Under the pieces are notes generated by a model. It was not told the DNA's origin. It ran no database searches and was given only the letters and a program-made list of their open reading frames with translations. From Paenacidovorax caeni (GTDB lineage Bacteria; Pseudomonadota; Gammaproteobacteria; Burkholderiales; Burkholderiaceae_C), in the NCBI RefSeq assembly GCF_001298675.1, contig NZ_CYIG01000017.1, forward strand, positions 1-64,000: 64,000 nt of DNA, in the 5' to 3' direction. This document shows positions 1 to 64,000 of this stretch, piece after piece. How positions within the stretch are numbered: position 1 is the stretch's first letter; the number at the start of each line of letters is the position of its first letter. The position numbers were made by a program, and so were the translations under genes.

Positions 1-480
1 TGCCGCGTAACTCACTGCGCGCTACGCGCTCCGTTCAAACAGACGCGGCAAGTCAGATCACGAAGCGCGTGTGTCCTGCGGCACACGCGCCCGCCCCACG
101 CCCTGCGCTCCTCGGTACGGCCAGAAGGGGTTTGAAGACGACACGGGCCATCGCTGCGCTCGGCCTGGGGCGCGCGGCGCGCAGCGCCTGCGCGTTGGGG
201 GCCGAGCGTAGCGATGGCCCGTGTCGTCCCTACCCCCTTTCAGGCTGCGCCTGGGGCGAGGCGGTGGTGGGGTGGCATGCGCGAAGTCGCGCATGCTTCG
301 TGAACTGACTCGCTGCGGTTGTTTGAGCGAAGCGCGCAGCGCGCAGCGAGTTCCGCAGCGCACCCCGCCAGCGTCTCGCCCCAGGTGTGCCCCCACGCGC
401 AGCGTGGGGGTCGCAGACTGCGGGGCGCGTTTCTTTGCCTCCTTTCTTGTCGCGCGACAAGAAAGGAGGTCGCCCGCCGG
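1..480. repeat. Nested inverted-repeat block (family 3), gene-free
   Basis: No convincing gene lies before 615. The stretch is built of inverted repeats. The outer arms are about 1-70 and 291-362 and are imperfect, roughly 80 percent by eye. The inner arms are 137-163 and 202-228 and match at 26 of 27 positions. Small perfect hairpins sit at 275-296 (GCATGCGCG arms) and 390-410 (CCCCCACGC arms), and a perfect 32-bp palindrome lies at 438-469. Short open frames here give Arg/Ala/Cys-rich proteins without domains. I recall similar spurious proteins in Comamonadaceae annotations, which suggests a dispersed element. Its function is unknown. Confidence 0.6.
438..469. repeat. Perfect 32-bp palindrome
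   Basis: The half-site CCTCCTTTCTTGTCGC is followed directly by its exact reverse complement. It lies inside the family 3 block. With no loop it could be a dyad protein site or a cruciform. It is not followed by a T run, so it does not look like an ordinary terminator. Confidence 0.8.
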
Positions 481-519
481 GGCGAGTCCCGGCCCCGGGA
501 AGGAAACCCACCACATGCA

Positions 520-570
520 TCAAAACGGCCAAAAACCCTTACCAGTAAAGCGCATCCAGCTACACAAACA
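520..570 (+). repeat. Family 1 dispersed repeat, degenerate copy a
   Basis: This has the family 1 order: an A-rich head, CCCTTACCAGTAAAGCGC in the core, then a tail with AGCTA and TAGCTATTG. It lies about 45 nt before the ChaN-like gene in forward orientation. It is one of the more diverged copies. Confidence 0.5.
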
Positions 571-614
571 GTAGCTATTGCCAGCGAGTAAGTGATAACG
601 GTTAGCATCGCCCC

Positions 615-1487
615 ATGTCCCAGCCCTCCATCCGGCGCCTCGCCGCCTCCGTCCTCCCCCTGGCCCTGCTGTGTGCCTGCGCCGCCACCAGGCCGCTGGA
701 TCCGGCCTGGCGGGACGCGCTGAGCGCGCAGCCCCCCACGGCCTTGCTGCTGCTGGGCGAGCAGCACGACGCGCCCGAACACCAGCAGTGGGAGCAGGCC
801 ACCGTGCAGTGGCTCGCGCAGCGCGGCCAGTTGGCGGCGCTGGTGATCGAAATGGCCGAGGCGGGCGCCAGCACCGAGGGCCTGCCGCCCACGGCGAGCG
901 AAGCCGAGGTGCGCGGCGCGCTGCGCTGGCCTGACGAAGCCTGGCCCTGGGCCGACTACGGCCCGGTGGTCATGGCCGCGGTGCGCGCGGGCGCGCCGGT
1001 GCTGGGTGGCAACCTGCCGCGCGCGCGTCTGGCCAGCGCCCGGCGCGACGCGGCGCTTGAAGCCCGTCTGCCGCCCGAGGCGCTGGCGCGCCAGCAGGCG
1101 GACGTGCGCGAGGGCCACTGCGGGCTGCTGCCCGAGGGCCAGGTCCCGGCGATGGCGCGCATCCAGCTGGCGCGCGACCAGAGCCTGGCCGAGACGGCGT
1201 TGCAGGCGCTGCGCCCGGGCCGCACCGTGGTGCTGGCGGCGGGCCACCAGCATGTGCAGCGCAGCCTGGGCGTGCCCGCCTGGTTGCCCCATGGTTTGGA
1301 CTACAAAGTGGCCATAGCCCAGGCAGGGCAAGCGCGAACAGCTATCGAAAAAGAAGCGGACTACATCCAGAAAACACCCGCCTTGCCGGCCCGCGACTAC
1401 TGCGCCGAACTGCGCGCGCAGTGGTCGTCCGTGCCGGCTCCGGCGGCTACGCCGGCATCTGCGCCTGCTGCTGCAGCAGCGCCGTGA
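615..1487 (+). CDS. ChaN-like haem-binding-family lipoprotein
   Basis: A 290-residue predicted lipoprotein of the ChaN/Tiki (DUF399) superfamily, whose members bind haem or act as membrane-anchored hydrolase-like proteins. The N-terminus is a signal peptide with a lipobox ending at Cys22 (LCAC). The family motif LLLGEQHD follows at about residues 45-52, and a late AAGHQHVQRSLG motif carries the second conserved His cluster. Residues from about 230 to 255 are encoded by an in-frame family 1 repeat. The C-terminus is an Ala/Pro tail and overlaps the 3' end of the convergent GGDEF/EAL gene by 41 bp. No strong ribosome binding site precedes the ATG. The family is fairly secure; haem binding here is inferred. 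Confidence 0.8.
   Translation: MSQPSIRRLAASVLPLALLCACAATRPLDPAWRDALSAQPPTALLLLGEQHDAPEHQQWEQATVQWLAQRGQLAALVIEMAEAGASTEGLPPTASEAEVRGALRWPDEAWPWADYGPVVMAAVRAGAPVLGGNLPRARLASARRDAALEARLPPEALARQQADVREGHCGLLPEGQVPAMARIQLARDQSLAETALQALRPGRTVVLAAGHQHVQRSLGVPAWLPHGLDYKVAIAQAGQARTAIEKEADYIQKTPALPARDYCAELRAQWSSVPAPAATPASAPAAAAAP
1301..1356 (+). repeat. Family 1 repeat inside the ChaN-like gene, copy b
   Basis: The core GGCAGGGCAAGCGCGAACAG and the tail AGCTATCGAAAAAG match family 1. The copy is read in frame as part of the lipoprotein and adds residues outside the conserved motifs. It lies in forward orientation, the direction that does not create a terminator on the coding strand. Confidence 0.65.
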
Positions 1488-4125
1488 ATTCAGGCGCTGG
1501 CAGCGGGCGGCTGTACAGGTAGCCCTGGTAGGCGTCACAGCCGCGCTCGCGCAGAAAGGCGAGCTGCTCGGCGGTCTCCACACCCTCGGCCAGCACCTGC
1601 AGGCCCAGGCTGTGGCCCATGGCGATGATGGCGGCACTGATGGCCATGTCGTCGGCGTTGTGCGGGATGTCGCGGATGAAGCCCTGGTCGATCTTCAGCA
1701 CGTCGATGGGGTAGCGCTTGAGGTACGACAGCGACGAGTAGCCCGTGCCGAAGTCGTCCACCGCCGTGCGCAGGCCGAGCTGCTGCAGGCGCAGCAGCAC
1801 CTGGCGCGCTTCTTCGGGGCGCTCGGCCAGCGCGGTCTCGGTCAGCTCGAACTCCAGGCAGCGCGGCGGAAAGCCCGAGTCCGCCAGCGCCTGGGCCGCG
1901 CAGCCGGCCACGTCGGTCAGGTGGAACTGGCGCGGCGAGATGTTCACCGCCAGCGTGATTTCGGGCAGGTCGGCATCGCGCCAGCGCTGGCCCTGCTGGC
2001 AGGCCTCGCGGATCACCCATTGCCCCAACTGGCCGATGACGCCCGAGCTCTCGGCCACGGGAATGAAGCGCCCGGGCGAGATGACGCCTTCCTCGGGGTC
2101 GATCCAGCGCACCAGCGCCTCGGCACCCACCAGGCGGCCCGTGGCGATATCCACCTGCGGCTGGTAGTACAGCTGCAGGTGCCCCTGCGCCAGCGCCACG
2201 CGCAGGCGCGCCTCCAGCTCCAGGCGCTCGCGCGCGGCCTGGGTCATGTCCTCGTTGAAGAAGCACCAGGCGCCACGTCCGCGCGCCTTGGCGCCGTACA
2301 CGGCGGCGTGCGCGCCCTGCAGCAGGCCCTGGGCCGAGTCGGCGTGCTCGGGGAACATGCAAATACCCACGCTCACCCCGGCCACCACCTCGATGCCGTC
2401 GGGCGATGTCCAGGGCTGGCCCACGGCGGCGATGAGGCTGCGTGCCACGGCCGCGGCGCCGTCGGAGTGGCGCAGATTGCGCGCCACCACCGCGATCTCG
2501 TCGCCCGCCATGCGCCCCACCAGGTCGCCCGGGCGCAGGGCCGAGCGCACCTGGCGCGTGATGTGCTTGAGCACCTCGTCGCCCACGGCGTGGCCGTAGC
2601 TGTCGTTCACGTCCTTGAATCGGTCCAGGTTGAGCAGCAGCACTGCCATGGTCTCGCCGCCGGCCTGCGCCTGCTCGACGCTGGCGCTCAGTTGCTGGCC
2701 AAACCACAGGCGGTTGGACAGGCCGGTGAGCGGGTCATAGTGCGCCAGGTATTCCAGGCGTTGGCGCTGCGCTTTTTCCTCGGAGATATCGGTGAACATG
2801 CACACGTAGTGCGTGATGTCGCCCTTGGGGTCGCGCACCGCCGACAGCGACATGTGCTCTGGGAACACCTCGCCGTTCTTGCGCCGGTTCCAGATTTCGC
2901 CCTGCCAGTGGCCGGTGCGTTGGATGCACTCCCACATGGCCTGGTAGAACGCCTTGTCGTGGCGGCCCGACTTGAAGACGCGCGGCGTGAGGCCGCGCAG
3001 CTCTTCCTCGGTGTAGCCCAGCAGGCGCGTGAAGGCGGCATTCACCGACAGGATGCGGCTCTGCGCATCGGTCACGACCACGCCCTCGGTGGTGTTGTCC
3101 ACCACCGTGGCGGCCAGGCGCTGGCGCTCCTCGGCGGCGCGGCGGTCGGTCAGGTCGGTGAGGATGCCGGAAAAGCGTTCGGGCTCTCCCTGCGTGTTCA
3201 GGTGGCGCTGGCCGCGTGCCTGGAACCAGCAGTATTCGCCGTCAAAGCACTGCAGGCGCGCTGTCTCGTCGAAGGGCTGGCCCGTGGCCAGCGAGCGCTC
3301 GACGGCGCGGCGTACGCGCTGGCGGTCGTCGGGGTGCAGGCGGCGCAGCAGGTGCAGGCCATGCGGCAGTTCGCCGCCCTTGAAGCGCAGCAGGCGCACC
3401 AGGCCCTGCGAGTAGGCAGAGCGGCGCTGCACCAGATCCCAGTCCCACATGCCACTGCCACTGCCGTCCAGTGCCAGGCGCAGGCTGTTTTCGCTGCGCA
3501 CCAGCGCCGCGCGCGTGGCGCCGATCTCGCCCATGTCGAGCAGCAGGCATACCAGGTGCGCCGGCGTGCTGCCGGAGGCGGGGACATGGCTGACGTTGCA
3601 CAGCACGGGCAGCGGTGGCCGGCCGTCGGCGCGCAGGCACAGGCGCTCGCCCTGGTAGTAGTTGATGCGCCCATCGAGCAGTTGTTCAAGCTGCTGCTGC
3701 GCCCGCCCCTGGTCGTCGGGCACCACCCATTCGCGGAAGTTGGCTTGCAGCACGGCCTCGGGTGACATGGCCAGCCATTGGCACAGGCGGTCGTTGGCCC
3801 AGAGGATGCGCAGCGTGCCCAGCTCGACGCGTGCGACCCCCGCGGGCGCATGGCTGGCGATTTGGGCCAGCTCTTGCGACAGGGCCCAGCGCGCGGCCTC
3901 GGCCGTGCGCATGCGCCGCAGCAGCCACCATGCCAGCACGCCAGTGAAGAGCACGTAGAGCCAGCCCTTGATGGTCTGGCCGCGTGCCAGCCACAGCGGG
4001 TCGGTGATGAGCGCGGGCAGCAGCGCGTCGCCCAGTGCCACCCAGACCGCGCCCACCGCCAGGTAAAGCACCATGCCCCACCACGGCGCCATCCGCAGCC
4101 TGTGCTCCGGTGTGTTGATTTCCAT
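1447..4125 (-). CDS. Membrane PAS-PAS-PAS-GGDEF-EAL cyclic-di-GMP protein
   Basis: An 892-residue protein with two N-terminal membrane segments within about the first 70 residues, three PAS-like modules (about 95-200, 215-335 and 345-460), a GGDEF domain and a C-terminal EAL domain. The EAL domain keeps AEALVRW, ELTETAL and DDFGTGYSS, so phosphodiesterase activity is plausible. The GGDEF signature reads AGDEI, so cyclase activity is uncertain. The start at 4125 is chosen because GGAG lies 7 nt upstream; a longer reading would run into the divergent purU promoter. It turns over cyclic-di-GMP in response to an unknown PAS signal. It converges with the ChaN-like gene. Confidence 0.9.
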   Translation of the reverse strand: MEINTPEHRLRMAPWWGMVLYLAVGAVWVALGDALLPALITDPLWLARGQTIKGWLYVLFTGVLAWWLLRRMRTAEAARWALSQELAQIASHAPAGVARVELGTLRILWANDRLCQWLAMSPEAVLQANFREWVVPDDQGRAQQQLEQLLDGRINYYQGERLCLRADGRPPLPVLCNVSHVPASGSTPAHLVCLLLDMGEIGATRAALVRSENSLRLALDGSGSGMWDWDLVQRRSAYSQGLVRLLRFKGGELPHGLHLLRRLHPDDRQRVRRAVERSLATGQPFDETARLQCFDGEYCWFQARGQRHLNTQGEPERFSGILTDLTDRRAAEERQRLAATVVDNTTEGVVVTDAQSRILSVNAAFTRLLGYTEEELRGLTPRVFKSGRHDKAFYQAMWECIQRTGHWQGEIWNRRKNGEVFPEHMSLSAVRDPKGDITHYVCMFTDISEEKAQRQRLEYLAHYDPLTGLSNRLWFGQQLSASVEQAQAGGETMAVLLLNLDRFKDVNDSYGHAVGDEVLKHITRQVRSALRPGDLVGRMAGDEIAVVARNLRHSDGAAAVARSLIAAVGQPWTSPDGIEVVAGVSVGICMFPEHADSAQGLLQGAHAAVYGAKARGRGAWCFFNEDMTQAARERLELEARLRVALAQGHLQLYYQPQVDIATGRLVGAEALVRWIDPEEGVISPGRFIPVAESSGVIGQLGQWVIREACQQGQRWRDADLPEITLAVNISPRQFHLTDVAGCAAQALADSGFPPRCLEFELTETALAERPEEARQVLLRLQQLGLRTAVDDFGTGYSSLSYLKRYPIDVLKIDQGFIRDIPHNADDMAISAAIIAMGHSLGLQVLAEGVETAEQLAFLRERGCDAYQGYLYSRPLPAPEFTALLQQQAQMPA

Positions 4126-4277
4126 TAATTCGCTCCGCTGGGAGCCCGAAGACGGCGCAGCCCCACTCCACCACACAATACGCCCTGGCCGCCTTCCCGC
4201 CCACGCGCGCCCCATCGCCGCCGCAGGCCCGGCGGATGCCCGGCAGCCACCGGAGGCTGCTGCGACAATCCGCAACC

Positions 4278-5126
4278 ATGACACAAACCTACATTCTCAC
4301 CCTGTCCTGCCCCGACAGGCTTGGCTTGGTGCACGCCGTTTCCGGTTTTTTGCTGGAGCACGGCTGCAATATCGAGGAAGCCGCGCAGTACAACGACCAG
4401 GCCACCGGCCTGTTCTTCATGCGCGTGCAGTTTGCCAGTGCCCAGCACGACGGCGCAGCCCTCAAGGGCCAGCTGGCACCTTTCGCCGAGGGGTTCCAGA
4501 TGCGCTGGAGCCTGCACCCCTGTGCCGAGGCCATGCGCACCGTGCTCATGGTCAGCCGCGAAGGCCATTGCCTCAACGATCTGCTTTTCCGCGTCAAGAG
4601 CGGGCTGCTGCCGATCGACATCCGCGCCATCATCAGCAACCACCGCGACTTCTACCAACTGGCCGCCAGCTACAACATTCCGTTCCACCACATCCCGGTG
4701 ACCAAGGACAACAAGGCACAGGCCGAAGCCCGGCAATACGAGATCATCGAGGCCGAGGGGGCCGAGCTGGTGGTGCTGGCGCGCTACATGCAAGTGCTGT
4801 CCAACGACCTGTGCACCAAGCTGGCGGGACGGGCGATCAACATCCACCACAGCTTCCTGCCCAGCTTCAAGGGCGCCAAGCCCTACTACCAGGCGCATGA
4901 CCGGGGCGTGAAGCTGATTGGCGCCACCGCCCATTACGTCACCGCCGACCTCGACGAGGGGCCGATTATCGAACAAGATGTTACACGCGCCGACCATACC
5001 GACACGGTGGAGGACCTGACGTCACGCGGCCGCGACACCGAAAGCCTGGTGCTGGCCCGCGCCGTGAAGTGGCACAGCGAGCACCGCGTGCTGCTCAACG
5101 GGCACAAGACGGTGGTGTTCCGCTGA
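4278..5126 (+). CDS. purU: Formyltetrahydrofolate deformylase
   Basis: A 282-residue cytoplasmic enzyme that hydrolyses 10-formyl-tetrahydrofolate to formate and tetrahydrofolate, balancing one-carbon pools and supplying formate for purine synthesis. An N-terminal ACT domain (about 1-80, starting TYILTLSCPDRLGLVHAV) is followed by a formyltransferase-fold domain with HHIPVTKDNK, INIHHSFLPSF and TADLDEGPIIEQDV, the last carrying the catalytic Asp region. The length fits the family. The ATG at 4278 begins the ACT domain directly. It is divergent from the GGDEF/EAL gene with about 150 nt between starts. A head-to-head pair of family 1 repeats follows the stop. Confidence 0.95.
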   Translation: MTQTYILTLSCPDRLGLVHAVSGFLLEHGCNIEEAAQYNDQATGLFFMRVQFASAQHDGAALKGQLAPFAEGFQMRWSLHPCAEAMRTVLMVSREGHCLNDLLFRVKSGLLPIDIRAIISNHRDFYQLAASYNIPFHHIPVTKDNKAQAEARQYEIIEAEGAELVVLARYMQVLSNDLCTKLAGRAINIHHSFLPSFKGAKPYYQAHDRGVKLIGATAHYVTADLDEGPIIEQDVTRADHTDTVEDLTSRGRDTESLVLARAVKWHSEHRVLLNGHKTVVFR

Positions 5127-5144
5127 AGGCGGCGCACCGGGCAG

Positions 5145-5250
5145 TGCTATGAAGAACGTAGCTGCTGGCGCTTGATGGGCAAGTCTTCAAGAAGTGAACA
5201 ACCTTGAAACCATCGACTGCCAGGCGCCAGAAGCTTCGCTTTTGATAGCA
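5145..5250. repeat. Head-to-head pair of family 1 repeats
   Basis: The left arm 5145-5174 (TGCTATGAAGAACGTAGCTG and onward) pairs with the right arm 5221-5250, which ends CTTTTGATAGCA. The arms are imperfect inverted repeats of about 30 bp with a 46-nt spacer. The pair lies between purU and the LysR gene, where a transcript would fold into a long hairpin. Confidence 0.65.
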
Positions 5251-5336
5251 CTCCGTCAGCCGCCGTGCCCCAGTGCGCCGCCGTGCGCTTGGCCTATGCT
5301 CGCTCGGATTCCGCCCGCCCTGTTACCCGCTTCGCC

Positions 5337-6230
5337 ATGTCCGCGCTTCCCCACCTGACCACGGCACGCCGCATTCCGCCCATCCAGTGCCTCATCACGT
5401 TCGAGGCGCTGGCGCGGCTGCGCAGCGTGACGCAGACGGCCGATGAGCTGTGCGTGACGCCCAGCGCCGTGAGCCACCGCGTCAAGCAGCTCGAACACAT
5501 CCTGGGCACGCGCCTGTTCGGCCGCAGCGACTTCTCCCTCACGGCCGACGGCAGCAGCTACCTGGCCCAGGTGCGCGAGGGCCTGGCCGCGCTGCAGCGC
5601 CTTCCTGGCGCCGCCGTGGCGCCCGGGCGCAAGCGCCTGACGCTGGCCGTGACGCCCACCTTTGCGCGCGCCATCCTGATTCCGCGCCTGCGCCAGTTCA
5701 CCGAGGCCTACCCCGAGATCGACCTGGCGCTGCAGGTCTCGATCCCGCTGCTCGACGGCGTGGCCGAAGACGCCGACCTGGTGGTGCGCTTCGGCCCCGG
5801 CCACTACGCCGACATGGAGCACGTGGAGCTGGCGCGCGACGTGCTCACGCCCCTGGCCTCGCCCGGCTTCGTGCGCGAGTACGGCCCGTTCGAGCGCCCC
5901 GAGGACCTGGAGGGCCTGCCCCTGCTGCGCAGCCCCCTGGAGCCCTGGCGCACCTGGTTCGCCGCCGCCGGGCTGGACTGGGGCGAGCCGCGCGAGGGCT
6001 CGCAGTTCAACGACGTGGGCCTGATGTGCGACGCCGCGGCCGCCGGCATGGGCGTGGCGCCGGTGCGCCTCAAGCTGGGGGCGCCCTGGCTGGAACGCGG
6101 TACGCTGGTGCGTCTGTTCGACACCGTGGTCGCCAGCCCCTACGCGCACTACCTGTGCTGGAAAACCGGCACCATGGAGCGCTGGGAATGCGCCGCCTTC
6201 GCCGAGTGGCTGCGCCGCGCCATGGTGTGA
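5337..6230 (+). CDS. LysR-family transcriptional regulator (GcvA-like)
   Basis: A 297-residue regulator with an N-terminal winged helix-turn-helix (about residues 15-75; SVTQTADELCVTPSAVSHRV) and a C-terminal substrate-binding fold (about 95-295). The sequence style, including the FEALAR start and the helix spacing, resembles GcvA-type LysR proteins. The ATG at 5337 puts the helix-turn-helix at the usual distance from the N-terminus; an upstream in-frame start would add an unlikely basic leader. It lies 62 nt before the GlcD-like gene in the same direction, so it may regulate that gene, although LysR targets are more often divergent. The effector is unknown. Confidence 0.9.
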   Translation: MSALPHLTTARRIPPIQCLITFEALARLRSVTQTADELCVTPSAVSHRVKQLEHILGTRLFGRSDFSLTADGSSYLAQVREGLAALQRLPGAAVAPGRKRLTLAVTPTFARAILIPRLRQFTEAYPEIDLALQVSIPLLDGVAEDADLVVRFGPGHYADMEHVELARDVLTPLASPGFVREYGPFERPEDLEGLPLLRSPLEPWRTWFAAAGLDWGEPREGSQFNDVGLMCDAAAAGMGVAPVRLKLGAPWLERGTLVRLFDTVVASPYAHYLCWKTGTMERWECAAFAEWLRRAMV

Positions 6231-6239
6231 CACGAATTT

Positions 6240-6292
6240 CAATGAAAGCAGGCTCTGGCCTTTATCCAGAAAGCGTAGGAAGCTATCAAAAC
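6240..6292 (+). repeat. Family 1 repeat, copy d, abutting a start codon
   Basis: The core reads GGCCTTTATCCAGAAAGCGT and the tail AGCTATCAAAAC, immediately followed by the ATGAG that starts the GlcD-like gene. The whole 5' leader of that gene is therefore made of this repeat. Confidence 0.75.
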
Positions 6293-7780
6293 ATGAGTAA
6301 TCCGCCCAGCCCCACTGAACGCGCCGCGCGCCAGCGCGAGGTCGTCCAGGCCCTGTCGGCCTGCGTGCCATCGCACGCCCTACTGTGGCAGGCCGAGGAC
6401 ACCGTGCCCTACGAGTGCGATGGCCTCACCGCCTACCGCCAGCGCCCGCTGGTGGTCTGCCTGCCCGAGACCGAGGAGCAGGTGCAGGCCGTGCTGCGCA
6501 CCTGCCACCGCCTGAACGTGCCCGTGGTGGCGCGCGGCGCGGGCACCGGCCTGTCGGGCGGCGCCATGCCGCACGCGCTGGGCGTCACGCTGTCGCTGGC
6601 CAAGTTCAACCGCATCCTGCGCGTGGACCCGGCCAGCCGCACGGCCACCGTGCAGTGCGGCGTGCGCAACCTCGCCATCAGCGAGGCCGCGGCCGCGCAC
6701 GGCCTGTACTACGCCCCCGACCCGAGCAGCCAGATCGCCTGCACCATCGGCGGCAACGTCGCCGAGAACTCGGGCGGCGTGCACTGCCTGAAGTACGGCC
6801 TGACGGTGCACAACGTGCTGCGTGTGCGCGGCTACACCATGGCGGGCGAGCCGGTGGTGTTCGGCAGCCACGCGCTCGATACGCCGGGCCTGGACCTGCT
6901 GGCCGCCGTGATCGGCAGCGAGGGCATGCTGGCCGTGGCCACCGAGATCACGGTGCGCCTCATCCCCAAGCCGCAGCTGGCGCGCTGCATCATGGCCAGC
7001 TTCGACGACGTGCGCAAGGCGGGCGACGCGGTGGCGGCGGTGATTGCCGCAGGCATCATTCCGGCCGGCCTGGAGATGATGGACAAGCCCATGACCGCCG
7101 CCGTGGAGGACTTCGTCAAGGCCGGCTACGACCTCACGGCCGAGGCCATCCTGCTGTGCGAGAGCGACGGCACGCCCGAGGAGGTGGAAGAAGAAATCCA
7201 GCGCATGAGCGAAGTGCTGCGCGGCGCGGGCGCCACGGCCATTTCGGTCAGCCAGAGCGAGGAGGAGCGCCTGCGCTTTTGGAGCGGGCGCAAGAACGCC
7301 TTTCCAGCCAGCGGCCGCATCAGCCCCGACTACATGTGCATGGATTCGACCATCCCGCGCAAGCGCCTGGCCGACATCCTGCTGGCCATTGCCGAGATGG
7401 AGAAGAAGTACGGCCTGCGCTGCGTTAACGTGTTCCACGCCGGCGACGGCAACCTGCACCCGCTGATCCTGTTCGATGCCAACGATCCCGACCAGCTGCA
7501 CCGCTGCGAGCTGTTCGGCGCCGACATCCTGGAAACCAGCGTGGCCATGGGCGGTACCGTGACCGGCGAACACGGCGTGGGCGTGGAAAAGCTCAACAGC
7601 ATGTGCACCCAGTTCACCGCCGAGGAGAACGCGCAGATGGCCGCGCTCAAGCAGGCGTTCGACCCCGCCGGACTGCTCAACCCCGGCAAGGTGGTGCCGA
7701 CCCTGCACCGCTGCGCCGAGTACGGCAAGATGCTCGTGCGCGGCGGCCGGATCGCGCACCCGGACTTGCCGCGGTTTTGA
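6293..7780 (+). CDS. FAD-linked oxidase, glycolate/D-lactate dehydrogenase GlcD type
   Basis: A 495-residue flavoprotein with an N-terminal FAD_binding_4 domain (GAGTGLSGGAMPHALG and GGNVAENSGGVHCLKYGLT) and a C-terminal FAD-oxidase_C domain (GDGNLHP, GTVTGEHGVGVEK). The family oxidises 2-hydroxyacids such as glycolate or D-lactate. The length matches GlcD, but no glcE or glcF gene follows, so it either works alone or uses partners elsewhere. The start is the ATG directly after the family 1 repeat; there is no separate Shine-Dalgarno sequence. It lies downstream of a LysR gene. The substrate is uncertain. Confidence 0.85.
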   Translation: MSNPPSPTERAARQREVVQALSACVPSHALLWQAEDTVPYECDGLTAYRQRPLVVCLPETEEQVQAVLRTCHRLNVPVVARGAGTGLSGGAMPHALGVTLSLAKFNRILRVDPASRTATVQCGVRNLAISEAAAAHGLYYAPDPSSQIACTIGGNVAENSGGVHCLKYGLTVHNVLRVRGYTMAGEPVVFGSHALDTPGLDLLAAVIGSEGMLAVATEITVRLIPKPQLARCIMASFDDVRKAGDAVAAVIAAGIIPAGLEMMDKPMTAAVEDFVKAGYDLTAEAILLCESDGTPEEVEEEIQRMSEVLRGAGATAISVSQSEEERLRFWSGRKNAFPASGRISPDYMCMDSTIPRKRLADILLAIAEMEKKYGLRCVNVFHAGDGNLHPLILFDANDPDQLHRCELFGADILETSVAMGGTVTGEHGVGVEKLNSMCTQFTAEENAQMAALKQAFDPAGLLNPGKVVPTLHRCAEYGKMLVRGGRIAHPDLPRF

Positions 7781-7838
7781 ATAAAAAAGGGCTCTAGCGC
7801 GCGTCTGGCGTGCGCTGGCAGCTATCTCATCCATAGCA
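7781..7838 (+). repeat. Family 1 repeat, copy e
   Basis: An A run (7783-7788) is followed by GGGCTCTAGCGC, a GTCTG loop region and TGCGCTGGCAGCTATC. It starts directly after the GlcD-like stop codon in forward orientation. Confidence 0.8.
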
Positions 7839-7874
7839 TTCAAAAGCCAAAGGCCACCCGCAGGTGGCCTTGGC
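7839..7874 (-). terminator. Intrinsic terminator of the class V aminotransferase gene
   Basis: The arms GCCAAAGGCCACC and GGTGGCCTTGGC pair with one bulged A around a CGCA loop (7846-7874). On the minus strand the stem is followed by TTTTGAAT. It lies 19 nt past the minus-strand stop. Confidence 0.7.
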
Positions 7875-7892
7875 AGTGGGGGCAGGGGGCTG

Positions 7893-9032
7893 TTAGCTGT
7901 GCGGTGCCACCTGGTCCAGCGCGTTGCGCAGGTGCCCCACGGTGCGCTCCACGTTGTGCCACTTCTCCAGGCCGAACAGGCCGATGCGGAAGCTCTTGAA
8001 GTCCGGCCCTTCGTCGCACTGCAGCGGCACGCCCGAGGCCGTCTGCAGGCCCACGGCGGCGAACTTGCTGGCGTTCTGGATGCCGGGGTCCGTGGTGTAG
8101 CTCACCACCACGCCGGGCGCCTTCCAGCCCTCGGCCGCCACGCTGGGGAAGCCGCGCGATTCGAGCAGCGCGCGCACCTGGGCGCCCAGCGCAATCTGCT
8201 CCTGGCGCACTTTCTCGAAGCCGTAGGCGCGCGTTTCCTGCATCACGTCGCGCAGGCGCACCAGCGCGTCGGTGGGCATGGTGGTGTGGTATGCGTGCTG
8301 GCCTTTTTCGTAGCCTTCGGCGATCTGCATCCACTTCTTCAGGTCGCAGGCGAAGCTGCTGCTCGTCGTGCCGTCGATAGCCTGGCGCGCGCGCTCGCTC
8401 AGCATCACCATGGCGCAGCAGGGCGAGCCGCTCCAGCCCTTTTGCGGCGCGGAGATCAGCACGTCCACGCCGGTGGCCTGCATGTCCACCCACATGGCGC
8501 CGGAGGCGATGCAGTCGAGCACGAACAGCGCGCCCACCTCGTGCGCGGCGGCGCTCACGGTGCGGATGTAGTCGTCGGAGAGGATGATGCCGCTGGCCGT
8601 TTCCACATGCGGCGCGAACACCACCTTGGGCCGTTCGGCGCGGATGGTGGCCGCCACCTCCTCGGCCGGGCACGGCGCCCAGGGGGCTTGTGGGCCGTCG
8701 CCTTGCTTGCGCGCCTTGCAGACCACGGCACCGCCGCCCAGGCCGGTGTCGGCGTCAAAAATCTGGCTCCAGCGAAAGCTGAACCAGCCGTTGCGCACGA
8801 TCAGCACCTTTTGCTTGTTGGCGAACTGGCGCGCCACGGCCTCCATGCCGAAGGTGCCGCTGCCCGGCACCAGCACGGCGGTGTGGGCGTGGTACACCTC
8901 CTTGAGCGTGGCCAGGATGTCCTGCATCACGCCGGTGAAGCGCTTGGACATGTGGTTGAGCGCGCGGTCGGTGTAGACCACCGAGAATTCGAGCAGGCCA
9001 TCGGGATCGATATCGGGCAAGAGTCCAGGCAT
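7893..9032 (-). CDS. Class V PLP-dependent aminotransferase
   Basis: A 379-residue aminotransferase resembling alanine-glyoxylate or serine-glyoxylate aminotransferases. The cofactor lysine lies in SAPQKGWSGSP, and FVLDCIASGAMWVDM is the PLP-binding Asp region. An early VLVPGSGTFGMEAV glycine-rich segment contacts the cofactor phosphate. It would move an amino group between an amino acid and glyoxylate or a related keto acid in the cytoplasm. The ATG start at 9032 fits family length. It ends in a clear terminator, and it diverges from narX with about 107 nt between starts. Its convergence with a glycolate-oxidase-like gene suggests glyoxylate metabolism, but the substrate is not proved. Confidence 0.85.
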   Translation of the reverse strand: MPGLLPDIDPDGLLEFSVVYTDRALNHMSKRFTGVMQDILATLKEVYHAHTAVLVPGSGTFGMEAVARQFANKQKVLIVRNGWFSFRWSQIFDADTGLGGGAVVCKARKQGDGPQAPWAPCPAEEVAATIRAERPKVVFAPHVETASGIILSDDYIRTVSAAAHEVGALFVLDCIASGAMWVDMQATGVDVLISAPQKGWSGSPCCAMVMLSERARQAIDGTTSSSFACDLKKWMQIAEGYEKGQHAYHTTMPTDALVRLRDVMQETRAYGFEKVRQEQIALGAQVRALLESRGFPSVAAEGWKAPGVVVSYTTDPGIQNASKFAAVGLQTASGVPLQCDEGPDFKSFRIGLFGLEKWHNVERTVGHLRNALDQVAPHS

Positions 9033-9139
9033 GGGGGGTATTTCCGTCGGTCAATGGGATCGGGGCATTGTGGCATGCGCCCCCGGGGGCAAGGCGCGCG
9101 GCCTTGAAGGGGATTCCCCCCGCCTCCTACACTCGCGCC

Positions 9140-11014
9140 ATGCGCAAGAAGCCGTCTCTTTCCACCAAGCTGTTGGCGCTGGGCGTGGGCTTCCTGCTCA
9201 TCGCCCTGGCCTCGATCGGCCTGACGCTGTGGGTGACCTGGCAGCTCGAAGGCGGCGCCGCGGCGGTGAACGAGGCCGGGCGCCTGCGCATGAACATGCT
9301 GCGCATGGTGATCGCGCAGCAAAACGAGTCGCCCGAGCGCGTGGCCGCGCTGGAGCGCCAGTTCGACGACAGCCTGGAGCTGCTGCGCACCGGCGACCCG
9401 GCGCGCCCGCTGTTCGTCCCCCGGGCCGAGGAAACGCGCGAGCGCTTCGAGCGCGTGCGCGAAGAGTGGCGCATCCTGCGCTCGCACTGGAACGAGGCCA
9501 TGCCCGCGCAGGCCGTGGAGCGCGCCGACGCCTTCGTGCTCCACGTCAACGCCTTCGTCGAGTCCATCGAGACGCAGATTGCGCGCTGGACGGCGGTGCT
9601 GCACCTGTTCCAACTGCTCATGGTGGCGCTGGCGATTGCCGCCGCCGTGACGTTCATGGCGGTGAGCTACCTGCTGGTGCTGCACCCGGTGGCGCGCTTG
9701 CAGCAGGCGCTGGAGCGCGTGCGCCAGGGCGACCTGGGCACGCGCCTGGTGGTGGATACGCCCGACGAGTTTGGCCAGCTTGCGGCAGGCTTTAACCTCA
9801 TGGCCCATGCGCTGCAGACCTCGCACGAGGACCTGGAGCGCAAGGTACGCGACAAGACGGCCAGCATCGAGGAGCAGAACCAGCGCCTGGCTGCGCTCTA
9901 CGCCGTGAGCGCGCTGGGTGCCGAGGCCGGCAGCCTGGAGGCGCTGGCCCAGGGCTTCGTGCAGCAGATCCGCCAGGTGGCGGGCTGCGATGCCGCCGCC
10001 GTGCGCTGGTCCGACGAATCGAATGAGCGCTACGTGCTGCTGGCCGCCGACGGCTTGCCCCAGGCGCTGGCCGAACAGGAGCACTGCCTGGCGGCGGGCA
10101 GCTGCGACTGCGGCCAGGCGCAGGAGACGGCGCAGATGCGCATCATCCCCATCACGCCGGTGTCGGCCCAGCAGCTGCCGCACTGCCGCGAGGCCGGGTT
10201 CGAGACCGTGGTCAGCATTCCCGTGCGGCTGCAGCAGCGCCTGCTGGGCGAGGTGTCGCTGTTCTTTCGCACCACGCGCAGCCTGTCGCCGGACACGCGC
10301 GGGCTGCTGTCCACCATGGCGCACCACCTGGCCAGCTCCATGGAGAGCCTGCGCGCCACGGCGCTGGAGCGCGAGGCGGCAGTGGCCGAGGAGCGCAGCC
10401 TGATCGCGCGCGAGCTGCACGACTCCATCGCGCAATCGCTGGCCTTCCTGAAAATCCAGACGCAGCTGCTGCGCGACGCCATTGCCAAGGACAACGCGCA
10501 GGTGCGCGAGCGCAGCCTGGCCGAGCTGGAGGCCGGCGTGCGCGAGTGCTACGCTGACGTGCGCGAGCTGCTGGTGCATTTCCGCACGCGCACCAGCGAC
10601 GAGGACATCGAAGCCGCCTTGCGCGCCACGCTCTCCAAGTTCGAGCACCAGACCGGCGTGGCCACCCACCTGAGCATGAGCGGCCAGGGCCTGCCGCTGG
10701 CGCCCGATGTACAGATCCAGGTGCTGCACATGGTGCAGGAGGCCCTGTCCAACGTGCGCAAGCACGCCCAGGCGCGGCACGTGGAGCTGCGCGTGGAGCG
10801 CCACCCCTGGCGCTTCGAGGTGTGCGACGACGGCTGCGGGTTCGACCCTGCGCGCGTGGCGCCCGACTCGCTGCACGTGGGCCTGGGCATCATGCGCGAG
10901 CGCGCCCTGCGGGTGGGCGCCGAGGTGCGCGTAGACTCGGCGCCCGGTGGCGGCGGCACGCGCGTGTGCATCGTGCTGCCGTCTGCGTCCACCGTCGTCC
11001 CCGCGCTTGCATGA
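9140..11014 (+). CDS. narX: Nitrate/nitrite sensor histidine kinase
   Basis: A 624-residue membrane sensor kinase. TM1 lies at about 9-34, followed by a periplasmic domain opening with the nitrate P-box (AVNEAGRLRMNMLRMVIA, about 41-58). TM2 is at about 152-175, then HAMP (about 177-230), a GAF-like module containing CLAAGSCDCGQ, a HisKA_3 dimerisation helix with phospho-acceptor His427 in ARELHDSIAQSLAF, and an ATPase domain with NVRKHAQA and a DDGCGF box. The P-box is the clearest evidence for NarX/NarQ function. The start at 9140 places TM1 right after a basic leader. The stop overlaps the narL start as ATGA, so the pair is translationally coupled. It senses nitrate and phosphorylates NarL. 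Confidence 0.93.
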   Translation: MRKKPSLSTKLLALGVGFLLIALASIGLTLWVTWQLEGGAAAVNEAGRLRMNMLRMVIAQQNESPERVAALERQFDDSLELLRTGDPARPLFVPRAEETRERFERVREEWRILRSHWNEAMPAQAVERADAFVLHVNAFVESIETQIARWTAVLHLFQLLMVALAIAAAVTFMAVSYLLVLHPVARLQQALERVRQGDLGTRLVVDTPDEFGQLAAGFNLMAHALQTSHEDLERKVRDKTASIEEQNQRLAALYAVSALGAEAGSLEALAQGFVQQIRQVAGCDAAAVRWSDESNERYVLLAADGLPQALAEQEHCLAAGSCDCGQAQETAQMRIIPITPVSAQQLPHCREAGFETVVSIPVRLQQRLLGEVSLFFRTTRSLSPDTRGLLSTMAHHLASSMESLRATALEREAAVAEERSLIARELHDSIAQSLAFLKIQTQLLRDAIAKDNAQVRERSLAELEAGVRECYADVRELLVHFRTRTSDEDIEAALRATLSKFEHQTGVATHLSMSGQGLPLAPDVQIQVLHMVQEALSNVRKHAQARHVELRVERHPWRFEVCDDGCGFDPARVAPDSLHVGLGIMRERALRVGAEVRVDSAPGGGGTRVCIVLPSASTVVPALA

Positions 11015-11670
11015 CCGCTCCCATCACCGTTTTTGTCGTCGATGACCACACCCTGTTCCGCCGTGGCCTGATCGCGCTCATTGGCCTGGACGAGGGCCTG
11101 TGCGTGGTGGGCGAGGCGGCCGATGCCGCCGAGGCGCTGCGCCTGGTGCCTGGCCTGCAGCCGCAGGTCATCCTGCTGGACAACCACCTGCCCGGTGTGC
11201 TCGGCGTCGATGCCATTGCCGGGCTGCGCGAGGCCGCCCCTGGCTGCCGCGTGGTCATGCTCACGGTGAGCGAGGATGGCCAGGACCTGGCTGCCGCGCT
11301 GCGCCATGGCGCGCAGGGCTACCTGCTCAAGACCATCGACGGCGACCTGCTGAGCGAAGCCATCCGCCGCGCCGCGCGCGGCGAGCCGGTGGTCAGCCCC
11401 GAGATGATGGGCAAGCTCGTGGCGGCCTTCCAGAGCCAGGGGGCGCCCGTGCCGCCGCCCGTGGCCGAAGCCGAGGCGGCTTCGCCCCTGTCCCCGCGCG
11501 AGGAGGACGTGCTGCGCGAGATTGCGCGCGGCGCGAGCAACAAGGAGATCGCGCGCACGCTCGACATCGCCGAGACCACGGTCAAGATCCACGTGCAGCA
11601 CATCCTGCGCAAGCTCGGCCTGAGCTCGCGCGTGCAGGCGGCGGTGTACGCCTCGGACCGCCTGCGCTAA
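11011..11670 (+). CDS. narL: Nitrate response regulator
   Basis: A 219-residue NarL/FixJ-type response regulator. The receiver domain (about 1-120) has the acidic pair Asp11/Asp12, phospho-acceptor Asp57 in LLDNHLPG, and a lysine near 107 in GYLLKT. The C-terminal LuxR-type helix-turn-helix (about 150-215) contains [15 protein letters not shown] and [13 protein letters not shown]. It starts inside the narX stop. It most likely activates the narK1K2GHJI operon 200 nt downstream. I could not identify clear NarL heptamers in that gap. Confidence 0.93.
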
Positions 11671-11675
11671 CGAAC

Positions 11676-11740
11676 TCTCTTTTTGATAGCTGCCAGCGCT
11701 TGATGGACGGGCGCTGAGGCCCCTTTTGGCTTGAAATCTG
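11676..11740 (-). repeat. Family 1 repeat, copy f, reverse orientation
   Basis: Read on the minus strand this is a family 1 copy with the TAGCTGCCAGCGCTT complement and a diverged core. It starts 6 nt after the narL stop. Its orientation places a hairpin and T run on the narL coding strand. Confidence 0.75.
11692..11727 (+). terminator. Terminator-like hairpin within the repeat after narL
   Basis: GCCAGCGC pairs with GCGCTGAGGC, leaving a two-base bulge, around TTGATGGACGG. CCCTTTT follows. The reversed family 1 repeat supplies both stem and T run. Confidence 0.5.
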
Positions 11741-11761
11741 CAGGGGCGGCATAGTTCTTTC

Positions 11762-11785
11762 GGACGATGGCGCCATCGTCCTTTT
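11762..11785 (+). terminator. Second terminator-like palindrome between narXL and narK1
   Basis: A perfect 20-bp palindrome (GGACGATGGC and its complement, 11762-11781) is followed by TTTT. Together with the hairpin at 11692-11727 it separates narXL from the narK1K2GHJI operon, so a promoter for narK1 is expected between 11786 and 11870. It could alternatively be a dyad protein site. Confidence 0.5.
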
Positions 11786-11870
11786 GCCGTGCCGTGGGCC
11801 TTCCACAGACGGATGGGCAAGGCGCGGGCCCTGGGTTACCATGGCAAGGCATTCGCAAGAGAGGACTTCC

Positions 11871-13133
11871 ATGCCTTCCCCGTCACCCCACGCAGCAGAA
11901 GACCCGCGGCACACCCGCCAGGCCTGGTCGGTGCTCATCGTGAGCACGCTGGCTTTCACCGTCTGTTTCATGGTCTGGATGATGTTCGGCGTCATCGGCA
12001 TCCCGATCAAGAAGATGCTGAACCTGAACGCCACCGAGTTCGGCCTGCTCACCGCCATGCCCGTGCTCACCGGCTCGCTGGTGCGCGTGCCGCTGGGCAT
12101 CTGGACCGACAAGTACGGCGGGCGCATCGTCATGGCCGTGCTGCTGGCCCTCACCGTGCCCGCCATCTGGGTCATGGGCTACGCCACGCAGTACTGGCAC
12201 TTTCTCGTCATCGGCCTGTTCGTGGGGCTGGCCGGTGGCGCTTTCTCGGTCGGCACGCCCTACGTGGCACGCTGGTTTCCCAAGCACCGCCAGGGCACGG
12301 CCATGGGGGTGTATGGCGCGGGCAACTCGGGCGCGGCGGTGAACAAGTTCGTCGCCCCGGTGATCCTGGTGGCCTTCGGCTGGCAGGCCGTGCCGCATGT
12401 CTATGCGGCCATCATGCTGGGTACGCTGGTGCTGTTCTGGGTGTTCTCGCACAGCAACCCCGCGCACCTGGTGCCAAGCCACGTCAAGTTCACGGACCAG
12501 CTCAAGGCGCTGAAGGACCCCAGGGTGCTCAAGTACTGCCAGTACTACAGCATCGTGTTCGGCGGCTATGTGGCGCTGGCGTTGTGGATGGTGCAGTACT
12601 ACGTGGGCGAGTACGGCCTGGACATCCGCGTGGCTGCGCTGCTGGCCGCGTGCTTTTCGTTGCCCGGTGGCGTGCTGCGCGCCATCGGTGGCGTGCTGTC
12701 GGACAAGTACGGCGCGCACAGCGTGACCTGGTGGGTTCTGTGGGTGAGCTGGATCTGCCTGTTCCTGCTGTCGTACCCGCAGACCGACTTCACCGTTCTC
12801 ACCGTCGATGGCCCCAAGGTGTTCCACATCGGCCTGAACGTCTATGTGTTCACCGCGCTGATGGCCGTACTCGGCGTGGCCTGGGCCTTCGGCAAGGCCA
12901 GCGTGTTCAAGTACATCAGCGACGACTACCCCGGCAACATCGGCACGATCAGCGGCATCGTGGGGCTGGCCGGCGGCATGGGCGGCTTCATCCTGCCGAT
13001 CATGTTCGGCGCGCTGATGGACTGGACGGGTGTCCGCTCCAGCGCCTTCATGCTCATGTACGGCGTGGTCTGGGTCTCGCTGATCTGGATGTATTTCACC
13101 GAGGTGCGCCGCACCGACGTGATGGATCACTGA
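11871..13133 (+). CDS. narK1: Nitrate transporter, NarK1 type
   Basis: A 420-residue major facilitator superfamily protein with about 12 membrane segments and the nitrate/nitrite porter signature region (GLFVGLAGGAFSVGTPYVA; the second Gly-rich motif GLAGGMGGFILP in the C-terminal half). NarK1-type proteins act as nitrate/proton symporters that start uptake. The start at 11871 has GAGAGGAC upstream; a longer reading lacks a plausible leader. It is followed by narK2 after 22 nt. The tandem narK1-narK2 order before narGHJI matches other beta- and gammaproteobacterial denitrifiers. The 1/2 assignment rests on gene order and length. Confidence 0.88.
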   Translation: MPSPSPHAAEDPRHTRQAWSVLIVSTLAFTVCFMVWMMFGVIGIPIKKMLNLNATEFGLLTAMPVLTGSLVRVPLGIWTDKYGGRIVMAVLLALTVPAIWVMGYATQYWHFLVIGLFVGLAGGAFSVGTPYVARWFPKHRQGTAMGVYGAGNSGAAVNKFVAPVILVAFGWQAVPHVYAAIMLGTLVLFWVFSHSNPAHLVPSHVKFTDQLKALKDPRVLKYCQYYSIVFGGYVALALWMVQYYVGEYGLDIRVAALLAACFSLPGGVLRAIGGVLSDKYGAHSVTWWVLWVSWICLFLLSYPQTDFTVLTVDGPKVFHIGLNVYVFTALMAVLGVAWAFGKASVFKYISDDYPGNIGTISGIVGLAGGMGGFILPIMFGALMDWTGVRSSAFMLMYGVVWVSLIWMYFTEVRRTDVMDH

Positions 13134-13155
13134 AACCTTCTGAAAGGTGCCTTCC

Positions 13156-14601
13156 ATGTCAACCCCCGCCGTATCGCACGCCGGCGCCCGCCAGGGCCGC
13201 CTGCTCACGCTCTGGACGCCTGAGGACAAACAGTTCTGGGAGCGTGAGGGCGAGGCTGTCGCCAAGCTCAACCTGTGGATCTCGGTGCCCGCGCTGTTCC
13301 TGGCCTTCGCCATCTGGCAGGTCTGGAGCGTGGTCGCCGTGAACCTGCCCGCCCTGGGCTTCAAGTACTCGACCAACCAGTTGTTCTGGCTGGCCGCGGC
13401 ACCCGCGCTCTCGGGCGCCACGCTGCGCATCTTCTACTCGTTCATGGTGCCGGTGTTCGGTGGGCGGCGCTGGACGGCGCTGTCCACCGCGTCGCTGCTG
13501 ATACCGGCCATCGGCATCGGCGTGGCGGTGCAGGACAACACCACCAGTTACCCCACCATGCTGATCCTGGCGCTGCTGTGCGGGCTGGGTGGCGGCAACT
13601 TCAGCTCCAGCATGGCCAACATCAGCTTCTTCTTTCCGAAGGAGCGCAAGGGCTCGGCGCTGGGCGTGAATGCGGGCCTGGGCAACCTGGGCGTGTCGGT
13701 GGTGCAGTTCCTGAGTCCGCTGGTCATCACGGCCGGCATCTTCGGCATCTTCGGCGGCGAGGCGCAGACCATCGTGAAGAACGGCGAGCACACGCAGGTG
13801 TGGGCGCAGAACGCGGCCTTCATCTGGGTGCCGTGGATCGCCATCGCGTCGATCGCTGCCTGGTTCGGCATGCACGACATCGCCGACGCCAAGGCCAGCT
13901 TCGCAGCGCAGGCCGCCATCTTCAAGCGCAAGCACAACTGGCTGATGTGCGTGCTGTACCTGGGGACCTTCGGCTCGTTCATCGGTTTCGCGGCGGGCTT
14001 TCCGCTGCTCATCAAGAGCCAGTTCCCTGACGTCAACCCACTGGCCTATGCCTGGCTCGGTCCGCTGGTGGGCGCGGTGATCCGTCCCTTCGGCGGCTGG
14101 CTGTCCGACAAGGTGGGCGGCGGCGTGGTGACGTTCTGGAACTTCATCGTCATGGCGCTGGCCGTGCTCGGCGTGCTGTATTTCCTGCCCAAGGGTGCGG
14201 GCGGCTACGCACTGCCGTTCGGCCCGCAGGAAGGCAGCTTTGGCGGCTTCTTCGTCATGTTCCTGATGCTGTTTCTTACCACCGGCATTGGCAACGGGTC
14301 GACCTTCCGCATGATTCCCGTGATTTTTCTCACGCAGAAGCTCAACGAGCTGCGCGGCAACGACGACGCCGCCAAGGCCCAGGCCATCAAGGACGGCAAC
14401 ACCGAGGGCGCCGCCGCCGTCGGCTTTGCCGGCGCGCTGGGGGCGTACGGCGGTTTCTTCATTCCCAAGAGCTATGGCAGCTCAATCGCGGCAACGGGCG
14501 GGCCCGAGTTCGCGCTGTGGATGTTTGCGGTTTTCTACACCCTGTGCATCGTCATCACCTGGTGGTACTACGCGCGCAAGAACGCGGAAATGCCTTGCTG
14601 A
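13156..14601 (+). CDS. narK2: Nitrate/nitrite antiporter, NarK2 type
   Basis: A 481-residue major facilitator superfamily transporter, longer than its neighbour, with about 12 membrane helices and the nitrate porter motifs GLGGGNFSSSMANISFFFP and GALGAYGGFFIP. NarK2-type proteins exchange nitrate for nitrite once nitrite builds up. An N-terminal hydrophilic stretch of about 35 residues precedes the first helix. The ATG at 13156 is preferred over a GTG 9 nt upstream because AAAGG lies about 8 nt before it. It is part of the nar operon, with 40 nt before narG. Confidence 0.88.
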   Translation: MSTPAVSHAGARQGRLLTLWTPEDKQFWEREGEAVAKLNLWISVPALFLAFAIWQVWSVVAVNLPALGFKYSTNQLFWLAAAPALSGATLRIFYSFMVPVFGGRRWTALSTASLLIPAIGIGVAVQDNTTSYPTMLILALLCGLGGGNFSSSMANISFFFPKERKGSALGVNAGLGNLGVSVVQFLSPLVITAGIFGIFGGEAQTIVKNGEHTQVWAQNAAFIWVPWIAIASIAAWFGMHDIADAKASFAAQAAIFKRKHNWLMCVLYLGTFGSFIGFAAGFPLLIKSQFPDVNPLAYAWLGPLVGAVIRPFGGWLSDKVGGGVVTFWNFIVMALAVLGVLYFLPKGAGGYALPFGPQEGSFGGFFVMFLMLFLTTGIGNGSTFRMIPVIFLTQKLNELRGNDDAAKAQAIKDGNTEGAAAVGFAGALGAYGGFFIPKSYGSSIAATGGPEFALWMFAVFYTLCIVITWWYYARKNAEMPC

Positions 14602-14641
14602 TACGTCCCTGACCCCGACAACGATTTCAAGGAGCCCCACG

Positions 14642-17600
14642 ATGAGTCATTTTCTCGACCGTCTCTCTTACTTCGCGCAGCCGCGTGAAACCTTCTCGGA
14701 TGGCCACGGCCAGACCAACGGCGAAGACCGTACCTGGGAAGATGCCTACCGCGACCGCTGGGCGCACGACAAGATCGTGCGCTCCACCCACGGCGTGAAC
14801 TGCACGGGCTCTTGCTCGTGGAAGATTTACGTCAAGGGCGGTATCGTCACCTGGGAAACCCAGCAGACCGATTACCCGCGCACGCGCGCTGACCTGCCCA
14901 ACCACGAGCCGCGCGGCTGCGCGCGTGGTGCGTCGTACTCGTGGTACCTCTACAGCGCCAACCGCGTGAAATACCCCATGGTGCGTGGGCGCCTGCTCAA
15001 GCACTGGCGCGCGGCGCTGACCGTGGCCAAGAGTCCGGTCGATGCCTGGGCCGCCATCGTCGAGAACGACAGTGCGCGGCGCGAGTGGCAGAAGCAGCGC
15101 GGCCTGGGCGGCTTCGTGCGCAGCACCTGGGACGAAGTCAACCAGATGATCGCTGCGGCCAACGTCTACACCATCAAAAAGCATGGCCCGGATCGCATCA
15201 TCGGCTTCTCGCCGATTCCGGCGATGTCGATGATTTCCTACGCCGCAGGCTCGCGCTACCTGAGCCTGATTGGCGGCGTGTGCATGAGCTTCTACGACTG
15301 GTACTGCGACTTGCCGCCGTCCAGTCCGCAGGTGTGGGGCGAGCAGACCGACGTGCCGGAGAGCGCCGACTGGTACAACTCCAACTTCATCATCGCCTGG
15401 GGCTCGAACGTACCGCAGACGCGCACGCCCGACGCCCACTTCTTCACCGAGGTGCGCTACAAGGGCGCCAAGGTCGTGGCCGTCACACCCGACTACTCCG
15501 AGGTGGCCAAGCTGGCCGACCTGTGGATGCACCCCAAGCAGGGCACCGATGCCGCCGTGGCCATGGCCATGGGGCATGTGATCCTCAAGGAGTTTTACTT
15601 CGACAAGCGCTCGGCGTACTTTGACGACTACGCGCGCCGCTACACCGATCTGCCGCTGCTCGTGGTGCTGGAGCAAAAGACGCTGCCCGACGGGCGCACG
15701 GTCATGGTGCCGGGCCGCTACGTGCGCGCCAGCGACTTCGAGGGCCACCTGGGCCAGACCAACCACCCCGACTGGAAGACCGTGGCCTACGGCACCGACG
15801 GCCAGGTGGCGCTGCCTAACGGCTCGATCGGCTTCCGCTGGGGCAAGGACGGTCGTGACGACCAGGGGCTGTGGAACCTCGAATCGAAAGAGGCGCGCAC
15901 GGGCAATGACGTGCAGCTCAAGCTCTCGGTGCTCGAAGACGGCGCGCAGGCGCATGACGTGGCCGACGTGGCCTTCCCGTACTTCGGCGGCATCGCCACG
16001 CCCAACTTCAGCGCCAACGACCAGGGTGGCGACGTGGTGGTGCGCCGCGTGCCCGTCACCCACCTCGACCTGAGCGGCGAGGGCGTGCAGGGCCGCGTGG
16101 CCGTGGCCACGGTGTTCGACCTGCAGGCGGCGCAGTACGGCATCCACCGCGGCCTGCCCGGCGAGGGCGCCTACGAGGGCTATGACGCCAACGCGCCCTA
16201 TACCCCGGCATGGCAGGAGCGCATTACCGGCGTGCCGCGCGACCAGGTGATCGCCATCGCGCGCCAGTTCGCCGACAACGCCGACAAGACGCATGGCAAG
16301 TCCATGGTCATCATCGGCGCGGCCATGAACCACTGGTACCACTGCGACATGAACTACCGCGGCATCATCAACATGCTGATGATGTGTGGCTGCATCGGCC
16401 AGAGCGGTGGTGGCTGGTCGCACTACGTGGGCCAGGAAAAGCTGCGTCCGCAAACCGGCTGGACGGCGCTGGCCTTTGCGCTGGACTGGATCCGCCCGCC
16501 GCGCCAGCAGAACTCCACCAGCTTCTTCTATGCCCACACCGACCAGTGGCGCTACGAAAAACTGGGCGTGGAAGAAGTTCTCTCGCCCCTGGCCGACCGC
16601 CAGGCCTACCAGGGCGCGATGATCGACTTCAACGTGCGCTCCGAACGCATGGGCTGGCTGCCCAGTGCGCCGCAGCTGCAGACCAACCCGCTGCAGGTGG
16701 TCAAGGACGCGCAAAAGCGCGGCATGGACCCCAAGGACTACGTGGTGCAGTCGCTCGAAGACGGCTCGCTCACCATGAGCTGTGAGGACCCCGACCACCC
16801 TGCCAACTGGCCGCGCAACATGTTCGTGTGGCGCTCCAACATCCTGGGCAGTTCGGGCAAGGGGCACGAGTACTTCCTCAAGCACCTGCTGGGCACCACC
16901 CACGGCGTGCAGGGCAAGGACCTGGGCCCGCAGGATGCCAAGCCCGAAGAAGTGCAGTGGCACGCCCAGGCGCCTGAAGGCAAGCTGGACCTGCTGGTCA
17001 CGCTCGATTTCCGCATGAGCACCACCTGCCTGTATTCGGACATCGTGTTGCCCACGGCCACCTGGTACGAGAAGAACGACCTCAACACCAGCGACATGCA
17101 CCCGTTCATCCACCCGCTGTCGGCGGCCGTGGACCCGGCCTGGCAGGCCAAGAGCGACTGGGAGATCTACAAGGGCTTCGCCAAGGCCTTCAGCGAAGTC
17201 TGCACGGGCCACCTGGGCGTGGAGAAGGAAGTCGTGCTCACGCCCATCATGCACGACACCCCGGCCGAGCTGGCGCAGCCCTACGGTGTGAAAGACTGGA
17301 AGAGCGGCGAGGTCGATCTGATCCCCGGCGTGACGGCGCCGCAGATCTCCGTGGTGGAGCGTGACTACCCCAACACCTACAAGCGCTTCACGGCCCTGGG
17401 CCCGTTGATGGACCGCATCGGCAACGGCGGCAAGGGCATCGCCTGGAACACCCAGACCGAGGTGGAGCAACTGGGCGACCTCAACGGCCGCGTGCGCGAG
17501 GAGGGCGTGACGCAGGGGCGGCCGAAGATCGTCAGCGACATCGACGCCACCGAGGTGGTGATGATGCTCGCGCCCGAGACCAACGGCCACGTGGCCTGCA

Positions 17601-18433
17601 AGGCCTGGGAGGCCCTGGGTAAGCAGACCGGGCGCGAACACGTGCACCTGGCACTGCACCGCGAAGATGAAAAGATCCGCTTCCGCGACATCCAGGCGCA
17701 GCCGCGCAAGATCATCAGCTCGCCCACCTGGAGCGGGCTGGAGAGCGAGAAAGTCAGCTACAACGCTGGCTACACCAACGTGCACGAGCTGATTCCATGG
17801 CGCACCCTCACGGGCCGCCAGCAGTTCTACCAGGACCACCCCTGGATGCGCGACTTCGGCGAGGGCTTCTGCGCCTACCGCCCGCCGGTGCACCTGAAGG
17901 CGCTGCACGAGGTCGAGGGCAAGATGCCCAACGGCAATCCCGAGATCGCGCTGAACTTCATCACGCCGCACCAGAAATGGGGCATCCACAGCACGTACAG
18001 CGACAACCTGCACATGCTCACGCTCAACCGCGGCGGCCCGGTGATCTGGCTGAGTGAAGACGACGCCAAGCGCGGCGGCATCGTCGACAACGACTGGGTC
18101 GAGCTGTTCAACGCCAACGGCGCCATCGCGGCCCGCGCGGTGGTGAGCCAGCGCGTGAACCCCGGCATGGTGCTGATGTACCACGCGCAGGAAAAAATCG
18201 TGAACACCCCGGGCTCGGAAATCACCGGCACGCGCGGCGGCATCCACAACTCCGTCACGCGCGTGGTGCTGAAGCCGACCCACATGATCGGCGGCTACGC
18301 GCAGTACAGCTACGGCTTCAACTACTACGGAACCATCGGCACCAACCGCGACGAATTCGTGCTGGTGCGCAAGATGCGCCGCATCGACTGGATGGACGAA
18401 GAAGCTTCGGCCCCGTCCGCCGCACATGCCTGA
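14642..18433 (+). CDS. narG: Respiratory nitrate reductase, alpha subunit
   Basis: The 1263-residue catalytic subunit of the membrane-bound nitrate reductase; the usual length is about 1240-1260. It carries bis-MGD molybdenum and an unusual [4Fe-4S] cluster. The cluster ligands are visible as His50, Cys54, Cys58 (HGVNCTGSCSW) and Cys93 (EPRGCARG). Asp223 in YDWYCDLPP aligns with the Mo-ligand Asp of the E. coli enzyme. There is no twin-arginine leader, as expected for the cytoplasm-facing NarGHI. Start 14642 is preceded by AAGGAGCCCC. It reduces nitrate to nitrite with electrons from NarH, and reads on into narH after an 18-nt gap. Confidence 0.97.
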   Translation: MSHFLDRLSYFAQPRETFSDGHGQTNGEDRTWEDAYRDRWAHDKIVRSTHGVNCTGSCSWKIYVKGGIVTWETQQTDYPRTRADLPNHEPRGCARGASYSWYLYSANRVKYPMVRGRLLKHWRAALTVAKSPVDAWAAIVENDSARREWQKQRGLGGFVRSTWDEVNQMIAAANVYTIKKHGPDRIIGFSPIPAMSMISYAAGSRYLSLIGGVCMSFYDWYCDLPPSSPQVWGEQTDVPESADWYNSNFIIAWGSNVPQTRTPDAHFFTEVRYKGAKVVAVTPDYSEVAKLADLWMHPKQGTDAAVAMAMGHVILKEFYFDKRSAYFDDYARRYTDLPLLVVLEQKTLPDGRTVMVPGRYVRASDFEGHLGQTNHPDWKTVAYGTDGQVALPNGSIGFRWGKDGRDDQGLWNLESKEARTGNDVQLKLSVLEDGAQAHDVADVAFPYFGGIATPNFSANDQGGDVVVRRVPVTHLDLSGEGVQGRVAVATVFDLQAAQYGIHRGLPGEGAYEGYDANAPYTPAWQERITGVPRDQVIAIARQFADNADKTHGKSMVIIGAAMNHWYHCDMNYRGIINMLMMCGCIGQSGGGWSHYVGQEKLRPQTGWTALAFALDWIRPPRQQNSTSFFYAHTDQWRYEKLGVEEVLSPLADRQAYQGAMIDFNVRSERMGWLPSAPQLQTNPLQVVKDAQKRGMDPKDYVVQSLEDGSLTMSCEDPDHPANWPRNMFVWRSNILGSSGKGHEYFLKHLLGTTHGVQGKDLGPQDAKPEEVQWHAQAPEGKLDLLVTLDFRMSTTCLYSDIVLPTATWYEKNDLNTSDMHPFIHPLSAAVDPAWQAKSDWEIYKGFAKAFSEVCTGHLGVEKEVVLTPIMHDTPAELAQPYGVKDWKSGEVDLIPGVTAPQISVVERDYPNTYKRFTALGPLMDRIGNGGKGIAWNTQTEVEQLGDLNGRVREEGVTQGRPKIVSDIDATEVVMMLAPETNGHVACKAWEALGKQTGREHVHLALHREDEKIRFRDIQAQPRKIISSPTWSGLESEKVSYNAGYTNVHELIPWRTLTGRQQFYQDHPWMRDFGEGFCAYRPPVHLKALHEVEGKMPNGNPEIALNFITPHQKWGIHSTYSDNLHMLTLNRGGPVIWLSEDDAKRGGIVDNDWVELFNANGAIAARAVVSQRVNPGMVLMYHAQEKIVNTPGSEITGTRGGIHNSVTRVVLKPTHMIGGYAQYSYGFNYYGTIGTNRDEFVLVRKMRRIDWMDEEASAPSAAHA

Positions 18434-18451
18434 GCGACAAGGAGAAACACG

Positions 18452-19975
18452 ATGAGAGTACGCGCACAAATCGGCATGGTGCTGAACCTGGACAAGTGCA
18501 TTGGCTGCCACACCTGCTCGGTCACCTGCAAGAACGTCTGGACCAGCCGCCCCGGCGTGGAATACGCCTGGTTCAACAACGTCGAGACCAAGCCCGGCAT
18601 CGGCTACCCCAAGGAGTGGGAGAACCAGGACAAGTGGAACGGCGGCTGGACGCGCCTGGCTGACGGGTCGATCGTCCCGCGCCAGGGCGGCAAGTGGAAG
18701 CTGCTCATGCGCATCTTCGCCAACCCGAACCTGCCGCAGATCGACGACTACTACGAGCCCTTCACCTTCGACTACGACCACCTGCAGTCGGCGCCCGAGA
18801 TGAAGGCCGCGCCCACCGCGCGCCCGCGCAGCCTGATCACGGGCCAGCGCATGGAGAAGATCGAGTGGGGCCCGAACTGGGAGGAAATCCTCGGCGGCGA
18901 GTTCGCCAAGCGCAGCATCGACGTGAACTTCGAACAGGTGCAGAAGGACATGTACGGCCAGTTCGAGAACACCTTCATGATGTACCTGCCGCGCTTGTGC
19001 GAGCACTGCCTGAACCCGGCGTGCGTGGCCTCGTGCCCCTCGGGCTCGATCTACAAGCGCGAGGAAGACGGCATCGTGCTGATCGACCAGGACAAGTGCC
19101 GCGGCTGGCGCATGTGCGTCTCGGGCTGCCCGTACAAGAAGATCTACTACAACTGGCAGACCGGCAAGGCCGAGAAGTGCATCTTCTGCTACCCGCGCAT
19201 CGAGGCCGGCCAGCCTACGGTGTGCTCTGAAACCTGCGTGGGCCGCATCCGCTACCTTGGCGTGCTGCTGTACGACGCCGACCGCATCGAGGAAGCCGCC
19301 AGCGTGGAGCGCGACCGCGACCTGTACGAGGCGCAGCTCGGCATCTTCCTCGACCCGAACGACCCCGACGTCATCCGTCAGGCGCGTGCCGACGGCATCC
19401 CCGACGCCTGGCTCGAAGCCGCGAAGAACAGCCCGGTCTACAAGATGGCCGTGGACTGGAAGATCGCACTGCCGCTGCACCCCGAGTACCGCACACTGCC
19501 CATGGTGTGGTACGTGCCGCCGCTGTCGCCCATCACCTCGGCGGCCAACGCCGGCCACCTGGGCGTGAACGGCGAGATTCCCGATGTGTCGCAGCTGCGC
19601 ATCCCCGTGCAGTACCTGGCCAACCTGCTCACCGCCGGCGACACCGGCCCCGTGGTGCGGGCGCTGGAGCGCATGCTGGCCATGCGCGCCTACCAGCGCG
19701 GCATGCATGTGGACCGGGTGGAGAACCTGGCCGTGCTGCAGCAGGTGGGCCTGACGGCGCACGACGTGCAGGACATGTACCAGGTGATGGCCATTGCCAA
19801 CTACGAGGACCGCTTCGTCATCCCCTCGGCGCACCGCGAGTACGCCGAGAACGCCTTCGACCTGCGCGGCGGCTGCGGCTTCTCGTTCGGCAACGGCTGC
19901 TCCGACGGATCGACCGACGTGAGCATGTTCGGCGGCAAGAAGCGCCGCACCATCCCCATCAAGGCCACGGTGTAA
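18452..19975 (+). CDS. narH: Respiratory nitrate reductase, beta subunit
   Basis: The 507-residue iron-sulfur subunit that passes electrons from NarI haems to NarG. Four cysteine groups are visible: Cys16-Cys19-Cys22-Cys26 (CIGCHTCSVTC), CEHCLNPACVASCP, CRGWRMCVSGCP and CIFCYPRIEAGQPTVCSETC. The Trp in CRGWRMC replaces a cysteine, as in the family's 3Fe-4S site. AAGGAG lies 8 nt before the ATG. It is operonic between narG and narJ. Confidence 0.97.
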   Translation: MRVRAQIGMVLNLDKCIGCHTCSVTCKNVWTSRPGVEYAWFNNVETKPGIGYPKEWENQDKWNGGWTRLADGSIVPRQGGKWKLLMRIFANPNLPQIDDYYEPFTFDYDHLQSAPEMKAAPTARPRSLITGQRMEKIEWGPNWEEILGGEFAKRSIDVNFEQVQKDMYGQFENTFMMYLPRLCEHCLNPACVASCPSGSIYKREEDGIVLIDQDKCRGWRMCVSGCPYKKIYYNWQTGKAEKCIFCYPRIEAGQPTVCSETCVGRIRYLGVLLYDADRIEEAASVERDRDLYEAQLGIFLDPNDPDVIRQARADGIPDAWLEAAKNSPVYKMAVDWKIALPLHPEYRTLPMVWYVPPLSPITSAANAGHLGVNGEIPDVSQLRIPVQYLANLLTAGDTGPVVRALERMLAMRAYQRGMHVDRVENLAVLQQVGLTAHDVQDMYQVMAIANYEDRFVIPSAHREYAENAFDLRGGCGFSFGNGCSDGSTDVSMFGGKKRRTIPIKATV

Positions 19976-19996
19976 GCCGCCAGGGAGAACCAAGCC

Positions 19997-20698
19997 ATGT
20001 TCAAGAAAACCCCGGAATCGCTGCGCCTGACGCTGCGCGCCCTGGCCCGCCTGGTGGGCTATCCCAACGCGGAGCTGCGTGCGCAGATGCCTGCGCTGCT
20101 TGACGCGCTGCGCCTGGAGCAGTCGCTTCCGCCCGAGCGCATGCAGGAGATCGAGGCCCTGTGCCGCCAGCTCTGCGCCATGGAGCCCATGGAGGCGGAG
20201 GCGCGCTACGTCGATACCTTCGACCGCGGCCGCCAGACTTCGCTGCACCTGTTCGAGCATGTGCATGGCGATTCGCGTGAGCGCGGCCCTGCGCTCATCG
20301 ACCTGCTGCAGACCTACGAGCAGGCTGGCCTGCATTTCGAGGCGCCTGAGCTGCCCGACCACCTGGGCGTGGTGCTGGAGTTTGCCTCCACCCAGCCGCC
20401 CGCGGTGGCGCGCGAGTTCCTCGGCGAGGTGGCCCACATCCTCAATGCGCTGTTTACCGCGCTGGCCAACCGGGGCAACCCGTACGCCTGCGTGATCGCC
20501 GCTGTGCTCGAAGTGACGGGCCAGCGTGTGCAGGCCGTGGCCATCACGCCCGAGCCCGGACTGGACGACACCTGGGCCGAGCCCGAGGCCTTCGACGGCT
20601 GCGCCACCCAGGGGCAAAACCGCCCGGGCCAGGCCCAGCCGCTGCATTTCGTGCGCAACCCGCGCGCTTCCTCTTCTTCCCAAGGAGTCTCGCCATGA
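19997..20698 (+). CDS. narJ: Nitrate reductase molybdenum cofactor assembly chaperone
   Basis: A 233-residue all-helical chaperone of the TorD/NarJ family that holds apo-NarG until molybdenum cofactor and haem-side assembly are finished; it is not part of the final enzyme. The sequence shows the family features LARLVGYPNAELRAQMP at the N-terminus and YVDTFDRGRQTSLHLFEHVH near residue 75. A ribosome site AGGGAGAA precedes the ATG. The stop overlaps the narI start as ATGA. Confidence 0.95.
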   Translation: MFKKTPESLRLTLRALARLVGYPNAELRAQMPALLDALRLEQSLPPERMQEIEALCRQLCAMEPMEAEARYVDTFDRGRQTSLHLFEHVHGDSRERGPALIDLLQTYEQAGLHFEAPELPDHLGVVLEFASTQPPAVAREFLGEVAHILNALFTALANRGNPYACVIAAVLEVTGQRVQAVAITPEPGLDDTWAEPEAFDGCATQGQNRPGQAQPLHFVRNPRASSSSQGVSP

Positions 20699-21432
20699 CC
20701 GCCTGGATCGATACTTTCCTGTTCGGCCTGTACCCCTACATCTGCCTGGCCGTTTTCTTCATTGGCAGCTGGGCGCGCTTTGACCGTGACCAGTACACCT
20801 GGAAAAGCGACTCCTCGCAGCTGTTGCGCCGCGGCAGCCTGCGCTGGGGCAGCAACCTGTTCCATGTCGGTGTGCTGTTCCTGTTCTTTGGCCACAGCGT
20901 GGGCATGCTCACGCCGCACTTCGTCTACGAGCACTTCATGAGCGCGGGCGCCAAGCAGCTCATGGCCATGGTCTCGGGTGGCATCGCCGGGCTGCTCGCC
21001 TTCATCGGCGTCACGCTGCTGCTGCACCGCCGCCTGTCGGACGTGCGCATCCGCGCCACCAGCAAGACCAGCGACATCGTGCTGCTGTGGCTGCTGTGGG
21101 TCCAGCTCGCGCTCGGCCTGGCCACCATCCCGCTGTCGGCCCAGCACTTGGACGGCTCGGTCATGATGCTGCTGGCCGAATGGGCGCAGCGCATCGTCAC
21201 CTTCCGCACCGGTGCGGTGGAGCTGCTGGCCAACGTGGGCTGGGTGTTCAAGCTGCATATGGCGCTGGGCATGACCGTGTTCCTGGTCTTCCCCTTCACC
21301 CGCCTGGTGCACGTGTGGAGCGGCTTCGGCACGCTGGCCTACATTGCGCGGCCATACCAGCTGGTGCGCGCCCGGCGCCTGAACCTGCCCGCTGGCCACA
21401 ACCAGCCCGGCAACCGTGGTGCTATGAACTAA
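20695..21432 (+). CDS. narI: Respiratory nitrate reductase, gamma subunit (cytochrome b)
   Basis: A 245-residue integral membrane subunit with about five helices that oxidises quinol and carries two b haems. Candidate haem ligands are the His residues in LFHVGVLFLFFGHSVGM and in FKLHMALGMTVF plus RLVHVW near the C-terminus. It begins inside the narJ stop codon and anchors NarGH to the inner face of the membrane. It is followed by a paired family 1 repeat and then the PpiC-type gene. Confidence 0.95.
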   Translation: MTAWIDTFLFGLYPYICLAVFFIGSWARFDRDQYTWKSDSSQLLRRGSLRWGSNLFHVGVLFLFFGHSVGMLTPHFVYEHFMSAGAKQLMAMVSGGIAGLLAFIGVTLLLHRRLSDVRIRATSKTSDIVLLWLLWVQLALGLATIPLSAQHLDGSVMMLLAEWAQRIVTFRTGAVELLANVGWVFKLHMALGMTVFLVFPFTRLVHVWSGFGTLAYIARPYQLVRARRLNLPAGHNQPGNRGAMN

Positions 21433-21434
21433 AG

Positions 21435-21510
21435 AGCTGTCAGCGCTTGCCACGCAATGATTTAGGCATTGAATTAATTTGAAATCTTTGCAAGGCAAGC
21501 GCAAGCAGCT
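21435..21510. repeat. Head-to-head pair of family 1 repeats after narI
   Basis: The left arm 21435-21451 (AGCTGTCAGCGCTTGCC) pairs with the right arm 21494-21510 (GGCAAGCGCAAGCAGCT). The AT-rich loop is unlike the surrounding GC-rich sequence. The right copy runs into ATCAAAGCAGGAG, which supplies the ribosome binding site of the next gene. Confidence 0.75.
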
Positions 21511-21530
21511 ATCAAAGCAGGAGAAACCCC

Positions 21531-22310
21531 ATGACCGCCACCGCCCAGATTTCCGTGGCCCGCATCAATGGCGTGGCCTTGCACCCGCCAGGCGTGCTGC
21601 TGCCGCCCGAGGCGCTGCGCCAGCGCGCCTGTACCGAGCTGCTGCGCCAGCAGGCGCAGCGCGAAGGGCTGCTGGCCGCCACCGACACACCGGACCTTGA
21701 TGGCGCCACGAGCGCTGCGGCGAGCGACGCCATCGAGCGCCTGCTGGAGCGGGCGCTGCAGGTGCCCGAGCCGTCCGAGGACGCCTGCCGGCGCTACCAC
21801 GCCGCGCACCCCACGCTGGGCGGGCAGGGCGAGCGTGTGCGCTTGCGCCACGTGCTGTTCGCCGTCACCCCCGGAGTCGACGTCAAGCAGCTGCGCCAGC
21901 GCGCCGAGGCCCTGTTGCTGGAGTTGCGTTGCGCCGACGACGGCGGCGCGCGCTTTGCCCAGGCGGCGCGCCAGTGGTCCAACTGCCCCAGCGGCCAGGA
22001 CGGCGGCGAGTTGGGCTGGCTCGCCACCGAGGACTGCGCACCCGAATTCGCGCGCGAGATTTTCGGCACGCAAGAGGTGGGCGTGCTCTCGCGCCTGGTG
22101 CACAGCCGCTTCGGCCTGCACGTGGTGGAGGTGTGCGAGCGCCAGCCCGGCCAGGCGCTGCCCTTCGAGCAGGTACACACCAGCGTGGCCCTGCTGCTGC
22201 GCCAGCAAGCCTGGGTGAACGCACTGCGCCAGTACCTGCAACTGCTGGCCGGCGCCGCCGAGATCGAAGGCGTGCAGCTCGACGCGGCCGACACGCCGCT
22301 GGTGCAGTAG
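21531..22310 (+). CDS. PpiC-type peptidyl-prolyl isomerase in the nar cluster
   Basis: A 259-residue protein with a parvulin domain at about residues 98-205 (RLRHVLFAV, GGELGWLA, SRFGLHVVEV) and a helical N-terminal region. There is no signal peptide, so it should act in the cytoplasm, unlike SurA or PpiD. The layout resembles NifM-type isomerases that help mature metalloenzymes. Its position directly after narI suggests a role in folding or maturing nitrate reductase, which is inference. The ribosome site GGAG comes from the tail of a family 1 repeat. The next gene begins 36 nt later. Confidence 0.85.
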   Translation: MTATAQISVARINGVALHPPGVLLPPEALRQRACTELLRQQAQREGLLAATDTPDLDGATSAAASDAIERLLERALQVPEPSEDACRRYHAAHPTLGGQGERVRLRHVLFAVTPGVDVKQLRQRAEALLLELRCADDGGARFAQAARQWSNCPSGQDGGELGWLATEDCAPEFAREIFGTQEVGVLSRLVHSRFGLHVVEVCERQPGQALPFEQVHTSVALLLRQQAWVNALRQYLQLLAGAAEIEGVQLDAADTPLVQ

Positions 22311-22346
22311 CGGCCACGTCGCCAGGACGCCGCCAGAAAGTGCCCC

Positions 22347-23024
22347 ATGCCTGACGACGAACTGCTGCAGCGGCTGCGCCGCTTCCATCTCGACGAATAC
22401 CCGCAGTACCGCGAGCGCTTCCAGGCGCTGGTGGACGACGGCCAGCACCCGACGACGCTTTTCATCGGCTGCTCCGACTCGCGCCTGGTGCCCTACCTGC
22501 TCACCGGCGCGCAGCCGGGCGAGCTTTTCCTGGTGCGCAATGTGGGCGCATTCGTCCCGCCCTACGATGGCTCCCACGGCCACCACGGCACCGCCGCGGC
22601 CATAGAATTCGCGGTCCTCAGTCTGAATGTCAGCCGCATCGTGGTGTGCGGCCACAGCCACTGTGGGGCCATCAAGGCGCTGTACGGCGAAGTCTCCCCC
22701 GAGGCGCAGAATCTGCGCCGTTGGCTCGATCTGGGCCGCGAAGCCATGCTGCCGGTGCAGCCCGGCCCCGAGGCCCTGCGGCGCACCGAACAGCGCGCCG
22801 TGGTGCTGCAGCTCGAGCGCCTGATGAACTACCCCATGGTGCGCGCGCGCGTCGAGGCGGGCACCATCACCCTGCATGGCTGGCACTATGTGATCGAGGA
22901 AGGGGAAGTTCACGTGTTCGACGTGCGTACCGGCGGCTTCGTTGCGGCCTCGCAGGCGTCGAACAGTGGCACGGGCCCCTATCCCCCCTATGTAGAACAC
23001 GATGGGCAGGTGCTGGTTGACTAA
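22347..23024 (+). CDS. Beta-class carbonic anhydrase
   Basis: A 225-residue zinc enzyme interconverting carbon dioxide and bicarbonate. The zinc ligands Cys42, His103 and Cys106 and the Asp44-Arg46 dyad are present in GCSDSRLVP and CGHSHCGAIKALYG, so it should be active. The length is normal. It follows the PpiC-type gene by 36 nt and precedes the ribonucleotide reductase gene closely, so co-transcription with the nar cluster is likely. A role in pH or bicarbonate supply during nitrate respiration is inference. Confidence 0.93.
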   Translation: MPDDELLQRLRRFHLDEYPQYRERFQALVDDGQHPTTLFIGCSDSRLVPYLLTGAQPGELFLVRNVGAFVPPYDGSHGHHGTAAAIEFAVLSLNVSRIVVCGHSHCGAIKALYGEVSPEAQNLRRWLDLGREAMLPVQPGPEALRRTEQRAVVLQLERLMNYPMVRARVEAGTITLHGWHYVIEEGEVHVFDVRTGGFVAASQASNSGTGPYPPYVEHDGQVLVD

Positions 23025-23074
23025 AAATGGACAATCGGCTGCCCGCCCCGCGCAGTGAAAAGGAAAGCCGATCC

Positions 23075-25534
23075 ATGAAACGCAAACAAGCCGCCCCCGC
23101 GCCCCAGTCCGCCATACAGCCCATCAGCCTGGATGTGCTGCGCGAAAAATACCTCAAGGCGGGCGAGACCCGCGTCGAGGAGCTCTACGCGCGCGTGGCG
23201 CGCGCCCTGGCCTCGGTCGAGGCCGAAGACCGCCGCGCTGAGTGGGAGGCCAAATTCCTCGCCAACCTGCAGGCCGGTGCCATCGGCGCCGGCCGCATCA
23301 TGAGCGCCGCAGGCACCGACATCCAGGCAACGCTCATCAACTGCTTCGTTCAGCCCGTGGGCGATTGCATCCAGGGTGTAGACGATGCGGGCTACCCCGG
23401 CATCTACGAAGCCCTGCGCGAGGCGGCTGAAACCATGCGCCGCGGCGGCGGCGTGGGCTACGACTTCTCGCGCATCCGCCCGCGCGGCGCGCGCGTGCGC
23501 GCCACGGGCTCGCTGGCCTCGGGGCCGTGCAGCTACATCAACGTGTTCGACCAGTCCTGCGCCACCGTGGAGAGCGCCGGTGCGCGCCGTGGTGCGCAGA
23601 TGGGCGTGCTGCGCATCGACCATCCCGACGTGCTCGACTTCATCACCGCAAAGCGCACCCCGGGACGCTGGAACAATTTCAACGTGTCGGTGGGCGTGAC
23701 CGACGAATTCATGCAGGCCGTGGTGCAGGACACCGCCTGGGAGCTGGTGCACCGCGCCGAGCCCGGCGGCGAGCTGCGCCAGCAGCCGGGCGTGCGCCAG
23801 CGCGCCGACGGGCTGTGGGTCTACGAGACGCTGCGCGCGCGCGAGCTGTGGGACACCATCATGCGCTCGGCCTACGACTTCGCCGAGCCCGGCATCCTGT
23901 TCCTGGGCCGCATCAACGAAGACAACAACCTGCAGTACTGCGAGCAGATCGCCGCCACCAACCCCTGCGGCGAGCAGCCCCTGCCGCCCTATGGCTGCTG
24001 CGACCTGGGCCCCATCATCCTCACGCGCTTCGTGCGCAACCCGTTCGGCGTGGACGGGGCGCCCGCGTTCGACTTCGACGCCTTCGAGCAGGTGGTGGCC
24101 ACCCAGGTGCGCGCACTGGACAACGTGCTGGACGTGACCTACTGGCCGCTGCAGCAGCAGCGCGACGAGTCGGCCGCCAAGCGCCGCATTGGCGTGGGCT
24201 TCACCGGCATGGGCAACGCCCTGGCCATGCTGTGCCTGCGCTATGACGCGGCCGATGGCCGCGCCATGGCTGCGCGCATTGCCGAGCGCATGCGCGACGC
24301 CGCCTACGCCGCCTCCATCGCCCTGGCGCAGGAAAAGGGCGCGTTTCCCAAGTTCGATGCCGATGGCTACCTGGCGCCCGGCACCTTCGCCAGCCGCCTG
24401 CCGGCCGCGTTGCAGGACGCCATCCGCCAGCACGGCATTCGCAACAGCCACCTGCTGTCGGTGGCGCCCACCGGCACGGTGAGCCTGGCTTTTGCGGACA
24501 ACGCGTCCAATGGCATCGAGCCACCGTTCTCCTGGACCTACACGCGCCGCAAGCGCGAGGCCGATGGCAGCCGCAGCGAGTACCAGGTGGAAGACCATGC
24601 CTGGCGCCTGTACCGTGACCTGGGCGGCGACGTGAAGAACCTGCCCCCGTACTTCGTCTCGGCGCTGGAGATGTCGGCGTCCGACCACGTGGCGATGATG
24701 GAGGCGGTGCAGCCCTTTGTGGATACCTCGATCTCCAAGACCGTCAACGTGCCGGCTGACTACCCGTACGAAGACTTCAAGCACCTGTACCTGCAGGCCT
24801 GGCAGGCGCGCCTGAAGGGCCTGGCCACCTACCGGCCCAACGCCATCCTGGGTGCCGTGCTCGAAGCCACACCGGCGCCTGCCGCGGCCCCGGCGCCCGC
24901 AGCACCAGCCCCTGCACGCGAGGAGGAGCGCCAGCCCATCGACCCGATGCGCACCGTGATCGAGAGCCGCCCCAAAGGCGCCCTCTCGGCCGTGGCCGAG
25001 AAGATCGAGTACTGGACGCAGGACGGCCACCAGCGCCTGTACCTCATCGTCTCCTTCCTGCCCGTGCCCACCGGCGTGGGCAAGGGCACGGTGGACCGCG
25101 CCATCGAGTTCTTCATGCCCGTGGGGCAGAACAGCGAGTCGCAGCAGTGGATCACCTCCAGCATGCGCCTGCTGTCGCTGGCCGCGCGCGGCGGTTTCCT
25201 GGAGCGCGCGCTGTCCGACATGCGCAAAGTGGCCTGGGACCGCGGCCCGGTGCGCCTGGGCACCTACGAGAAGGCCGACGGCACGCGCGTGCCGCTGTGG
25301 CACGACTCCGAAGTGGCCGCTGTGGCCTATGCCATCCAGAACATCCTGGCGCGCCGCGTGCAAGACCCGGTGCAGCAAAGTCTGCCGCTGGACGACCCCG
25401 AACAGGACGGTGCCAGCGACACGCCACCGCCCATGGCCGGCAAGAAATGCCCCGAGTGCGGCGCGCACGCCATGATTCGCAAGGACGGCTGCGACTACTG
25501 CACCCAGTGCGGGCACATGGGTTCTTGCGGCTAG
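23075..25534 (+). CDS. nrdJ: Adenosylcobalamin-dependent (class II) ribonucleotide reductase
   Basis: An oxygen-independent reductase making deoxyribonucleotides from ribonucleotides with coenzyme B12. From this start it is 819 residues. It shows the redox Cys90 (NCFVQPVGD), the active-site NPCGE motif (Asn296, Cys298, Glu300), PTGTVSLAFAD and a C-terminal cysteine-rich zinc-ribbon-like tail (CPECGAHAM, CDYCTQCG). An upstream in-frame ATG at 23027, 2 nt after the carbonic anhydrase stop, would add 16 residues. I prefer 23075 because AGGA lies 10 nt before it. The region of about residues 590-640 is an Ala/Pro linker. It suits growth without oxygen beside nitrate reductase. Confidence 0.93.
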   Translation: MKRKQAAPAPQSAIQPISLDVLREKYLKAGETRVEELYARVARALASVEAEDRRAEWEAKFLANLQAGAIGAGRIMSAAGTDIQATLINCFVQPVGDCIQGVDDAGYPGIYEALREAAETMRRGGGVGYDFSRIRPRGARVRATGSLASGPCSYINVFDQSCATVESAGARRGAQMGVLRIDHPDVLDFITAKRTPGRWNNFNVSVGVTDEFMQAVVQDTAWELVHRAEPGGELRQQPGVRQRADGLWVYETLRARELWDTIMRSAYDFAEPGILFLGRINEDNNLQYCEQIAATNPCGEQPLPPYGCCDLGPIILTRFVRNPFGVDGAPAFDFDAFEQVVATQVRALDNVLDVTYWPLQQQRDESAAKRRIGVGFTGMGNALAMLCLRYDAADGRAMAARIAERMRDAAYAASIALAQEKGAFPKFDADGYLAPGTFASRLPAALQDAIRQHGIRNSHLLSVAPTGTVSLAFADNASNGIEPPFSWTYTRRKREADGSRSEYQVEDHAWRLYRDLGGDVKNLPPYFVSALEMSASDHVAMMEAVQPFVDTSISKTVNVPADYPYEDFKHLYLQAWQARLKGLATYRPNAILGAVLEATPAPAAAPAPAAPAPAREEERQPIDPMRTVIESRPKGALSAVAEKIEYWTQDGHQRLYLIVSFLPVPTGVGKGTVDRAIEFFMPVGQNSESQQWITSSMRLLSLAARGGFLERALSDMRKVAWDRGPVRLGTYEKADGTRVPLWHDSEVAAVAYAIQNILARRVQDPVQQSLPLDDPEQDGASDTPPPMAGKKCPECGAHAMIRKDGCDYCTQCGHMGSCG

Positions 25535-25540
25535 CCTTGG

Positions 25541-25683
25541 CACACCCCCCTGGGCTGCTGCGCGGCTTCCCCCCGCTCTCGCGCTGCGCGCGGGCAGAGG
25601 GACGACGCCAGCGCGGCGGGGCGGCCCTTGCGCGGCGTTTGCTGGCCGGGACCGCGCCCGTGGTGTGGGCCATGGGGGGCTGA
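25541..25683 (+). repeat. Family 2 3'-end repeat, copy 1
   Basis: It starts 6 nt after the nrdJ stop with CACCCCCCTGGGCTGC, then GGCTTCCCCCCGCTCTCGCG, GACGACGCCAGCGCGGC and GGGCGGCCCTTGCGCGGCG. The same blocks occur at 42265-42410 and, inverted, at 45120-45282. The following nnrS gene starts right at its end. Confidence 0.75.
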
Positions 25684-25684
25684 C

Positions 25685-27001
25685 ATGGAGCGACCGCGGC
25701 GGCCTGTGATACCGGTGCAGCCGGTGGCCGGGCGGCCGTCGGCCGAGGCGCTGGCGCGCATTGACTGGCGCTGGCACTGGGCCACGCTGGGCTGGGCGCC
25801 GCACCGGCTGGGTTTCTTCCTGGCCCTGGTGGTGCTGGGCGCGGCCAGCCTGTGGTGGGCCAGCGTGCAGGCTGCGCCGCTGGCATGGTGGCGGGTGCCG
25901 CCGGCCGCATTGCCACCTGCCGTGGTGCATGCGGCGGTGATGGTGTTCGGCTTCATGCCGCTGTTTTTTGCCGGTTTCGGCTTCACGGCGCTGCCCAAGT
26001 GGCTGGAGGTGCAGCCCTGGCCGGTGCGCGTGCTGTGCGCGCCGCTGGTGCTGCAGGCCCTGGGCTGGCTGGCCTGGCTGGGGGGCGCCATGGCGACCCC
26101 GGCGCTGGCCTGGGTGGGCCTGGGCGCGGCTTGGCTGGGCTTGGGCTGGACCGGCGCCCTGCTGGCGTGGCTGGTCTGGTGCAGCCCGCTGGCCGACCGC
26201 CTGCACGCGCGCCTGATCGTGGTCGCCTGGGGGGGGGGCTGGCTGTGCCTGGCGGCGCTGGGCTTGGCCGTGTGGCGTGGCGATTTCGCTCTGGCGCAAA
26301 CCCTGGCGCGGGCCGGCTTGTGGGGCTTCGTGCTGGTGGTCTTTGCGGCAGCGCTGCACCGCATGATTCCCTTCTTCACCTCCAGCGCCATGCCCGGCAT
26401 CGCGGCGCGGCGGCCGTTCTGGGTGCTGGCGCTCATGGTCGGGGCGGCCTGGGGCGAGGCGGGCGCCGCGCTGGTGGGGGCGTGGTGGCCCCAGTCCGCG
26501 CCAGCGCTGCTGCTGCGCGGCATGCTGGAGCTGGGCGTGGGCGCCGTGCTGCTGTGGCTGGCGGGCGTGTGGTGGCGTGTGCTCGGGCTGAAGAACCGCC
26601 TGCTCGCCATGCTGCACGTGGGCTTCGTCTGGCTGGGCCTGGCCTGGGTGCTGGGCGGCGCGGCGCATGCCTGGCACGGTTGGCAGGGCACAGCGGTGTG
26701 GCCGCTGGCCATGCTGCACGCGCTGGCGCTGGGCTGCATGGGCGCGATGATGCTGGCCATGGTCTCGCGCGTGTCCTGCGGCCATGGTGGGCGCCGGCTG
26801 GTGGCCGATGGTTTGTTGTGGAGCCTGTTCTGGCTGCTGCAGGGCGCGCTGCTGCTGCGCCTGGCCGCCGCGCTGTGGCCCGCGTGGGGCGCGGCCCTGC
26901 TGCCGTGGGCCGCGCTGCTGTGGGCCGTGGTGGTGCTGGCCTGGGGGCTGCGCATGGGCCGCTGGTACGGCCGCCCACGCGCTGATGGCCGCCCAGGGTG
27001 A
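25685..27001 (+). CDS. nnrS: NnrS family membrane protein
   Basis: A 438-residue polytopic membrane protein with about 12 helices. NnrS proteins are haem- and copper-containing and protect against nitrosative stress; they sit beside nitric-oxide-related genes in many denitrifiers. Family features include WAPHRLGFFLA near the N-terminus, VHAAVMVFGFMPLFFAGF and the late HALALGCMGAMMLAMVSRV segment with conserved histidines. The ATG at 25685 immediately follows a family 2 repeat, and the hydrophilic leader is about 40 residues. It fits the nitrate-respiration island, where nitric oxide is a side product. Confidence 0.88.
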   Translation: MERPRRPVIPVQPVAGRPSAEALARIDWRWHWATLGWAPHRLGFFLALVVLGAASLWWASVQAAPLAWWRVPPAALPPAVVHAAVMVFGFMPLFFAGFGFTALPKWLEVQPWPVRVLCAPLVLQALGWLAWLGGAMATPALAWVGLGAAWLGLGWTGALLAWLVWCSPLADRLHARLIVVAWGGGWLCLAALGLAVWRGDFALAQTLARAGLWGFVLVVFAAALHRMIPFFTSSAMPGIAARRPFWVLALMVGAAWGEAGAALVGAWWPQSAPALLLRGMLELGVGAVLLWLAGVWWRVLGLKNRLLAMLHVGFVWLGLAWVLGGAAHAWHGWQGTAVWPLAMLHALALGCMGAMMLAMVSRVSCGHGGRRLVADGLLWSLFWLLQGALLLRLAAALWPAWGAALLPWAALLWAVVVLAWGLRMGRWYGRPRADGRPG

Positions 27002-27002
27002 G

Positions 27003-27066
27003 GAACTTGATTTATGCAAAAAACGGCTCAAACCCTTACCCATCAAGCGCTGGAAGCTATTGAAAA
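27003..27066 (+). repeat. Family 1 repeat, copy h, abutting a start codon
   Basis: The head GCAAAAAACGGCTC, the core CCCTTACCCATCAAGCGCTGG and the tail AAGCTATTGAAAA are followed directly by the ATGAG of the nitroreductase-like gene, as at 6293. Confidence 0.8.
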
Positions 27067-27690
27067 ATGAGTGATTCCTTCTCTGTCAATGCCCTGGCCG
27101 CGCTGCTGCAGGCGCGCCAGACCGTACTGCCCAAGCGCCTGGGCGCTCCGGGGCCGGATGCGGCGCAGCTGGCGGCCATCCTTGGCGCGGCGGCGCACGC
27201 GCCGGACCATGGCGGCCTGCTGCCCTGGCGCTTCGTGCGCATTCCGCTGGCCGCGCGCCCGGCCCTGGCCGAGGCGTTTGCCCAGGCCCTGGCCGAGCGC
27301 AACCCCAAGGCGGCGCCGGACCAGCTGGTGCAGGCACGCGAAAAGGCCTTTCGTGCCCCGGAACTGCTGGTGCTGGTGGTTGACGGTGCCTGTGGCGACC
27401 CGGCCATCGGGTGGGACGAGCGCCTGGTGTCGGCGGGCTGTGCGGTGCAGAACGTGCTGCTTATGGCCACGGCACTGGGCTTCGGCTCGGCCCTGACCAG
27501 TGGCCAGGCCCTGCAGTCGGTGGCGCTGCGCGGCCTGCTCGGCCTGCCTGCACCGTCGCGGGCGTTGTGCTTCATCAGCATCGGTACGGTGCTGGCACGC
27601 AAGCCCGCGCGCACGCGCCCAGGGCCCTCGGCCTATGTGGGAACCCTGGTTCCGGGTGAGGGCATCGTGCCGGGGTGGGAGAATTCTTAG
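27067..27690 (+). CDS. Nitroreductase family flavoprotein
   Basis: A 207-residue protein with the nitroreductase fold, likely binding FMN and reducing substrates with NAD(P)H. Visible features are an early RQTVLPKRLG basic segment, APDHGGLLPWRF (phosphate and flavin contact region) and CAVQNVLLMATALGFGS, the conserved dimer-interface helix. The substrate is unknown. The ATG directly follows a family 1 repeat without a separate ribosome site. It belongs to the nnrS-to-hemerythrin run of plus-strand genes, so a link to nitrosative or anaerobic metabolism is plausible. Confidence 0.85.
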   Translation: MSDSFSVNALAALLQARQTVLPKRLGAPGPDAAQLAAILGAAAHAPDHGGLLPWRFVRIPLAARPALAEAFAQALAERNPKAAPDQLVQAREKAFRAPELLVLVVDGACGDPAIGWDERLVSAGCAVQNVLLMATALGFGSALTSGQALQSVALRGLLGLPAPSRALCFISIGTVLARKPARTRPGPSAYVGTLVPGEGIVPGWENS

Positions 27691-27692
27691 CC

Positions 27693-28106
27693 ATGCAAAT
27701 CCAGCACTTTGACGACCTGCTGCGCGCCGCGCGCGCCCAGCCCGAGCCGCAGCGCTTGTTGATGGTATTCGTCGGCACCGAACTGCCCGAAGGCGCCAGC
27801 TCCGAACAGCGTGCGCGCTTCGCGCAGGGCGAGGGCGGCGCCCTGGTGCCCTTGATGTGCGTGGACAAAACGCCCGAGGAGCTGGACTCCTTTGCCACGC
27901 TGGCGCGCGAGGCTCAGCAGTTCGAGGCGCCGCACCAGCCGTGGCGCCTGGTGTTCGCCGCCGCGCTGGCGGGCCGTGGCGGCCAGGCGCCCAGCAGCGC
28001 GGATGCCGAGCAACCGCTGCAGCACATGGTGGAGTCGATCAAGGCGGGCCAGTTCGGTCCGCTGCTGCCATTCGACCGGCAGGGCGAACCCGTCCACTTC
28101 AAATGA
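27693..28106 (+). CDS. Uncharacterised 137-residue protein of the nar/nrdJ cluster
   Basis: I do not recognise a characterised domain. It is a soluble, acidic 137-residue protein with an N-terminal helical stretch (MQIQHFDDLLRAAR), the hydrophobic strand RLLMVFVGTELPEGAS, a central LVPLMCVDKTPEEL and a C-terminal PLQHMVESIKAGQFGPLLPF. From memory, relatives in Comamonadaceae are sometimes labelled ribonucleotide reductase subunit alpha. Nothing in the sequence supports that catalytic role. It starts 2 nt after the nitroreductase stop, and its own stop overlaps the hemerythrin start as ATGA, so it is translationally coupled to an oxygen or nitric-oxide-binding type protein. Confidence 0.85.
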   Translation: MQIQHFDDLLRAARAQPEPQRLLMVFVGTELPEGASSEQRARFAQGEGGALVPLMCVDKTPEELDSFATLAREAQQFEAPHQPWRLVFAAALAGRGGQAPSSADAEQPLQHMVESIKAGQFGPLLPFDRQGEPVHFK

Positions 28107-28648
28107 CGGCATCCGCCTCCCTGCCCGGCCTGCATTCGCCCGGCGTCGGCTTCGAGCAGCCCTTCGAGATGCTGCAGGCCTGCCATGAGCGCGTGCAGCG
28201 CATGCTCAGCCTGCTGCAGCGCCTGCAGGACTACCTGCACGACACGCCGTGCGACGACATGGCACGCCAGGCGGCGCGCGATGTGCTGCGCTATTTCGAC
28301 ATCGCCGCCCCGCTGCACCACGAGGACGAGGAGTTGCACGTGTTTCCGCCGCTGCTCGCGCAGGGCAGCCCGGTGGTCGTGGCGCTGGTGCAGCAGCTGC
28401 AGGCCGACCACGCCGCCATGGCGGCGGACTGGGCCCAGGCGCGCGTGCCGCTGCAGGCGCTGGCAGAAGGGCAGTTGATGGCGTTCAGCGCGGAGCACGA
28501 AGCGCTGCTGGCGCGCTTCGCCGCGCGCTATGGCGCGCACATCCGCCACGAGGAGGACAGCGCCTACCCTGCCGCGCAGGCATTGCTGCCCGAGGCGACG
28601 CAGCAGGCCATGGGCGTGGAGATGGCGCGCCGGCGCGGCGCGCGTTGA
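28103..28648 (+). CDS. Hemerythrin HHE-domain protein
   Basis: A 181-residue four-helix-bundle protein expected to hold a di-iron centre. Candidate ligands are in ACHERVQRML, LHHEDEELHVFPPL, LQADHAAMA, SAEHEALLARF and HIRHEEDSAYP. HHE proteins bind oxygen or nitric oxide, or repair iron-sulfur clusters (as in YtfE/DnrN). The spacing and length here are closer to generic HHE proteins than to YtfE. It is translationally coupled to the upstream 137-residue gene and is the last plus-strand gene of the anaerobic island. Confidence 0.9.
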   Translation: MTASASLPGLHSPGVGFEQPFEMLQACHERVQRMLSLLQRLQDYLHDTPCDDMARQAARDVLRYFDIAAPLHHEDEELHVFPPLLAQGSPVVVALVQQLQADHAAMAADWAQARVPLQALAEGQLMAFSAEHEALLARFAARYGAHIRHEEDSAYPAAQALLPEATQQAMGVEMARRRGAR

Positions 28649-28651
28649 GCG

Positions 28652-28942
28652 TCAGTGGACGATGACCGGGTTCTGCGCCAGCCCGGTGTAACGATCCAGC
28701 GCGGCCTCGACTTCTTCCTGCGTGGGGGTGTCGCGTTGCCAGGCCAGAATTTGCTGCTGGAACATTTCGGCCCACGAGCCGTCGAGGTAGACCTCCTTGC
28801 CCGAGCGCTTGTCCACGATTTCAAAGCCGTGGCGTGGCAACTGGGGCACCTGCGGCTGCTGCGCATCGCCGCCGGGGGGCTCAAAGGCTTCGGGCAGGAT
28901 GTGAACCACCACGAAAGAGTCCGAGTCATAGAGCATTTGCAT
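28652..28942 (-). CDS. DUF3567 domain protein
   Basis: A 96-residue protein of the DUF3567 (BTH_I0359-like) family, small conserved proteins of Burkholderiales with no known function. It has MQMLYDSDSFVVVHILPE at the N-terminus and FEIVDKRSGKEVYLDGSWA in the middle, and lacks any signal peptide or membrane segment. A strong AAAGGAGG site lies just before the ATG. It converges with the hemerythrin gene with 3 nt between stops. Confidence 0.88.
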   Translation of the reverse strand: MQMLYDSDSFVVVHILPEAFEPPGGDAQQPQVPQLPRHGFEIVDKRSGKEVYLDGSWAEMFQQQILAWQRDTPTQEEVEAALDRYTGLAQNPVIVH

Positions 28943-29039
28943 GGCGTTCCTCCTTTCCGATTGCCTGTCAGATGACGGCCAGCACCCGGAAGTTCAAGGC
29001 CCGGCTGCTGCTTTGCAGTATTTCACGAAAGCGCAGGCC

Positions 29040-30221
29040 CTACGGCGTGCTGGTCTCTTTCAGCCGTAAATCGACAAAATCGCCGCTGCTCTGGGTGATG
29101 CGCAGGCGCACCGGCAGGTAATGCACGCTGGGCGCCAGCCACAGGTCGGCGCGTTGGTCGTGTTCGTCCTCGGGCACGCGTTGCAGCTTCAGCGCCGTGA
29201 TGGTGCCTGCGGGCAGCTCCAGCGGCTCGGTCTGCGCCACGCGGAATACCCAGCGGCTGGCAGAGCGTGCGCTGGCCGTGGTCAGCGCGATCTCGGTGCC
29301 TTCGGGGTAGCGCTCGGGAGCAGCGGCGATCAGCGACGCCAGCTCGATGAACACGCTCAACCGGTCCTGTGCGCCCGGCGCAATCGGTGCCGAGGGCGTG
29401 TTGGCGCTGAAGGTGATGCGTCCCTGGTCGAAGTCGAAATGCGCGGCCTGCTCGCTGCGCACGCGGTCGCCAAAGCGGCGGGGCTGCAGCCCGTGCGCGG
29501 TGAGCTGGCCGACGCTGGTCTGCGCGCGCGAGCCGATCAGGAAGGCGCGGATTTCCTGGCGCGCCTCGTAGTGCGTGCCGTCGTGCTTCCAGAGCATTTC
29601 GGCGCTGGCGCTGTAGTGGAAGCGCTTGACTTCGCCGCTCACCTCGAACGCCAGGCGTGTGGGGGGGGGCACACGCACGGGCGGCGGCACGGCGCCGCCG
29701 GCCTGGGCGCTGGCGCCACCGGGCAGCGTGATGGCCAGGCCAGGATCCCGGGGCTCCGGCGGTTCGGTCGGCGCGCTGGTGCTTTCTTGCGGCGCACTGG
29801 CCGGCGCATCGGGGGCAGAGGCGGCAGCCAGCGCCTCGCTCGCGGCAGGCGCGGGTGCCACAGGCAGCTGCGCAGGGGCCTCGAGGCGTTCGGGCGGCTG
29901 CTCGATCGGCACGGCGATGTCGCCCGCCGTGGCGGCGGCCAGCGAGGCAGCATCGGTGGGGAAGGCATCGGCAGGCAGCGCGGGCAGGGCATCTTGGGCG
30001 ACCGGGGCCGGCTGTGGCTTGGGTTTGGGTTTCGGCGGTGGCGTGGGGCGCGGCGGCGCGGTGGGGGCGGGCTGGGGCGGTGGCAGGGCGATGCTGCGGG
30101 TGCTGAAGGCAGCCACCTCGGGGCTGTGCAGGCGTGTCGCCAGGTCGGGCAGGCCCAGCAGCACCAGGGCGTGCAGGGCCAGCACCAGGGCCGTGAGCAG
30201 CAGCAGGGCGCGGCGCGGCAT
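29040..30221 (-). CDS. DUF3108 protein with TonB-like anchored N-terminus
   Basis: A 393-residue protein with one N-terminal membrane helix (about 5-25, LLLLTALVLALHALVLLGL), a Pro/Lys-rich linker of TonB type (PPPKPKPKPQP, about 50-60), an Ala/Pro/Glu-rich spacer, and a C-terminal DUF3108 domain (about 185-393). DUF3108 domains are periplasmic and of unclear function. The start is chosen because its ATG overlaps the IclR stop as TGATG, giving translational coupling; upstream in-frame sequence is only an Arg-rich shadow. The regulator-envelope protein pairing is odd. Confidence 0.82.
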   Translation of the reverse strand: MPRRALLLLTALVLALHALVLLGLPDLATRLHSPEVAAFSTRSIALPPPQPAPTAPPRPTPPPKPKPKPQPAPVAQDALPALPADAFPTDAASLAAATAGDIAVPIEQPPERLEAPAQLPVAPAPAASEALAAASAPDAPASAPQESTSAPTEPPEPRDPGLAITLPGGASAQAGGAVPPPVRVPPPTRLAFEVSGEVKRFHYSASAEMLWKHDGTHYEARQEIRAFLIGSRAQTSVGQLTAHGLQPRRFGDRVRSEQAAHFDFDQGRITFSANTPSAPIAPGAQDRLSVFIELASLIAAAPERYPEGTEIALTTASARSASRWVFRVAQTEPLELPAGTITALKLQRVPEDEHDQRADLWLAPSVHYLPVRLRITQSSGDFVDLRLKETSTP

Positions 30222-31003
30222 CAGGGCGCGCTCCAGCCCAGGTCGGCAGACAGTTGCCGTGCCGCAGCGCGCAGGGGCGTGGCGACGGCGCCGTCCCAGT
30301 TCGGGTCGAAGGTGGCGGCGGGCCCCAGCGTGGTGATGCCCAGCACCAGGTGGCCGTCGGCGTCGAACACCGGGGCGCAGAAGGCCACGATGCCGGGCAG
30401 CAGCGTATCGACCACCCGCGCCAGCCCGCGCGCGCGTACTTCGTGCCACAGCGTCTGGGCCGCTGCGGCGCTATGGGGCAGGTCTGCACGCTGCTGGCGC
30501 CGGGCCAGTGCCGTCTCGCGCGCCAGCAGCGCGGCTGTGGTCTCGGTGGGCAGGTAGGTGCCGAAGCAGCGCCCGGTGGCCGAAGACAGCAGCGGCATCA
30601 CGTCGCCCAGGCGCAGGTTGACCGTGACGGCCTGCGGCGCTTCCTCCCAGTGCACGATGGTGGGGCCATGGTTGCCCCAGACGGCCAGCGCCAGGGTGTG
30701 GCCGAGTTGTTCGCGCAGCGCCGGCATGCGTTCACGCGCCAAGCGCACCGGATCGAGCCGCGAGAGCGCGGCCAAACCGAGCTGAAGCGCCGTCGGGCCG
30801 AGGTCGTAGCGGGCGCTGCGCATGTCTTGCGCTACCAGGGCCAGGCGCTGGAAGCTGACCAGGTAGCGGTGTGCCTTGGCTGCACTCATGCCGGCGCTGG
30901 CCGCGAGGTCCTTGAGCATGAGCGGCCCGCTGGCGCGCGCCAGGGTGTCGAGCAACGCGAAGCCCACTTCCACCGACTGTATGCCCAGGCGTTCCTTGTT
31001 CAT
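30221..31003 (-). CDS. IclR-family transcriptional regulator
   Basis: A 260-residue regulator with a winged helix-turn-helix at about 10-70 (MLKDLAASAGMSAAKAHRYL) and an IclR effector-binding domain at about 80-255 (SATGRCFGTYLP, GIVAFCAPVFDADGHLVLGI). The ATG at 31003 is preferred over an in-frame GTG at 31024; neither has a strong ribosome site. It is divergent from the fumarylacetoacetate-hydrolase-family gene, with a dyad in the gap, so it probably controls that gene and itself. The effector is perhaps an aromatic or keto-acid breakdown product, by inference. Confidence 0.87.
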   Translation of the reverse strand: MNKERLGIQSVEVGFALLDTLARASGPLMLKDLAASAGMSAAKAHRYLVSFQRLALVAQDMRSARYDLGPTALQLGLAALSRLDPVRLARERMPALREQLGHTLALAVWGNHGPTIVHWEEAPQAVTVNLRLGDVMPLLSSATGRCFGTYLPTETTAALLARETALARRQQRADLPHSAAAAQTLWHEVRARGLARVVDTLLPGIVAFCAPVFDADGHLVLGITTLGPAATFDPNWDGAVATPLRAAARQLSADLGWSAP

Positions 31004-31040
31004 CTGCACTGCGAGCGTGTTCACGCTCTAAAATGAATTT

Positions 31041-31073
31041 TCGATTAGTTGAATGAGTTTACTCAATCGTAAT
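31041..31073. promoter_or_regulatory. Candidate IclR operator between divergent genes
   Basis: TGAGT-TT-ACTCA at 31054-31065 is a perfect dyad, flanked by TTGA and CAAT and by ATTA/TAAT at slightly unequal distances. The segment is AT-rich compared with its surroundings and sits in the short gap between the IclR gene and the divergent enzyme gene. Binding is not shown by the sequence alone. Confidence 0.4.
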
Positions 31074-31107
31074 TCGGGGCGGCCCTTGCCGTTCCAGGAG
31101 ACCCGCC

Positions 31108-32100
31108 ATGAAACTTGCCACCTACAAGGATGGTTCGCGCGACGGCCAACTGGTCGTGGTATCGCGTGACCTGGGGTCGGCCCATTATGCGACCGGCATT
31201 GCCAGCCATCTGCAACAGGTGCTGGACGACTGGAACTTCCTCGCGCCGCAGTTGCAGGACCTGTACGACCTGCTCAACGCCGGCAAGGCGCGCCATGCAT
31301 TTCCGTTCGATCCGCGCCAGTGCATGGCGCCGCTGCCGCGCGCCTACCAGTGGGCCGACGGCTCGGCCTACATCAACCACGTGGAGCTGGTGCGCAAGGC
31401 GCGCGGTGCCGAGGTGCCGGCCAGCTTCTATACCGATCCGCTGATGTACCAGGGCGCGAGCGACGATTTCCTCGGGCCTTGCGATGACGTGGTGGTGCCC
31501 AGCGAGGCCATGGGCATCGACTTCGAGGCCGAGATCGCCGTCGTCACCGGCGATGTGCGCATGGGCGCTTCGCCCGAGCAGGCGCTGGAGGGCGTGCGCC
31601 TGGTGATGCTGGCCAACGACGTGTCGTTGCGCAACCTCATTCCGGGGGAGTTGGCCAAGGGCTTTGGCTTCTTCCAGTCCAAGCCGGCGACGGCGTTCAG
31701 TCCTGTGGCCCTCACGCCCGACGAGCTGGGCGCAGCCTGGCAGGGCGGGCGCGTGCACCTGGCGCTGCATTCCACCTGGAATGGTCGCAAGGTTGGCATG
31801 TGCGATGCCGGGCCCGAGATGACCTTTCACTTTGGTCAGCTCATTGCCCATATCGCCAAGACGCGCAACGTGCGTGCCGGCTCCATCGTCGGCAGCGGAA
31901 CGGTGAGCAACAAGGATTGGGCCAAGGGCTACAGCTGCATCGCCGAGAAGCGGTGTATCGAAACCATCGAGCACGGCGAGCCGTCCACCGGGTTCATGCA
32001 GTTCGGTGACACCATCCGTATCGAGATGCGTGGCGCCGACGGGCAAAGCCTGTTCGGCGCCATCGACCAGCAGATCGCCGCGCTGCACGAATCTGAATAA
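31108..32100 (+). CDS. Fumarylacetoacetate hydrolase family enzyme
   Basis: A 330-residue FAH-superfamily hydrolase. The metal-binding acidic residues are in MGIDFEAEIAVVTGDV, and the C-terminal GTVSNKDWAKGY plus GFMQFGDTIRIEM correspond to the family's closing strands. Members split C-C bonds in fumarylacetoacetate, acylpyruvates or oxalocrotonate-type products of aromatic breakdown. An AGGAGACC site precedes the ATG. It is divergent from an IclR regulator and followed by a family 1 repeat. The substrate cannot be read from the sequence. Confidence 0.85.
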   Translation: MKLATYKDGSRDGQLVVVSRDLGSAHYATGIASHLQQVLDDWNFLAPQLQDLYDLLNAGKARHAFPFDPRQCMAPLPRAYQWADGSAYINHVELVRKARGAEVPASFYTDPLMYQGASDDFLGPCDDVVVPSEAMGIDFEAEIAVVTGDVRMGASPEQALEGVRLVMLANDVSLRNLIPGELAKGFGFFQSKPATAFSPVALTPDELGAAWQGGRVHLALHSTWNGRKVGMCDAGPEMTFHFGQLIAHIAKTRNVRAGSIVGSGTVSNKDWAKGYSCIAEKRCIETIEHGEPSTGFMQFGDTIRIEMRGADGQSLFGAIDQQIAALHESE

Positions 32101-32158
32101 AAAGTCGCTCCAGCGCTTATGCAGAAAGCGCTGGCAGCTGCAAAAACAGGAGCGACTG
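32098..32158 (+). repeat. Family 1 repeat, copy i
   Basis: An A run is followed by GTCGCTCCAGCGCTTATG, then AAAGCGCTGGCAGCTGCAAAA and AACAGGAGCGACT. The terminal GTCGCTCC and GGAGCGAC are themselves inverted repeats. It begins at the FAH stop codon. Confidence 0.85.
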
Positions 32159-32211
32159 CAGGGTTGGGCAAAGCGCGCTACGCTGGATGTTTTGACCCAG
32201 TGGAACGCCCT

Positions 32212-33372
32212 ATGCTGAATTTCGACTTTCACAACCCTACCCACATTGCCTTTGGCGAGGGCCGCGTGGCCGATCTGGATCGCCTGGTGCCCGCGCAGGC
32301 GCGTGTGCTGATCCTGGTGGGCGGCGCCAGCGCCGAGAAGAACGGCACGCTGGCCGAGGTGCGCCAGGCCTTGGGCGCGCGGACCCACGCGACGTTCTCC
32401 GGCATCGAGCCCAATCCGAGCTATGAAACGGCGCTGCGCGCCGTGCAGCAGGTCCGTGAGGGCAGCTTCGATTTCCTGCTCGCCGTGGGCGGCGGCTCGG
32501 TGATCGACGCCGTCAAGTTCATCGCGGCGGCGGTGCACATCGAGGGCGACCCCTGGAGCATCCTGGAAAAGCGCGGGCGCAACATCGCGCGTGCCATGCC
32601 ATTCGGCGCCGTGCTGACGCTGCCGGCCACCGGCTCGGAGATGAACAACGGCTCTGTCATCACGCACCGCGCCAAGGGCGCCAAGCTGCCCTTCAGCAGC
32701 GCGCACTGCTTTCCGCGCTTTGCGGTGCTGGACCCGACCAAGACCTACACGCTGCCGCCGCAGCAGTTGGCCAACGGCGTGGTTGATGCCTTCGTGCACA
32801 CCACGGAGCAGTACCTGACCTACCCCGTCAACGCGCTGGTGCAAGACCGCTTCGCCGAGGGCATTCTGCAGACGCTGGTTGAAGTGGGGCCGCGTATCCT
32901 GGCTGCGCCGGAGCCGGTGTACGCCGACCGCGCCAACATGATGTGGACGGCCACGCTGGCGCTCAACGGCCTGATTGGTGCCGGTGTGCCGCAGGACTGG
33001 GCCACGCACATGATCGGCCACGAGCTCACCGCGCTGCACGGCATTGACCATGCCCGCACGCTGGCCATCGTGCTGCCCGCGTTGCTCAACGACCGGCGGG
33101 AGTCGAAGCGCGCCAAGCTGCTGCAGTATGCCGAGCGTGTGTGGGGCCTGCGCGAGGGGGACGAAGAGGCGCGTATCAGCGCCGCCATCGAGCGCACGCG
33201 CGCATTCTTTGAAAGCCTGGGCGTGCCTACGCGCCTGGGCGCTTACGGCCTGGGGGCTGAGCACGTGGATGCGGTGGTGGCCCAGTTGGAGGCGCACGGC
33301 ATGGTCAAGCTGGGCGAGCAGCGCGACATTACGCCCGAGGTGGCGCGCCGCATCCTGCTGGCGGCGCTGTAG
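32212..33372 (+). CDS. yqhD: NADPH-dependent aldehyde reductase, YqhD type
   Basis: A 386-residue iron-containing alcohol dehydrogenase very close in pattern to E. coli YqhD, which reduces short aldehydes with NADPH and detoxifies reactive carbonyls. Visible motifs are the nucleotide site AVGGGSVIDAVKF, LPATGSEMNNG, the metal-ligand region NGVVDAFVHTTEQY (Asp and His) and HELTALHGIDHARTL (two His). The ATG at 32212 begins LNFDFHNPTHIAFG, the standard N-terminus. It stands about 110 nt after the FAH-family gene. Confidence 0.9.
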   Translation: MLNFDFHNPTHIAFGEGRVADLDRLVPAQARVLILVGGASAEKNGTLAEVRQALGARTHATFSGIEPNPSYETALRAVQQVREGSFDFLLAVGGGSVIDAVKFIAAAVHIEGDPWSILEKRGRNIARAMPFGAVLTLPATGSEMNNGSVITHRAKGAKLPFSSAHCFPRFAVLDPTKTYTLPPQQLANGVVDAFVHTTEQYLTYPVNALVQDRFAEGILQTLVEVGPRILAAPEPVYADRANMMWTATLALNGLIGAGVPQDWATHMIGHELTALHGIDHARTLAIVLPALLNDRRESKRAKLLQYAERVWGLREGDEEARISAAIERTRAFFESLGVPTRLGAYGLGAEHVDAVVAQLEAHGMVKLGEQRDITPEVARRILLAAL

Positions 33373-33392
33373 TCGGCGGTGCTGGCGGTGCT

Positions 33393-34628
33393 TTAACGCA
33401 CCGCCAGGCGCTCGCGCAGCCGCGCCAGGCGGCGCCAGGCGGTGTCGATGTCGGCCTCGGTCAGCTCGCCGTTGGCAATCGCCTCGCGCACCAGGCTGGC
33501 CACATGGCGGCCCATGTCATAGCGTGGCTGAAAGCCGGGCACCCGCGTGGCAGCGCCCGGGTTGTTCGATAACACCAGCAGGTCGTTGCCCGCCCGGATG
33601 GCGCGCACCACCGCTTCGCGGGGCGTGTGCTGCAGCTGAATGGCCCCCATGTGCAGGTCGTCGGTGACGACCACGCCGTCGAAGCCGTCGCGCGCGCGCA
33701 GCAGCGGCTGGATGAAGCGCTGCGAGAGCGTGACTGGCCAGTCCGGATCGACGCTGCGGTTGACCAGGTGTGCGGTCATCACGGCGTCGGCGTTGCCGCT
33801 GCGGATCAGCTGCTGGAACGGCCACTGCTCGATGGGCTGTGCCGTTTGCGTCACGTCCACCAGTCCCAGGTGGGTGTCGCCGGTGGCCAGCCCGTGGCCG
33901 GGCCAATGCTTGAGTGCGGTGAGCACGCCGGCCTCGTGGTGCGCCTGGATGAATGTCTCGGCGTAGCGCACCACCGTGGCCGGGTCGTTGGAGTAGGCGC
34001 GCTTGAGCTTGCCGATGACGGGCGAAACCGCCTGCTGCAACGGGTCGGCGGGGTCGCCGCGCAGATCGACCACCGGGCCGAAGTTGAAGTTGAACCCAGC
34101 GTCGGCCACCATGCGCGCCATCTGGCCGTAGGTGGCGCGGGCCTGTGCGGGTGTTTGTTGTGCCGCGACGTCCTCGGCCGAGGGCGTGTCGGCAAACCCG
34201 TTCGAGGCGCGCAGCCGCTGCACCAGACCGCCTTCCTGGTCCAGCGCGATCAGCAGCGGGTAGGGCAGCGGGTTGGCCTGCTGCAGTGCCTGGTTCAGCG
34301 CCCGCACCTGCGCGGGGCCGGTGATGTTGTAGCGGTACAGGATGATGCCGCCCAACTGCCCGGCACGGATTTGCTGTAGCGCTTCTTGCACGCCCGGGGC
34401 ATCGGGGGTGCTGCCATCAATGCCCATCATCACCATCTGGCCGACCTTCTGCTCCAGGGTCAGCGGTACCGGCGTGCTGCTACCGCCGCCGCAAGAGGCC
34501 AGCAGTGCGCTGGCGCTGGCCGCCGCCAAGGCGAGGAGGCGTCTGGCGGCGCGCCGGGCGGGGCGTGCCGCAGGCGCAGTGCCGGGGGTGGTTTGCGGTG
34601 GCGTGCGGAGCGTCGTGGAGGAGTGCAT
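33393..34628 (-). CDS. Exported glycoside hydrolase family 3 protein (NagZ-like)
   Basis: A 411-residue protein with a signal peptide and lipobox (LLASC, about residues 42-46), then a GH3 catalytic domain. The family motifs KHWPGHGLATGDTHL and VVTDDLHMGAI are visible; the first matches the KHFPGHG plus His/Asp dyad of bacterial beta-N-acetylglucosaminidases and the second holds the nucleophile Asp. Cytoplasmic NagZ lacks a signal, so this is a lipid-anchored relative acting outside the inner membrane, perhaps on peptidoglycan fragments. An Arg-rich 30-residue leader precedes the hydrophobic core. Confidence 0.87.
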   Translation of the reverse strand: MHSSTTLRTPPQTTPGTAPAARPARRAARRLLALAAASASALLASCGGGSSTPVPLTLEQKVGQMVMMGIDGSTPDAPGVQEALQQIRAGQLGGIILYRYNITGPAQVRALNQALQQANPLPYPLLIALDQEGGLVQRLRASNGFADTPSAEDVAAQQTPAQARATYGQMARMVADAGFNFNFGPVVDLRGDPADPLQQAVSPVIGKLKRAYSNDPATVVRYAETFIQAHHEAGVLTALKHWPGHGLATGDTHLGLVDVTQTAQPIEQWPFQQLIRSGNADAVMTAHLVNRSVDPDWPVTLSQRFIQPLLRARDGFDGVVVTDDLHMGAIQLQHTPREAVVRAIRAGNDLLVLSNNPGAATRVPGFQPRYDMGRHVASLVREAIANGELTEADIDTAWRRLARLRERLAVR

Positions 34629-34668
34629 GGGTCAAGGCGCGGGCGCGCGTAATCCAACCTGCGTATTG

Positions 34669-36714
34669 TTACCGTGACGCCAGGGCCTCGACTTGCACCG
34701 CGCAGTCGTAGAACGTCGGGCCTTCGCCAAGGTCGGTCAGCGCCTGGCTGGTGAGCTGGTTGACGTTGGTGCCGTCCAGTCCCAGCTTGCGCCACCAGAT
34801 GCCGAGCCCGTTCACCACGCCCGGGCGCGCGCGCTCGCAGACCACCGCGTGGCAGGCATGGCTGCCGCGGTCGTTGAACACACGCACCACGCTGCCGTCG
34901 GCAATGCCGCGTGCCGCGGCGTCCTGCGGGTGGATCTCCAGCAAGGGGCGCCCTTCGATGTCGCGCAGGCTTTGCACGTTGACGAAGCTGGAGTTGAGGA
35001 AGTTGCGCGCGGGCGGCGAGATCATCGCCAGCGGGTACTGTGGCGATTGGCCCGGGGCCTCGTGGTTGGGCACGTAGTCGGGCAGCGGATCGAGCCCGCG
35101 CGCGGCCAGGCGCGGGCTATGGAACTCGCAGCGGCCCGATGGCGTGGGAAAGCCGCCCTGGGCGAAGGGCGCCTCCGGGCCGGGCAGTGTGACGAAGCCT
35201 TGCGCCAACAGGTGCTCGAAGTCCACGGCCTCGCCGTAGGCCTGGCGGCAGAGCTGCTCGTCCGTGTCATCGAAGCACGGCTCCGTGAAGCCCATGTGCC
35301 GTGCCAGGTCGCGAAAGATCTGCGCATTGCTGCGCGCCTGGCCCTGCGGCGCAATCGCCGGGCGGTTGAGCAGCACGTCGGTGTGGCCGTAGGCCAGGTG
35401 CACGTCCCAGTGTTCGAGCTGCGTGGTCGCCGGCAGGATGTAGTCGGCCCAGTCGGCCGTATCGGTCTGGAAATGCTCCAGCACCACGGTGAACAGGTCC
35501 TCGCGCGCGAAGCCTTGCACCACCTTCGCCGAATCGGGCGCCACGGCGACCGGGTTGCTGTTGTAGACCACCAGGGCTTCGATCTTCGGGCCAAAGGTGG
35601 GCGAGGCCGGGCGCAGCAGATCGTCACCAATGGTCACCATGTTGATGGTGCGCGACGTGCGCCCGGCCAGCAGGTCGGGGCGCTGCAGCGCAGCCCGCTG
35701 CACCGGGAAGGCGCCCGAGCTGGACAGCAGCAGCCCGCCCGCGCGCTGGCGCCACGCACCGGTGAGCGCGGGCAGGCAGGCCACGGCGCGCACGGCGTTG
35801 GCGCCGCCGTGCGCACGCTGCACGCCGTAGTTCAGGCGGATGGCGGCGGGCTGGGTGGTGCCCCAGTCCTGCGCCAGCTGGCGGATTTGCGCCACGGGCA
35901 GGCCGCAGACCGCAGCGGCCCGCTCGGGCGGCCATTGCAGGGCGCGCGCGCGCAGGGCCTCCCAGCCCAGGGTGTAGCGCGCGATGTAGTCGTGATCCAG
36001 CCAATCGTGCACGATCAGCTCGTGCATCAGCGCCAGCGCCAGCGCCGCATCGGTGCCGGGCAGCAGCTGCAGGTGCTCATGGCATTTGTCCGCAGTCTCG
36101 GTGCGGCGCGGGTCGATGCACACCAGGCGTGCCCCCGCGCGCTTGGCCTGCTGGGCATAACGCCAGAAATGCAGGTTGCTGCCAATCGAATTGCTCCCCC
36201 AGATCACGATGAGGCGCGACTCGGCGAAGAACTCCACGCGCATGCCCACCTTACCGCCCAGCGTGTGCACCAGGCCCTCGCCGCCCGCCGTGGCGCAAAT
36301 GGTGCGCGCCAGCTGCGAGGCGCCGAGGCGGTGGAAAAAGCGCCGGTCCATGCTCTCGCCCTGCACCAGCCCCATGGTGCCAGCGTAGCTGTAGGGCAGG
36401 ATGGCCTGCGGGTCGCGCGCGGCAATCTCGCCCAGGCGCGCGGCGATGCCGGCCAGTGCTTCGTCCCATGAGACGGACGTGAACTGCCTGCTGCCCTTGG
36501 GGCCGGTGCGCATGAGCGGTGTCAGGATGCGCTCCGGGTGGTGCGTACGCTCGGCGTATTTCGAGACCTTGGCGCACAGCACGCCATCGGTGTGGCGGTG
36601 CGCGGGGTTGCCCTGCACGCGCACGGCGCGGCCGTTCTCCACGGTGGTCAAGAGGGCACAGGTGTCGGGGCAGTCGTGCGGGCAGGCGCCGCGCACGGGG
36701 TTGGAAGAAAGCAT
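34669..36714 (-). CDS. Molybdopterin oxidoreductase, DMSO reductase superfamily
   Basis: A 681-residue single-subunit-like molybdoenzyme. An N-terminal [4Fe-4S] site is formed by Cys11, Cys15, Cys19 and Cys47 (CPHDCPDTC and GVLCAK). Molybdopterin domains follow (WGSNSIGSNLHFWRY, YNSNPVAVAPDSAK, LPATTQLEHWDVH), then a C-terminal molydopterin-dinucleotide-binding domain (about 565-681). There is no Tat leader, so it is cytoplasmic. No electron-transfer or membrane partner gene is adjacent. The substrate is unknown; such orphan enzymes are often annotated generically. It is divergent from the M20 gene with 88 nt between starts. Confidence 0.88.
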   Translation of the reverse strand: MLSSNPVRGACPHDCPDTCALLTTVENGRAVRVQGNPAHRHTDGVLCAKVSKYAERTHHPERILTPLMRTGPKGSRQFTSVSWDEALAGIAARLGEIAARDPQAILPYSYAGTMGLVQGESMDRRFFHRLGASQLARTICATAGGEGLVHTLGGKVGMRVEFFAESRLIVIWGSNSIGSNLHFWRYAQQAKRAGARLVCIDPRRTETADKCHEHLQLLPGTDAALALALMHELIVHDWLDHDYIARYTLGWEALRARALQWPPERAAAVCGLPVAQIRQLAQDWGTTQPAAIRLNYGVQRAHGGANAVRAVACLPALTGAWRQRAGGLLLSSSGAFPVQRAALQRPDLLAGRTSRTINMVTIGDDLLRPASPTFGPKIEALVVYNSNPVAVAPDSAKVVQGFAREDLFTVVLEHFQTDTADWADYILPATTQLEHWDVHLAYGHTDVLLNRPAIAPQGQARSNAQIFRDLARHMGFTEPCFDDTDEQLCRQAYGEAVDFEHLLAQGFVTLPGPEAPFAQGGFPTPSGRCEFHSPRLAARGLDPLPDYVPNHEAPGQSPQYPLAMISPPARNFLNSSFVNVQSLRDIEGRPLLEIHPQDAAARGIADGSVVRVFNDRGSHACHAVVCERARPGVVNGLGIWWRKLGLDGTNVNQLTSQALTDLGEGPTFYDCAVQVEALASR

Positions 36715-36802
36715 GGCGAACAGGAGAGTGGGGGCAGGCGCAGCAGTATTCCACTTTCACCAAAGTGCTGTACTAGACTGTGCCAATCGAAGGAAAACTG
36801 CC

Positions 36803-38008
36803 ATGAAGACCATTGACGCCATCGCCGCCCAGGCGCCTGCCATCGCAGCCTTGCGCCGCGACATCCACGCCCACCCCGAGCTGTGTTTCGAAGAAGTGCG
36901 CACCGCCGACCTCGTGGCCGCAAAGCTCACGCAGTGGGGCATTCCCCTTCATCGCGGCATGGGCAAGACCGGCGTGGTGGGCATCGTGCACGGGCGCGAC
37001 GGCGGTGCCTGCGGGCGCGCTGTGGGCCTGCGCGCCGACATGGATGCGCTGCCGATGCAGGAATTCAATACCTTCGCGCATGCCAGCCAGGCGCCGGGCA
37101 AGATGCACGCCTGCGGCCACGACGGCCATACCGCCATGCTGCTGGCGGCGGCGCAGTACCTGGCCAGCCACCGCGACTTCGACGGCACGGTGTACCTGAT
37201 CTTCCAGCCGGCCGAGGAGGGCGGCGGCGGCGCGCGCGTGATGATGGACGATGGCCTGTTCACCCGCTTCCCCATGGAGGCCGTGTTCGGCATGCACAAC
37301 TGGCCCGGCATGCCTGCGGGCACCATGGCCGTGAGCGCCGGGCCGGTGATGGCCTCGACCAGCGAGTTCAAGATCACCATCCGAGGCAAGGGCAGCCACG
37401 CCGCCATGCCGCACATGGGCATTGACCCGGTGCCCATCGCCTGCCAGGTGGTGCAGGGGTTCCAGAGCATTGTCAGCCGCAACAAGAAGCCGCTGGACGC
37501 TGGTGTGATCTCGGTCACCATGATCCATGCCGGGGAGGCCTCCAACGTGGTGCCCGATGCCTGCGAGCTGCAGGGCACGGTGCGCACCTTCACCACCGAA
37601 TTGCTCGACCTGATCGAGCGCCGCATGCGCCAGGTGGCCGAGCACACCTGCGCCGCGCACGAGGCGCGCTGCGAATTCGAGCTCGTGCGCAACTACCCGC
37701 CCACGGTGAACAGCCCGGCCGAGGCCGCGTTCGCGCGCCAGGTGATGGTGGACATCCTCGGCAAGGACAAGGTGCTGGCGCAGGAGCCCACGCTCGGTGG
37801 CGAGGACTTCGCCTACATGCTGCAAGCTAAGCCGGGCGCGTACTGCTTCATCGCCAACGGCGACGGCGGCCACCGCGACATGGGCCATGGCGCAGGCCCG
37901 TGCACGCTGCACAACCCGAGCTACGACTTCAACGACGCGCTGATTCCGCTGGGCGCGACCTACTGGGTGCGGCTGGCGCAGGCGTGGCTGAACCGTGCGC
38001 CCGGTTAA
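36803..38008 (+). CDS. M20 family metallo-amidohydrolase (hippurate hydrolase type)
   Basis: A 401-residue M20D amidohydrolase. The metal-binding motifs MHACGHDGHTAM and QPAEEGGGGARVMMDDG are intact, and the dimerisation domain lies at about 185-300 (GKGSHAAMPHMGIDPV). Members release acids from N-acyl amino acids, such as hippurate to benzoate and glycine. The ATG at 36803 begins the standard N-terminus ending in RRDIHAHPEL, with AAGGAAAA upstream. It ends before a family 1 repeat. The substrate is unproved. Confidence 0.9.
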   Translation: MKTIDAIAAQAPAIAALRRDIHAHPELCFEEVRTADLVAAKLTQWGIPLHRGMGKTGVVGIVHGRDGGACGRAVGLRADMDALPMQEFNTFAHASQAPGKMHACGHDGHTAMLLAAAQYLASHRDFDGTVYLIFQPAEEGGGGARVMMDDGLFTRFPMEAVFGMHNWPGMPAGTMAVSAGPVMASTSEFKITIRGKGSHAAMPHMGIDPVPIACQVVQGFQSIVSRNKKPLDAGVISVTMIHAGEASNVVPDACELQGTVRTFTTELLDLIERRMRQVAEHTCAAHEARCEFELVRNYPPTVNSPAEAAFARQVMVDILGKDKVLAQEPTLGGEDFAYMLQAKPGAYCFIANGDGGHRDMGHGAGPCTLHNPSYDFNDALIPLGATYWVRLAQAWLNRAPG

Positions 38009-38067
38009 TCTTTAAAAAAAATGGCGCTAGCCCTTACAGGGCAAGCGCTGGCAGCTATTGATTATGT
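38008..38067 (+). repeat. Family 1 repeat, copy j
   Basis: Eight As at 38014-38021 are followed by GGCGCTAGCCCTTACAGGGC and AAGCGCTGGCAGCTATTG. The core is an almost perfect hairpin. The copy lies between the convergent M20 and acyltransferase genes. Confidence 0.85.
38014..38048 (-). terminator. Terminator of the acyltransferase gene, formed by a family 1 repeat
   Basis: On the minus strand, GCGCT and GCCC arms form a stem with one internal mismatch. It is followed by CCA and eight Ts (As at 38014-38021 on the plus strand). Confidence 0.65.
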
Positions 38068-38085
38068 AGCGAGTCGTGGGGCCCA

Positions 38086-39651
38086 TCACTCCTCGCCCCA
38101 GGGCAGCATCAGGGTCAGCAGTGACAGCCGCGCGAATTCGGGCGTGAAGGCGTCGATGATCTGCTGCGGCTCGGGGCACAGCGTGGTGTCGGTCATGACG
38201 CCAAACTGCACGCCGCCGCCGTAGCTGAGGATGGAGACGCCCAGCCCGATGTCGCCCGACTGCGGCACCCAGAACATGCATTGCGTCACGCGCGCGCCGC
38301 AAAGGGTCAGCGCGTCGCGCGGGCCGGGCACGTTGGTCATCACGGCGGTGGTCTTGCGCGCGAAAAGGTTTAGCAGCGCGTCCTGCGCGGGCTTGACCAG
38401 CATGCCCGCCATCGACAGCATGGCGAAGGCCAGCAGCGGCTGTGTGCTGCCCTTGAGCGCGTTCATGCGTTGGCGCACCTCGTATACGCGTTCAATCGGG
38501 TTCTCGATGCCGATGGGCAGCACCAGCGGCACCAGGCCGAAGTGGTTGCCCAGCTTCCAGGCCTGCTCCATGGGGCGCAGGTTCACCGGGATCATGGCGC
38601 GGATCTCCTGGCCCGCCGGGTCGTCGCCCTGGGCGCGCAGGTAACCGCCGATGGCACCGGCCACGCACGACAGCAGCACGTCATTGACCGAGCAGTTCAG
38701 CGCCTTGCCGATGGCCTTGACCTCGTCCAGCGGGAGCGGCGGGCACCAGGCGACGCGCTTGGCGTGGCCCGGCTTGCCCTTCAGGCGCGTGGCCGAGTCG
38801 TCGGGCATGAGCGCCAGCGCGGCGGCGTCGCTCACCAGCTGGTAGGCCATGCGCGCGGCCTCCACCGAGCCCGCCAGGCCCTGCTCCAGCATTTTCTCGG
38901 GCTCGCGCAGCAGGTGCAGTGAATGCGCGGCGCTTTCGCCCGCCATGTCGATGGCCTTCACGGCCATGTCGGTGAACGGGCGGATCAGCGTGTCAGCCAG
39001 CCACTCCTCGGGGCTGCCCGCCGCGTGCGCTGCCTTGGCGTGGCGCTGCGGCGGCTCGCTGCCGCCATCGACCAGCGACAGCGTGACCGAGATCAGCGCA
39101 ATGCCGTCGGCGATGCAGTGGTGGATGCGCACGATGAGCGCGCTGCCCTTCTCGCCGTCGTCGCCCGTGAAGTCCTCGACCAGATGGATCTGCCACAGCG
39201 GCCGGCGCCCGTCCAGCGGTTGCATGGCCAGCTCGCCCACGCGCTGCTGCAGCGCCTGTTGCATGCTCTGGCCCTTGCGGTGCGGCAGCGGCTCGCGCAC
39301 CACGTGCGCGGCGATGTCGAAGCGGTCGTCATCGACCCAGGTGGCACCGGCCGCGTCTTGCACCACGCGCTGGCGAAAGCGCGGGTACTGCAGCAAGCGC
39401 TGCTGCACGCGCTCGCACAGCGCCTGCCAGCGGATGCCGGGCGAAAGCGTCCACACGCCATTGATCATCATGCGGTTGTGGTCGTTGTCCATGCGCAGCC
39501 AGGCCGTATCGACCTTGCTCATGCGCTCGCCAGACAAGCCCAGCATGCCCGAGGCCGCGCGCTGCACGTTCTTGCCGACGATGCGCGCGGCACGCGCCGC
39601 CGGTGCGGGCATGGCCAGAAGAGGAGCGGCGGAGGCGATGCGGGTGACCAT
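38086..39651 (-). CDS. Wax ester synthase / diacylglycerol acyltransferase (WS/DGAT)
   Basis: A 521-residue bifunctional O-acyltransferase that joins acyl-CoA to a fatty alcohol or diacylglycerol. The catalytic motif HHxxxDG is present as His177-His178-Cys-Ile-Ala-Asp182-Gly183, and the conserved PLF-like start occurs as MSKVDTAWLRM at about residues 44-54. The C-terminal DUF1298 part has NVPGPRDALTLCGA. The ATG at 39651 has AGGA about 11 nt upstream; a downstream start at MSKVDTAW is possible. It is divergent from an acyl-CoA-binding-protein gene, which suggests storage-lipid synthesis. Confidence 0.9.
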   Translation of the reverse strand: MVTRIASAAPLLAMPAPAARAARIVGKNVQRAASGMLGLSGERMSKVDTAWLRMDNDHNRMMINGVWTLSPGIRWQALCERVQQRLLQYPRFRQRVVQDAAGATWVDDDRFDIAAHVVREPLPHRKGQSMQQALQQRVGELAMQPLDGRRPLWQIHLVEDFTGDDGEKGSALIVRIHHCIADGIALISVTLSLVDGGSEPPQRHAKAAHAAGSPEEWLADTLIRPFTDMAVKAIDMAGESAAHSLHLLREPEKMLEQGLAGSVEAARMAYQLVSDAAALALMPDDSATRLKGKPGHAKRVAWCPPLPLDEVKAIGKALNCSVNDVLLSCVAGAIGGYLRAQGDDPAGQEIRAMIPVNLRPMEQAWKLGNHFGLVPLVLPIGIENPIERVYEVRQRMNALKGSTQPLLAFAMLSMAGMLVKPAQDALLNLFARKTTAVMTNVPGPRDALTLCGARVTQCMFWVPQSGDIGLGVSILSYGGGVQFGVMTDTTLCPEPQQIIDAFTPEFARLSLLTLMLPWGEE

Positions 39652-39807
39652 GGCGGGCGTGTCCTGTGCGTGGGGTGGTGGAAGGGTGCGCGGATTTTGG
39701 GGGACGGCCTCTAGGGAATGCACCCTAGCGGCAGGGGCCGGGCCGTAAGATACACCGGCGCATGTACTTGCCGACACCCGTTTTTTCCCACCTTGCGAGG
39801 AGACTCC

Positions 39808-40062
39808 ATGTCCGATCTGAACGCCACCTTCGAAGCTGCAGTGGCCAATTCCAAAACGCTCAGCGAGCGCCCCGACAACGCGACGCTGCTGAAGATTTAC
39901 GCGCTGTACAAGCAGGCCACCGAAGGTGACAACGAGGCCAAGAAGCCCAGCTTCACCGACATGGTGGGGCGCGCCAAGTGGGACGCCTGGGAGAAGCTCA
40001 AGGGCACGGCCGCCGACGAGGCCAAGCAGCAGTACATCGACCTGATCGAATCGCTGCGCTGA
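39808..40062 (+). CDS. Acyl-CoA-binding protein
   Basis: An 84-residue four-helix protein that binds long-chain acyl-CoA esters in the cytoplasm. It shows the family signature RAKWDAWEKLKG, LKIYALYKQATEGD and the C-terminal YIDLIESL. The length is typical. GAGGAGAC lies 7 nt before the ATG. It is divergent from the WS/DGAT gene and ends in a strong terminator. It probably delivers acyl-CoA to the acyltransferase or to PHA-related metabolism. Confidence 0.93.
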   Translation: MSDLNATFEAAVANSKTLSERPDNATLLKIYALYKQATEGDNEAKKPSFTDMVGRAKWDAWEKLKGTAADEAKQQYIDLIESLR

Positions 40063-40083
40063 GGCGGCGCGGCATCACGCCAG

Positions 40084-40107
40084 AGCGGCCCACGGGCCGC
40101 TTTTTTT
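40084..40107 (+). terminator. Intrinsic terminator of the acyl-CoA-binding protein gene
   Basis: AGCGGCCC and GGGCCGCT pair around a two-base AC gap, followed by seven Ts (40101-40107). It directly abuts the convergent PHA-system gene. Confidence 0.9.
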
Positions 40108-40430
40108 CAGCCCGCTTTTTTCTTGGCGGGCTTGGCCTTGGCGGGGGCCAGCAGCTTGTCGAACTGCGTGTTCAGCTCCGCTTCGATGTGGTGCTTGAAC
40201 GCACTGACGAGAAAGCCCAGCCGCGCGTCCAGCTCGAACAGGTCGGGGTAAACCTGCAGCGTGCCGTTGACACCCGCCCGCGTGAAGTGCACCGTGTCCT
40301 GGTCGTCGCCTTCCTCGTAGGTGCACTCCATGTCCAGCTTCTCCTCGGCCTTTTCGGCCCAGGCAAAGGCGATCTTGCGTGCGGCTTCAAGGCCCAGCTG
40401 GTGGGGGCGACGGATTTGGATGTGGGACAC
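40107..40430 (-). CDS. Polyhydroxyalkanoic acid system family protein
   Basis: A 107-residue protein of the PHA granule/system family (PHA_gran_rgn type), associated with polyhydroxyalkanoate storage. It contains IRRPHQLGLEAARKIAFAWA, a YEEGDDQDTVHF strand region and a Lys/Ala/Pro C-terminal tail. The start is a GTG at 40430 with an AAGGAG site 7 nt upstream. This places its first 44 nt inside the 3' end of the upstream aminopeptidase gene, so the two are probably coupled. The role at granules is inferred from the family. Confidence 0.85.
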   Translation of the reverse strand: MSHIQIRRPHQLGLEAARKIAFAWAEKAEEKLDMECTYEEGDDQDTVHFTRAGVNGTLQVYPDLFELDARLGFLVSAFKHHIEAELNTQFDKLLAPAKAKPAKKKAG

Positions 40431-41568
40431 AGGCGAACTCCTTGGGCGCGGCCGGCTGCAGCGCGCACAGAGCCTGCAGGCGCTGTGCGGCGGGCAGGGC
40501 CGCCATTTTTCGTACGGCATCATAAAACCGTGGCCAGTCGTTTCCCTCGCGCCGCAGCAGCGCCTCGAACGCATCGGCCCAGCCGTCGTAGGCCGCCTGC
40601 GCGGCGAAGGCGGCGTTGTTCGCCTGGGCCACCCAGCGGTCGTAGCCCGCCAGCGTGGGCGCGGCCTGTGGTGCTGCGGCCAGCCACTGCGCACGCAGTG
40701 CCGCGTAGCGCGTGCGGAAGTCCTGCATTGCTTCTGATTTCATAGCTTCCAGCGCTTGACTGGTAAGGGCTGAGGCCGATTTTTGTGCATAAATCTCCGC
40801 CAGCCGCGCGCGCGTCGCGCGGGTGAGCTGGCGGAACTGTGTGCGCCGCGCCTGGCTGGCGCGGTCCGCCGCCTGTACTGCAGCGCTGGCATGGTGCGAC
40901 AGCCACAGGGCCCCGCCCACGCGCTCTACCGCGGTGGCGAAGGATTCGTTGAACGGCGTGTCGCCCTCGGCGTAGACCACCTGGTGTGCCAGCTCATGGA
41001 ACATCAGGCGCACGAAGTCCCCCTCGGGCCAGTGCACGAAGGTGGACAGCAGCGGGTCGCCGCCGAGCCAGTTCAGGTAGCCCAGCGTCGAGTACGCGGG
41101 CACGCCATACACCGACACCTCCAGCCCCTGCGCGGCCAGCGCGCGCGCCTGGGCCTGCGCGCCGGCCTCGGTGAAATAGCCGCGGTAGCCGATGCAGCCC
41201 GTGAGTGGAAAGCACCAGCGGTGCAGCGTCAGTGCATCGGGCGGCGCGGCCACCACGTTCCACACGGCGGCGGGGCGGCCCAGGTCGGCGTAGCGGCGGT
41301 AGCTGGCGTTGTCGGGCAGGTGCAGCGTGTTCACGGCGAAGGTGCGGGCGCGCTGCGCCAGCTCCAGCCGCTCGCGCAGCGCCGCCGGGGTGGCGTCGTC
41401 GGCGATCCACGCCGGCAGCGGGCGGGCCGCTTGCATCAGCGCCAGGTGCCCGCGCAGGCCCTGCCAGTAGTAGCCCAGCTGGCTGTCCTGCGCGCAACCA
41501 GCCAGCAGCCAGGGCAGCGCGAGCCAGGCCAGGCGCCACCGTGCAAGGGAATTCGGCCATCGAAGCAT
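40387..41568 (-). CDS. Lipoprotein predicted aminopeptidase (PF10023 type)
   Basis: A 393-residue predicted zinc metallopeptidase. A signal peptide with lipobox LLAGC (about residues 21-25) is followed by the PF10023-type domain with the zinc motif RLMFHELAHQVVYAEGDTPF (HELAH) and the downstream NESFATAVE Glu. About 20 residues near position 265-285 (SALTSQALEAMKSEAM) are encoded by an in-frame family 1 repeat. The ATG at 41568 starts right before the signal peptide. The last 44 nt overlap the PHA-system gene. The substrate is unknown. Confidence 0.85.
   Translation of the reverse strand: MLRWPNSLARWRLAWLALPWLLAGCAQDSQLGYYWQGLRGHLALMQAARPLPAWIADDATPAALRERLELAQRARTFAVNTLHLPDNASYRRYADLGRPAAVWNVVAAPPDALTLHRWCFPLTGCIGYRGYFTEAGAQAQARALAAQGLEVSVYGVPAYSTLGYLNWLGGDPLLSTFVHWPEGDFVRLMFHELAHQVVYAEGDTPFNESFATAVERVGGALWLSHHASAAVQAADRASQARRTQFRQLTRATRARLAEIYAQKSASALTSQALEAMKSEAMQDFRTRYAALRAQWLAAAPQAAPTLAGYDRWVAQANNAAFAAQAAYDGWADAFEALLRREGNDWPRFYDAVRKMAALPAAQRLQALCALQPAAPKEFACVPHPNPSPPPAGP
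40736..40795 (-). repeat. Family 1 repeat inside the aminopeptidase gene, copy k
   Basis: On the minus strand it reads GCACAAAAATCGGCCTCAGC, then CCCTTACCAGTCAAGCGCTGG and AAGCTATGAAATC. It lies in frame in the coding sequence in forward orientation, like the copy in the ChaN-like gene. Confidence 0.85.
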
Positions 41569-41627
41569 GCCCTGACTGTGCCACGGCCCGCCTACACTTG
41601 CGGTATTCACCCCTTCGGACGGCTTTG

Positions 41628-42251
41628 ATGGAAATCTTCTCGCTGGCGCTGCTGCTGCTTTTCGGCCTGCACCTGCTCAAGTCGCGCGAGCGCGCCGCGC
41701 GTGTAGCGCTGCTGGGCAGCTTTCTGGCGCGTTACCAGATCGAGAAGCTCATGGAGTCGCTGACCGATGGCTACCTGCGCGCACTGGGCGAGCAGGACGC
41801 GCAGCGGCGCGCGCAGATCTGGGATCTGCTGGCCACGACCGAGAAAAATCTGGCACTGCAGCTGCAGTCCTTCGCCGACGACTTTGGTCGCGTGCCGGCC
41901 GACGAGGCGCGCGTCAGCACCCTGGCCATCGCGCTGCCGTACGCCAGCCGCTGGTTCCCTGCCGCCACCTTTGACATGCGCGAAATGCTGCAGCTGCATG
42001 CGCGCGGCATTGCCGCCGTGGTCGCCCAGGCGCCCGGTGGCGAGGAGGGCATGGCACAGGAGCGCAAGCGCCAGGCCTACACCGTGACCGCCGAGCTGTA
42101 CCTGCTGCAGCACAGCTGCCACTGGTTCTGCCGCTCGGCCACGGTGGCGTCGGTGCGCCTCATCGCGCTGCACCAGACGTCGTACGAACAGGTGCTGGAG
42201 GGCGTCTCTCCCGCCACGCGCGCCGCGTACCGGCAGCTTGCCGGGGTGTGA
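41628..42251 (+). CDS. Uncharacterised membrane-anchored protein
   Basis: I do not recognise a named family. The protein has 207 residues. The first 20 (MEIFSLALLLLFGLHLLKSR) form a membrane helix, and the rest is mostly helical and soluble: TEKNLALQLQSFADDF, TFDMREMLQLHARGIAAV and a His/Cys-containing LLQHSCHWFCRSATVASVRL. The ATG at 41628 is the only sensible start. It is divergent from the aminopeptidase gene, with 59 nt between starts, and is followed by a family 2 repeat. Confidence 0.8.
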   Translation: MEIFSLALLLLFGLHLLKSRERAARVALLGSFLARYQIEKLMESLTDGYLRALGEQDAQRRAQIWDLLATTEKNLALQLQSFADDFGRVPADEARVSTLAIALPYASRWFPAATFDMREMLQLHARGIAAVVAQAPGGEEGMAQERKRQAYTVTAELYLLQHSCHWFCRSATVASVRLIALHQTSYEQVLEGVSPATRAAYRQLAGV

Positions 42252-42264
42252 AATGCAACGACAA

Positions 42265-42410
42265 CCCCCCCCGAGCCGCTTCGCGGCTTCCCCCGCTCTC
42301 GCCACGTGGCGCGTTGCGGGCAGGGGAACTCATGCTTAGTTCAGCGCGGCGGCCCGTGCGCGGCGTCTGCTGGGCAGGGCCGCGCCGGTCTCATGGGCTG
42401 GTGGTGCGTT
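42265..42410 (+). repeat. Family 2 3'-end repeat, copy 2
   Basis: It begins 13 nt after the stop of the upstream gene with ACCCCCCCCGAGCCGC, a perfect AGCCGC-TTC-GCGGCT hairpin, CCCCCGCTCTCGCCACG, then CAGCGCGGCGGCCCGTGCG and CGGCGTCTGCTGGGCAGGGC. It matches copies at 25541-25683 and 45120-45282. Confidence 0.75.
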
Positions 42411-42443
42411 GCACCATGAAAAGCTAATTTCCGAGGTTTCGCC

Positions 42444-42758
42444 ATGCTTTACAAGTTCAAGTCCCGTGCCACGGCCGACGTCATCATGCTCGAACCCAAT
42501 GGCCGCCAGTTGGTGCAGATCATGGGCAAGGAGCCCGGGGTGGGCGGCATCGTCACGGTGGCGCAGATCCCCGCGGCCATCGCGGCCATCGAGGCGGCCA
42601 TCGCTGCCGAGGACCAGGCACGCGCCCAGGCAGCCCAGGAGCACGAGGGCGATGGCACCGAGGAGCGGCCCGATGTCGTTCACCTGCGCCAGCGCGCCGC
42701 GCCGCTGCTCGACATGCTGCGCCGCAGCGCCGCCGCCGAGCGCGAAGTGACCTGGTGA
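42444..42758 (+). CDS. DUF1840 domain protein
   Basis: A 104-residue protein of the DUF1840 family, small cytoplasmic proteins of betaproteobacteria with no known function. The conserved opening MLYKFKSRATADVIMLEP, followed by GKEPGVGGIVTV, is clear; the C-terminal half is Ala/Glu-rich and ends in the helix VVHLRQRAAPLLDMLRRS. TTTCCGAGGTTT lies before the ATG. It is followed by a family 1 repeat that ends the convergent ligase gene. Confidence 0.9.
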   Translation: MLYKFKSRATADVIMLEPNGRQLVQIMGKEPGVGGIVTVAQIPAAIAAIEAAIAAEDQARAQAAQEHEGDGTEERPDVVHLRQRAAPLLDMLRRSAAAEREVTW

Positions 42759-42767
42759 GGGTTGACG

Positions 42768-42830
42768 TCTTATAAAGAAAAAAAGCCTCCCGGGCTTGCC
42801 TGGCAAGCGCGGGAAGCTATCAAAAGAGGA
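42768..42830 (+). repeat. Family 1 repeat, copy l
   Basis: Seven As (42778-42784) are followed by GCCTCCCGGGCTTGCC, T, GGCAAGCGCGGGAAGC and TATCAAAAGAGGAG. The arms match at 14 of 16 positions with compensating changes relative to other copies, so the hairpin appears conserved. Confidence 0.85.
42778..42818 (-). terminator. Terminator of the phenylacetate-CoA ligase-type gene
   Basis: The minus strand of the family 1 copy forms a long stem (GCTTCCCGCGCTTGCC and its near complement) followed by TTTTTTTC. It lies about 75 nt past the minus-strand stop at 42894. Confidence 0.7.
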
Positions 42831-42831
42831 G

Positions 42832-42893
42832 TCCGGAGCGCTTCGGTCTGGCGCGCTCCAAGCCAGCGGACGCGTGAGCGCCCCAGGGGGAAG
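42832..42893 (-). repeat. Family 2 3'-end repeat, short degenerate copy 4
   Basis: On the minus strand the sequence right after the ligase stop codon reads CTTCCCCCTGGGGCGCTCAC, matching the opening of the other family 2 copies. It then diverges and runs into the family 1 copy. Confidence 0.45.
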
Positions 42894-44141
42894 TCACTCG
42901 TAACTGCGTGCGTCCTCGATGACCTTGCCATCGTTGGGCAGGCTGCCCGGGGCCACCATCTGCACTTCGCCGCGCAGCTTGGTGACTTCGCGCACCGCGT
43001 CTTGCAGTTGCAGGGCCAGGCCTTCGGCGGTTTCGGTGGTTTCCACCTGCAGCACCATCTGGTCGTTGGCCATGGCGCCCGTGACCACCAGGCGCGCGCG
43101 TTGCACCTGCGGGAAGCGCTTGGTGATGGCCGCCACCTGGCCAGGGTGCACGAACATGCCGCGCACCTTGGTGGTCTGGTCGGCGCGGCCCATCCATCCC
43201 TTGATGCGCGTGTTGGTGCGCCCCGTCGGGCAGTCGCCGGGCAGCACGGCCGAGAGGTCGCCGGTGCCGAAACGGATCAGCGGGTAGTCGGTGTTCAGCG
43301 TGGTCACCACCAGTTCGCCAACCTCGCCTTCGGGCACCGGGTCGCCGGTGCCGGGGCGCACGATCTCGACGATCACGCCTTCGTCCAGCACCAGGCCTTC
43401 GCGTGCGCTGGTCTCATAGGCGATCAGGCCCAGATCGGCGGTGGCGTAGCACTGGTAGCCGGCCACGCCGTGCTGCGCCAGCCAGTCGCGCAGCGAGGGC
43501 GGAAAGGCTTCACCCGAGACCAGGGCCTTGGTCAGGCTGGGCAGCGCCACGCCCATGGCCTGGGCTTTTTCCAGGATCAGCTTGAGGAAGCTCGGCGTGC
43601 CGATGTAGCCGGCCGGGCGCAGCTCGGCCATGGCCTGCACCTGCTGCTCGGTCTGGCCCGTGCCGCCGGGGAACACGGTGCAGCCCAGCGCGTGGGCGCC
43701 GGTTTCCATCATCGAGCCGGCGGGCACGAAGTGGTAGGAGAAGCAGTTATGGATCAGCTCGCCCGTGCGGAAGCCCGCGGCGTGGATGGCGCGCGCCATG
43801 CGCCAGTAGTCGCGCCGCGTGCCCTCGGGTTCGTAGATGGTGCCGGGGCTGGCGAACACGCGCGGCATCTGCGGGCCAAACCCGTGCGTGGCGAAGCCGC
43901 CGAAGGCGCTTTGGGCGCGCTGCTCCTGCTGGCGCTGCAGCAGTTCGTACTTGCGCGTGACGGGCAGGCCAGCCAGCGCCGCGCGGCTGGTGATGGTGGC
44001 CGGGTCGATGTCCGCCAGGATGCTGGCGAACGCGGGCGAGGCCGTGCGGGCATGCTGGATCTGCCGGGGCAGCGCAGCCAGCAGGGCGGCCTCGCGTTCG
44101 GCGTGGGGGCGGGTTTCCAGGGCGTCGTAGAACTTGCTCAT
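42894..44141 (-). CDS. Phenylacetate-CoA ligase family AMP-forming ligase
   Basis: A 415-residue adenylate-forming enzyme of the PaaK type, which activates an aromatic or related acid with ATP and CoA. Visible parts are VTRKYELLQRQQ near residue 62, the Gly-rich CTVFPGGTGQTEQQ, the acyl-adenylate region YATADLGLIAYET, and the hinge RFGTGDLSAVLPG followed by a GRADQTTKVRGMFVHP C-terminal lid. GGAG lies 9 nt before the ATG. It is the last gene of the transporter block but is separated from the upstream ATPase gene by a terminator-like repeat. The substrate is unknown. Confidence 0.87.
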   Translation of the reverse strand: MSKFYDALETRPHAEREAALLAALPRQIQHARTASPAFASILADIDPATITSRAALAGLPVTRKYELLQRQQEQRAQSAFGGFATHGFGPQMPRVFASPGTIYEPEGTRRDYWRMARAIHAAGFRTGELIHNCFSYHFVPAGSMMETGAHALGCTVFPGGTGQTEQQVQAMAELRPAGYIGTPSFLKLILEKAQAMGVALPSLTKALVSGEAFPPSLRDWLAQHGVAGYQCYATADLGLIAYETSAREGLVLDEGVIVEIVRPGTGDPVPEGEVGELVVTTLNTDYPLIRFGTGDLSAVLPGDCPTGRTNTRIKGWMGRADQTTKVRGMFVHPGQVAAITKRFPQVQRARLVVTGAMANDQMVLQVETTETAEGLALQLQDAVREVTKLRGEVQMVAPGSLPNDGKVIEDARSYE

Positions 44142-44167
44142 GCCGTGGTCTCCTGTGTGCTTCAGGT

Positions 44168-44232
44168 TGAGGGCAAAAAAGGCTGCTAGCGCTTACCAGA
44201 TAAGCGCTGGCAGCTACGAAATCAGGAGTAAA
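44168..44232 (+). repeat. Family 1 repeat, copy m
   Basis: The best-preserved copy: GCAAAAAAGGCTGC, TAGCGCTTA-CCAGA-TAAGCGCT (a perfect 8-bp core stem), GGCAGCTACGAAATCAGGAG. It sits between two minus-strand genes in the opposite orientation to them. Confidence 0.9.
44175..44215 (-). terminator. Terminator or attenuator between livF-like and ligase genes
   Basis: On the minus strand GCTGCCAGCGCTTA pairs with TAAGCGCTAGCAGC and is followed by CCTTTTTTG. It would reduce transcription from the transporter genes into the ligase gene. Confidence 0.65.
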
Positions 44233-44251
44233 TAATCGGGCGGCAAAGGAC

Positions 44252-45061
44252 TCAGGCGAGCCAGCGCTTGCGGCGCTTGTAGCTCTTGACGTCCTTGAAG
44301 CTCTTGCGCTCGCCGCCGCCGACGCCCAGGTAGAACTCCTTCACGTCCTCGTTGCTGGCCAGGTCGCTGGCGGTGCCGTCCATGACGATGCGGCCGCTTT
44401 CCATGATGTAGCCGTAGTCGGAGTACTTCAGCGCCATGTTGGTGTTCTGCTCGGCCAGCACGAAGGTCACTTTTTCCTTCTTGTTCAGGTCCTGGACGAT
44501 GTTGAACACCTCTTCCACGATCTGCGGCGCCAAGCCCATGGAGGGCTCGTCAAGCAGCACCAGGCTGGGGTTGGCCATGATGGCGCGGCCAATGGCGCAC
44601 ATCTGCTGCTCGCCGCCCGAGGTGTAGGCGGCCTGCGAGGTGCGGCGCGTTTTCAGGCGCGGGAAGTAGTTGTAGACCTTCTCCAGGTTCGCGGCGATTT
44701 CGCCCTTGCTCTTGCGCGTGTACGAGCCGGTCATGAGGTTTTCCTCGATGGTCAGGTGGGCGAAGCAGTGGCGCCCTTCCATGACCTGCACCACGCCGCG
44801 CTTGACCAGGTCAGAGGGCGAGAGGTTGTCGATGCGCTCGCCGCGCAGGTCGATCGAGCCCTTGGTGACCTCGCCGCGCTCGGCCTTGAGCAGGTTGGAG
44901 ATGGCGCGCAGCGTGGTGGTCTTGCCCGCGCCGTTGCCGCCCAGGATGGCGACGATGCTGCCTTCGGGCACCGACAGCGATACCCCCTTGAGCACAAGGA
45001 TCACGTGGTTGTAGATCACCTCGATGCCGTTGACGTTCAGAACGATGTTTTTGGAGTCCAT
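44252..45061 (-). CDS. Branched-chain-type ABC transporter ATPase, LivF-like
   Basis: A 269-residue ABC ATPase. The Walker A motif is GGNGAGKTTTL, the signature is SGGEQQMCAIGRA and Walker B with D-loop is LVLLDEPSMGLAP. LivF/UrtE-type sequence features follow, and a basic C-terminal tail (SYKRRKRW) is added. It powers uptake together with the LivG-like ATPase, LivH/LivM-like permeases and substrate-binding protein encoded upstream. It lies 224 nt downstream of the binding-protein gene, separated by a family 2 repeat. The transported substrate is not branched-chain amino acid by necessity. Confidence 0.92.
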   Translation of the reverse strand: MDSKNIVLNVNGIEVIYNHVILVLKGVSLSVPEGSIVAILGGNGAGKTTTLRAISNLLKAERGEVTKGSIDLRGERIDNLSPSDLVKRGVVQVMEGRHCFAHLTIEENLMTGSYTRKSKGEIAANLEKVYNYFPRLKTRRTSQAAYTSGGEQQMCAIGRAIMANPSLVLLDEPSMGLAPQIVEEVFNIVQDLNKKEKVTFVLAEQNTNMALKYSDYGYIMESGRIVMDGTASDLASNEDVKEFYLGVGGGERKSFKDVKSYKRRKRWLA

Positions 45062-45119
45062 GGTGTTGCCTTCGCTGTGCCAATCGGGAGGGCTGCGGGT
45101 GCAGCCCTTTCGATTGGCG

Positions 45120-45282
45120 GCTGCCCGGGGGCAACCGCTGTGTCGCTGGCCATTGAGACTGGCGCTGCCGAGGCCGGCAGACGCCGCGCAAGGGCCGCCC
45201 CGCAGCGCTGGCGTCGTCCCCCTTCACCAATCGCGTAGCGATTCGAGAGAAGGGGGAAGGCGCGCAGCGCCTCAGGGGGATG
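45120..45282 (-). repeat. Family 2 3'-end repeat, copy 3 (longest)
   Basis: On the minus strand it starts 5-10 nt after the binding-protein stop: CCCCCTGAGGCGCTGCGCGC with an AGGCGC-TGC-GCGCCT hairpin, then CTTCCCCCTTCTCTCGAATC, GACGACGCCAGCGCTGCGG, GGCGGCCCTTGCGCGGCGTC and a GCCCCCGGGCAG-like end. It splits the transporter operon between the binding-protein and LivF-like genes. Confidence 0.8.
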
Positions 45283-45285
45283 TCC

Positions 45286-46614
45286 TCAAGACTGGCAGTC
45301 CGCAGCGTCGCGGCGTGTCATCTTCTTGTCGGCCAGGTACTTCTCCGAGCCGGCCTTGACCAGCGGCTTGAGGATCTGCTCATCGGCCTGGTACCAGTCA
45401 GAGGTGAACTTCCACTGCTTGCCATCCCAGGTGTGCACGCGCGCCCAGGTCGAGCCCATGTGGTCGGTGCAGCTGGTGGACAGCGGGCGCATCAGGTCGG
45501 TAAAGCCCAGTGCGTCGAGCTTCTTCTGGTCGAGTGCCAGGTTTTCCATGCCCCAGCGCACTTGCTCGCCCGTCATGACCTTGCCCTTGCCGAAGCGCTC
45601 CTGCGCACGGCGCACGGCTTCCACGCCGAGCATCTGGATGATGACGCCGCGGGTGTAGAGCACCGAGCCCACTTCGTCCTTCGGACCCGTGCCCTGGCCC
45701 TTGTCGTGCACGTGCTTCAGGATGTCCTGGATGACCTTGGACTGGGTGCCGTAGCCGTTGAGTGCCAGGGCGTGGTAGCCCTTGGCGCCTTCGCCCACGT
45801 CGCGCACGTCAGGCTCGGCACCGGCCCACCACACGCCGTACATCTTGTCGCGCGGGAAGCCGGTGGCTTGCGCTTCCTTCAGGGCGGTGGAGTTCATCAC
45901 GCCCCAGCCCCACAGCAGCACGTAGTCGGGGCGGCTCTGGCGCACTTGCAGCCAGGTGGCCTTCTGCTCCACGCCGGGGGCGGTCACGGGCAGCATTTGC
46001 AGCTCAAAGCCATGCATCTTGGCGCGCTCTTGCACCAGTGGGATGGGCTCTTTGCCGAACGGGCTGTCGTGGTACACCAGGGCGATCTTCTTGCCCTTGA
46101 GCTTGTCCATGCCACCGGCGTTCTTGCCGATGTGCTGGATCAGGATGTCAGCACCGGTCCAGTAGCTGCCCATGTAGGGGAAGTTCCACTTGAACGCCAT
46201 GCCGTCCTGCGCGACGGACAGGCCGTAGCCCAGCGTCATCAGCGGGATCTTGTCCACGGGGGCCTTCTCGGTCAGCGCGAAGGTGATGCCGGTGGCCTGC
46301 GGGTCGAACAGGGCCACGCCGGGCTTGCTCTTGAGGCGTTCGTAGCATTCCACGCCGCGGTCGGTGGCGTAGCCGGTTTCGCATTCCTCGAACGTGATCT
46401 TCACGCCGTTGATGCCACCGTCGCGTGCGTTGATGAGCTTGAGGTAGTCCTGTTTGCCGTTGGCCCAGGGCGTGCCGTTGGGGGCGTAGGGGCCCGTGCG
46501 GTAGGACAGCAGCGGGAAGAACTGCTCCTTGGCCTGCGCGAATGCGCTCGTGGCCACGCCAGAGGCGCCTGCGGCAACGACGGCGGCAGCGATCACGATT
46601 TTCGAAAGCTTCAT
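45286..46614 (-). CDS. ABC transporter substrate-binding protein (branched-chain/aromatic type)
   Basis: A 442-residue periplasmic binding protein with an N-terminal Sec signal (about 1-26, ending SAFAQA). The mature part has the type I periplasmic fold, with DYLKLINARDGGINGVKI typical of LivK-like proteins of Burkholderiales aromatic and acyl transport clusters. It is longer than classical LivK (about 370). TAGGAGAC precedes the ATG. It lies 43 nt after the LivM-like gene. The two neighbouring CoA ligases suggest that the imported compound is an acid to be activated, by inference. Confidence 0.9.
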   Translation of the reverse strand: MKLSKIVIAAAVVAAGASGVATSAFAQAKEQFFPLLSYRTGPYAPNGTPWANGKQDYLKLINARDGGINGVKITFEECETGYATDRGVECYERLKSKPGVALFDPQATGITFALTEKAPVDKIPLMTLGYGLSVAQDGMAFKWNFPYMGSYWTGADILIQHIGKNAGGMDKLKGKKIALVYHDSPFGKEPIPLVQERAKMHGFELQMLPVTAPGVEQKATWLQVRQSRPDYVLLWGWGVMNSTALKEAQATGFPRDKMYGVWWAGAEPDVRDVGEGAKGYHALALNGYGTQSKVIQDILKHVHDKGQGTGPKDEVGSVLYTRGVIIQMLGVEAVRRAQERFGKGKVMTGEQVRWGMENLALDQKKLDALGFTDLMRPLSTSCTDHMGSTWARVHTWDGKQWKFTSDWYQADEQILKPLVKAGSEKYLADKKMTRRDAADCQS

Positions 46615-46657
46615 GGTTGTCTCCTAGTCAGAGGTGGGCGAAACGCAGGAACGGGAA

Positions 46658-47734
46658 TCAATGGGGGAAGGGCCACACGCGCAGCTTCTGCTTGGCGGTG
46701 GACCACAGCTTGGCCAGGCCGTGGGGCTCGACGATCAGGAACCAGACGATCAGCGCGCCGAAGATCATCAGCTCGGCGTGCGACAGGCCGGCGGTCGAGA
46801 TCTCCATGCCGAACAAGCCAAGGAAGGCGGGCAGGAACTGGTTCAGGAAGATGGGCAGCACCACGATGAAGGCGGCGCCGAAGAACGCACCCATGATGGA
46901 GCCCAGGCCGCCGATGATGACCATGAACAGCAGGCGGAACGACACTTCCACCGAGAACGCGGCCGGCTCCCACGAGCCCAGGTGCACGAAAGCCCACAGC
47001 GCGCCGGCCATGCCGACGATGAAGGAGCTGACGGCGAAGGCCGACAGTTTGGCGTACATGGGGCGGATGCCGATCACGCTGGCGGCCACGTCCATGTCGC
47101 GGATGGCCATCCACTCGCGACCGATGGCGCCGCGCACCAGGTTCTTGGCCAGCAGGGCCACGACCACCAGCAGTGCCAGGCAGAATAGGTACTTGCTCAT
47201 GGCGCTTTCAATGGGAAAGCCCAGCAGCTGCAGGTTGTTCACCGACACCGAACCCGAGTCGGAGTTGTTGGTGAACCACTTGATGCGCAGGAACATCCAG
47301 TCGCTGAAGAACTGTGCGGCCAGCGTCGCCACGGCCAGGTAAAGGCCCTTGACGCGCAGGCTGGGCAGGCCGAACAGGATGCCGAAGAAGGTGGCGCACA
47401 GGCCGCCCAGGATCAGCGCCGGAATCAGCGGCATGCCGGGGAAGCGCACGAAGAAGTTGAACGCGCCGTAGGCCCCTACGGCCATGAAGGCGCCCGAGCC
47501 CAGCGAGATCTGGCCGCAGTAGCCGACCAGGATGTTCACGCCCAGGGCTGCCATCGACATGATGACCAGCGGGATCAGGATGGCGCGGTAGATGTAGTCG
47601 CTGGCCAGCATGGGCACAAGCACAAAGGCCACGGCCAGGAAGGCCAGGATGACCATGCGGTCCTGCGCGATCGGGAAGATCTGCTGGTCGGCACGGTAGC
47701 TCGTCTTGAACTGGCCGTTTTCGCGGTAGAACAT
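46658..47734 (-). CDS. Branched-chain-type ABC transporter permease, LivM-like
   Basis: A 358-residue inner-membrane permease with about 9-10 helices. The family segment GYCGQISLGSGAFMAVGAYG and the cytoplasmic EAA-like loop around GREWMAIRDMDVAASVIGI are clear. The N-terminus is hydrophilic for about 25 residues. TAGGAGCAAG lies before the ATG. It pairs with the LivH-like permease encoded 35 nt upstream to form the channel. Confidence 0.92.
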   Translation of the reverse strand: MFYRENGQFKTSYRADQQIFPIAQDRMVILAFLAVAFVLVPMLASDYIYRAILIPLVIMSMAALGVNILVGYCGQISLGSGAFMAVGAYGAFNFFVRFPGMPLIPALILGGLCATFFGILFGLPSLRVKGLYLAVATLAAQFFSDWMFLRIKWFTNNSDSGSVSVNNLQLLGFPIESAMSKYLFCLALLVVVALLAKNLVRGAIGREWMAIRDMDVAASVIGIRPMYAKLSAFAVSSFIVGMAGALWAFVHLGSWEPAAFSVEVSFRLLFMVIIGGLGSIMGAFFGAAFIVVLPIFLNQFLPAFLGLFGMEISTAGLSHAELMIFGALIVWFLIVEPHGLAKLWSTAKQKLRVWPFPH

Positions 47735-47769
47735 GTCTTGCTCCTAATTGTTCTGATGGATGCGGCGGT

Positions 47770-48699
47770 TCAGACGCGGTCGATGATCTTCTCGCCGAAC
47801 AGGCCCTGGGGCCGGAACAGCAGGAACATGAGGGCCAGCACGTAGGCGAACCAGATCTCGATGCCGCCGCCCACGAAGGGGCCCAGGTAGACCTCGGAGA
47901 GCTTCTCGCCCACGCCGATGATCAGGCCACCGATGATGGCGCCGGGTACCGAGGTCAGGCCGCCCAAGATCACCACCGGCAGTGCGCGCAGCGCCACGGT
48001 GGTCAGCGAGAACTGCACGCCCAGCTTGGAGCCCCAGATCATCCCGGCCACCAGGGCCACCACGCCGGCCACACACCAGACGATGACCCAGATGCGGTTG
48101 AGCGGAATGCCGATGGACTGTGCGGCCTGGTGGTCGTCGGCCACGGCGCGCAGCGCGCGGCCCGTGCCGGTCTTCTGGAAGAACAGGCTGAGCAGCACCA
48201 CCAGCGCGGCGGCGATGGCGGCGGCGATCACGTCTTCCTTGTTCACCAGTACGCCGCCCTGGAACATCGACTCGAACAGGAACACCGGCTCCTTGGGCAT
48301 GCCCACGTCGATCTTGTAGATGTCGCTGCCGAACAGTGTCTGGCCCAGGCCTTCCATGAAGTAGGTGATGCCCAGGGTCGCCATCAGCAGCGTGGCGCCT
48401 TCCTGGTTCACCAGATGGCGCAGCACCAGCCGCTCGATCACCCAGGCGCAGACGAACATGATGGCGCCCGCGATGATGAAGGCCGCCAGGTTGGCCACCA
48501 GCATGTTGTCGATGCCGGTCCACTTGGGGATCCATTCTGCGAAGCGCGCCATGGCCAGGGCTGCGAACAGCACCATGGCGCCTTGCGCGAAGTTGAATAC
48601 GCCCGAGGCCTTGAAGATCAGCACGAAGCCGAGCGCGACCAGCGAGTACAGCATGCCCGCCATCAGGCCGCCGATCAGGGTTTCCAAAAAGAATGCCAT
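47770..48699 (-). CDS. Branched-chain-type ABC transporter permease, LivH-like
   Basis: A 309-residue inner-membrane permease with about eight helices. Family features are the N-terminal LIGGLMAGMLYSLVALGFV, FNFAQGAMVLFAALAMA and the coupling loop GRALRAVADDHQAAQSIGI. GCAGGAGAG precedes the ATG. It starts 21 nt after the LivG-like stop, so the genes are co-transcribed. Confidence 0.92.
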   Translation of the reverse strand: MAFFLETLIGGLMAGMLYSLVALGFVLIFKASGVFNFAQGAMVLFAALAMARFAEWIPKWTGIDNMLVANLAAFIIAGAIMFVCAWVIERLVLRHLVNQEGATLLMATLGITYFMEGLGQTLFGSDIYKIDVGMPKEPVFLFESMFQGGVLVNKEDVIAAAIAAALVVLLSLFFQKTGTGRALRAVADDHQAAQSIGIPLNRIWVIVWCVAGVVALVAGMIWGSKLGVQFSLTTVALRALPVVILGGLTSVPGAIIGGLIIGVGEKLSEVYLGPFVGGGIEIWFAYVLALMFLLFRPQGLFGEKIIDRV

Positions 48700-48720
48700 G
48701 GTTGCTCTCCTGCCTTGCCC

Positions 48721-49506
48721 TCAGTGCCCGGCGCCCAGGTAGGCGCGGATCACGTCTTCGTTGTTGCGCACTTCGTCAGGTGCGCCGTCGCCGATCTTCT
48801 TGCCGTAGTCCAGCACCACGACGCGGTCAGAGATGTCCATCACCACGCCCATGTCGTGCTCGATCAGCACGATGGTGGTGCCGAACTCGTCGTTCACGTC
48901 GAGGATGAAGCGGCACATGTCCTGCTTCTCTTCCACGTTCATGCCGGCCATGGGCTCGTCCAGCAGCAGCACCTGCGGCTCCATGGCCAGGGCGCGGCCC
49001 AGGTCCACGCGCTTTTGCAGACCGTAGGGCAACTGGCCCACGGGGGTCTTGCGGTAGGCCTGAATTTCCAGGAAGTCGATGATGTGCTCGACAAACTCGC
49101 GGTGCGCGATCTCTTCCTTCTCTGCCGGGCCGATGCGCAGCGCCTGCAGCAGGAGGTTGCTTTTGATCTTCAGGTTGCGCCCCGACATGATGTTGTCGAT
49201 CACGCTCATGCCCTTGAACAGCGCCAGGTTCTGGAACGTGCGCGCCACGCCCATCTCGGCCACTTGGCGGCTGTTCATGTGGTCGAACGTCTTGCCGCGG
49301 AAGGTGATCGAGCCCTCGGTCGGTGTGTACACGCCGTTGATGCAGTTGAGCATCGACGACTTGCCGGCGCCGTTGGGGCCGATGATGGAACGGATCTCGT
49401 GCTCTTTCACGTTGAACGAGATGTCCGTCAGCGCCTTCACGCCGCCAAAGCGCAGGCTGATGTTCTTGATGTCGAGAATGACATCACCGATCTTTTTCTG
49501 TGTCAT
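48721..49506 (-). CDS. Branched-chain-type ABC transporter ATPase, LivG-like
   Basis: A 261-residue ABC ATPase with Walker A GPNGAGKSSMLN, Walker B LLLDEPMAGMN and a divergent signature (YGLQKRVDLGRALA in place of LSGGQ), a variation seen in many LivG proteins. It pairs with the LivF-like ATPase. The ATG at 49506 starts the conserved N-terminus; a start 15 nt upstream would overlap the ligase stop. It follows the acyl-CoA synthetase gene by 15 nt. Confidence 0.92.
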   Translation of the reverse strand: MTQKKIGDVILDIKNISLRFGGVKALTDISFNVKEHEIRSIIGPNGAGKSSMLNCINGVYTPTEGSITFRGKTFDHMNSRQVAEMGVARTFQNLALFKGMSVIDNIMSGRNLKIKSNLLLQALRIGPAEKEEIAHREFVEHIIDFLEIQAYRKTPVGQLPYGLQKRVDLGRALAMEPQVLLLDEPMAGMNVEEKQDMCRFILDVNDEFGTTIVLIEHDMGVVMDISDRVVVLDYGKKIGDGAPDEVRNNEDVIRAYLGAGH

Positions 49507-49521
49507 GGCTGTGCGTCCCAA

Positions 49522-51447
49522 TCAGGCTTTGGCGGGGTGGGTTTTGGCATCCACGATGGTCAGGGTCGCGCTTACGCTGCCGGTGCGGCCGTCCTCGAAC
49601 TTGACCTGCGTCTCGATGAACTGCTCCTTCTTGTCGGAGTACAGGGCATCGACCAGCACGCCGTACTTTTGCGCGATGAAGCCGCGGCGTACCTTGCGCG
49701 TGCGGGTCAGCTCGTCGTCGTCCGGGTCCAGTTCCTTGTGCAGCACCAGGAAGCGCGCCACCTGCGTGCCAGCCATGCCGGGCTCGCTTGCCAGGTCGGC
49801 GTTGACCTGGGACACGCAGTCGGCGATCAGCTCCAACACCTTGGCCTTGGAGGCCAGGTCCACATAGCCGGCGTAAGGCAGGTTCTGGCGCTCGGCCCAG
49901 TTGCCCACGGCCTCGAAGTCGATGTTGATGAAGGCGCACACCTTGTCGCGCTCGTGGCCGAAGCACACGGCTTCCTTCACGTGCGAGAAGAACTTGAGCT
50001 TGTTCTCGATGTAGTTGGGCGCGAACATGGCGCCGGAATTGGTCCGGCCCACATCCTTGGCGCGGTCGATGATGCGCAGTTGGCCTTCGGCGTCGATCAC
50101 GCCGGCATCGCCGGTGTGGAACCAGCCGTCGGCGTCGATGACCTCGGCCGTGGCGTCCGGGCGCTTGTAGTACTCCTTGAGCACCGACACGCCCTTGAGC
50201 AGCACTTCGCCGTTGTCGGCGATCTTCAGCTCGATGCCGGGCGCGGCCTGGCCCACGGTGTTCAGGTTGACCTGGCGGTCACGCTGCAGGCACACGTAGG
50301 CGCAGGTCTCGGTCTGGCCGTAGAACTGCTTGAGGTTGATGCCGATGGAACGGAAGAAGCGGAACAGGTCTGGCCCGATGGCCGCGCCCGCCGTGTAGGC
50401 CACGTGGATGCGCGACAGCCCCATGGCGTTGCGCAGCGGGCCGTAGATCATCAGGTCACCGAGCTTGTACTTGATGCGGTCGAGCAGGCCCACCGGCTTG
50501 CCGTCCAGGATGTCGGAGCCGACGCGGCGCGCGAGCTGCATGCATTTCTCGTACAGCCAGCGCTTGGACGGCGCGGCATCCTCCATGCGGATGGAGATCG
50601 ATGTCAGCATGCCCTCGAACACGCGCGGCGGCGCGAAGTAGTACGTCGGGCCGATCTCGCGCATGTCGATGCTCACCGTGGCTGCCGATTCCGGGCAGTT
50701 GATGGTGTAGCCCGCCACCAGCCACTGGGCCAGCGAGAACAGGTGGTCACCCACCCAGGCAGGCGGCAGGTAGGAAATGATGCTGTCGTTCCGGCCCAGC
50801 TTGTCCACCTCGGTGGCGCCGCGCGCCGCACCGATGAAGCTGGAATGCGTCTGGCACACGCCCTTGGGCTTGCCGGTGGTGCCCGAGGTGTAAAGGATGA
50901 CGGAGACGTCTGCGGGCTTGACGGCGGCCACCATGGCGTCCCAGGCCTGCGGATGGGCCTTGTCCCAGGCAGCGCCTTGCTCCAGAAGCTGCTCCACGCT
51001 GATCAGCCCCGGCTGGTTGTAGTTGCGCAGGCCGCGCGGGTCGTCGTAGATGATGGTGCGGATGCTGGGCACGGTCTCGCGCACTTCCAGCAGTTTGTCC
51101 ACCTGTTCCTGGTTCTCGGCGAAGGCCACGGTGATCTCCGCGTCCTGCATCACGAACGTCATCTCGGTGGCCACGGCGTCCTGGTACAGCGGCACCGGCA
51201 CGGCGCCCAGCGCCTGGGCGGCGACGAAGCCCATGTAAAGGTGTGGTCGGTTGTCGCTGATCAGGGCCAGGTTCTGGCCACGCTGCAGGCCCAGCGAGGC
51301 CAAGCCGCAGGCCATGTGGCGCACGGTGCGGGCCGTGTCAGACCAGCTCCAGGTTTGCCAGATGCCATATTCTTTTTCGCGCAGCGCCGGGGCATCGGGA
51401 CGCTCGGCGGCATGCTTTAGCAGCAGATGCGGAAACGTGGTGCTCAT
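49522..51447 (-). CDS. AMP-forming acyl-CoA synthetase
   Basis: A 641-residue adenylate-forming ligase of the long-chain acyl-CoA synthetase type that activates a carboxylic acid with ATP and CoA. The ATP motif ILYTSGTTGKPKGV, the acyl-adenylate motif FYGQTETCAYVCLQ and the hinge WFHTGDAGVID are intact. It is the first gene of the minus-strand transporter operon, with GGAACA upstream of the ATG. With the ABC transporter it would trap imported acid as a CoA thioester. The length and motif order resemble FadD15/Bubblegum-like synthetases. The substrate is unknown. Confidence 0.92.
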   Translation of the reverse strand: MSTTFPHLLLKHAAERPDAPALREKEYGIWQTWSWSDTARTVRHMACGLASLGLQRGQNLALISDNRPHLYMGFVAAQALGAVPVPLYQDAVATEMTFVMQDAEITVAFAENQEQVDKLLEVRETVPSIRTIIYDDPRGLRNYNQPGLISVEQLLEQGAAWDKAHPQAWDAMVAAVKPADVSVILYTSGTTGKPKGVCQTHSSFIGAARGATEVDKLGRNDSIISYLPPAWVGDHLFSLAQWLVAGYTINCPESAATVSIDMREIGPTYYFAPPRVFEGMLTSISIRMEDAAPSKRWLYEKCMQLARRVGSDILDGKPVGLLDRIKYKLGDLMIYGPLRNAMGLSRIHVAYTAGAAIGPDLFRFFRSIGINLKQFYGQTETCAYVCLQRDRQVNLNTVGQAAPGIELKIADNGEVLLKGVSVLKEYYKRPDATAEVIDADGWFHTGDAGVIDAEGQLRIIDRAKDVGRTNSGAMFAPNYIENKLKFFSHVKEAVCFGHERDKVCAFINIDFEAVGNWAERQNLPYAGYVDLASKAKVLELIADCVSQVNADLASEPGMAGTQVARFLVLHKELDPDDDELTRTRKVRRGFIAQKYGVLVDALYSDKKEQFIETQVKFEDGRTGSVSATLTIVDAKTHPAKA

Positions 51448-51683
51448 GGACGGTTGTTCCTGTGGTTCACCAAAGAGGGCGGGTTCGGCACGCTCATGCC
51501 TTACCTATGAAGTTGCAAGCAATGGTAGGGAGGACTTTGACGTCAATATGTCTTGCCAATGACAATTTACGGGAAACTCCCCATCGGGTTAACCTTACTG
51601 GCGCCTGGGTTTGTCGCTTTTGGTATTGCGCGGACGCGCAAGGCAGCGCAGGGCCCGGGAGCCGGGGCCCTTGTAAGCGCTAC

Positions 51684-51719
51684 GGGGACAGGGGAAAGGG
51701 GAAAGGGGAAAGAAAGGGG
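51684..51719 (+). repeat. Five G4 tracts with a GGGGAAA tandem repeat
   Basis: GGGG runs lie at 51684, 51691, 51698, 51705 and 51716. The middle part is three tandem GGGGAAA units. Loops of three bases between the first four tracts fit a strong G-quadruplex motif on the plus strand. On the minus strand the same bases give a C/T-rich tail after the hairpin at 51719-51741. Confidence 0.75.
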
Positions 51720-51761
51720 CGCGGGCCGAGGATGCCCGCGCTCAGAACGTGAACACGTTCT
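51700..51761 (-). terminator. Stacked hairpins after the LivK-like gene
   Basis: In minus-strand order the stop codon is followed by a perfect AGAACGTG-TT-CACGTTCT hairpin (51744-51761), then a GCGCGGGC/GCCCGCGC stem (51719-51741), then CCCCTTTCTTTCCCC. The T content is moderate, so termination is likely but not certain. Confidence 0.5.
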
Positions 51762-51775
51762 CGGTGCGCAGTTGC

Positions 51776-52930
51776 TTAGCGCACGTACTTGCCGTCGCGG
51801 CCGACCAGTGTCAGCTCGACGAAGCGCGAGGCGTTGCGCCCCGGCTCGGTGGCGTGCACCTCGAAGCCGCCCAGGTCGAGCTTGCGCAGGCTCCAGGTGG
51901 CGTCGATGAAGCTGGCGCGCGTGGGGTTCTTGCCCGCGCGCTGCAGCGCTTCGCAGAACACCCGTGCGTTGATGTAGCCCTCCAGCGCCAGGTGCGAGGG
52001 CTCGGCTTTGGCGCCGATGGCCTTCCAGGCCTGCATGAACTCGCGGGACACCGGCACCACCGGGTTGGTGGGCAACGGCATCACCTGGGTCAGTGCCATG
52101 CCCACGCCGTCGGCGCCCAGCGCGGCGATGTTGGCCGACGTGCCCAGCACCGACAGCCCGTACAGCGAAGTGCCACGGCGCAGTGCGCGGAAGGACTTGA
52201 CGAACTCCATGGCGGGCTTGCCCGCCAGGCCGATCAGCACGGCTTCGGGCTGGGCCTGGGCGATCTTGGCGGCGGCGGTGGCGGCGTCGCTGGCGTTGTT
52301 CTCCACCGTGGCCGAAGGGCCCTCGGGCAGGCCCAGCTTGGCCATGGAGCGCTGCGTGGCGTTGAACACCTCCTTGCCGAAGCTGTTGGCCTGGTAGGCG
52401 ATGGCGATGCGCTTGATGCCCAGCGTGTGCAGGTGCTGCACCAGCTTTTCAGCCTCTTCGGCGTAGCTGGCGCGGATGTTGAACACGTTGCGCTGCGGCA
52501 CGCGGCTGAGCTGCGCGCCGGTGAAGGGTGCGAAGAACGGGATGCCCGACTCCAGCACCATGGGCAGCATGGCCTCGACGTTGGCGGTGCCCATGCAATT
52601 GAACAGCGCGAAGGTGTTGGGGTCGGCCATCAGTTGCTTGACGTTGGCCAGGCCTTTTTGCACATCGTACTGGTCGTCCAGCGTGTTGAGCACGATGCTA
52701 CGGCCCTGGATGCCGCCGCGCGCGTTCACGGCAGCGAAGGCGGCCTGGGCGCCCTGGTGCATGGCCGATCCCAGCTCGCCCAGCGGGCCCGTCAGGTCGG
52801 TGCTCTGGCCGAGCACGATCTGGCTTTCCTGCGCGTTGGCCGGACCCGCCTGCAGCCAAGGCAAGGCCACGGCGGCGGTGCCGGCGAGCAGCGTGCGGCG
52901 GGACAGTCGGGTCTGGAGGGCGTGGGGCAT
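51776..52930 (-). CDS. LivK-like substrate-binding protein with Tat-type signal
   Basis: A 384-residue periplasmic type I binding protein. The N-terminus has a twin-arginine pattern (LSRRTLLAGTAAVALPW) and a likely cleavage after about residue 33 (ANAQ). The mature domain shows VLGQSTDLTGPLGELG and AAFAAVNARGGIQGRSI, typical of amino-acid or aromatic-acid binding proteins. The ATG at 52930 begins the signal peptide. No permease gene is linked on this side; it may share the transporter at 44252-49506 or serve a sensor role. It is divergent from a Crp/Fnr-type regulator. Confidence 0.88.
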   Translation of the reverse strand: MPHALQTRLSRRTLLAGTAAVALPWLQAGPANAQESQIVLGQSTDLTGPLGELGSAMHQGAQAAFAAVNARGGIQGRSIVLNTLDDQYDVQKGLANVKQLMADPNTFALFNCMGTANVEAMLPMVLESGIPFFAPFTGAQLSRVPQRNVFNIRASYAEEAEKLVQHLHTLGIKRIAIAYQANSFGKEVFNATQRSMAKLGLPEGPSATVENNASDAATAAAKIAQAQPEAVLIGLAGKPAMEFVKSFRALRRGTSLYGLSVLGTSANIAALGADGVGMALTQVMPLPTNPVVPVSREFMQAWKAIGAKAEPSHLALEGYINARVFCEALQRAGKNPTRASFIDATWSLRKLDLGGFEVHATEPGRNASRFVELTLVGRDGKYVR

Positions 52931-53127
52931 ATTGGAATTCCTCAGGCTGCAGTAAAACGGCGAATCTTGCGGTTCCGGAACATAAAAATCTGTCCGCGCA
53001 ATGACAATCGGACATGTGGTATTCCAGTAGATTATGACCATGCCAGGAATATGGGCGCCACCTCTTGCTGCGGTCGCACGCCCGTTGCGCCCTGCCGCGC
53101 CGCCCGTCCCATTGCCGTAGCACTGCC
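52931..53127. promoter_or_regulatory. Divergent promoter region with two inverted repeats
   Basis: TGTCCG (52991-52996) and CGGACA (53009-53014) form a dyad with a 12-nt spacer. TATTCC (53020-53025) and GGAATA (53046-53051) form another with a 20-nt spacer. Both lie between the LivK-like and Crp/Fnr genes and could be operators for the regulator. Neither matches the CRP or FNR consensus well. Confidence 0.35.
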
Positions 53128-53841
53128 ATGAGCCAAGACCTTTCCCTGCACCAGCGCCGTCGCCCGCCCTCACGCGGCGAGCTCGACGGCATTCCCTGGC
53201 TGGGCCTGCTCGAAGCCGAAGCGCGTGAGCGCGCGGTGGCCACGCTGGTGGTGGGCGACGCCAAGGCGGGCGACTACGTGTGCCGCGTCGGCCGCCCCGT
53301 GACCTACTGGTTCGGCCTGGTGGACGGCCTGCTCAAAATGAGCGCGGACAACGCCCAGGGCGGCACCATGACCTTCACCGGCGTGCCCCCGGGTGGCTGG
53401 TTCGGCGAGGGCACGGCGGTCAAGCGCGAGCCCTACCGCTACAACATCCAGGCGCTGCGCAAGAGTGTCGTGGCGGGGCTGCCGATCGACACCTTTCACT
53501 GGCTGCTCGACCACTCGATTCCGTTCAACCGCTTCGTCATGAACCAGCTCAACGAGCGCCTGGGCCAGTTCATCGCGGCGCGCGAGATCGACCGCCTGGG
53601 CAGCCCCGATGTGCGCGTGGCGCGCAGCCTGGCAGCGCTGTTCAACCCGGTGCTGTACCCCGGCGTGGGCCAGGTGCTGCGCATCACGCAGCAGGAGCTC
53701 GCATACCTCGTGGGCCTGTCGCGCCAGCGCGTGAACGAGGCGCTGGCGGCGCTGCAGGCGCAAGGCGCCATTCGTGTGGAGTACGGTGGCCTGCGCGTGC
53801 TGGACCTGGCTGCGCTTCGGTCCAGTGTGACGGCCCACTGA
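53128..53841 (+). CDS. Crp/Fnr-family transcriptional regulator
   Basis: A 237-residue regulator with an N-terminal cyclic-nucleotide-binding-type fold (about 20-140, FTGVPPGGWFGEGTAVKREP) and a C-terminal winged helix-turn-helix (about 160-225, ITQQELAYLVGLSRQRVNEAL). The cysteine pattern of FNR is absent, so it is not an oxygen-sensing iron-sulfur regulator. The effector is unknown. The ATG at 53128 gives the usual length. It is divergent from the LivK-like gene and probably controls it; this pairing of a binding protein with a Crp-type regulator is known from Burkholderiales, from memory. Confidence 0.88.
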   Translation: MSQDLSLHQRRRPPSRGELDGIPWLGLLEAEARERAVATLVVGDAKAGDYVCRVGRPVTYWFGLVDGLLKMSADNAQGGTMTFTGVPPGGWFGEGTAVKREPYRYNIQALRKSVVAGLPIDTFHWLLDHSIPFNRFVMNQLNERLGQFIAAREIDRLGSPDVRVARSLAALFNPVLYPGVGQVLRITQQELAYLVGLSRQRVNEALAALQAQGAIRVEYGGLRVLDLAALRSSVTAH

Positions 53842-53857
53842 GCAACCGTCTTGGAAG

Positions 53858-53992
53858 TCAAGCGCAATGGTGATTTGGATTCCAAGTGGAGCCGTGTTTG
53901 GCGATAGCGTTCAGCATCGTCAGCAGCTTGCGCATGCAAGCCACCAAGGCGACCTTCTTGCGCTTGCGTGCGGCCAGCAAATGCGCGTAGTC
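53858..53992 (-). pseudogene. IS110-family transposase, C-terminal remnant
   Basis: The minus strand from 53992 to the stop at 53858-53860 reads, in pieces, YAHLLAARKRKKVALVACMR and KLLTMLNAIAKHGSTW. This is the characteristic C-terminal end of IS110-type transposases, where a KxKKVALxACMRKLLxxLN pattern is usual. An in-frame stop lies just upstream at 53995-53993, and the rest of the gene (about 300 residues) is missing. The break coincides with the left edge of an inverted-repeat element. It is a non-functional scar of a past insertion. Confidence 0.8.
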
Positions 53993-54095
53993 TCAGATAA
54001 ACCCGTTCGCCCTGAGCTTGTCGAAGGGCTGCTCGCAAGGAGCGCCCTGGCTTTGACAGGCTCAGCCCGAACGATTGAGGAAGACGTGTCTGAGA
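53991..54095. repeat. Inverted-repeat element with GAGCTTGTCGAAGGGC-type arms
   Basis: The inner arms 54004-54026 (CGTTCGCCCTGAGCTTGTCG plus AAG) and 54051-54073 (the imperfect complement, ending CAGCCCGAACG) belong to a REP-like repeat that I recall as widespread in proteobacterial genomes. The outer TCTCAGA (53991-53997) and TCTGAGA (54089-54095) are perfect 7-bp inverted ends. The element therefore has the shape of a small mobile palindrome placed at the end of the transposase remnant. Confidence 0.65.
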
Positions 54096-54249
54096 AATGT
54101 ACCTAGTCAGGTAAGAATGCTAGAGGCGCAAGTAAATATTGCCTTTTGCGCTATCAAAAACATAGTGAATGGAGGCTTGGGGTTTGCCCTTGTCCCCGCC
54201 GCGGGTGCAGCCGATCAGGTATAAGCCTGTAACACTTGCGAGGCGTCCC

Positions 54250-55143
54250 ATGCATTCATTTTTTCCCTCCTTTACGCTGCGTGCGGCCGTTGCCGCAGCG
54301 GCATTGGCCGTGCTGGCCGGCTGTGCAGCGCCCCGGCCCGACACCGGTTTGCGCGAAACCCTGGTGGCGGTGACGGCCTCGCAGGAACTCATCACCTTCC
54401 AGGCAGCGCAGCCTGACCGCATCCTGGAGCGGCGCCCGGTAACGGGCCTGGCGCCCGGCGAGCGGCTGGTGGGCATCGACTTCCGCGTGGCCAAGGGCGT
54501 GCTCTATGCGCTGTCGCAAGCGGGCCGCCTGTACACGCTCGACATTCCCACCGGTGCGCTGCGCCCTGTCGGCCCCGCGCCTGCCGCGCTGGCACTGCAG
54601 GGTGCGGTGTTCGGCTTTGACTTCAACCCGGCGGCCGATCGCATCCGGGTGGTGTCCAACATGGGGCAGAACCTGCGCCTGCACCCCGACACCGGGGCGG
54701 TGGTCGATGGCGATGCCACCGTAGAAGGTGTGCAGCCTGATCCCAACCTGCGCTACGCCTGGGGCGATGTAAACGCCCGCCGACAGCCCGACATTGCCGG
54801 TGCCGCCTACACCTACAACCCCAACGACAGCAAGATCACCACCAACTACGCGATCGACCGCGCGCTGGGTGTGCTGGTGATGCAGGGCTCACGCGAGGGC
54901 ACCCAGCCGGTGGTTTCGCCCAACGCCGGGCAGCTGCGCACCGTGGGCCCGCTGGGGCTGGGGCCGCTCACGGATGTGAGCTTTGACATTGCCGACGTGG
55001 GCAACACCGCCCTCATTGCCGTGCGCACGGCTGCCGACACCCAGACCCGCCTGCACCAGGTGGACCTGGCCACTGGCGCCACCCGCCCTCTGGGCGTGGT
55101 GGGCGATGGCGCGCCCCTGGTGGGCCTGGCGATCGAACCATGA
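54250..55143 (+). CDS. DUF4394 domain lipoprotein
   Basis: A 297-residue predicted lipoprotein (lipobox LAGC, about residues 21-24) with a DUF4394 domain over the rest. Repeated motifs such as LVGIDFRVAKGVLYALSQAG, DFNPAADRIRVVSNMGQNLR and a Thr-rich YAWGDVNA segment suggest a beta-propeller-like fold. The function is unknown. The ATG at 54250 starts directly before the signal. Its stop overlaps the next start as ATGA, so it is translationally coupled to the cupredoxin-like gene. Confidence 0.88.
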   Translation: MHSFFPSFTLRAAVAAAALAVLAGCAAPRPDTGLRETLVAVTASQELITFQAAQPDRILERRPVTGLAPGERLVGIDFRVAKGVLYALSQAGRLYTLDIPTGALRPVGPAPAALALQGAVFGFDFNPAADRIRVVSNMGQNLRLHPDTGAVVDGDATVEGVQPDPNLRYAWGDVNARRQPDIAGAAYTYNPNDSKITTNYAIDRALGVLVMQGSREGTQPVVSPNAGQLRTVGPLGLGPLTDVSFDIADVGNTALIAVRTAADTQTRLHQVDLATGATRPLGVVGDGAPLVGLAIEP

Positions 55144-55784
55144 GGCTGGCTGGCCCGCTGACGCTGCGACCCGCCACGCTGGCCTGGTTGGCAGCGCTCG
55201 CTGCGCTGGTACTGCTGGCTGGCGGCGCGCAGGCGGGCACGGTGCAGGTCGATGTGTCCGACGCTGCGGGCAAGCCGCTGGCCGATGCTGTGGTGTTTCT
55301 GGACTCGGCCGAGGCCCGCAAGCAGGTCAAGCCGCTCGTTGGCGTGGAGATGGCGCAGGAGAAGCGGCAGTTCGTGCCCGGTGTGCTGGTGGTGCCCGTG
55401 GGCACCGAGGTGCTGTTCCCCAACCGCGACTCGGTGCGACACCACGTGTACTCCTTCTCGCCCGCCAAGAAGTTCGAGCTCAAGCTCTACAGCGGCACGC
55501 CGTCCAACCCGGTGTTGTTTGACAAGTCTGGTGTGGTCGCCCTGGGCTGCAACATCCACGACCAGATGGTGGGCTGGGTGCTGGTGGTGGACACGCCGTA
55601 CTACGCCCGCACCCCTGCGGCCACAGGCAAAGTGCAGCTCGACAACGTGCCGCCTGGCACCTACACGCTACGCACCTGGCACGCCCGCCTGCCTGTGGGC
55701 GCACCGGCCCTGGAGCAGGCGCTGACCGTGCCAGCCACGGGAACGGCCACGGCGGCGGTGCGCATGACGGGGTTGCAGCCTTGA
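55140..55784 (+). CDS. Exported cupredoxin-like protein (methylamine-utilisation type)
   Basis: A 214-residue periplasmic protein with a signal peptide (about 1-32, ending AQAG). Its middle domain resembles plastocyanin-like copper proteins: a VVPVGTEVLFPNRDSVRHHV strand pair with His and a GCNIHDQMVGW loop with Cys, His and Met match a type I copper site. A C-terminal carbohydrate-binding-like or SpaA-type strand region (PPGTYTLRTWHARLP) follows. The family is often labelled methylamine utilisation protein, though no methylamine genes are nearby. It is coupled to both neighbours by ATGA and TTGA overlaps. Confidence 0.85.
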   Translation: MRLAGPLTLRPATLAWLAALAALVLLAGGAQAGTVQVDVSDAAGKPLADAVVFLDSAEARKQVKPLVGVEMAQEKRQFVPGVLVVPVGTEVLFPNRDSVRHHVYSFSPAKKFELKLYSGTPSNPVLFDKSGVVALGCNIHDQMVGWVLVVDTPYYARTPAATGKVQLDNVPPGTYTLRTWHARLPVGAPALEQALTVPATGTATAAVRMTGLQP

Positions 55785-58117
55785 AGCGGCTGCGCCTGGC
55801 CCGGCGCAGCCTGATCCTGCGGCTGGTGGGGTTGTCGTTGCTGCTGCTGCTCATCGTGCAGGCGGCGGGGTTTGCCGTGGTGCGGGCCTCCATCGACCGC
55901 AATGCACGCGCCCAGATCGCGCGCGCCCTCGACCTGGACGAAAACATCTGGCGCCGCCTGCTGGACCAGAACGCGGAGCAACTGCGCCAGGGCTCGGCCC
56001 TGCTGGCGGCGGACTACGGGTTTCGGTCGGCGGTCAACTCGGGCGACGAAGAAACCATCCAGTCGGTGCTGGAAAACCACGGCAGCCGCATCGGCGCGGC
56101 CGTGACTGCGCTGCTGGGCACCGACCTCACGCTGCGTGCGGTCAGCCTCACGGGCAGCATGGACCAGTTTCCGGCCACGCTCCAGCAGGTGGTGCCGCGC
56201 CTCGCGCAACAGCCCCAGGGCAGTCAGATCGCGGTGATGGACGGCGTCCCCTACCAGTTCGTGATGGTGCCCATGCGGGCGCCGGTGGTCATTGGCTGGG
56301 TGCTGATGGGCTTTCGCATCGACCAGTCGCGTGCCGACGAAATGCGCCAGCTCCTGTCCGTGCATGTGGCCCTGATGGTCAAGGCCCCCGGGGGCGCGCT
56401 GAGCCTGCCGGTCAGCACCCTGCCAGCGGACGCACAGGCCTTGCTGCTGGCCAGCGGCGGCGCGGCGGGCGAGCTGCAGACCGCCGAGGGCACCTTGCTC
56501 GCGCGCTCCAGCCCGCTCGACAGCGTGGGGGGCGAGGTGCACTCGCTGCTGCTGCGGTCGGTGGACGAGGTGGTAGCACCCTATCGCCAGCTGCAGGTGC
56601 TGCTGGCCATCATCACGGTGGCCGGTGTGCTGCTGTTTGCCGTGGGCACGGGCCTGGTGGCACAAAGGCTTGCTACGCCGCTGCGCTCCTTGCTGGCAGC
56701 CACGCAGCGGCTGTCGCGTGGCGAATACGACGTGCCGCTGGAGCACACCGACCGCACCGACGAGATCGGCAACTTGGCGCGCTCGTTCGACCACATGCGC
56801 GTGGACATTGGTGCCCAGCAAACCGAAATCCGCCGCCTGGCCTACTGGGACCGCCTGACGGGCCTGCCCAACCGGGAGCGTTTTCGCGACGCCGTGGTGC
56901 AGGCCATTGCCGGCAGTGCCAGCACGCCGCAGCCCCTGGCCGTGCTCACGCTGGATCTGGACCGCTTCAAGCATGTCAACGATGTGCTGGGCTATGCCTT
57001 TGGCGACCGCCTGTTGCAGGCCGTGGCCGAGCGCCTGAGCCAGCAGGTGCTCTCGCCCGATGACATGGTGGCGCGGCTGGGGGGCAATGAGTTCGCCATC
57101 CTGCTGCAGCGCGCCGATGCGGCGGATGCGCACGACATTGCCCAGCGCATCAACCAGTCGTTCGAGGAGCCGCTGGCCTTTGAGGACCAGACGGTGGACC
57201 TGAGCGCTGGCATTGGCTTTGCCTGCTGGCCGGGCGATGCGGGCGACGCCGACACGCTGCTCAGCCGTTCTGAAATTGCCATGTACGCCGCCAAGCGCAA
57301 GCTCAGCGGGGCTCTGCAGTACGACGCGGCGTTTGACTCGTCCAGTGCGCAGACCCTGTCACTGCTGACCGAGCTGCGCCATGCCGTGGAGCACCATGAG
57401 CTGCGTCTGTACCTGCAGCCCAAGGTGCCCCTGCACGGGCAGCCGGGCCTGGCGGCCGAGGCGCTGGTGCGCTGGCAGCACCCGCAGCGGGGGCTGGTGC
57501 CGCCCATGCAGTTCATTCCGTTTGCCGAGCAGACCGGGTTTGTGCGCCAACTTACGCTGTGGATGTTTGAAGAAGTCGCGCGCCTGCTGGCAGACCCACG
57601 CACGCAGGGTCTGCCGCTCAGGGTGTCGGTCAACCTCTCCACCCGCGATCTGCTCGACCCCGAACTGAGCCACCGGCTGGCCGAGATCCTGGTGCGCCAT
57701 GGGGTGGCAGCCAGTGCCTTCTGCCTGGAGATCACCGAAAGCGCGATCATGGACGACCCCCAGCGCGCCGAGGCCATGCTCAACCGCTTGTCAGAGCAGG
57801 GCTTCAAGCTGTCCATCGACGATTTCGGCACGGGGTATTCGTCTTTGGCCTACCTCAAGCGCCTGCCGGTGGATGAACTCAAGATCGACAAATCGTTTGT
57901 GATGGGCATGGAGACCGGTGAGGACGACGCGATGATCGTGCGCTCCACCATCGACCTCGCGCACAACCTGGGACTCACGGTGGTGGCCGAAGGCGTGGAG
58001 ACTGCTGCTATCCAGGATCGCCTGCGTGCGCTGGCCTGCGACGAGGCGCAGGGGTATCACATTGCACGGCCCCTGCCGGTGGATGATTTTCTGGCCTGGC
58101 AGGCCCGCCAGGTCTAG
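55781..58117 (+). CDS. Membrane GGDEF/EAL protein with periplasmic sensor domain
   Basis: A 778-residue protein. TM1 lies at about 8-30, then a periplasmic sensor of about 225 residues, TM2 at about 268-290, HAMP at about 290-345, GGDEF at about 360-510 and EAL at about 525-770. The GGDEF signature is GGNEF (Asn436 for Asp), which should abolish cyclase activity; EAL motifs (AEALVRW, DDFGTGYSSLAYLKRLP) are complete. So it is probably a cyclic-di-GMP phosphodiesterase controlled from the periplasm. The start is TTG at 55781, overlapping the previous stop as TTGA. Coupling with a cupredoxin suggests a copper or redox input, by inference. Confidence 0.9.
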   Translation: MKRLRLARRSLILRLVGLSLLLLLIVQAAGFAVVRASIDRNARAQIARALDLDENIWRRLLDQNAEQLRQGSALLAADYGFRSAVNSGDEETIQSVLENHGSRIGAAVTALLGTDLTLRAVSLTGSMDQFPATLQQVVPRLAQQPQGSQIAVMDGVPYQFVMVPMRAPVVIGWVLMGFRIDQSRADEMRQLLSVHVALMVKAPGGALSLPVSTLPADAQALLLASGGAAGELQTAEGTLLARSSPLDSVGGEVHSLLLRSVDEVVAPYRQLQVLLAIITVAGVLLFAVGTGLVAQRLATPLRSLLAATQRLSRGEYDVPLEHTDRTDEIGNLARSFDHMRVDIGAQQTEIRRLAYWDRLTGLPNRERFRDAVVQAIAGSASTPQPLAVLTLDLDRFKHVNDVLGYAFGDRLLQAVAERLSQQVLSPDDMVARLGGNEFAILLQRADAADAHDIAQRINQSFEEPLAFEDQTVDLSAGIGFACWPGDAGDADTLLSRSEIAMYAAKRKLSGALQYDAAFDSSSAQTLSLLTELRHAVEHHELRLYLQPKVPLHGQPGLAAEALVRWQHPQRGLVPPMQFIPFAEQTGFVRQLTLWMFEEVARLLADPRTQGLPLRVSVNLSTRDLLDPELSHRLAEILVRHGVAASAFCLEITESAIMDDPQRAEAMLNRLSEQGFKLSIDDFGTGYSSLAYLKRLPVDELKIDKSFVMGMETGEDDAMIVRSTIDLAHNLGLTVVAEGVETAAIQDRLRALACDEAQGYHIARPLPVDDFLAWQARQV

Positions 58118-58180
58118 GTGGCGTCGATCGGTTGCATCCCGGTTTGGGGTCTGGGCGGTCCGCAAGCGTAAATACACGCA

Positions 58181-59302
58181 ATGTCTTCCTCCTCCTCTCG
58201 CCCACCTGCGGGCCCCACCGCCGCTCCAGCCTCTGACGTTGGCGGCCCCACACTTGCTTCTTCCTCCGCGCCCGCCGCACGTCCCGTGCTGCGCCGCCCG
58301 ACCCTGATGGCCAAGCCCGCACCTGCACGGCCTGCTTCTGCACGGCCCGCCCCGCCGCCCCGGGCGCCACGGCCGCCCCGCGCACCAGCGCCCTCCAACT
58401 ACCGCGTCGCCTCGGGTGCCTTTGTGGCGCCGGTGCGCCAGGTGCCTGCGCCGGCGACGGGTACGGTGGGCGGCCTGCCCACCTCACGGCTGAACAAGCG
58501 CATGGCCGAGTTGGGCATGTGCTCGCGCCGCGAGGCCGACGACTGGGTGGAGCAGGGCTGGGTCAAGGTCAATGGTGTGGTAGCCACCATGGGCCAGCAG
58601 GTCACGGCGGCCGACCGCATCGAGGTGGACAAAATCGCCCAGGGTTTCCAGGAGCAGCGCGTCACCATCCTGCTGAACAAACCCATCGGCTATGTCAGCG
58701 GCCAGGCCGAGGATGGCCACACGCCCGCCGTGGCGCTGATCAACTCCCGCACCCAGTGGCGCGAGGACCCCAGCCGCAACCGCTTCTCCCCGCCGCAGCT
58801 GCGGGGCCTTGCGCCCTGCGGGCGGCTCGATATCGACTCGGTGGGCCTCCTGGTGCTGACCCAGGACGGCCGTGTGGCCAGGCAGATCATTGGCGAGGAC
58901 TCCGTGATGGAAAAGGAGTACCTGGTGCGCGTGCTCTACCAGGCCCCGGGCCAGGCGGCACCCCACCACCCCAGCGAGCGCTCCGCGCCGCTGCAGGAAA
59001 TCAACGAGCGCGACCCGGTCAGCACCAATGTGCAGGCGGTGTTTCCCAAAGAGCTGCTGGAACGCCTGCGCCACGGCCTGAGCCTGGACGGCGAGCCGCT
59101 CAAGCCCGCCAGGGTCGATTGGCAAAACCCCGAGCAACTGCGTTTTGTGCTCAACGAGGGCAAAAAGCGCCAGATCCGCCGCATGTGTGAGCTGGTGGGG
59201 CTCAAGGTGGTGGGCCTCAAGCGCATCCGCATCGGGCGTGTGACCCTTGGCAACCTGCCCGTGGGTCAGTGGCGTTACCTGTGCCCCAACGAGCGGTTCT
59301 GA
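58181..59302 (+). CDS. Pseudouridine synthase, RluB/RluE/RluF family
   Basis: A 373-residue RNA modification enzyme that converts a uridine of 23S rRNA to pseudouridine. An S4 RNA-binding domain (about 103-150, RLNKRMAELGMCSRREADDW) is followed by the catalytic domain with the nucleophile Asp in GRLDIDSVGLLVLT and a C-terminal KKRQIRRMCELVGL. The sequence is nearest to RluF, which modifies position 2604 in E. coli. The first 95 residues are a low-complexity Ser/Pro/Ala/Arg extension not needed for the fold. The start is the ATG at 58181, 63 nt after the EAL gene. Confidence 0.85.
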   Translation: MSSSSSRPPAGPTAAPASDVGGPTLASSSAPAARPVLRRPTLMAKPAPARPASARPAPPPRAPRPPRAPAPSNYRVASGAFVAPVRQVPAPATGTVGGLPTSRLNKRMAELGMCSRREADDWVEQGWVKVNGVVATMGQQVTAADRIEVDKIAQGFQEQRVTILLNKPIGYVSGQAEDGHTPAVALINSRTQWREDPSRNRFSPPQLRGLAPCGRLDIDSVGLLVLTQDGRVARQIIGEDSVMEKEYLVRVLYQAPGQAAPHHPSERSAPLQEINERDPVSTNVQAVFPKELLERLRHGLSLDGEPLKPARVDWQNPEQLRFVLNEGKKRQIRRMCELVGLKVVGLKRIRIGRVTLGNLPVGQWRYLCPNERF

Positions 59303-59347
59303 GAGCCCTGGGTTTCTTGCGAATATTGTCTGAACGGAGCCCCTCTC

Positions 59348-60649
59348 ATGCCCCTTCCTTCCGCACCTCGGCCACGCAAGCCTGCTGCTTCTACCCCTGC
59401 GGGCGACGGCGCCAAAGCTGCGGCAACCAACCCGCTGCGCCAGTTGCGAGCATCCGACCTGCGCGCTGTGGCGCGCCTGGCCACGCAGGCCACCACCGGC
59501 ATCAGCCGGGTGGCCGAGGGGGTGCACCAGTCAGTGCTGGGCACGCTGGGGCTGCCGGGCGGCGCCGAGCCGGGTCGCGCGCGGGGGCTGACCGGGCTGG
59601 TGTACCAGAGCATCCGGGGGGTGACGCAGCTGGTGGATGCGGGCCTGCAGGCGGGTTTGGCGCGGCTGGAGCCGTTTTTTGCCCCGGTCGCGTCGGCTGG
59701 AGAGGTGCATTGGGAGCGCGAGGCGGTCATTGCCGCGCTCAACGGCGTGATGGGCGACCGCCTGCAGCGCGACGGCAACCCGCTGTGCACGCGGATGGGC
59801 TGGTACCAGCACGGTCTGCCCCTGGACTTGCACGCGCTGGCTGCCCCGGGCGCCGCCACCGGCAAGCTGCTGGTGCTGGTGCATGGCCTGTGCATGAATG
59901 ACCTTCAGTGGCTGCGCCACGGCCATGACCATGGCGCCCATCTGGCCGAGGCCCTGGGCTACACCCCCGTGTACCTGCGCTACAACACGGGCCAGCACAC
60001 CTCCACCAACGGGGCCGAGCTGTCGGCCCTGCTCACATCCCTGGTGGCTTCGTGGCCCGTGCCGGTGACAGAGCTGTCCATCCTGGCCCACAGCATGGGC
60101 GGGCTGGTGGCGCGCAGCGCCTGCCACCAGGCGGCCCAGGCACCAGCGGGCGTCAGCGAGTGGCTGCCCCTGCTTCGCCACCTGGTCTTTCTGGGCACGC
60201 CGCACCATGGCGCCCCGCTGGAGCGTGCGGGCCACTGGGTGGATGTGCTCTTGGGCAGCACGCCGTACAGCCGGCCGTTTGCCCGCCTGGGCCAGTTGCG
60301 CAGCAGCGGCATCACCGACCTGCGCTATGGCCATGTGCTTGACACCGACTGGCAGGGCCGCGACCGCTTTCGCCGCAGCCCTGACCGGCGTACCCCCGTG
60401 CCGCTGCCCGCCGGGGTGGCGTGCTTCACTGTGGCCGCCACGCTGGCGGTGCGGCGCGGCCCTCTGGCCGAGCGCCTGCTGGGCGACGGGCTGGTGCCAC
60501 TGCACAGTGCCCTGGGGGTGCATGACGACCCGGCGCGCAGTCTGGCGTTTCCCCGCGGGCGCCAGACCGTGGTTCACCAGGCTGGGCACTTGGATTTGCT
60601 GCACCATGCCAGCGTGGCGCGGCTGCTGACTCGGTGGCTGGCGGCGTAG
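59348..60649 (+). CDS. Alpha/beta hydrolase (lipase/esterase-like)
   Basis: A 433-residue hydrolase. The fold starts near residue 175 with LLVLVHGLCMND; the nucleophile elbow is AHSMGG, and later GDGLVPLHSAL (Asp) and HQAGHLDLLHH (His) complete a likely triad. The GTPHHGAPLERAG segment is typical of PGAP1-like and esterase relatives. The first 150 residues are helical and of unknown role. There is no signal peptide. AACGGAGC lies upstream of the ATG. It is a single gene between the pseudouridine synthase and htpG. The substrate is unknown. Confidence 0.85.
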   Translation: MPLPSAPRPRKPAASTPAGDGAKAAATNPLRQLRASDLRAVARLATQATTGISRVAEGVHQSVLGTLGLPGGAEPGRARGLTGLVYQSIRGVTQLVDAGLQAGLARLEPFFAPVASAGEVHWEREAVIAALNGVMGDRLQRDGNPLCTRMGWYQHGLPLDLHALAAPGAATGKLLVLVHGLCMNDLQWLRHGHDHGAHLAEALGYTPVYLRYNTGQHTSTNGAELSALLTSLVASWPVPVTELSILAHSMGGLVARSACHQAAQAPAGVSEWLPLLRHLVFLGTPHHGAPLERAGHWVDVLLGSTPYSRPFARLGQLRSSGITDLRYGHVLDTDWQGRDRFRRSPDRRTPVPLPAGVACFTVAATLAVRRGPLAERLLGDGLVPLHSALGVHDDPARSLAFPRGRQTVVHQAGHLDLLHHASVARLLTRWLAA

Positions 60650-60717
60650 AACTTCAAGCCAAAATCGGTGCTAGGCCTTGCTGGGTAAGCGCTGGCAGCT
60701 CTTGTTTTTGAAGTTGC
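60650..60717 (+). repeat. Family 1 repeat, copy n
   Basis: CAAGCCAAAATCGGTGCTAG, GCCTTGCTGGGTAAGCGCTGG and CAGCTCTTGTTTTTGAAG follow the hydrolase stop directly in forward orientation. The tail is altered to CTTGTTTTTG, which may contribute to a htpG promoter. Confidence 0.8.
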
Positions 60718-60725
60718 TTTGCCAT
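60701..60725 (+). promoter_or_regulatory. Possible heat-shock (sigma 32) promoter for htpG
   Basis: CTTGTTT at 60701-60707 and TGCCAT at 60720-60725 with a 12-nt spacer partly match the sigma 32 consensus (CTTGAAA and CCCCAT). The position, about 100 nt before the start, is reasonable. The match is weak. Confidence 0.25.
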
Positions 60726-60822
60726 GGGTTGAAACCAGCGCGTCCGCCCCTACATGCACGCTTGCAGGCGTGGCCCGCCGCGCCGCCGTTTTCTTGAACC
60801 GCATCCGTCCCGTGAAAAACCT

Positions 60823-62772
60823 ATGAGCAAGCAAACCCATTCCTTTCAGGCCGAAGTCGCACAACTGCTGCACCTGGTCACGCATTCGCTGTACTCCAAC
60901 CCCGAGATTTTCTTGCGCGAGTTGATCTCCAATGCGTCCGATGCCTGTGACAAGCTGCGTTTCGAGGCGCTGAACGACGCCGGGCTGTACGAGGACGCGC
61001 CCAACCTCGAAGTGCGCGTGTCGTTCGATAAAGAGGCCAAGACGCTCACCATCACCGACAACGGCATCGGCATGAGCACGCAGGAGGCCATCGACCACCT
61101 GGGCACCATCGCCAAGAGCGGCACCAAGGACTTCATGGGCAAGCTCTCGGGCGACCAGAAGGCGGACGCCCAGCTCATCGGCCAGTTCGGCGTGGGCTTT
61201 TACTCGGGTTTCATCGTGGCGGACAAGATCACCGTCGAGTCGCGCCGCGCCGGCATGAAGCCTGAGGAAGGCGTGCGCTGGATCAGCGGCGGCACGGGCG
61301 ACTTCGAGGTCGAATCCATCACCCGCGCCGCGCGCGGCACCAGCGTCATCCTGCATTTGCGTGACGACGCCGAGGAGTTCCTCAACGCCTGGAAGCTCAA
61401 GCAGGTCATCGGCAAGTACTCCGACCACATCAGCCTGCCCATCCTCATGGAAAAAGAGGAGTGGAAGGAGAGCGAGAAAGAGGGCGAGCCCGGCGCCATG
61501 GTCAAGACCGGCGAGTGGGAAACCGTGAACAAGGCCAGCGCGCTGTGGACGCGGCCCAAGAAGGACATCACCGACGAGCAGTACCAGGAGTTCTACAAGG
61601 CCATCAGCCACGACTACGAGAACCCCCTGACCTGGAGCCACAACCGCGTCGAAGGCAATACCGAGTACACACAGCTGCTCTACATCCCGGCCAAGGCGCC
61701 GTTCGACCTGTACCAGCGCGACAAGCACGCCGGCATCAAGCTGTACGTCAAGCGCGTGTTCATCATGGACGACGCCGAGTCGCTCATGCCCAGCTACCTG
61801 CGCTTCGTCAAGGGCGTGATCGACTCGGCCGACCTGCCGCTGAACGTGAGCCGCGAACTGCTGCAAGAAAGCCGCGACGTGCGCCTGATCCGCGACGGCT
61901 CGGTCAAGCGCGTGCTCTCCATGCTGGAAGACCTGGCCAAGCACGACAAGCACGAAGCCGGCGCGCAAGCCGATGGCGTGACCGATGTGGTGAGCGAGGA
62001 AGACAAGGCCAAGGAAGGCAAGTACACCCAGTTCTACGCCGAGTTTGGTGCCGTGCTGAAGGAAGGCCTGGGCGAGGACTTTGGCAACCGCGAGCGCATT
62101 GCCAAGCTGCTGCGCTTTGCCAGCACCACGAGCGACACGCCCAGCGTGTCCTTCGCCGACTACAAGGCGCGCATGAAGGAGGGCCAGGAGGCCATCTACT
62201 ACATCACCGCCGACACCCTGGCGGCGGCCAAGAACAGCCCGCAGCTCGAAGTCTTCAAGAAGAAGGGCATCGAGGTGCTGCTCATGACCGACCGTGTCGA
62301 CGAGTGGGCGCTGAACTACCTGCAGGACTTCGACGGCACACCGCTGCAGTCCGTGGCCAAGGGCGCGGTGGACCTGGGCAAGCTGCAGGACGAGGCCGAG
62401 AAGAAGGCTGCCGAGGAGGCCGCCGAAGCCTTCAAGCCCGTGCTGGCCAAGCTGAAAGAGGCCCTCAAGGACAAGGCCGAGGACGTGCGCGCTACGACGC
62501 GCCTGGTCGATTCGCCCGCCTGTCTGGTGGTGCAGGACGGCGGCATGAGCACGCAGCTGGCGCGCCTGCTCAAACAGGCGGGCCAGAAGGCGCCCGACGC
62601 CAAGCCCGTGCTGGAAGTGAACCCGGAGCATGCGCTGGTGAAGAAGCTCGACGGCAGCGTGCACTTCCACGATCTGGCGCACATCCTGTTCGACCAGGCC
62701 CTGCTGGCCGAAGGCGGCCTGCCTGAAGACCCGGCCGCCTACGTCAAGCGCGTGAACGCGCTGCTGGCCTGA
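60823..62772 (+). CDS. htpG: Molecular chaperone HtpG (Hsp90)
   Basis: A 649-residue cytosolic Hsp90 chaperone with an N-terminal GHKL ATPase domain (about 1-230; [47 protein letters not shown]), a middle client-binding domain with the catalytic Arg loop region ([19 protein letters not shown]) and a C-terminal dimerisation domain. The length is typical. The ATG at 60823 starts the conserved [12 protein letters not shown]. It is monocistronic, with a repeat upstream and a terminator downstream. Confidence 0.97.
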
Positions 62773-62831
62773 TCTTCCGCTGGCACAGGGGCTTCAGCGC
62801 ACCATGCGCTGAGTGCTCTGGATGCCCGAGT

Positions 62832-62868
62832 GCCCAGCCCTTGCCCTGCAAGCGCTGGGCGTTTCTTT
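62832..62868 (+). terminator. Intrinsic terminator after htpG
   Basis: GCCCAGC and CTTG pair with CAAG and GCTGGGC around a CCCTG loop with one mismatched pair, followed by GTTTCTTT. The core CAAGCGCTGG resembles the 3' half of family 1 repeats. Confidence 0.65.
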
Positions 62869-63013
62869 GGGCGCGGATGGGCGGGCGCGCCGCATCTGGT
62901 ATGCACCATCGGACGGCATCTGCTGCTGTTGCTGCGCACGCGTTCGCGCCATAGTCCAGGGCAGGCGACCGGGGCCCGCAGTGGTGCGGTCCGGCGCCGC
63001 TTACGAGGCCCGC

Positions 63014-64000
63014 ATGTCCCCCACGAAGCATTCCCCCTCAGACGGGAAGCCGCGCAAAGTCATCCCTATCGCCGCCGCTGGCAGCTCGTTCTACGAGGCA
63101 CGGCAGAAAATCCACCCACGCTCCATCCAGGGCGTGTTCGCCAACTGGCGCTGGGCCATGGTGTGGCTCACACAGCTGGTGTTCTACGGCCTGCCGTGGC
63201 TGCAGTGGGGCGAGCGCCAGATGGTGCTGTTCGACCTGGAGGTCAAGCGCTTCTACCTGTTCGGCCTGGTGCTGTACCCGCAGGACTTCATCTACCTCAC
63301 GGGCCTGCTCATCATCTCGGCGCTGTCGCTGTTCCTGTTCACGGCGGTGGCGGGGCGGCTGTGGTGCGGCTTCGCGTGCCCGCAGACGGTGTACACCGAA
63401 ATCTTCCTGTGGATCGAGCACCGTATCGAGGGTGACCGCAGCGCCCGCCTGCGCCTGGACAACGGCGGCTGGACGGCTGAGAAGCTGTGGAAAAAATCCG
63501 CCAAGCAGAGCGCGTGGATCGCCGTGTCGCTCTGGACGGGCTTCACCTTCGTGGGCTACTTCGTGCCGATTCGCCAGTTGGGCGCTGAGCTGCTGGCGCT
63601 GCACGGCCCATGGCAGATGTTCTGGGTGCTGTTCTACGGCTTTGCCACCTACGGCAACGCCGGCTTCCTGCGCGAGCAGGTGTGCAAGTACATGTGCCCG
63701 TACGCGCGCTTCCAGAGCGCTATGTTCGACAAGGACACGCTCATCGTCACCTACGACACCCAGCGCGGCGAGCCGCGCGGCGCGCGCAGCAAGAAGGTGG
63801 ACCCCAAGGCCGCCGACCTGGGCGACTGCATCGACTGTTCGCTGTGCGTGCAGGTGTGTCCGGTGGGCATCGACATCCGCAACGGGCTGCAGTACGAGTG
63901 CATTGGCTGCGGCCTGTGCGTGGACGCCTGCAACAGCGTGATGGACAAGGTGAACTATCCGCGCGGCCTGATCCGCTACGCCACGCCCAACGGCATGGCC
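63014..64000 (+). CDS. ccoG: Cytochrome c oxidase accessory protein CcoG, 5' part
   Basis: The first 329 residues of a CcoG (RdxA/FixG) protein, cut by the window end; the full family length is about 470. About five membrane helices are visible, with LWCGFACPQTVYTEIFLWIE and KYMCPYARFQSAMFD in the loops. Two [4Fe-4S] sets follow: CIDCSLCVQVCPVGIDIRN and CIGCGLCVDACNSVMDK. CcoG reduces copper during assembly of the cbb3-type high-affinity oxidase, so microaerobic respiration genes may lie beyond the edge. CGAGG precedes the ATG at 63014. Confidence 0.93.
   Translation, partial: MSPTKHSPSDGKPRKVIPIAAAGSSFYEARQKIHPRSIQGVFANWRWAMVWLTQLVFYGLPWLQWGERQMVLFDLEVKRFYLFGLVLYPQDFIYLTGLLIISALSLFLFTAVAGRLWCGFACPQTVYTEIFLWIEHRIEGDRSARLRLDNGGWTAEKLWKKSAKQSAWIAVSLWTGFTFVGYFVPIRQLGAELLALHGPWQMFWVLFYGFATYGNAGFLREQVCKYMCPYARFQSAMFDKDTLIVTYDTQRGEPRGARSKKVDPKAADLGDCIDCSLCVQVCPVGIDIRNGLQYECIGCGLCVDACNSVMDKVNYPRGLIRYATPNGMA

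Follow-up and report, generated by a model that had tools for sequence, protein, structure and literature searches.

NspS–MbaA and ScrB–ScrC each pair a periplasmic binding protein with a GGDEF-EAL enzyme, and in the LuxP–LuxQ system of Vibrio the luxPQ genes are adjacent. What many membrane c-di-GMP enzymes respond to is a general question, as is how bacteria sense O2, NO or redox state outside the cytoplasm in order to leave or stay in biofilms. LuxQ takes its signal from a protein distinct from itself in the periplasm (2hj9). CHASE4 sensors, including IsmP/PA2072 and others, channel metal or haem sensing into c-di-GMP: in the available parts of the two reports, one sensor close in fold to ours binds iron directly (PMC10904736), haem or, probably, copper is the ligand of further CHASE4 domains, and one c-di-GMP sensor of the CHASE4 kind has been put forward as recognising copper (PMC13277305). 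In those parts it is the CHASE4 domain that carries the metal or haem, and no cupredoxin partner is mentioned (PMC10904736; PMC13277305).

The locus described here lies in a window of 64,000 nucleotides (the whole stretch of DNA that was analysed), with the following features.

54250..55143, + strand: DUF4394 lipoprotein gene (297 aa), from the ORF; an optional accessory
55140..55143, + strand: ATGA stop/start overlap, DUF4394 gene to cupredoxin gene, from the sequence
55140..55784, + strand: exported cupredoxin gene (214 aa), from the ORF, AF2 model and structural matches
55335..55592, + strand: cupredoxin domain, residues 66–151, from VIA-align ranges
55440..55442, + strand: candidate copper ligand His101, invariant in 29/29 sequences
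55548..55568, + strand: candidate copper ligand loop Cys137-x2-His140-x2-Met143, from the sequence, invariant in 29/29
55781..55784, + strand: TTGA stop/start overlap, cupredoxin gene to sensor gene, from the sequence
55781..58117, + strand: gene for a membrane sensor-HAMP-GGDEF (GGNEF)-EAL phosphodiesterase (778 aa, TTG start), from Pfam
55877..56596, + strand: periplasmic sensor, residues 33–272, LuxQ-like dCache fold, from dCache_3, AF2 and the LuxQ match
56654..56800, + strand: HAMP, residues 292–340, from Pfam
56840..57301, + strand: GGDEF domain, with GGNEF at 57080–57094, from Pfam and residue check
57371..58072, + strand: EAL domain, catalytic residues intact, from Pfam and residue check

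An earlier note, made from the letters alone, had described three overlapping genes at 54250–58117 (ATGA, then TTGA, with a TTG start for the last), and the ORFs and sequence bear this out. Its two envelope products also stand, on a lipobox (...VLAGC) in the DUF4394 protein and an N-terminal signal in the cupredoxin, both judged by eye.

As in NspS–MbaA and ScrB–ScrC, an exported partner is encoded beside a membrane GGDEF-EAL enzyme; in those systems, however, the partner is a solute-binding protein, with neither copper site nor globin. Among the chains compared, the sensor model is closest in structure to the periplasmic domain of LuxQ. Here the partner is a cupredoxin rather than a protein of the sugar-binding type, and the output is GGDEF-EAL rather than histidine kinase, with no autoinducer implied. 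By analogy with LuxPQ, the sensor may bind the periplasmic protein encoded next to it. We favour, with a probability of about 0.5, the reading that cupredoxin and sensor-phosphodiesterase form one envelope signalling unit: the sensor would receive its periplasmic input from the cupredoxin, which would probably report redox state or O2/NO.

The cupredoxin and the sensor-phosphodiesterase

The cupredoxin scored only E 0.021 against Pfam Cupredoxin_1, which is below the cut-off. Despite this, its cupredoxin fold is clear in the AF2 model (pLDDT 93.6), whose best structural matches are a NirK chain (Z 12.4) and the purple cupredoxin 5fc9 (Z 12.1). Among solved structures searched by sequence, 5fc9 was found at 5e-4, with three weaker rows at E 0.017–0.82. 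The cupredoxin matches cover residues 66–151 of the model and a carboxypeptidase D match (3mn8) covers residues 32..214, so modelled, the cupredoxin domain appears as an insertion within a carboxypeptidase-D-like beta-sandwich. This scaffold, and the linkage to signalling genes, set the protein apart from purple cupredoxin 5fc9 and the amicyanin/plastocyanin types, which have the same fold (Z 11–12). The C-x2-H-x2-M loop spacing is that of amicyanin.

The earlier note had also claimed a type-1 copper motif. The pattern H101, C137-x2-H140-x2-M143 is indeed present, and this His/Cys/His/Met set is invariant in 29/29 sequences (the window and 28 relatives from a whole-protein search, with L015 left out). 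The Cys, His and Met are invariant in a second alignment by construction, because its loci were picked by a GCNIHDxM motif. The cupredoxin presumably binds copper and is redox-active.

Invariant ligands would also suit a protein that binds or hands over copper; what the sensor reports would then be copper load or stress, and not redox state. We regard this as unlikely, since the ligand set looks like an electron-transfer type-1 site and not a copper chaperone. A CHASE4 c-di-GMP sensor with proposed copper recognition offers some precedent for it, in the available part of that report (PMC13277305). Nevertheless, no copper-specific gene was recognised among the recurrent neighbours (eight non-Crp clusters scanned against Pfam, one of which, in 5/83 loci, is an outer-membrane efflux protein), and the exported globin considered below would better suit gas or redox chemistry.

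Annotated relatives of the cupredoxin are named 'methylamine utilization protein'. A role in methylamine oxidation is not supported: the methylamine dehydrogenase light chain (PF02975) has no match in the window's genome, and no Mau system, with that enzyme alongside the cupredoxin, was found. Across the order, PF02975 matches occur in 12 of 200 genomes; 4 of the 42 with the cupredoxin have both (G029, G075, G118 and G157, one genus), the nearest same-contig distance being about 93 kb.

In the sensor-phosphodiesterase, Pfam identifies dCache_3 (PF14827, 3.5e-16), HAMP (4e-14), GGDEF (8.8e-39) and EAL (PF00563, 8.7e-73), which agrees with the large periplasmic sensor, intact EAL and GGNEF previously noted. 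The AF2 model of the sensor (pLDDT 92.1), a dCache/LuxQ-type domain between two membrane helices, has long helices on both flanks. Among the chains compared, the best match is 3c30, the periplasmic domain of LuxQ (Z 16.1, rmsd 3.2, 199 aligned), and the LuxP-bound entry 2hj9_C gives Z 14.8; many other sensor domains reach Z 11–14, and a fold match shows no function. The CHASE4 c-di-GMP sensors, IsmP/PA2072 among them, have a related periplasmic fold (8wct, Z 13.0; 8z6n, Z 12.8).

All nine EAL catalytic positions checked are intact, each being kept in 117–120 of 120 sequences (the window and 119 others, among them L245 and L298 with their different outputs). With its catalytic Glu/Asn/Asp/Lys/Gln set, the protein is a predicted c-di-GMP phosphodiesterase. 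The third position of the cyclase signature is D or E in 97/120 sequences, and exact GGDEF occurs in just 59. The window reads GGNEF, which departs from the GG[D/E]EF of active diguanylate cyclases, and the domain is probably regulatory and non-cyclizing.

Linkage of the pair and its accessory genes

We sampled 68 cupredoxin loci from order- and phylum-level genome draws, excluding matches below 100 bits. The order set took 36 of 39 non-own cupredoxin rows of at least 100 bits (G144 and two pieces of one G073 gene were omitted); at phylum level 32 of the 34 new rows were used, all but G466 and G422, which sit on short contigs. The same periplasmic sensor lies within 3.5 kb in 51 of the 68, against a chance expectation well under 1/68 at one such sensor per 4 Mb; the pairing exceeds chance. 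In the reverse search, 28 of 30 strong sensor matches, own genome included, have a cupredoxin within about 3 kb (one of them a broken piece only); of the other two, one runs off a contig end and one is solo. Sensor rows of 100–350 bits comprised four that were unlinked, plus two contig-end pieces of G153, one by a cupredoxin. The omitted G144 row, on a 3.7-kb contig, has both cupredoxin and sensor.

The conserved unit is the last two genes. It is found across Pseudomonadota and in two MAG contigs titled Desulfuromonadaceae (L179) and Methylomirabilota (L191). The linkage proposed earlier holds beyond this strain for the pair. DUF4394 is near the cupredoxin in only 3/68 sampled loci and directly upstream in 11 of 50 family-level cupredoxin rows (those of at least 200 bits, judged by eye, own genome included); we rejected the trio as a conserved unit. 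In the window the DUF4394 assignment itself is firm (PF14339, E 1.3e-71, residues 47–294, 241.1 bits against a cut-off of 29.6), and no solved structure was found for it by sequence at E up to 1.

Commoner than DUF4394 is a DUF3034 gene together with an exported truncated globin (30/68 loci). No locus has both DUF4394 and globin: none of 80 named loci (Fisher p 0.0005) and none of the 68 sampled (p 0.16), p-values that are a guide only because the loci are related. The named set leans to the window's relatives, since it is the best 80 of at least 596 motif matches. The globins keep one His in 51/52 and a Cys pair in 52/52. Hydrophobicity over an N-terminal 12-mer reaches at least 2.0 in 49/52 of them and at least 1.87 in all, on a measure that had no cytosolic control and was made after a first one, on an ill-chosen stretch, gave 13/52 hydrophobic and one lipobox-like.

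An old gene neighbourhood passed on by descent, with no function in the linkage, would account for the clustering of accessory labels on the tree and for outer neighbours common to near relatives, such as Crp-like and pseudouridine synthase genes. The neighbour survey gave 53 clusters in at least 4 of 83 loci and 12 in at least 10; 45 were among those listed, ORFs in the wrong frame were discarded on visual inspection, and a Pfam scan covered eight further real-looking clusters plus the Crp-like one. However, the pair persists while outer neighbours vary and also occurs on plasmids, and even on starred branches the labels change at least nine times (DUF4394) and at least 11 times (globin), counts that contig-end cuts can inflate. 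We consider descent alone very improbable, more so even than copper-level sensing.

Cupredoxin genes and those of a c-di-GMP-degrading sensor lie side by side in many environmental bacteria, and a gene for an exported haemoglobin is often with them. The arrangement suggests a so far undescribed means by which redox state or gases beyond the cell are sensed; in the literature searched, none of the matches listed described the pair.

Output swaps and the proposed mechanism

The cupredoxin still accompanies the sensor where a class III cyclase (L191, L245, L255 and L273) or a Ser/Thr kinase (L298) takes the place of the usual output. Sampled loci with other outputs number five, L260 (no output identified) joining L245, L255, L273 and L298; the named set adds L191 and four cut by contig ends (L126, L144, L176 and L194). 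Since the pairing is kept when the output changes, its constant partner is the periplasmic part. At least 4/5 swapped sensors retain each of D78, P164 and W173, which at least 3/4 unlinked ones have lost, and T92, S95 and N99 are kept in 4/5 and lost in 3/4; these six of 19 conserved columns were chosen afterwards, and the losses are weak evidence because the four unlinked sensors are the more divergent ones anyway.

The most serious competitor, possible although less probable than a signalling unit, has the cupredoxin as a conventional carrier of electrons in the periplasm, partnering the globin in O2/NO chemistry, and the sensor reading a small molecule made or consumed there, or the same stress, without touching the cupredoxin. 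Cupredoxins lacking such a sensor nearby (17/68 sampled) may accordingly have other work: five such loci carry the globin (L261, L262, L266, L267 and L287) and one carries DUF4394 (L275), as do L149, L152, L156 and L163 of the named set, which likewise lack the sensor. Direct binding of iron by a CHASE4 sensor near in fold (PMC10904736), and of haem or likely copper by others (PMC13277305), both from the available parts of those reports, would also fit this reading. Nor did a mirror-tree of 110 loci, neutral or negative overall, detect co-evolution specific to cupredoxin and sensor: the partial correlation was 0.31, against 0.50 for cupredoxin and GGDEF/EAL, with the bootstrapped difference at or below zero in 99%. 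In the 41-locus globin subset the order was reversed (0.39 against 0.25), and the test is weak because sensor distances are large (mean 1.63). On the other hand, exactly these two genes are tightly paired in otherwise changing contexts, with an overlap of exactly 4 bases in 19/70 homologous pairs (longest-ORF rule), and their pairing survives the change of output.

In the signalling unit that we favour, an exported cupredoxin with a type-1 copper site, held in its carboxypeptidase-D-like scaffold, would serve the LuxQ-like dCache sensor as LuxP serves LuxQ. Periplasmic redox or O2/NO chemistry would set its oxidation or metallation state and so alter its docking on the sensor; this change would pass through HAMP to the cytoplasmic EAL phosphodiesterase, with its regulatory GGNEF domain, and alter c-di-GMP. 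DUF4394, or alternatively DUF3034 with the exported globin, may feed or tune the cupredoxin. Observed here are the gene linkage and overlaps, the domain content, the conserved residues of the ligand set and of the catalytic site, and the output swaps, whereas copper binding, docking, the signal and the direction in which c-di-GMP would change are inferred; breakdown of c-di-GMP might be controlled by copper or redox state, as the earlier note supposed.

More tentatively, there may be a general class of cupredoxin-gated receptors, in which a LuxQ-like receptor takes its input from a blue-copper protein exported to it, the output can be hydrolysis of c-di-GMP, a Ser/Thr kinase or a class III cyclase, and an exported globin or DUF4394 supplies the chemistry. 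If so, a copper redox protein would give bacteria a direct reading of electron or O2/NO status in the periplasm. Because the gene pair is widespread, its metal site interpretable and its output swapped in nature, the proposal is directly testable; it also offers a candidate function for the 'methylamine utilization protein', DUF4394, DUF3034 and exported truncated globin. In the region upstream of the locus, where a repeat-finding tool returned no palindrome, a short motif is present in two opposed copies.

The gene trio and the fold of the cupredoxin

The earlier note had claimed three overlapping genes at 54250-58117, and a check of the open reading frames and sequence upheld both their positions and their overlaps. 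The genes discussed here are:

53065-53841: Crp-type regulator gene upstream of the trio (Pfam cNMP_binding, HTH_Crp_2)
54250-55143 (+): DUF4394 lipoprotein
55140-55784 (+): cupredoxin, overlapping its neighbours by ATGA and TTGA
55781-58117 (+): sensor phosphodiesterase (PDE) with a periplasmic sensor domain

Pfam assigned the first trio product to DUF4394 and the third to dCache_3-HAMP-GGDEF-EAL; the second matched Cupredoxin_1 below the cut-off (E 0.021). In structure comparisons, its AF2 model (pLDDT 93.6) matched cupredoxins over approximately residues 66-151, with Z 12.4 for a NirK chain and 12.1 for purple cupredoxin 5fc9; over residues 32 to 214 it matched carboxypeptidase D (3mn8, Z 10.6). 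Because the first match lies within the second, the predicted copper domain looks inserted in a carboxypeptidase-D-like scaffold. Its C-x2-H-x2-M spacing is that of amicyanin, and relatives are annotated as 'methylamine utilization protein'. We regard this name as misleading, since the methylamine dehydrogenase light chain had no match in the window's own genome and, of the 42 genomes of the order that have this cupredoxin, no more than 4 matched it.

Linkage of cupredoxin, sensor and accessory genes

The cupredoxin was present in 42/200 order genomes and 49/299 phylum genomes, from which 68 loci were taken as 12.5-kb stretches, shorter where a contig ends. A sensor lay within 3.5 kb of the cupredoxin in 51 of these, with a GGDEF-EAL output in 46 of the 51, and was nearby for 40/47 cupredoxins scoring at least 180 bits compared with 11/21 weaker ones. 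Conversely, 28 of 30 sensor matches of at least 350 bits (order set, own genome included) had a cupredoxin within ~3 kb, a count that takes in genome G023, where the cupredoxin is a broken piece only; of the other two, one runs off its contig (G073) and one is solo (G026:C228). Weaker unlinked sensors of 100-184 bits (G171:C1, G179:C7, G102 and G058) had no cupredoxin in the 10-12 kb examined, and two more rows with scores in this range come from G153, where each is a fragment at the end of a contig. The overlap was exactly 4 bases in 19/70 measurable cupredoxin-PDE pairs. Among 83 named or plasmid loci (the named being the best 80 of 596 matches), the most frequent real neighbours of the cupredoxin were PDE in 73, DUF4394 in 24, truncated globin in 21 and DUF3034 in 19, the next real-looking cluster being a tRNA-modification gene (10/83). 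One locus has a cupredoxin flanked by two sensor-GGDEF-EAL genes, with globin and DUF3034 close by (L270:3652-9271). Comamonas aquatica plasmid NZ_CP104280.1 (L199; 143 kb) carries a complete DUF4394-cupredoxin-EAL trio, adjoining a set of type IV pilus genes that includes a shufflon PilV.

Globin occurred in 31 of the 68 sampled loci, together with DUF3034 in 30, and DUF4394 in 3; none combined DUF4394 with globin. DUF3034 gave 28 rows in the genomes of the order, two of them pieces of one gene, and 15 of these rows lie close to a cupredoxin. When accessory labels were placed on a tree of the sensor-PDEs, 11 changes were counted for DUF4394, of which at least 9 fall on starred branches, and 12 for globin, at least 11 of them on such branches, so both seem to join and leave the cupredoxin-sensor pair repeatedly, although stretches cut at contig ends may inflate these counts. 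Each also accompanies the cupredoxin at sensor-free loci, and the cupredoxin therefore looks like the hub.

The globins conserve one His (51/52), which we take from its position to be the proximal His, and two cysteines (52/52); the N-terminus is strongly hydrophobic in 49/52, and several have lipoboxes by eye. A globin adjoining the pair at L178:5444-5956 apparently lacks the proximal His by eye and matches Bac_globin weakly (22.9 bits). Cytochromes fused to truncated globin domains are described in cable bacteria, with periplasmic action proposed (PMC11976967), and a paper on Acidithiobacillus refers to a group 2 globin (PMC6450195). Exported proteins of ~410 aa, outer-membrane-like by eye, lie beside three cupredoxins and are possibly a third accessory family; the first two, which were scanned, had no Pfam match:

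L277:6677-7903
L271:6818-8068
L196:6579-7802

Output exchange and a possible mechanism

A membrane c-di-GMP enzyme with an exported partner is a known arrangement (NspS-MbaA, ScrB-ScrC). Among the chains compared, the sensor model most closely matched LuxQ (Z 16.1, rmsd 3.2), whose own input is a separate periplasmic protein. We propose a docking of the cupredoxin on the sensor that would depend on redox state or metal. Against such docking stand the mirror-tree test, which did not favour cupredoxin-sensor pairing, and the 17/68 sampled cupredoxin loci that are sensor-free. Across relatives, nearly all sequences retain the catalytic residues of EAL, and GGDEF is often degenerate, which makes c-di-GMP breakdown the likely output.

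Beside the cupredoxin, the sensor also carries a class III adenylate/guanylate cyclase (L191, L245, L255, L273) or a Ser/Thr kinase (L298, the weakest sensor match at 70 bits). At L297 and L299, a weak cupredoxin lies near a histidine kinase that the sensor model did not match. D78, P164 and W173 are retained in at least 4/5 output-swapped sensors and absent from at least 3/4 unlinked ones, and T92, S95 and N99 are retained in 4/5 and absent from 3/4, these being six of 19 conserved sensor columns, chosen afterwards; this pattern hints that the periplasmic half may be the shared partner or ligand site. The remaining conserved columns are common to all sensors compared, and L298 deviates most among the swapped sensors. 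At L260:2968-4725, a sensor-HAMP protein ~1.3 kb before the cupredoxin has 231 C-terminal aa without a Pfam family above cut-off.

Metal or haem sensing by CHASE4, a domain related to the sensor, is already known (PMC10904736, PMC13277305). In the literature searched, we found no description of a cupredoxin as partner with an exported globin and interchangeable outputs.

The region upstream of the trio

Relatives of the Crp-type regulator (71-86% identity) occur within the stretches taken around five of the named loci (L120, L121, L123, L124, L125), while L161 holds a more remote relative (25%), the named loci being the best 80 of 596. Between this gene and DUF4394, two opposed copies of the short motif GAGCYTGTCRAAG, each with 0 mismatches, lie at 54014-54063 and resemble a repetitive palindromic element. 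The window holds 3 matches to the motif against 0.27 expected, one of them elsewhere and with a mismatch.
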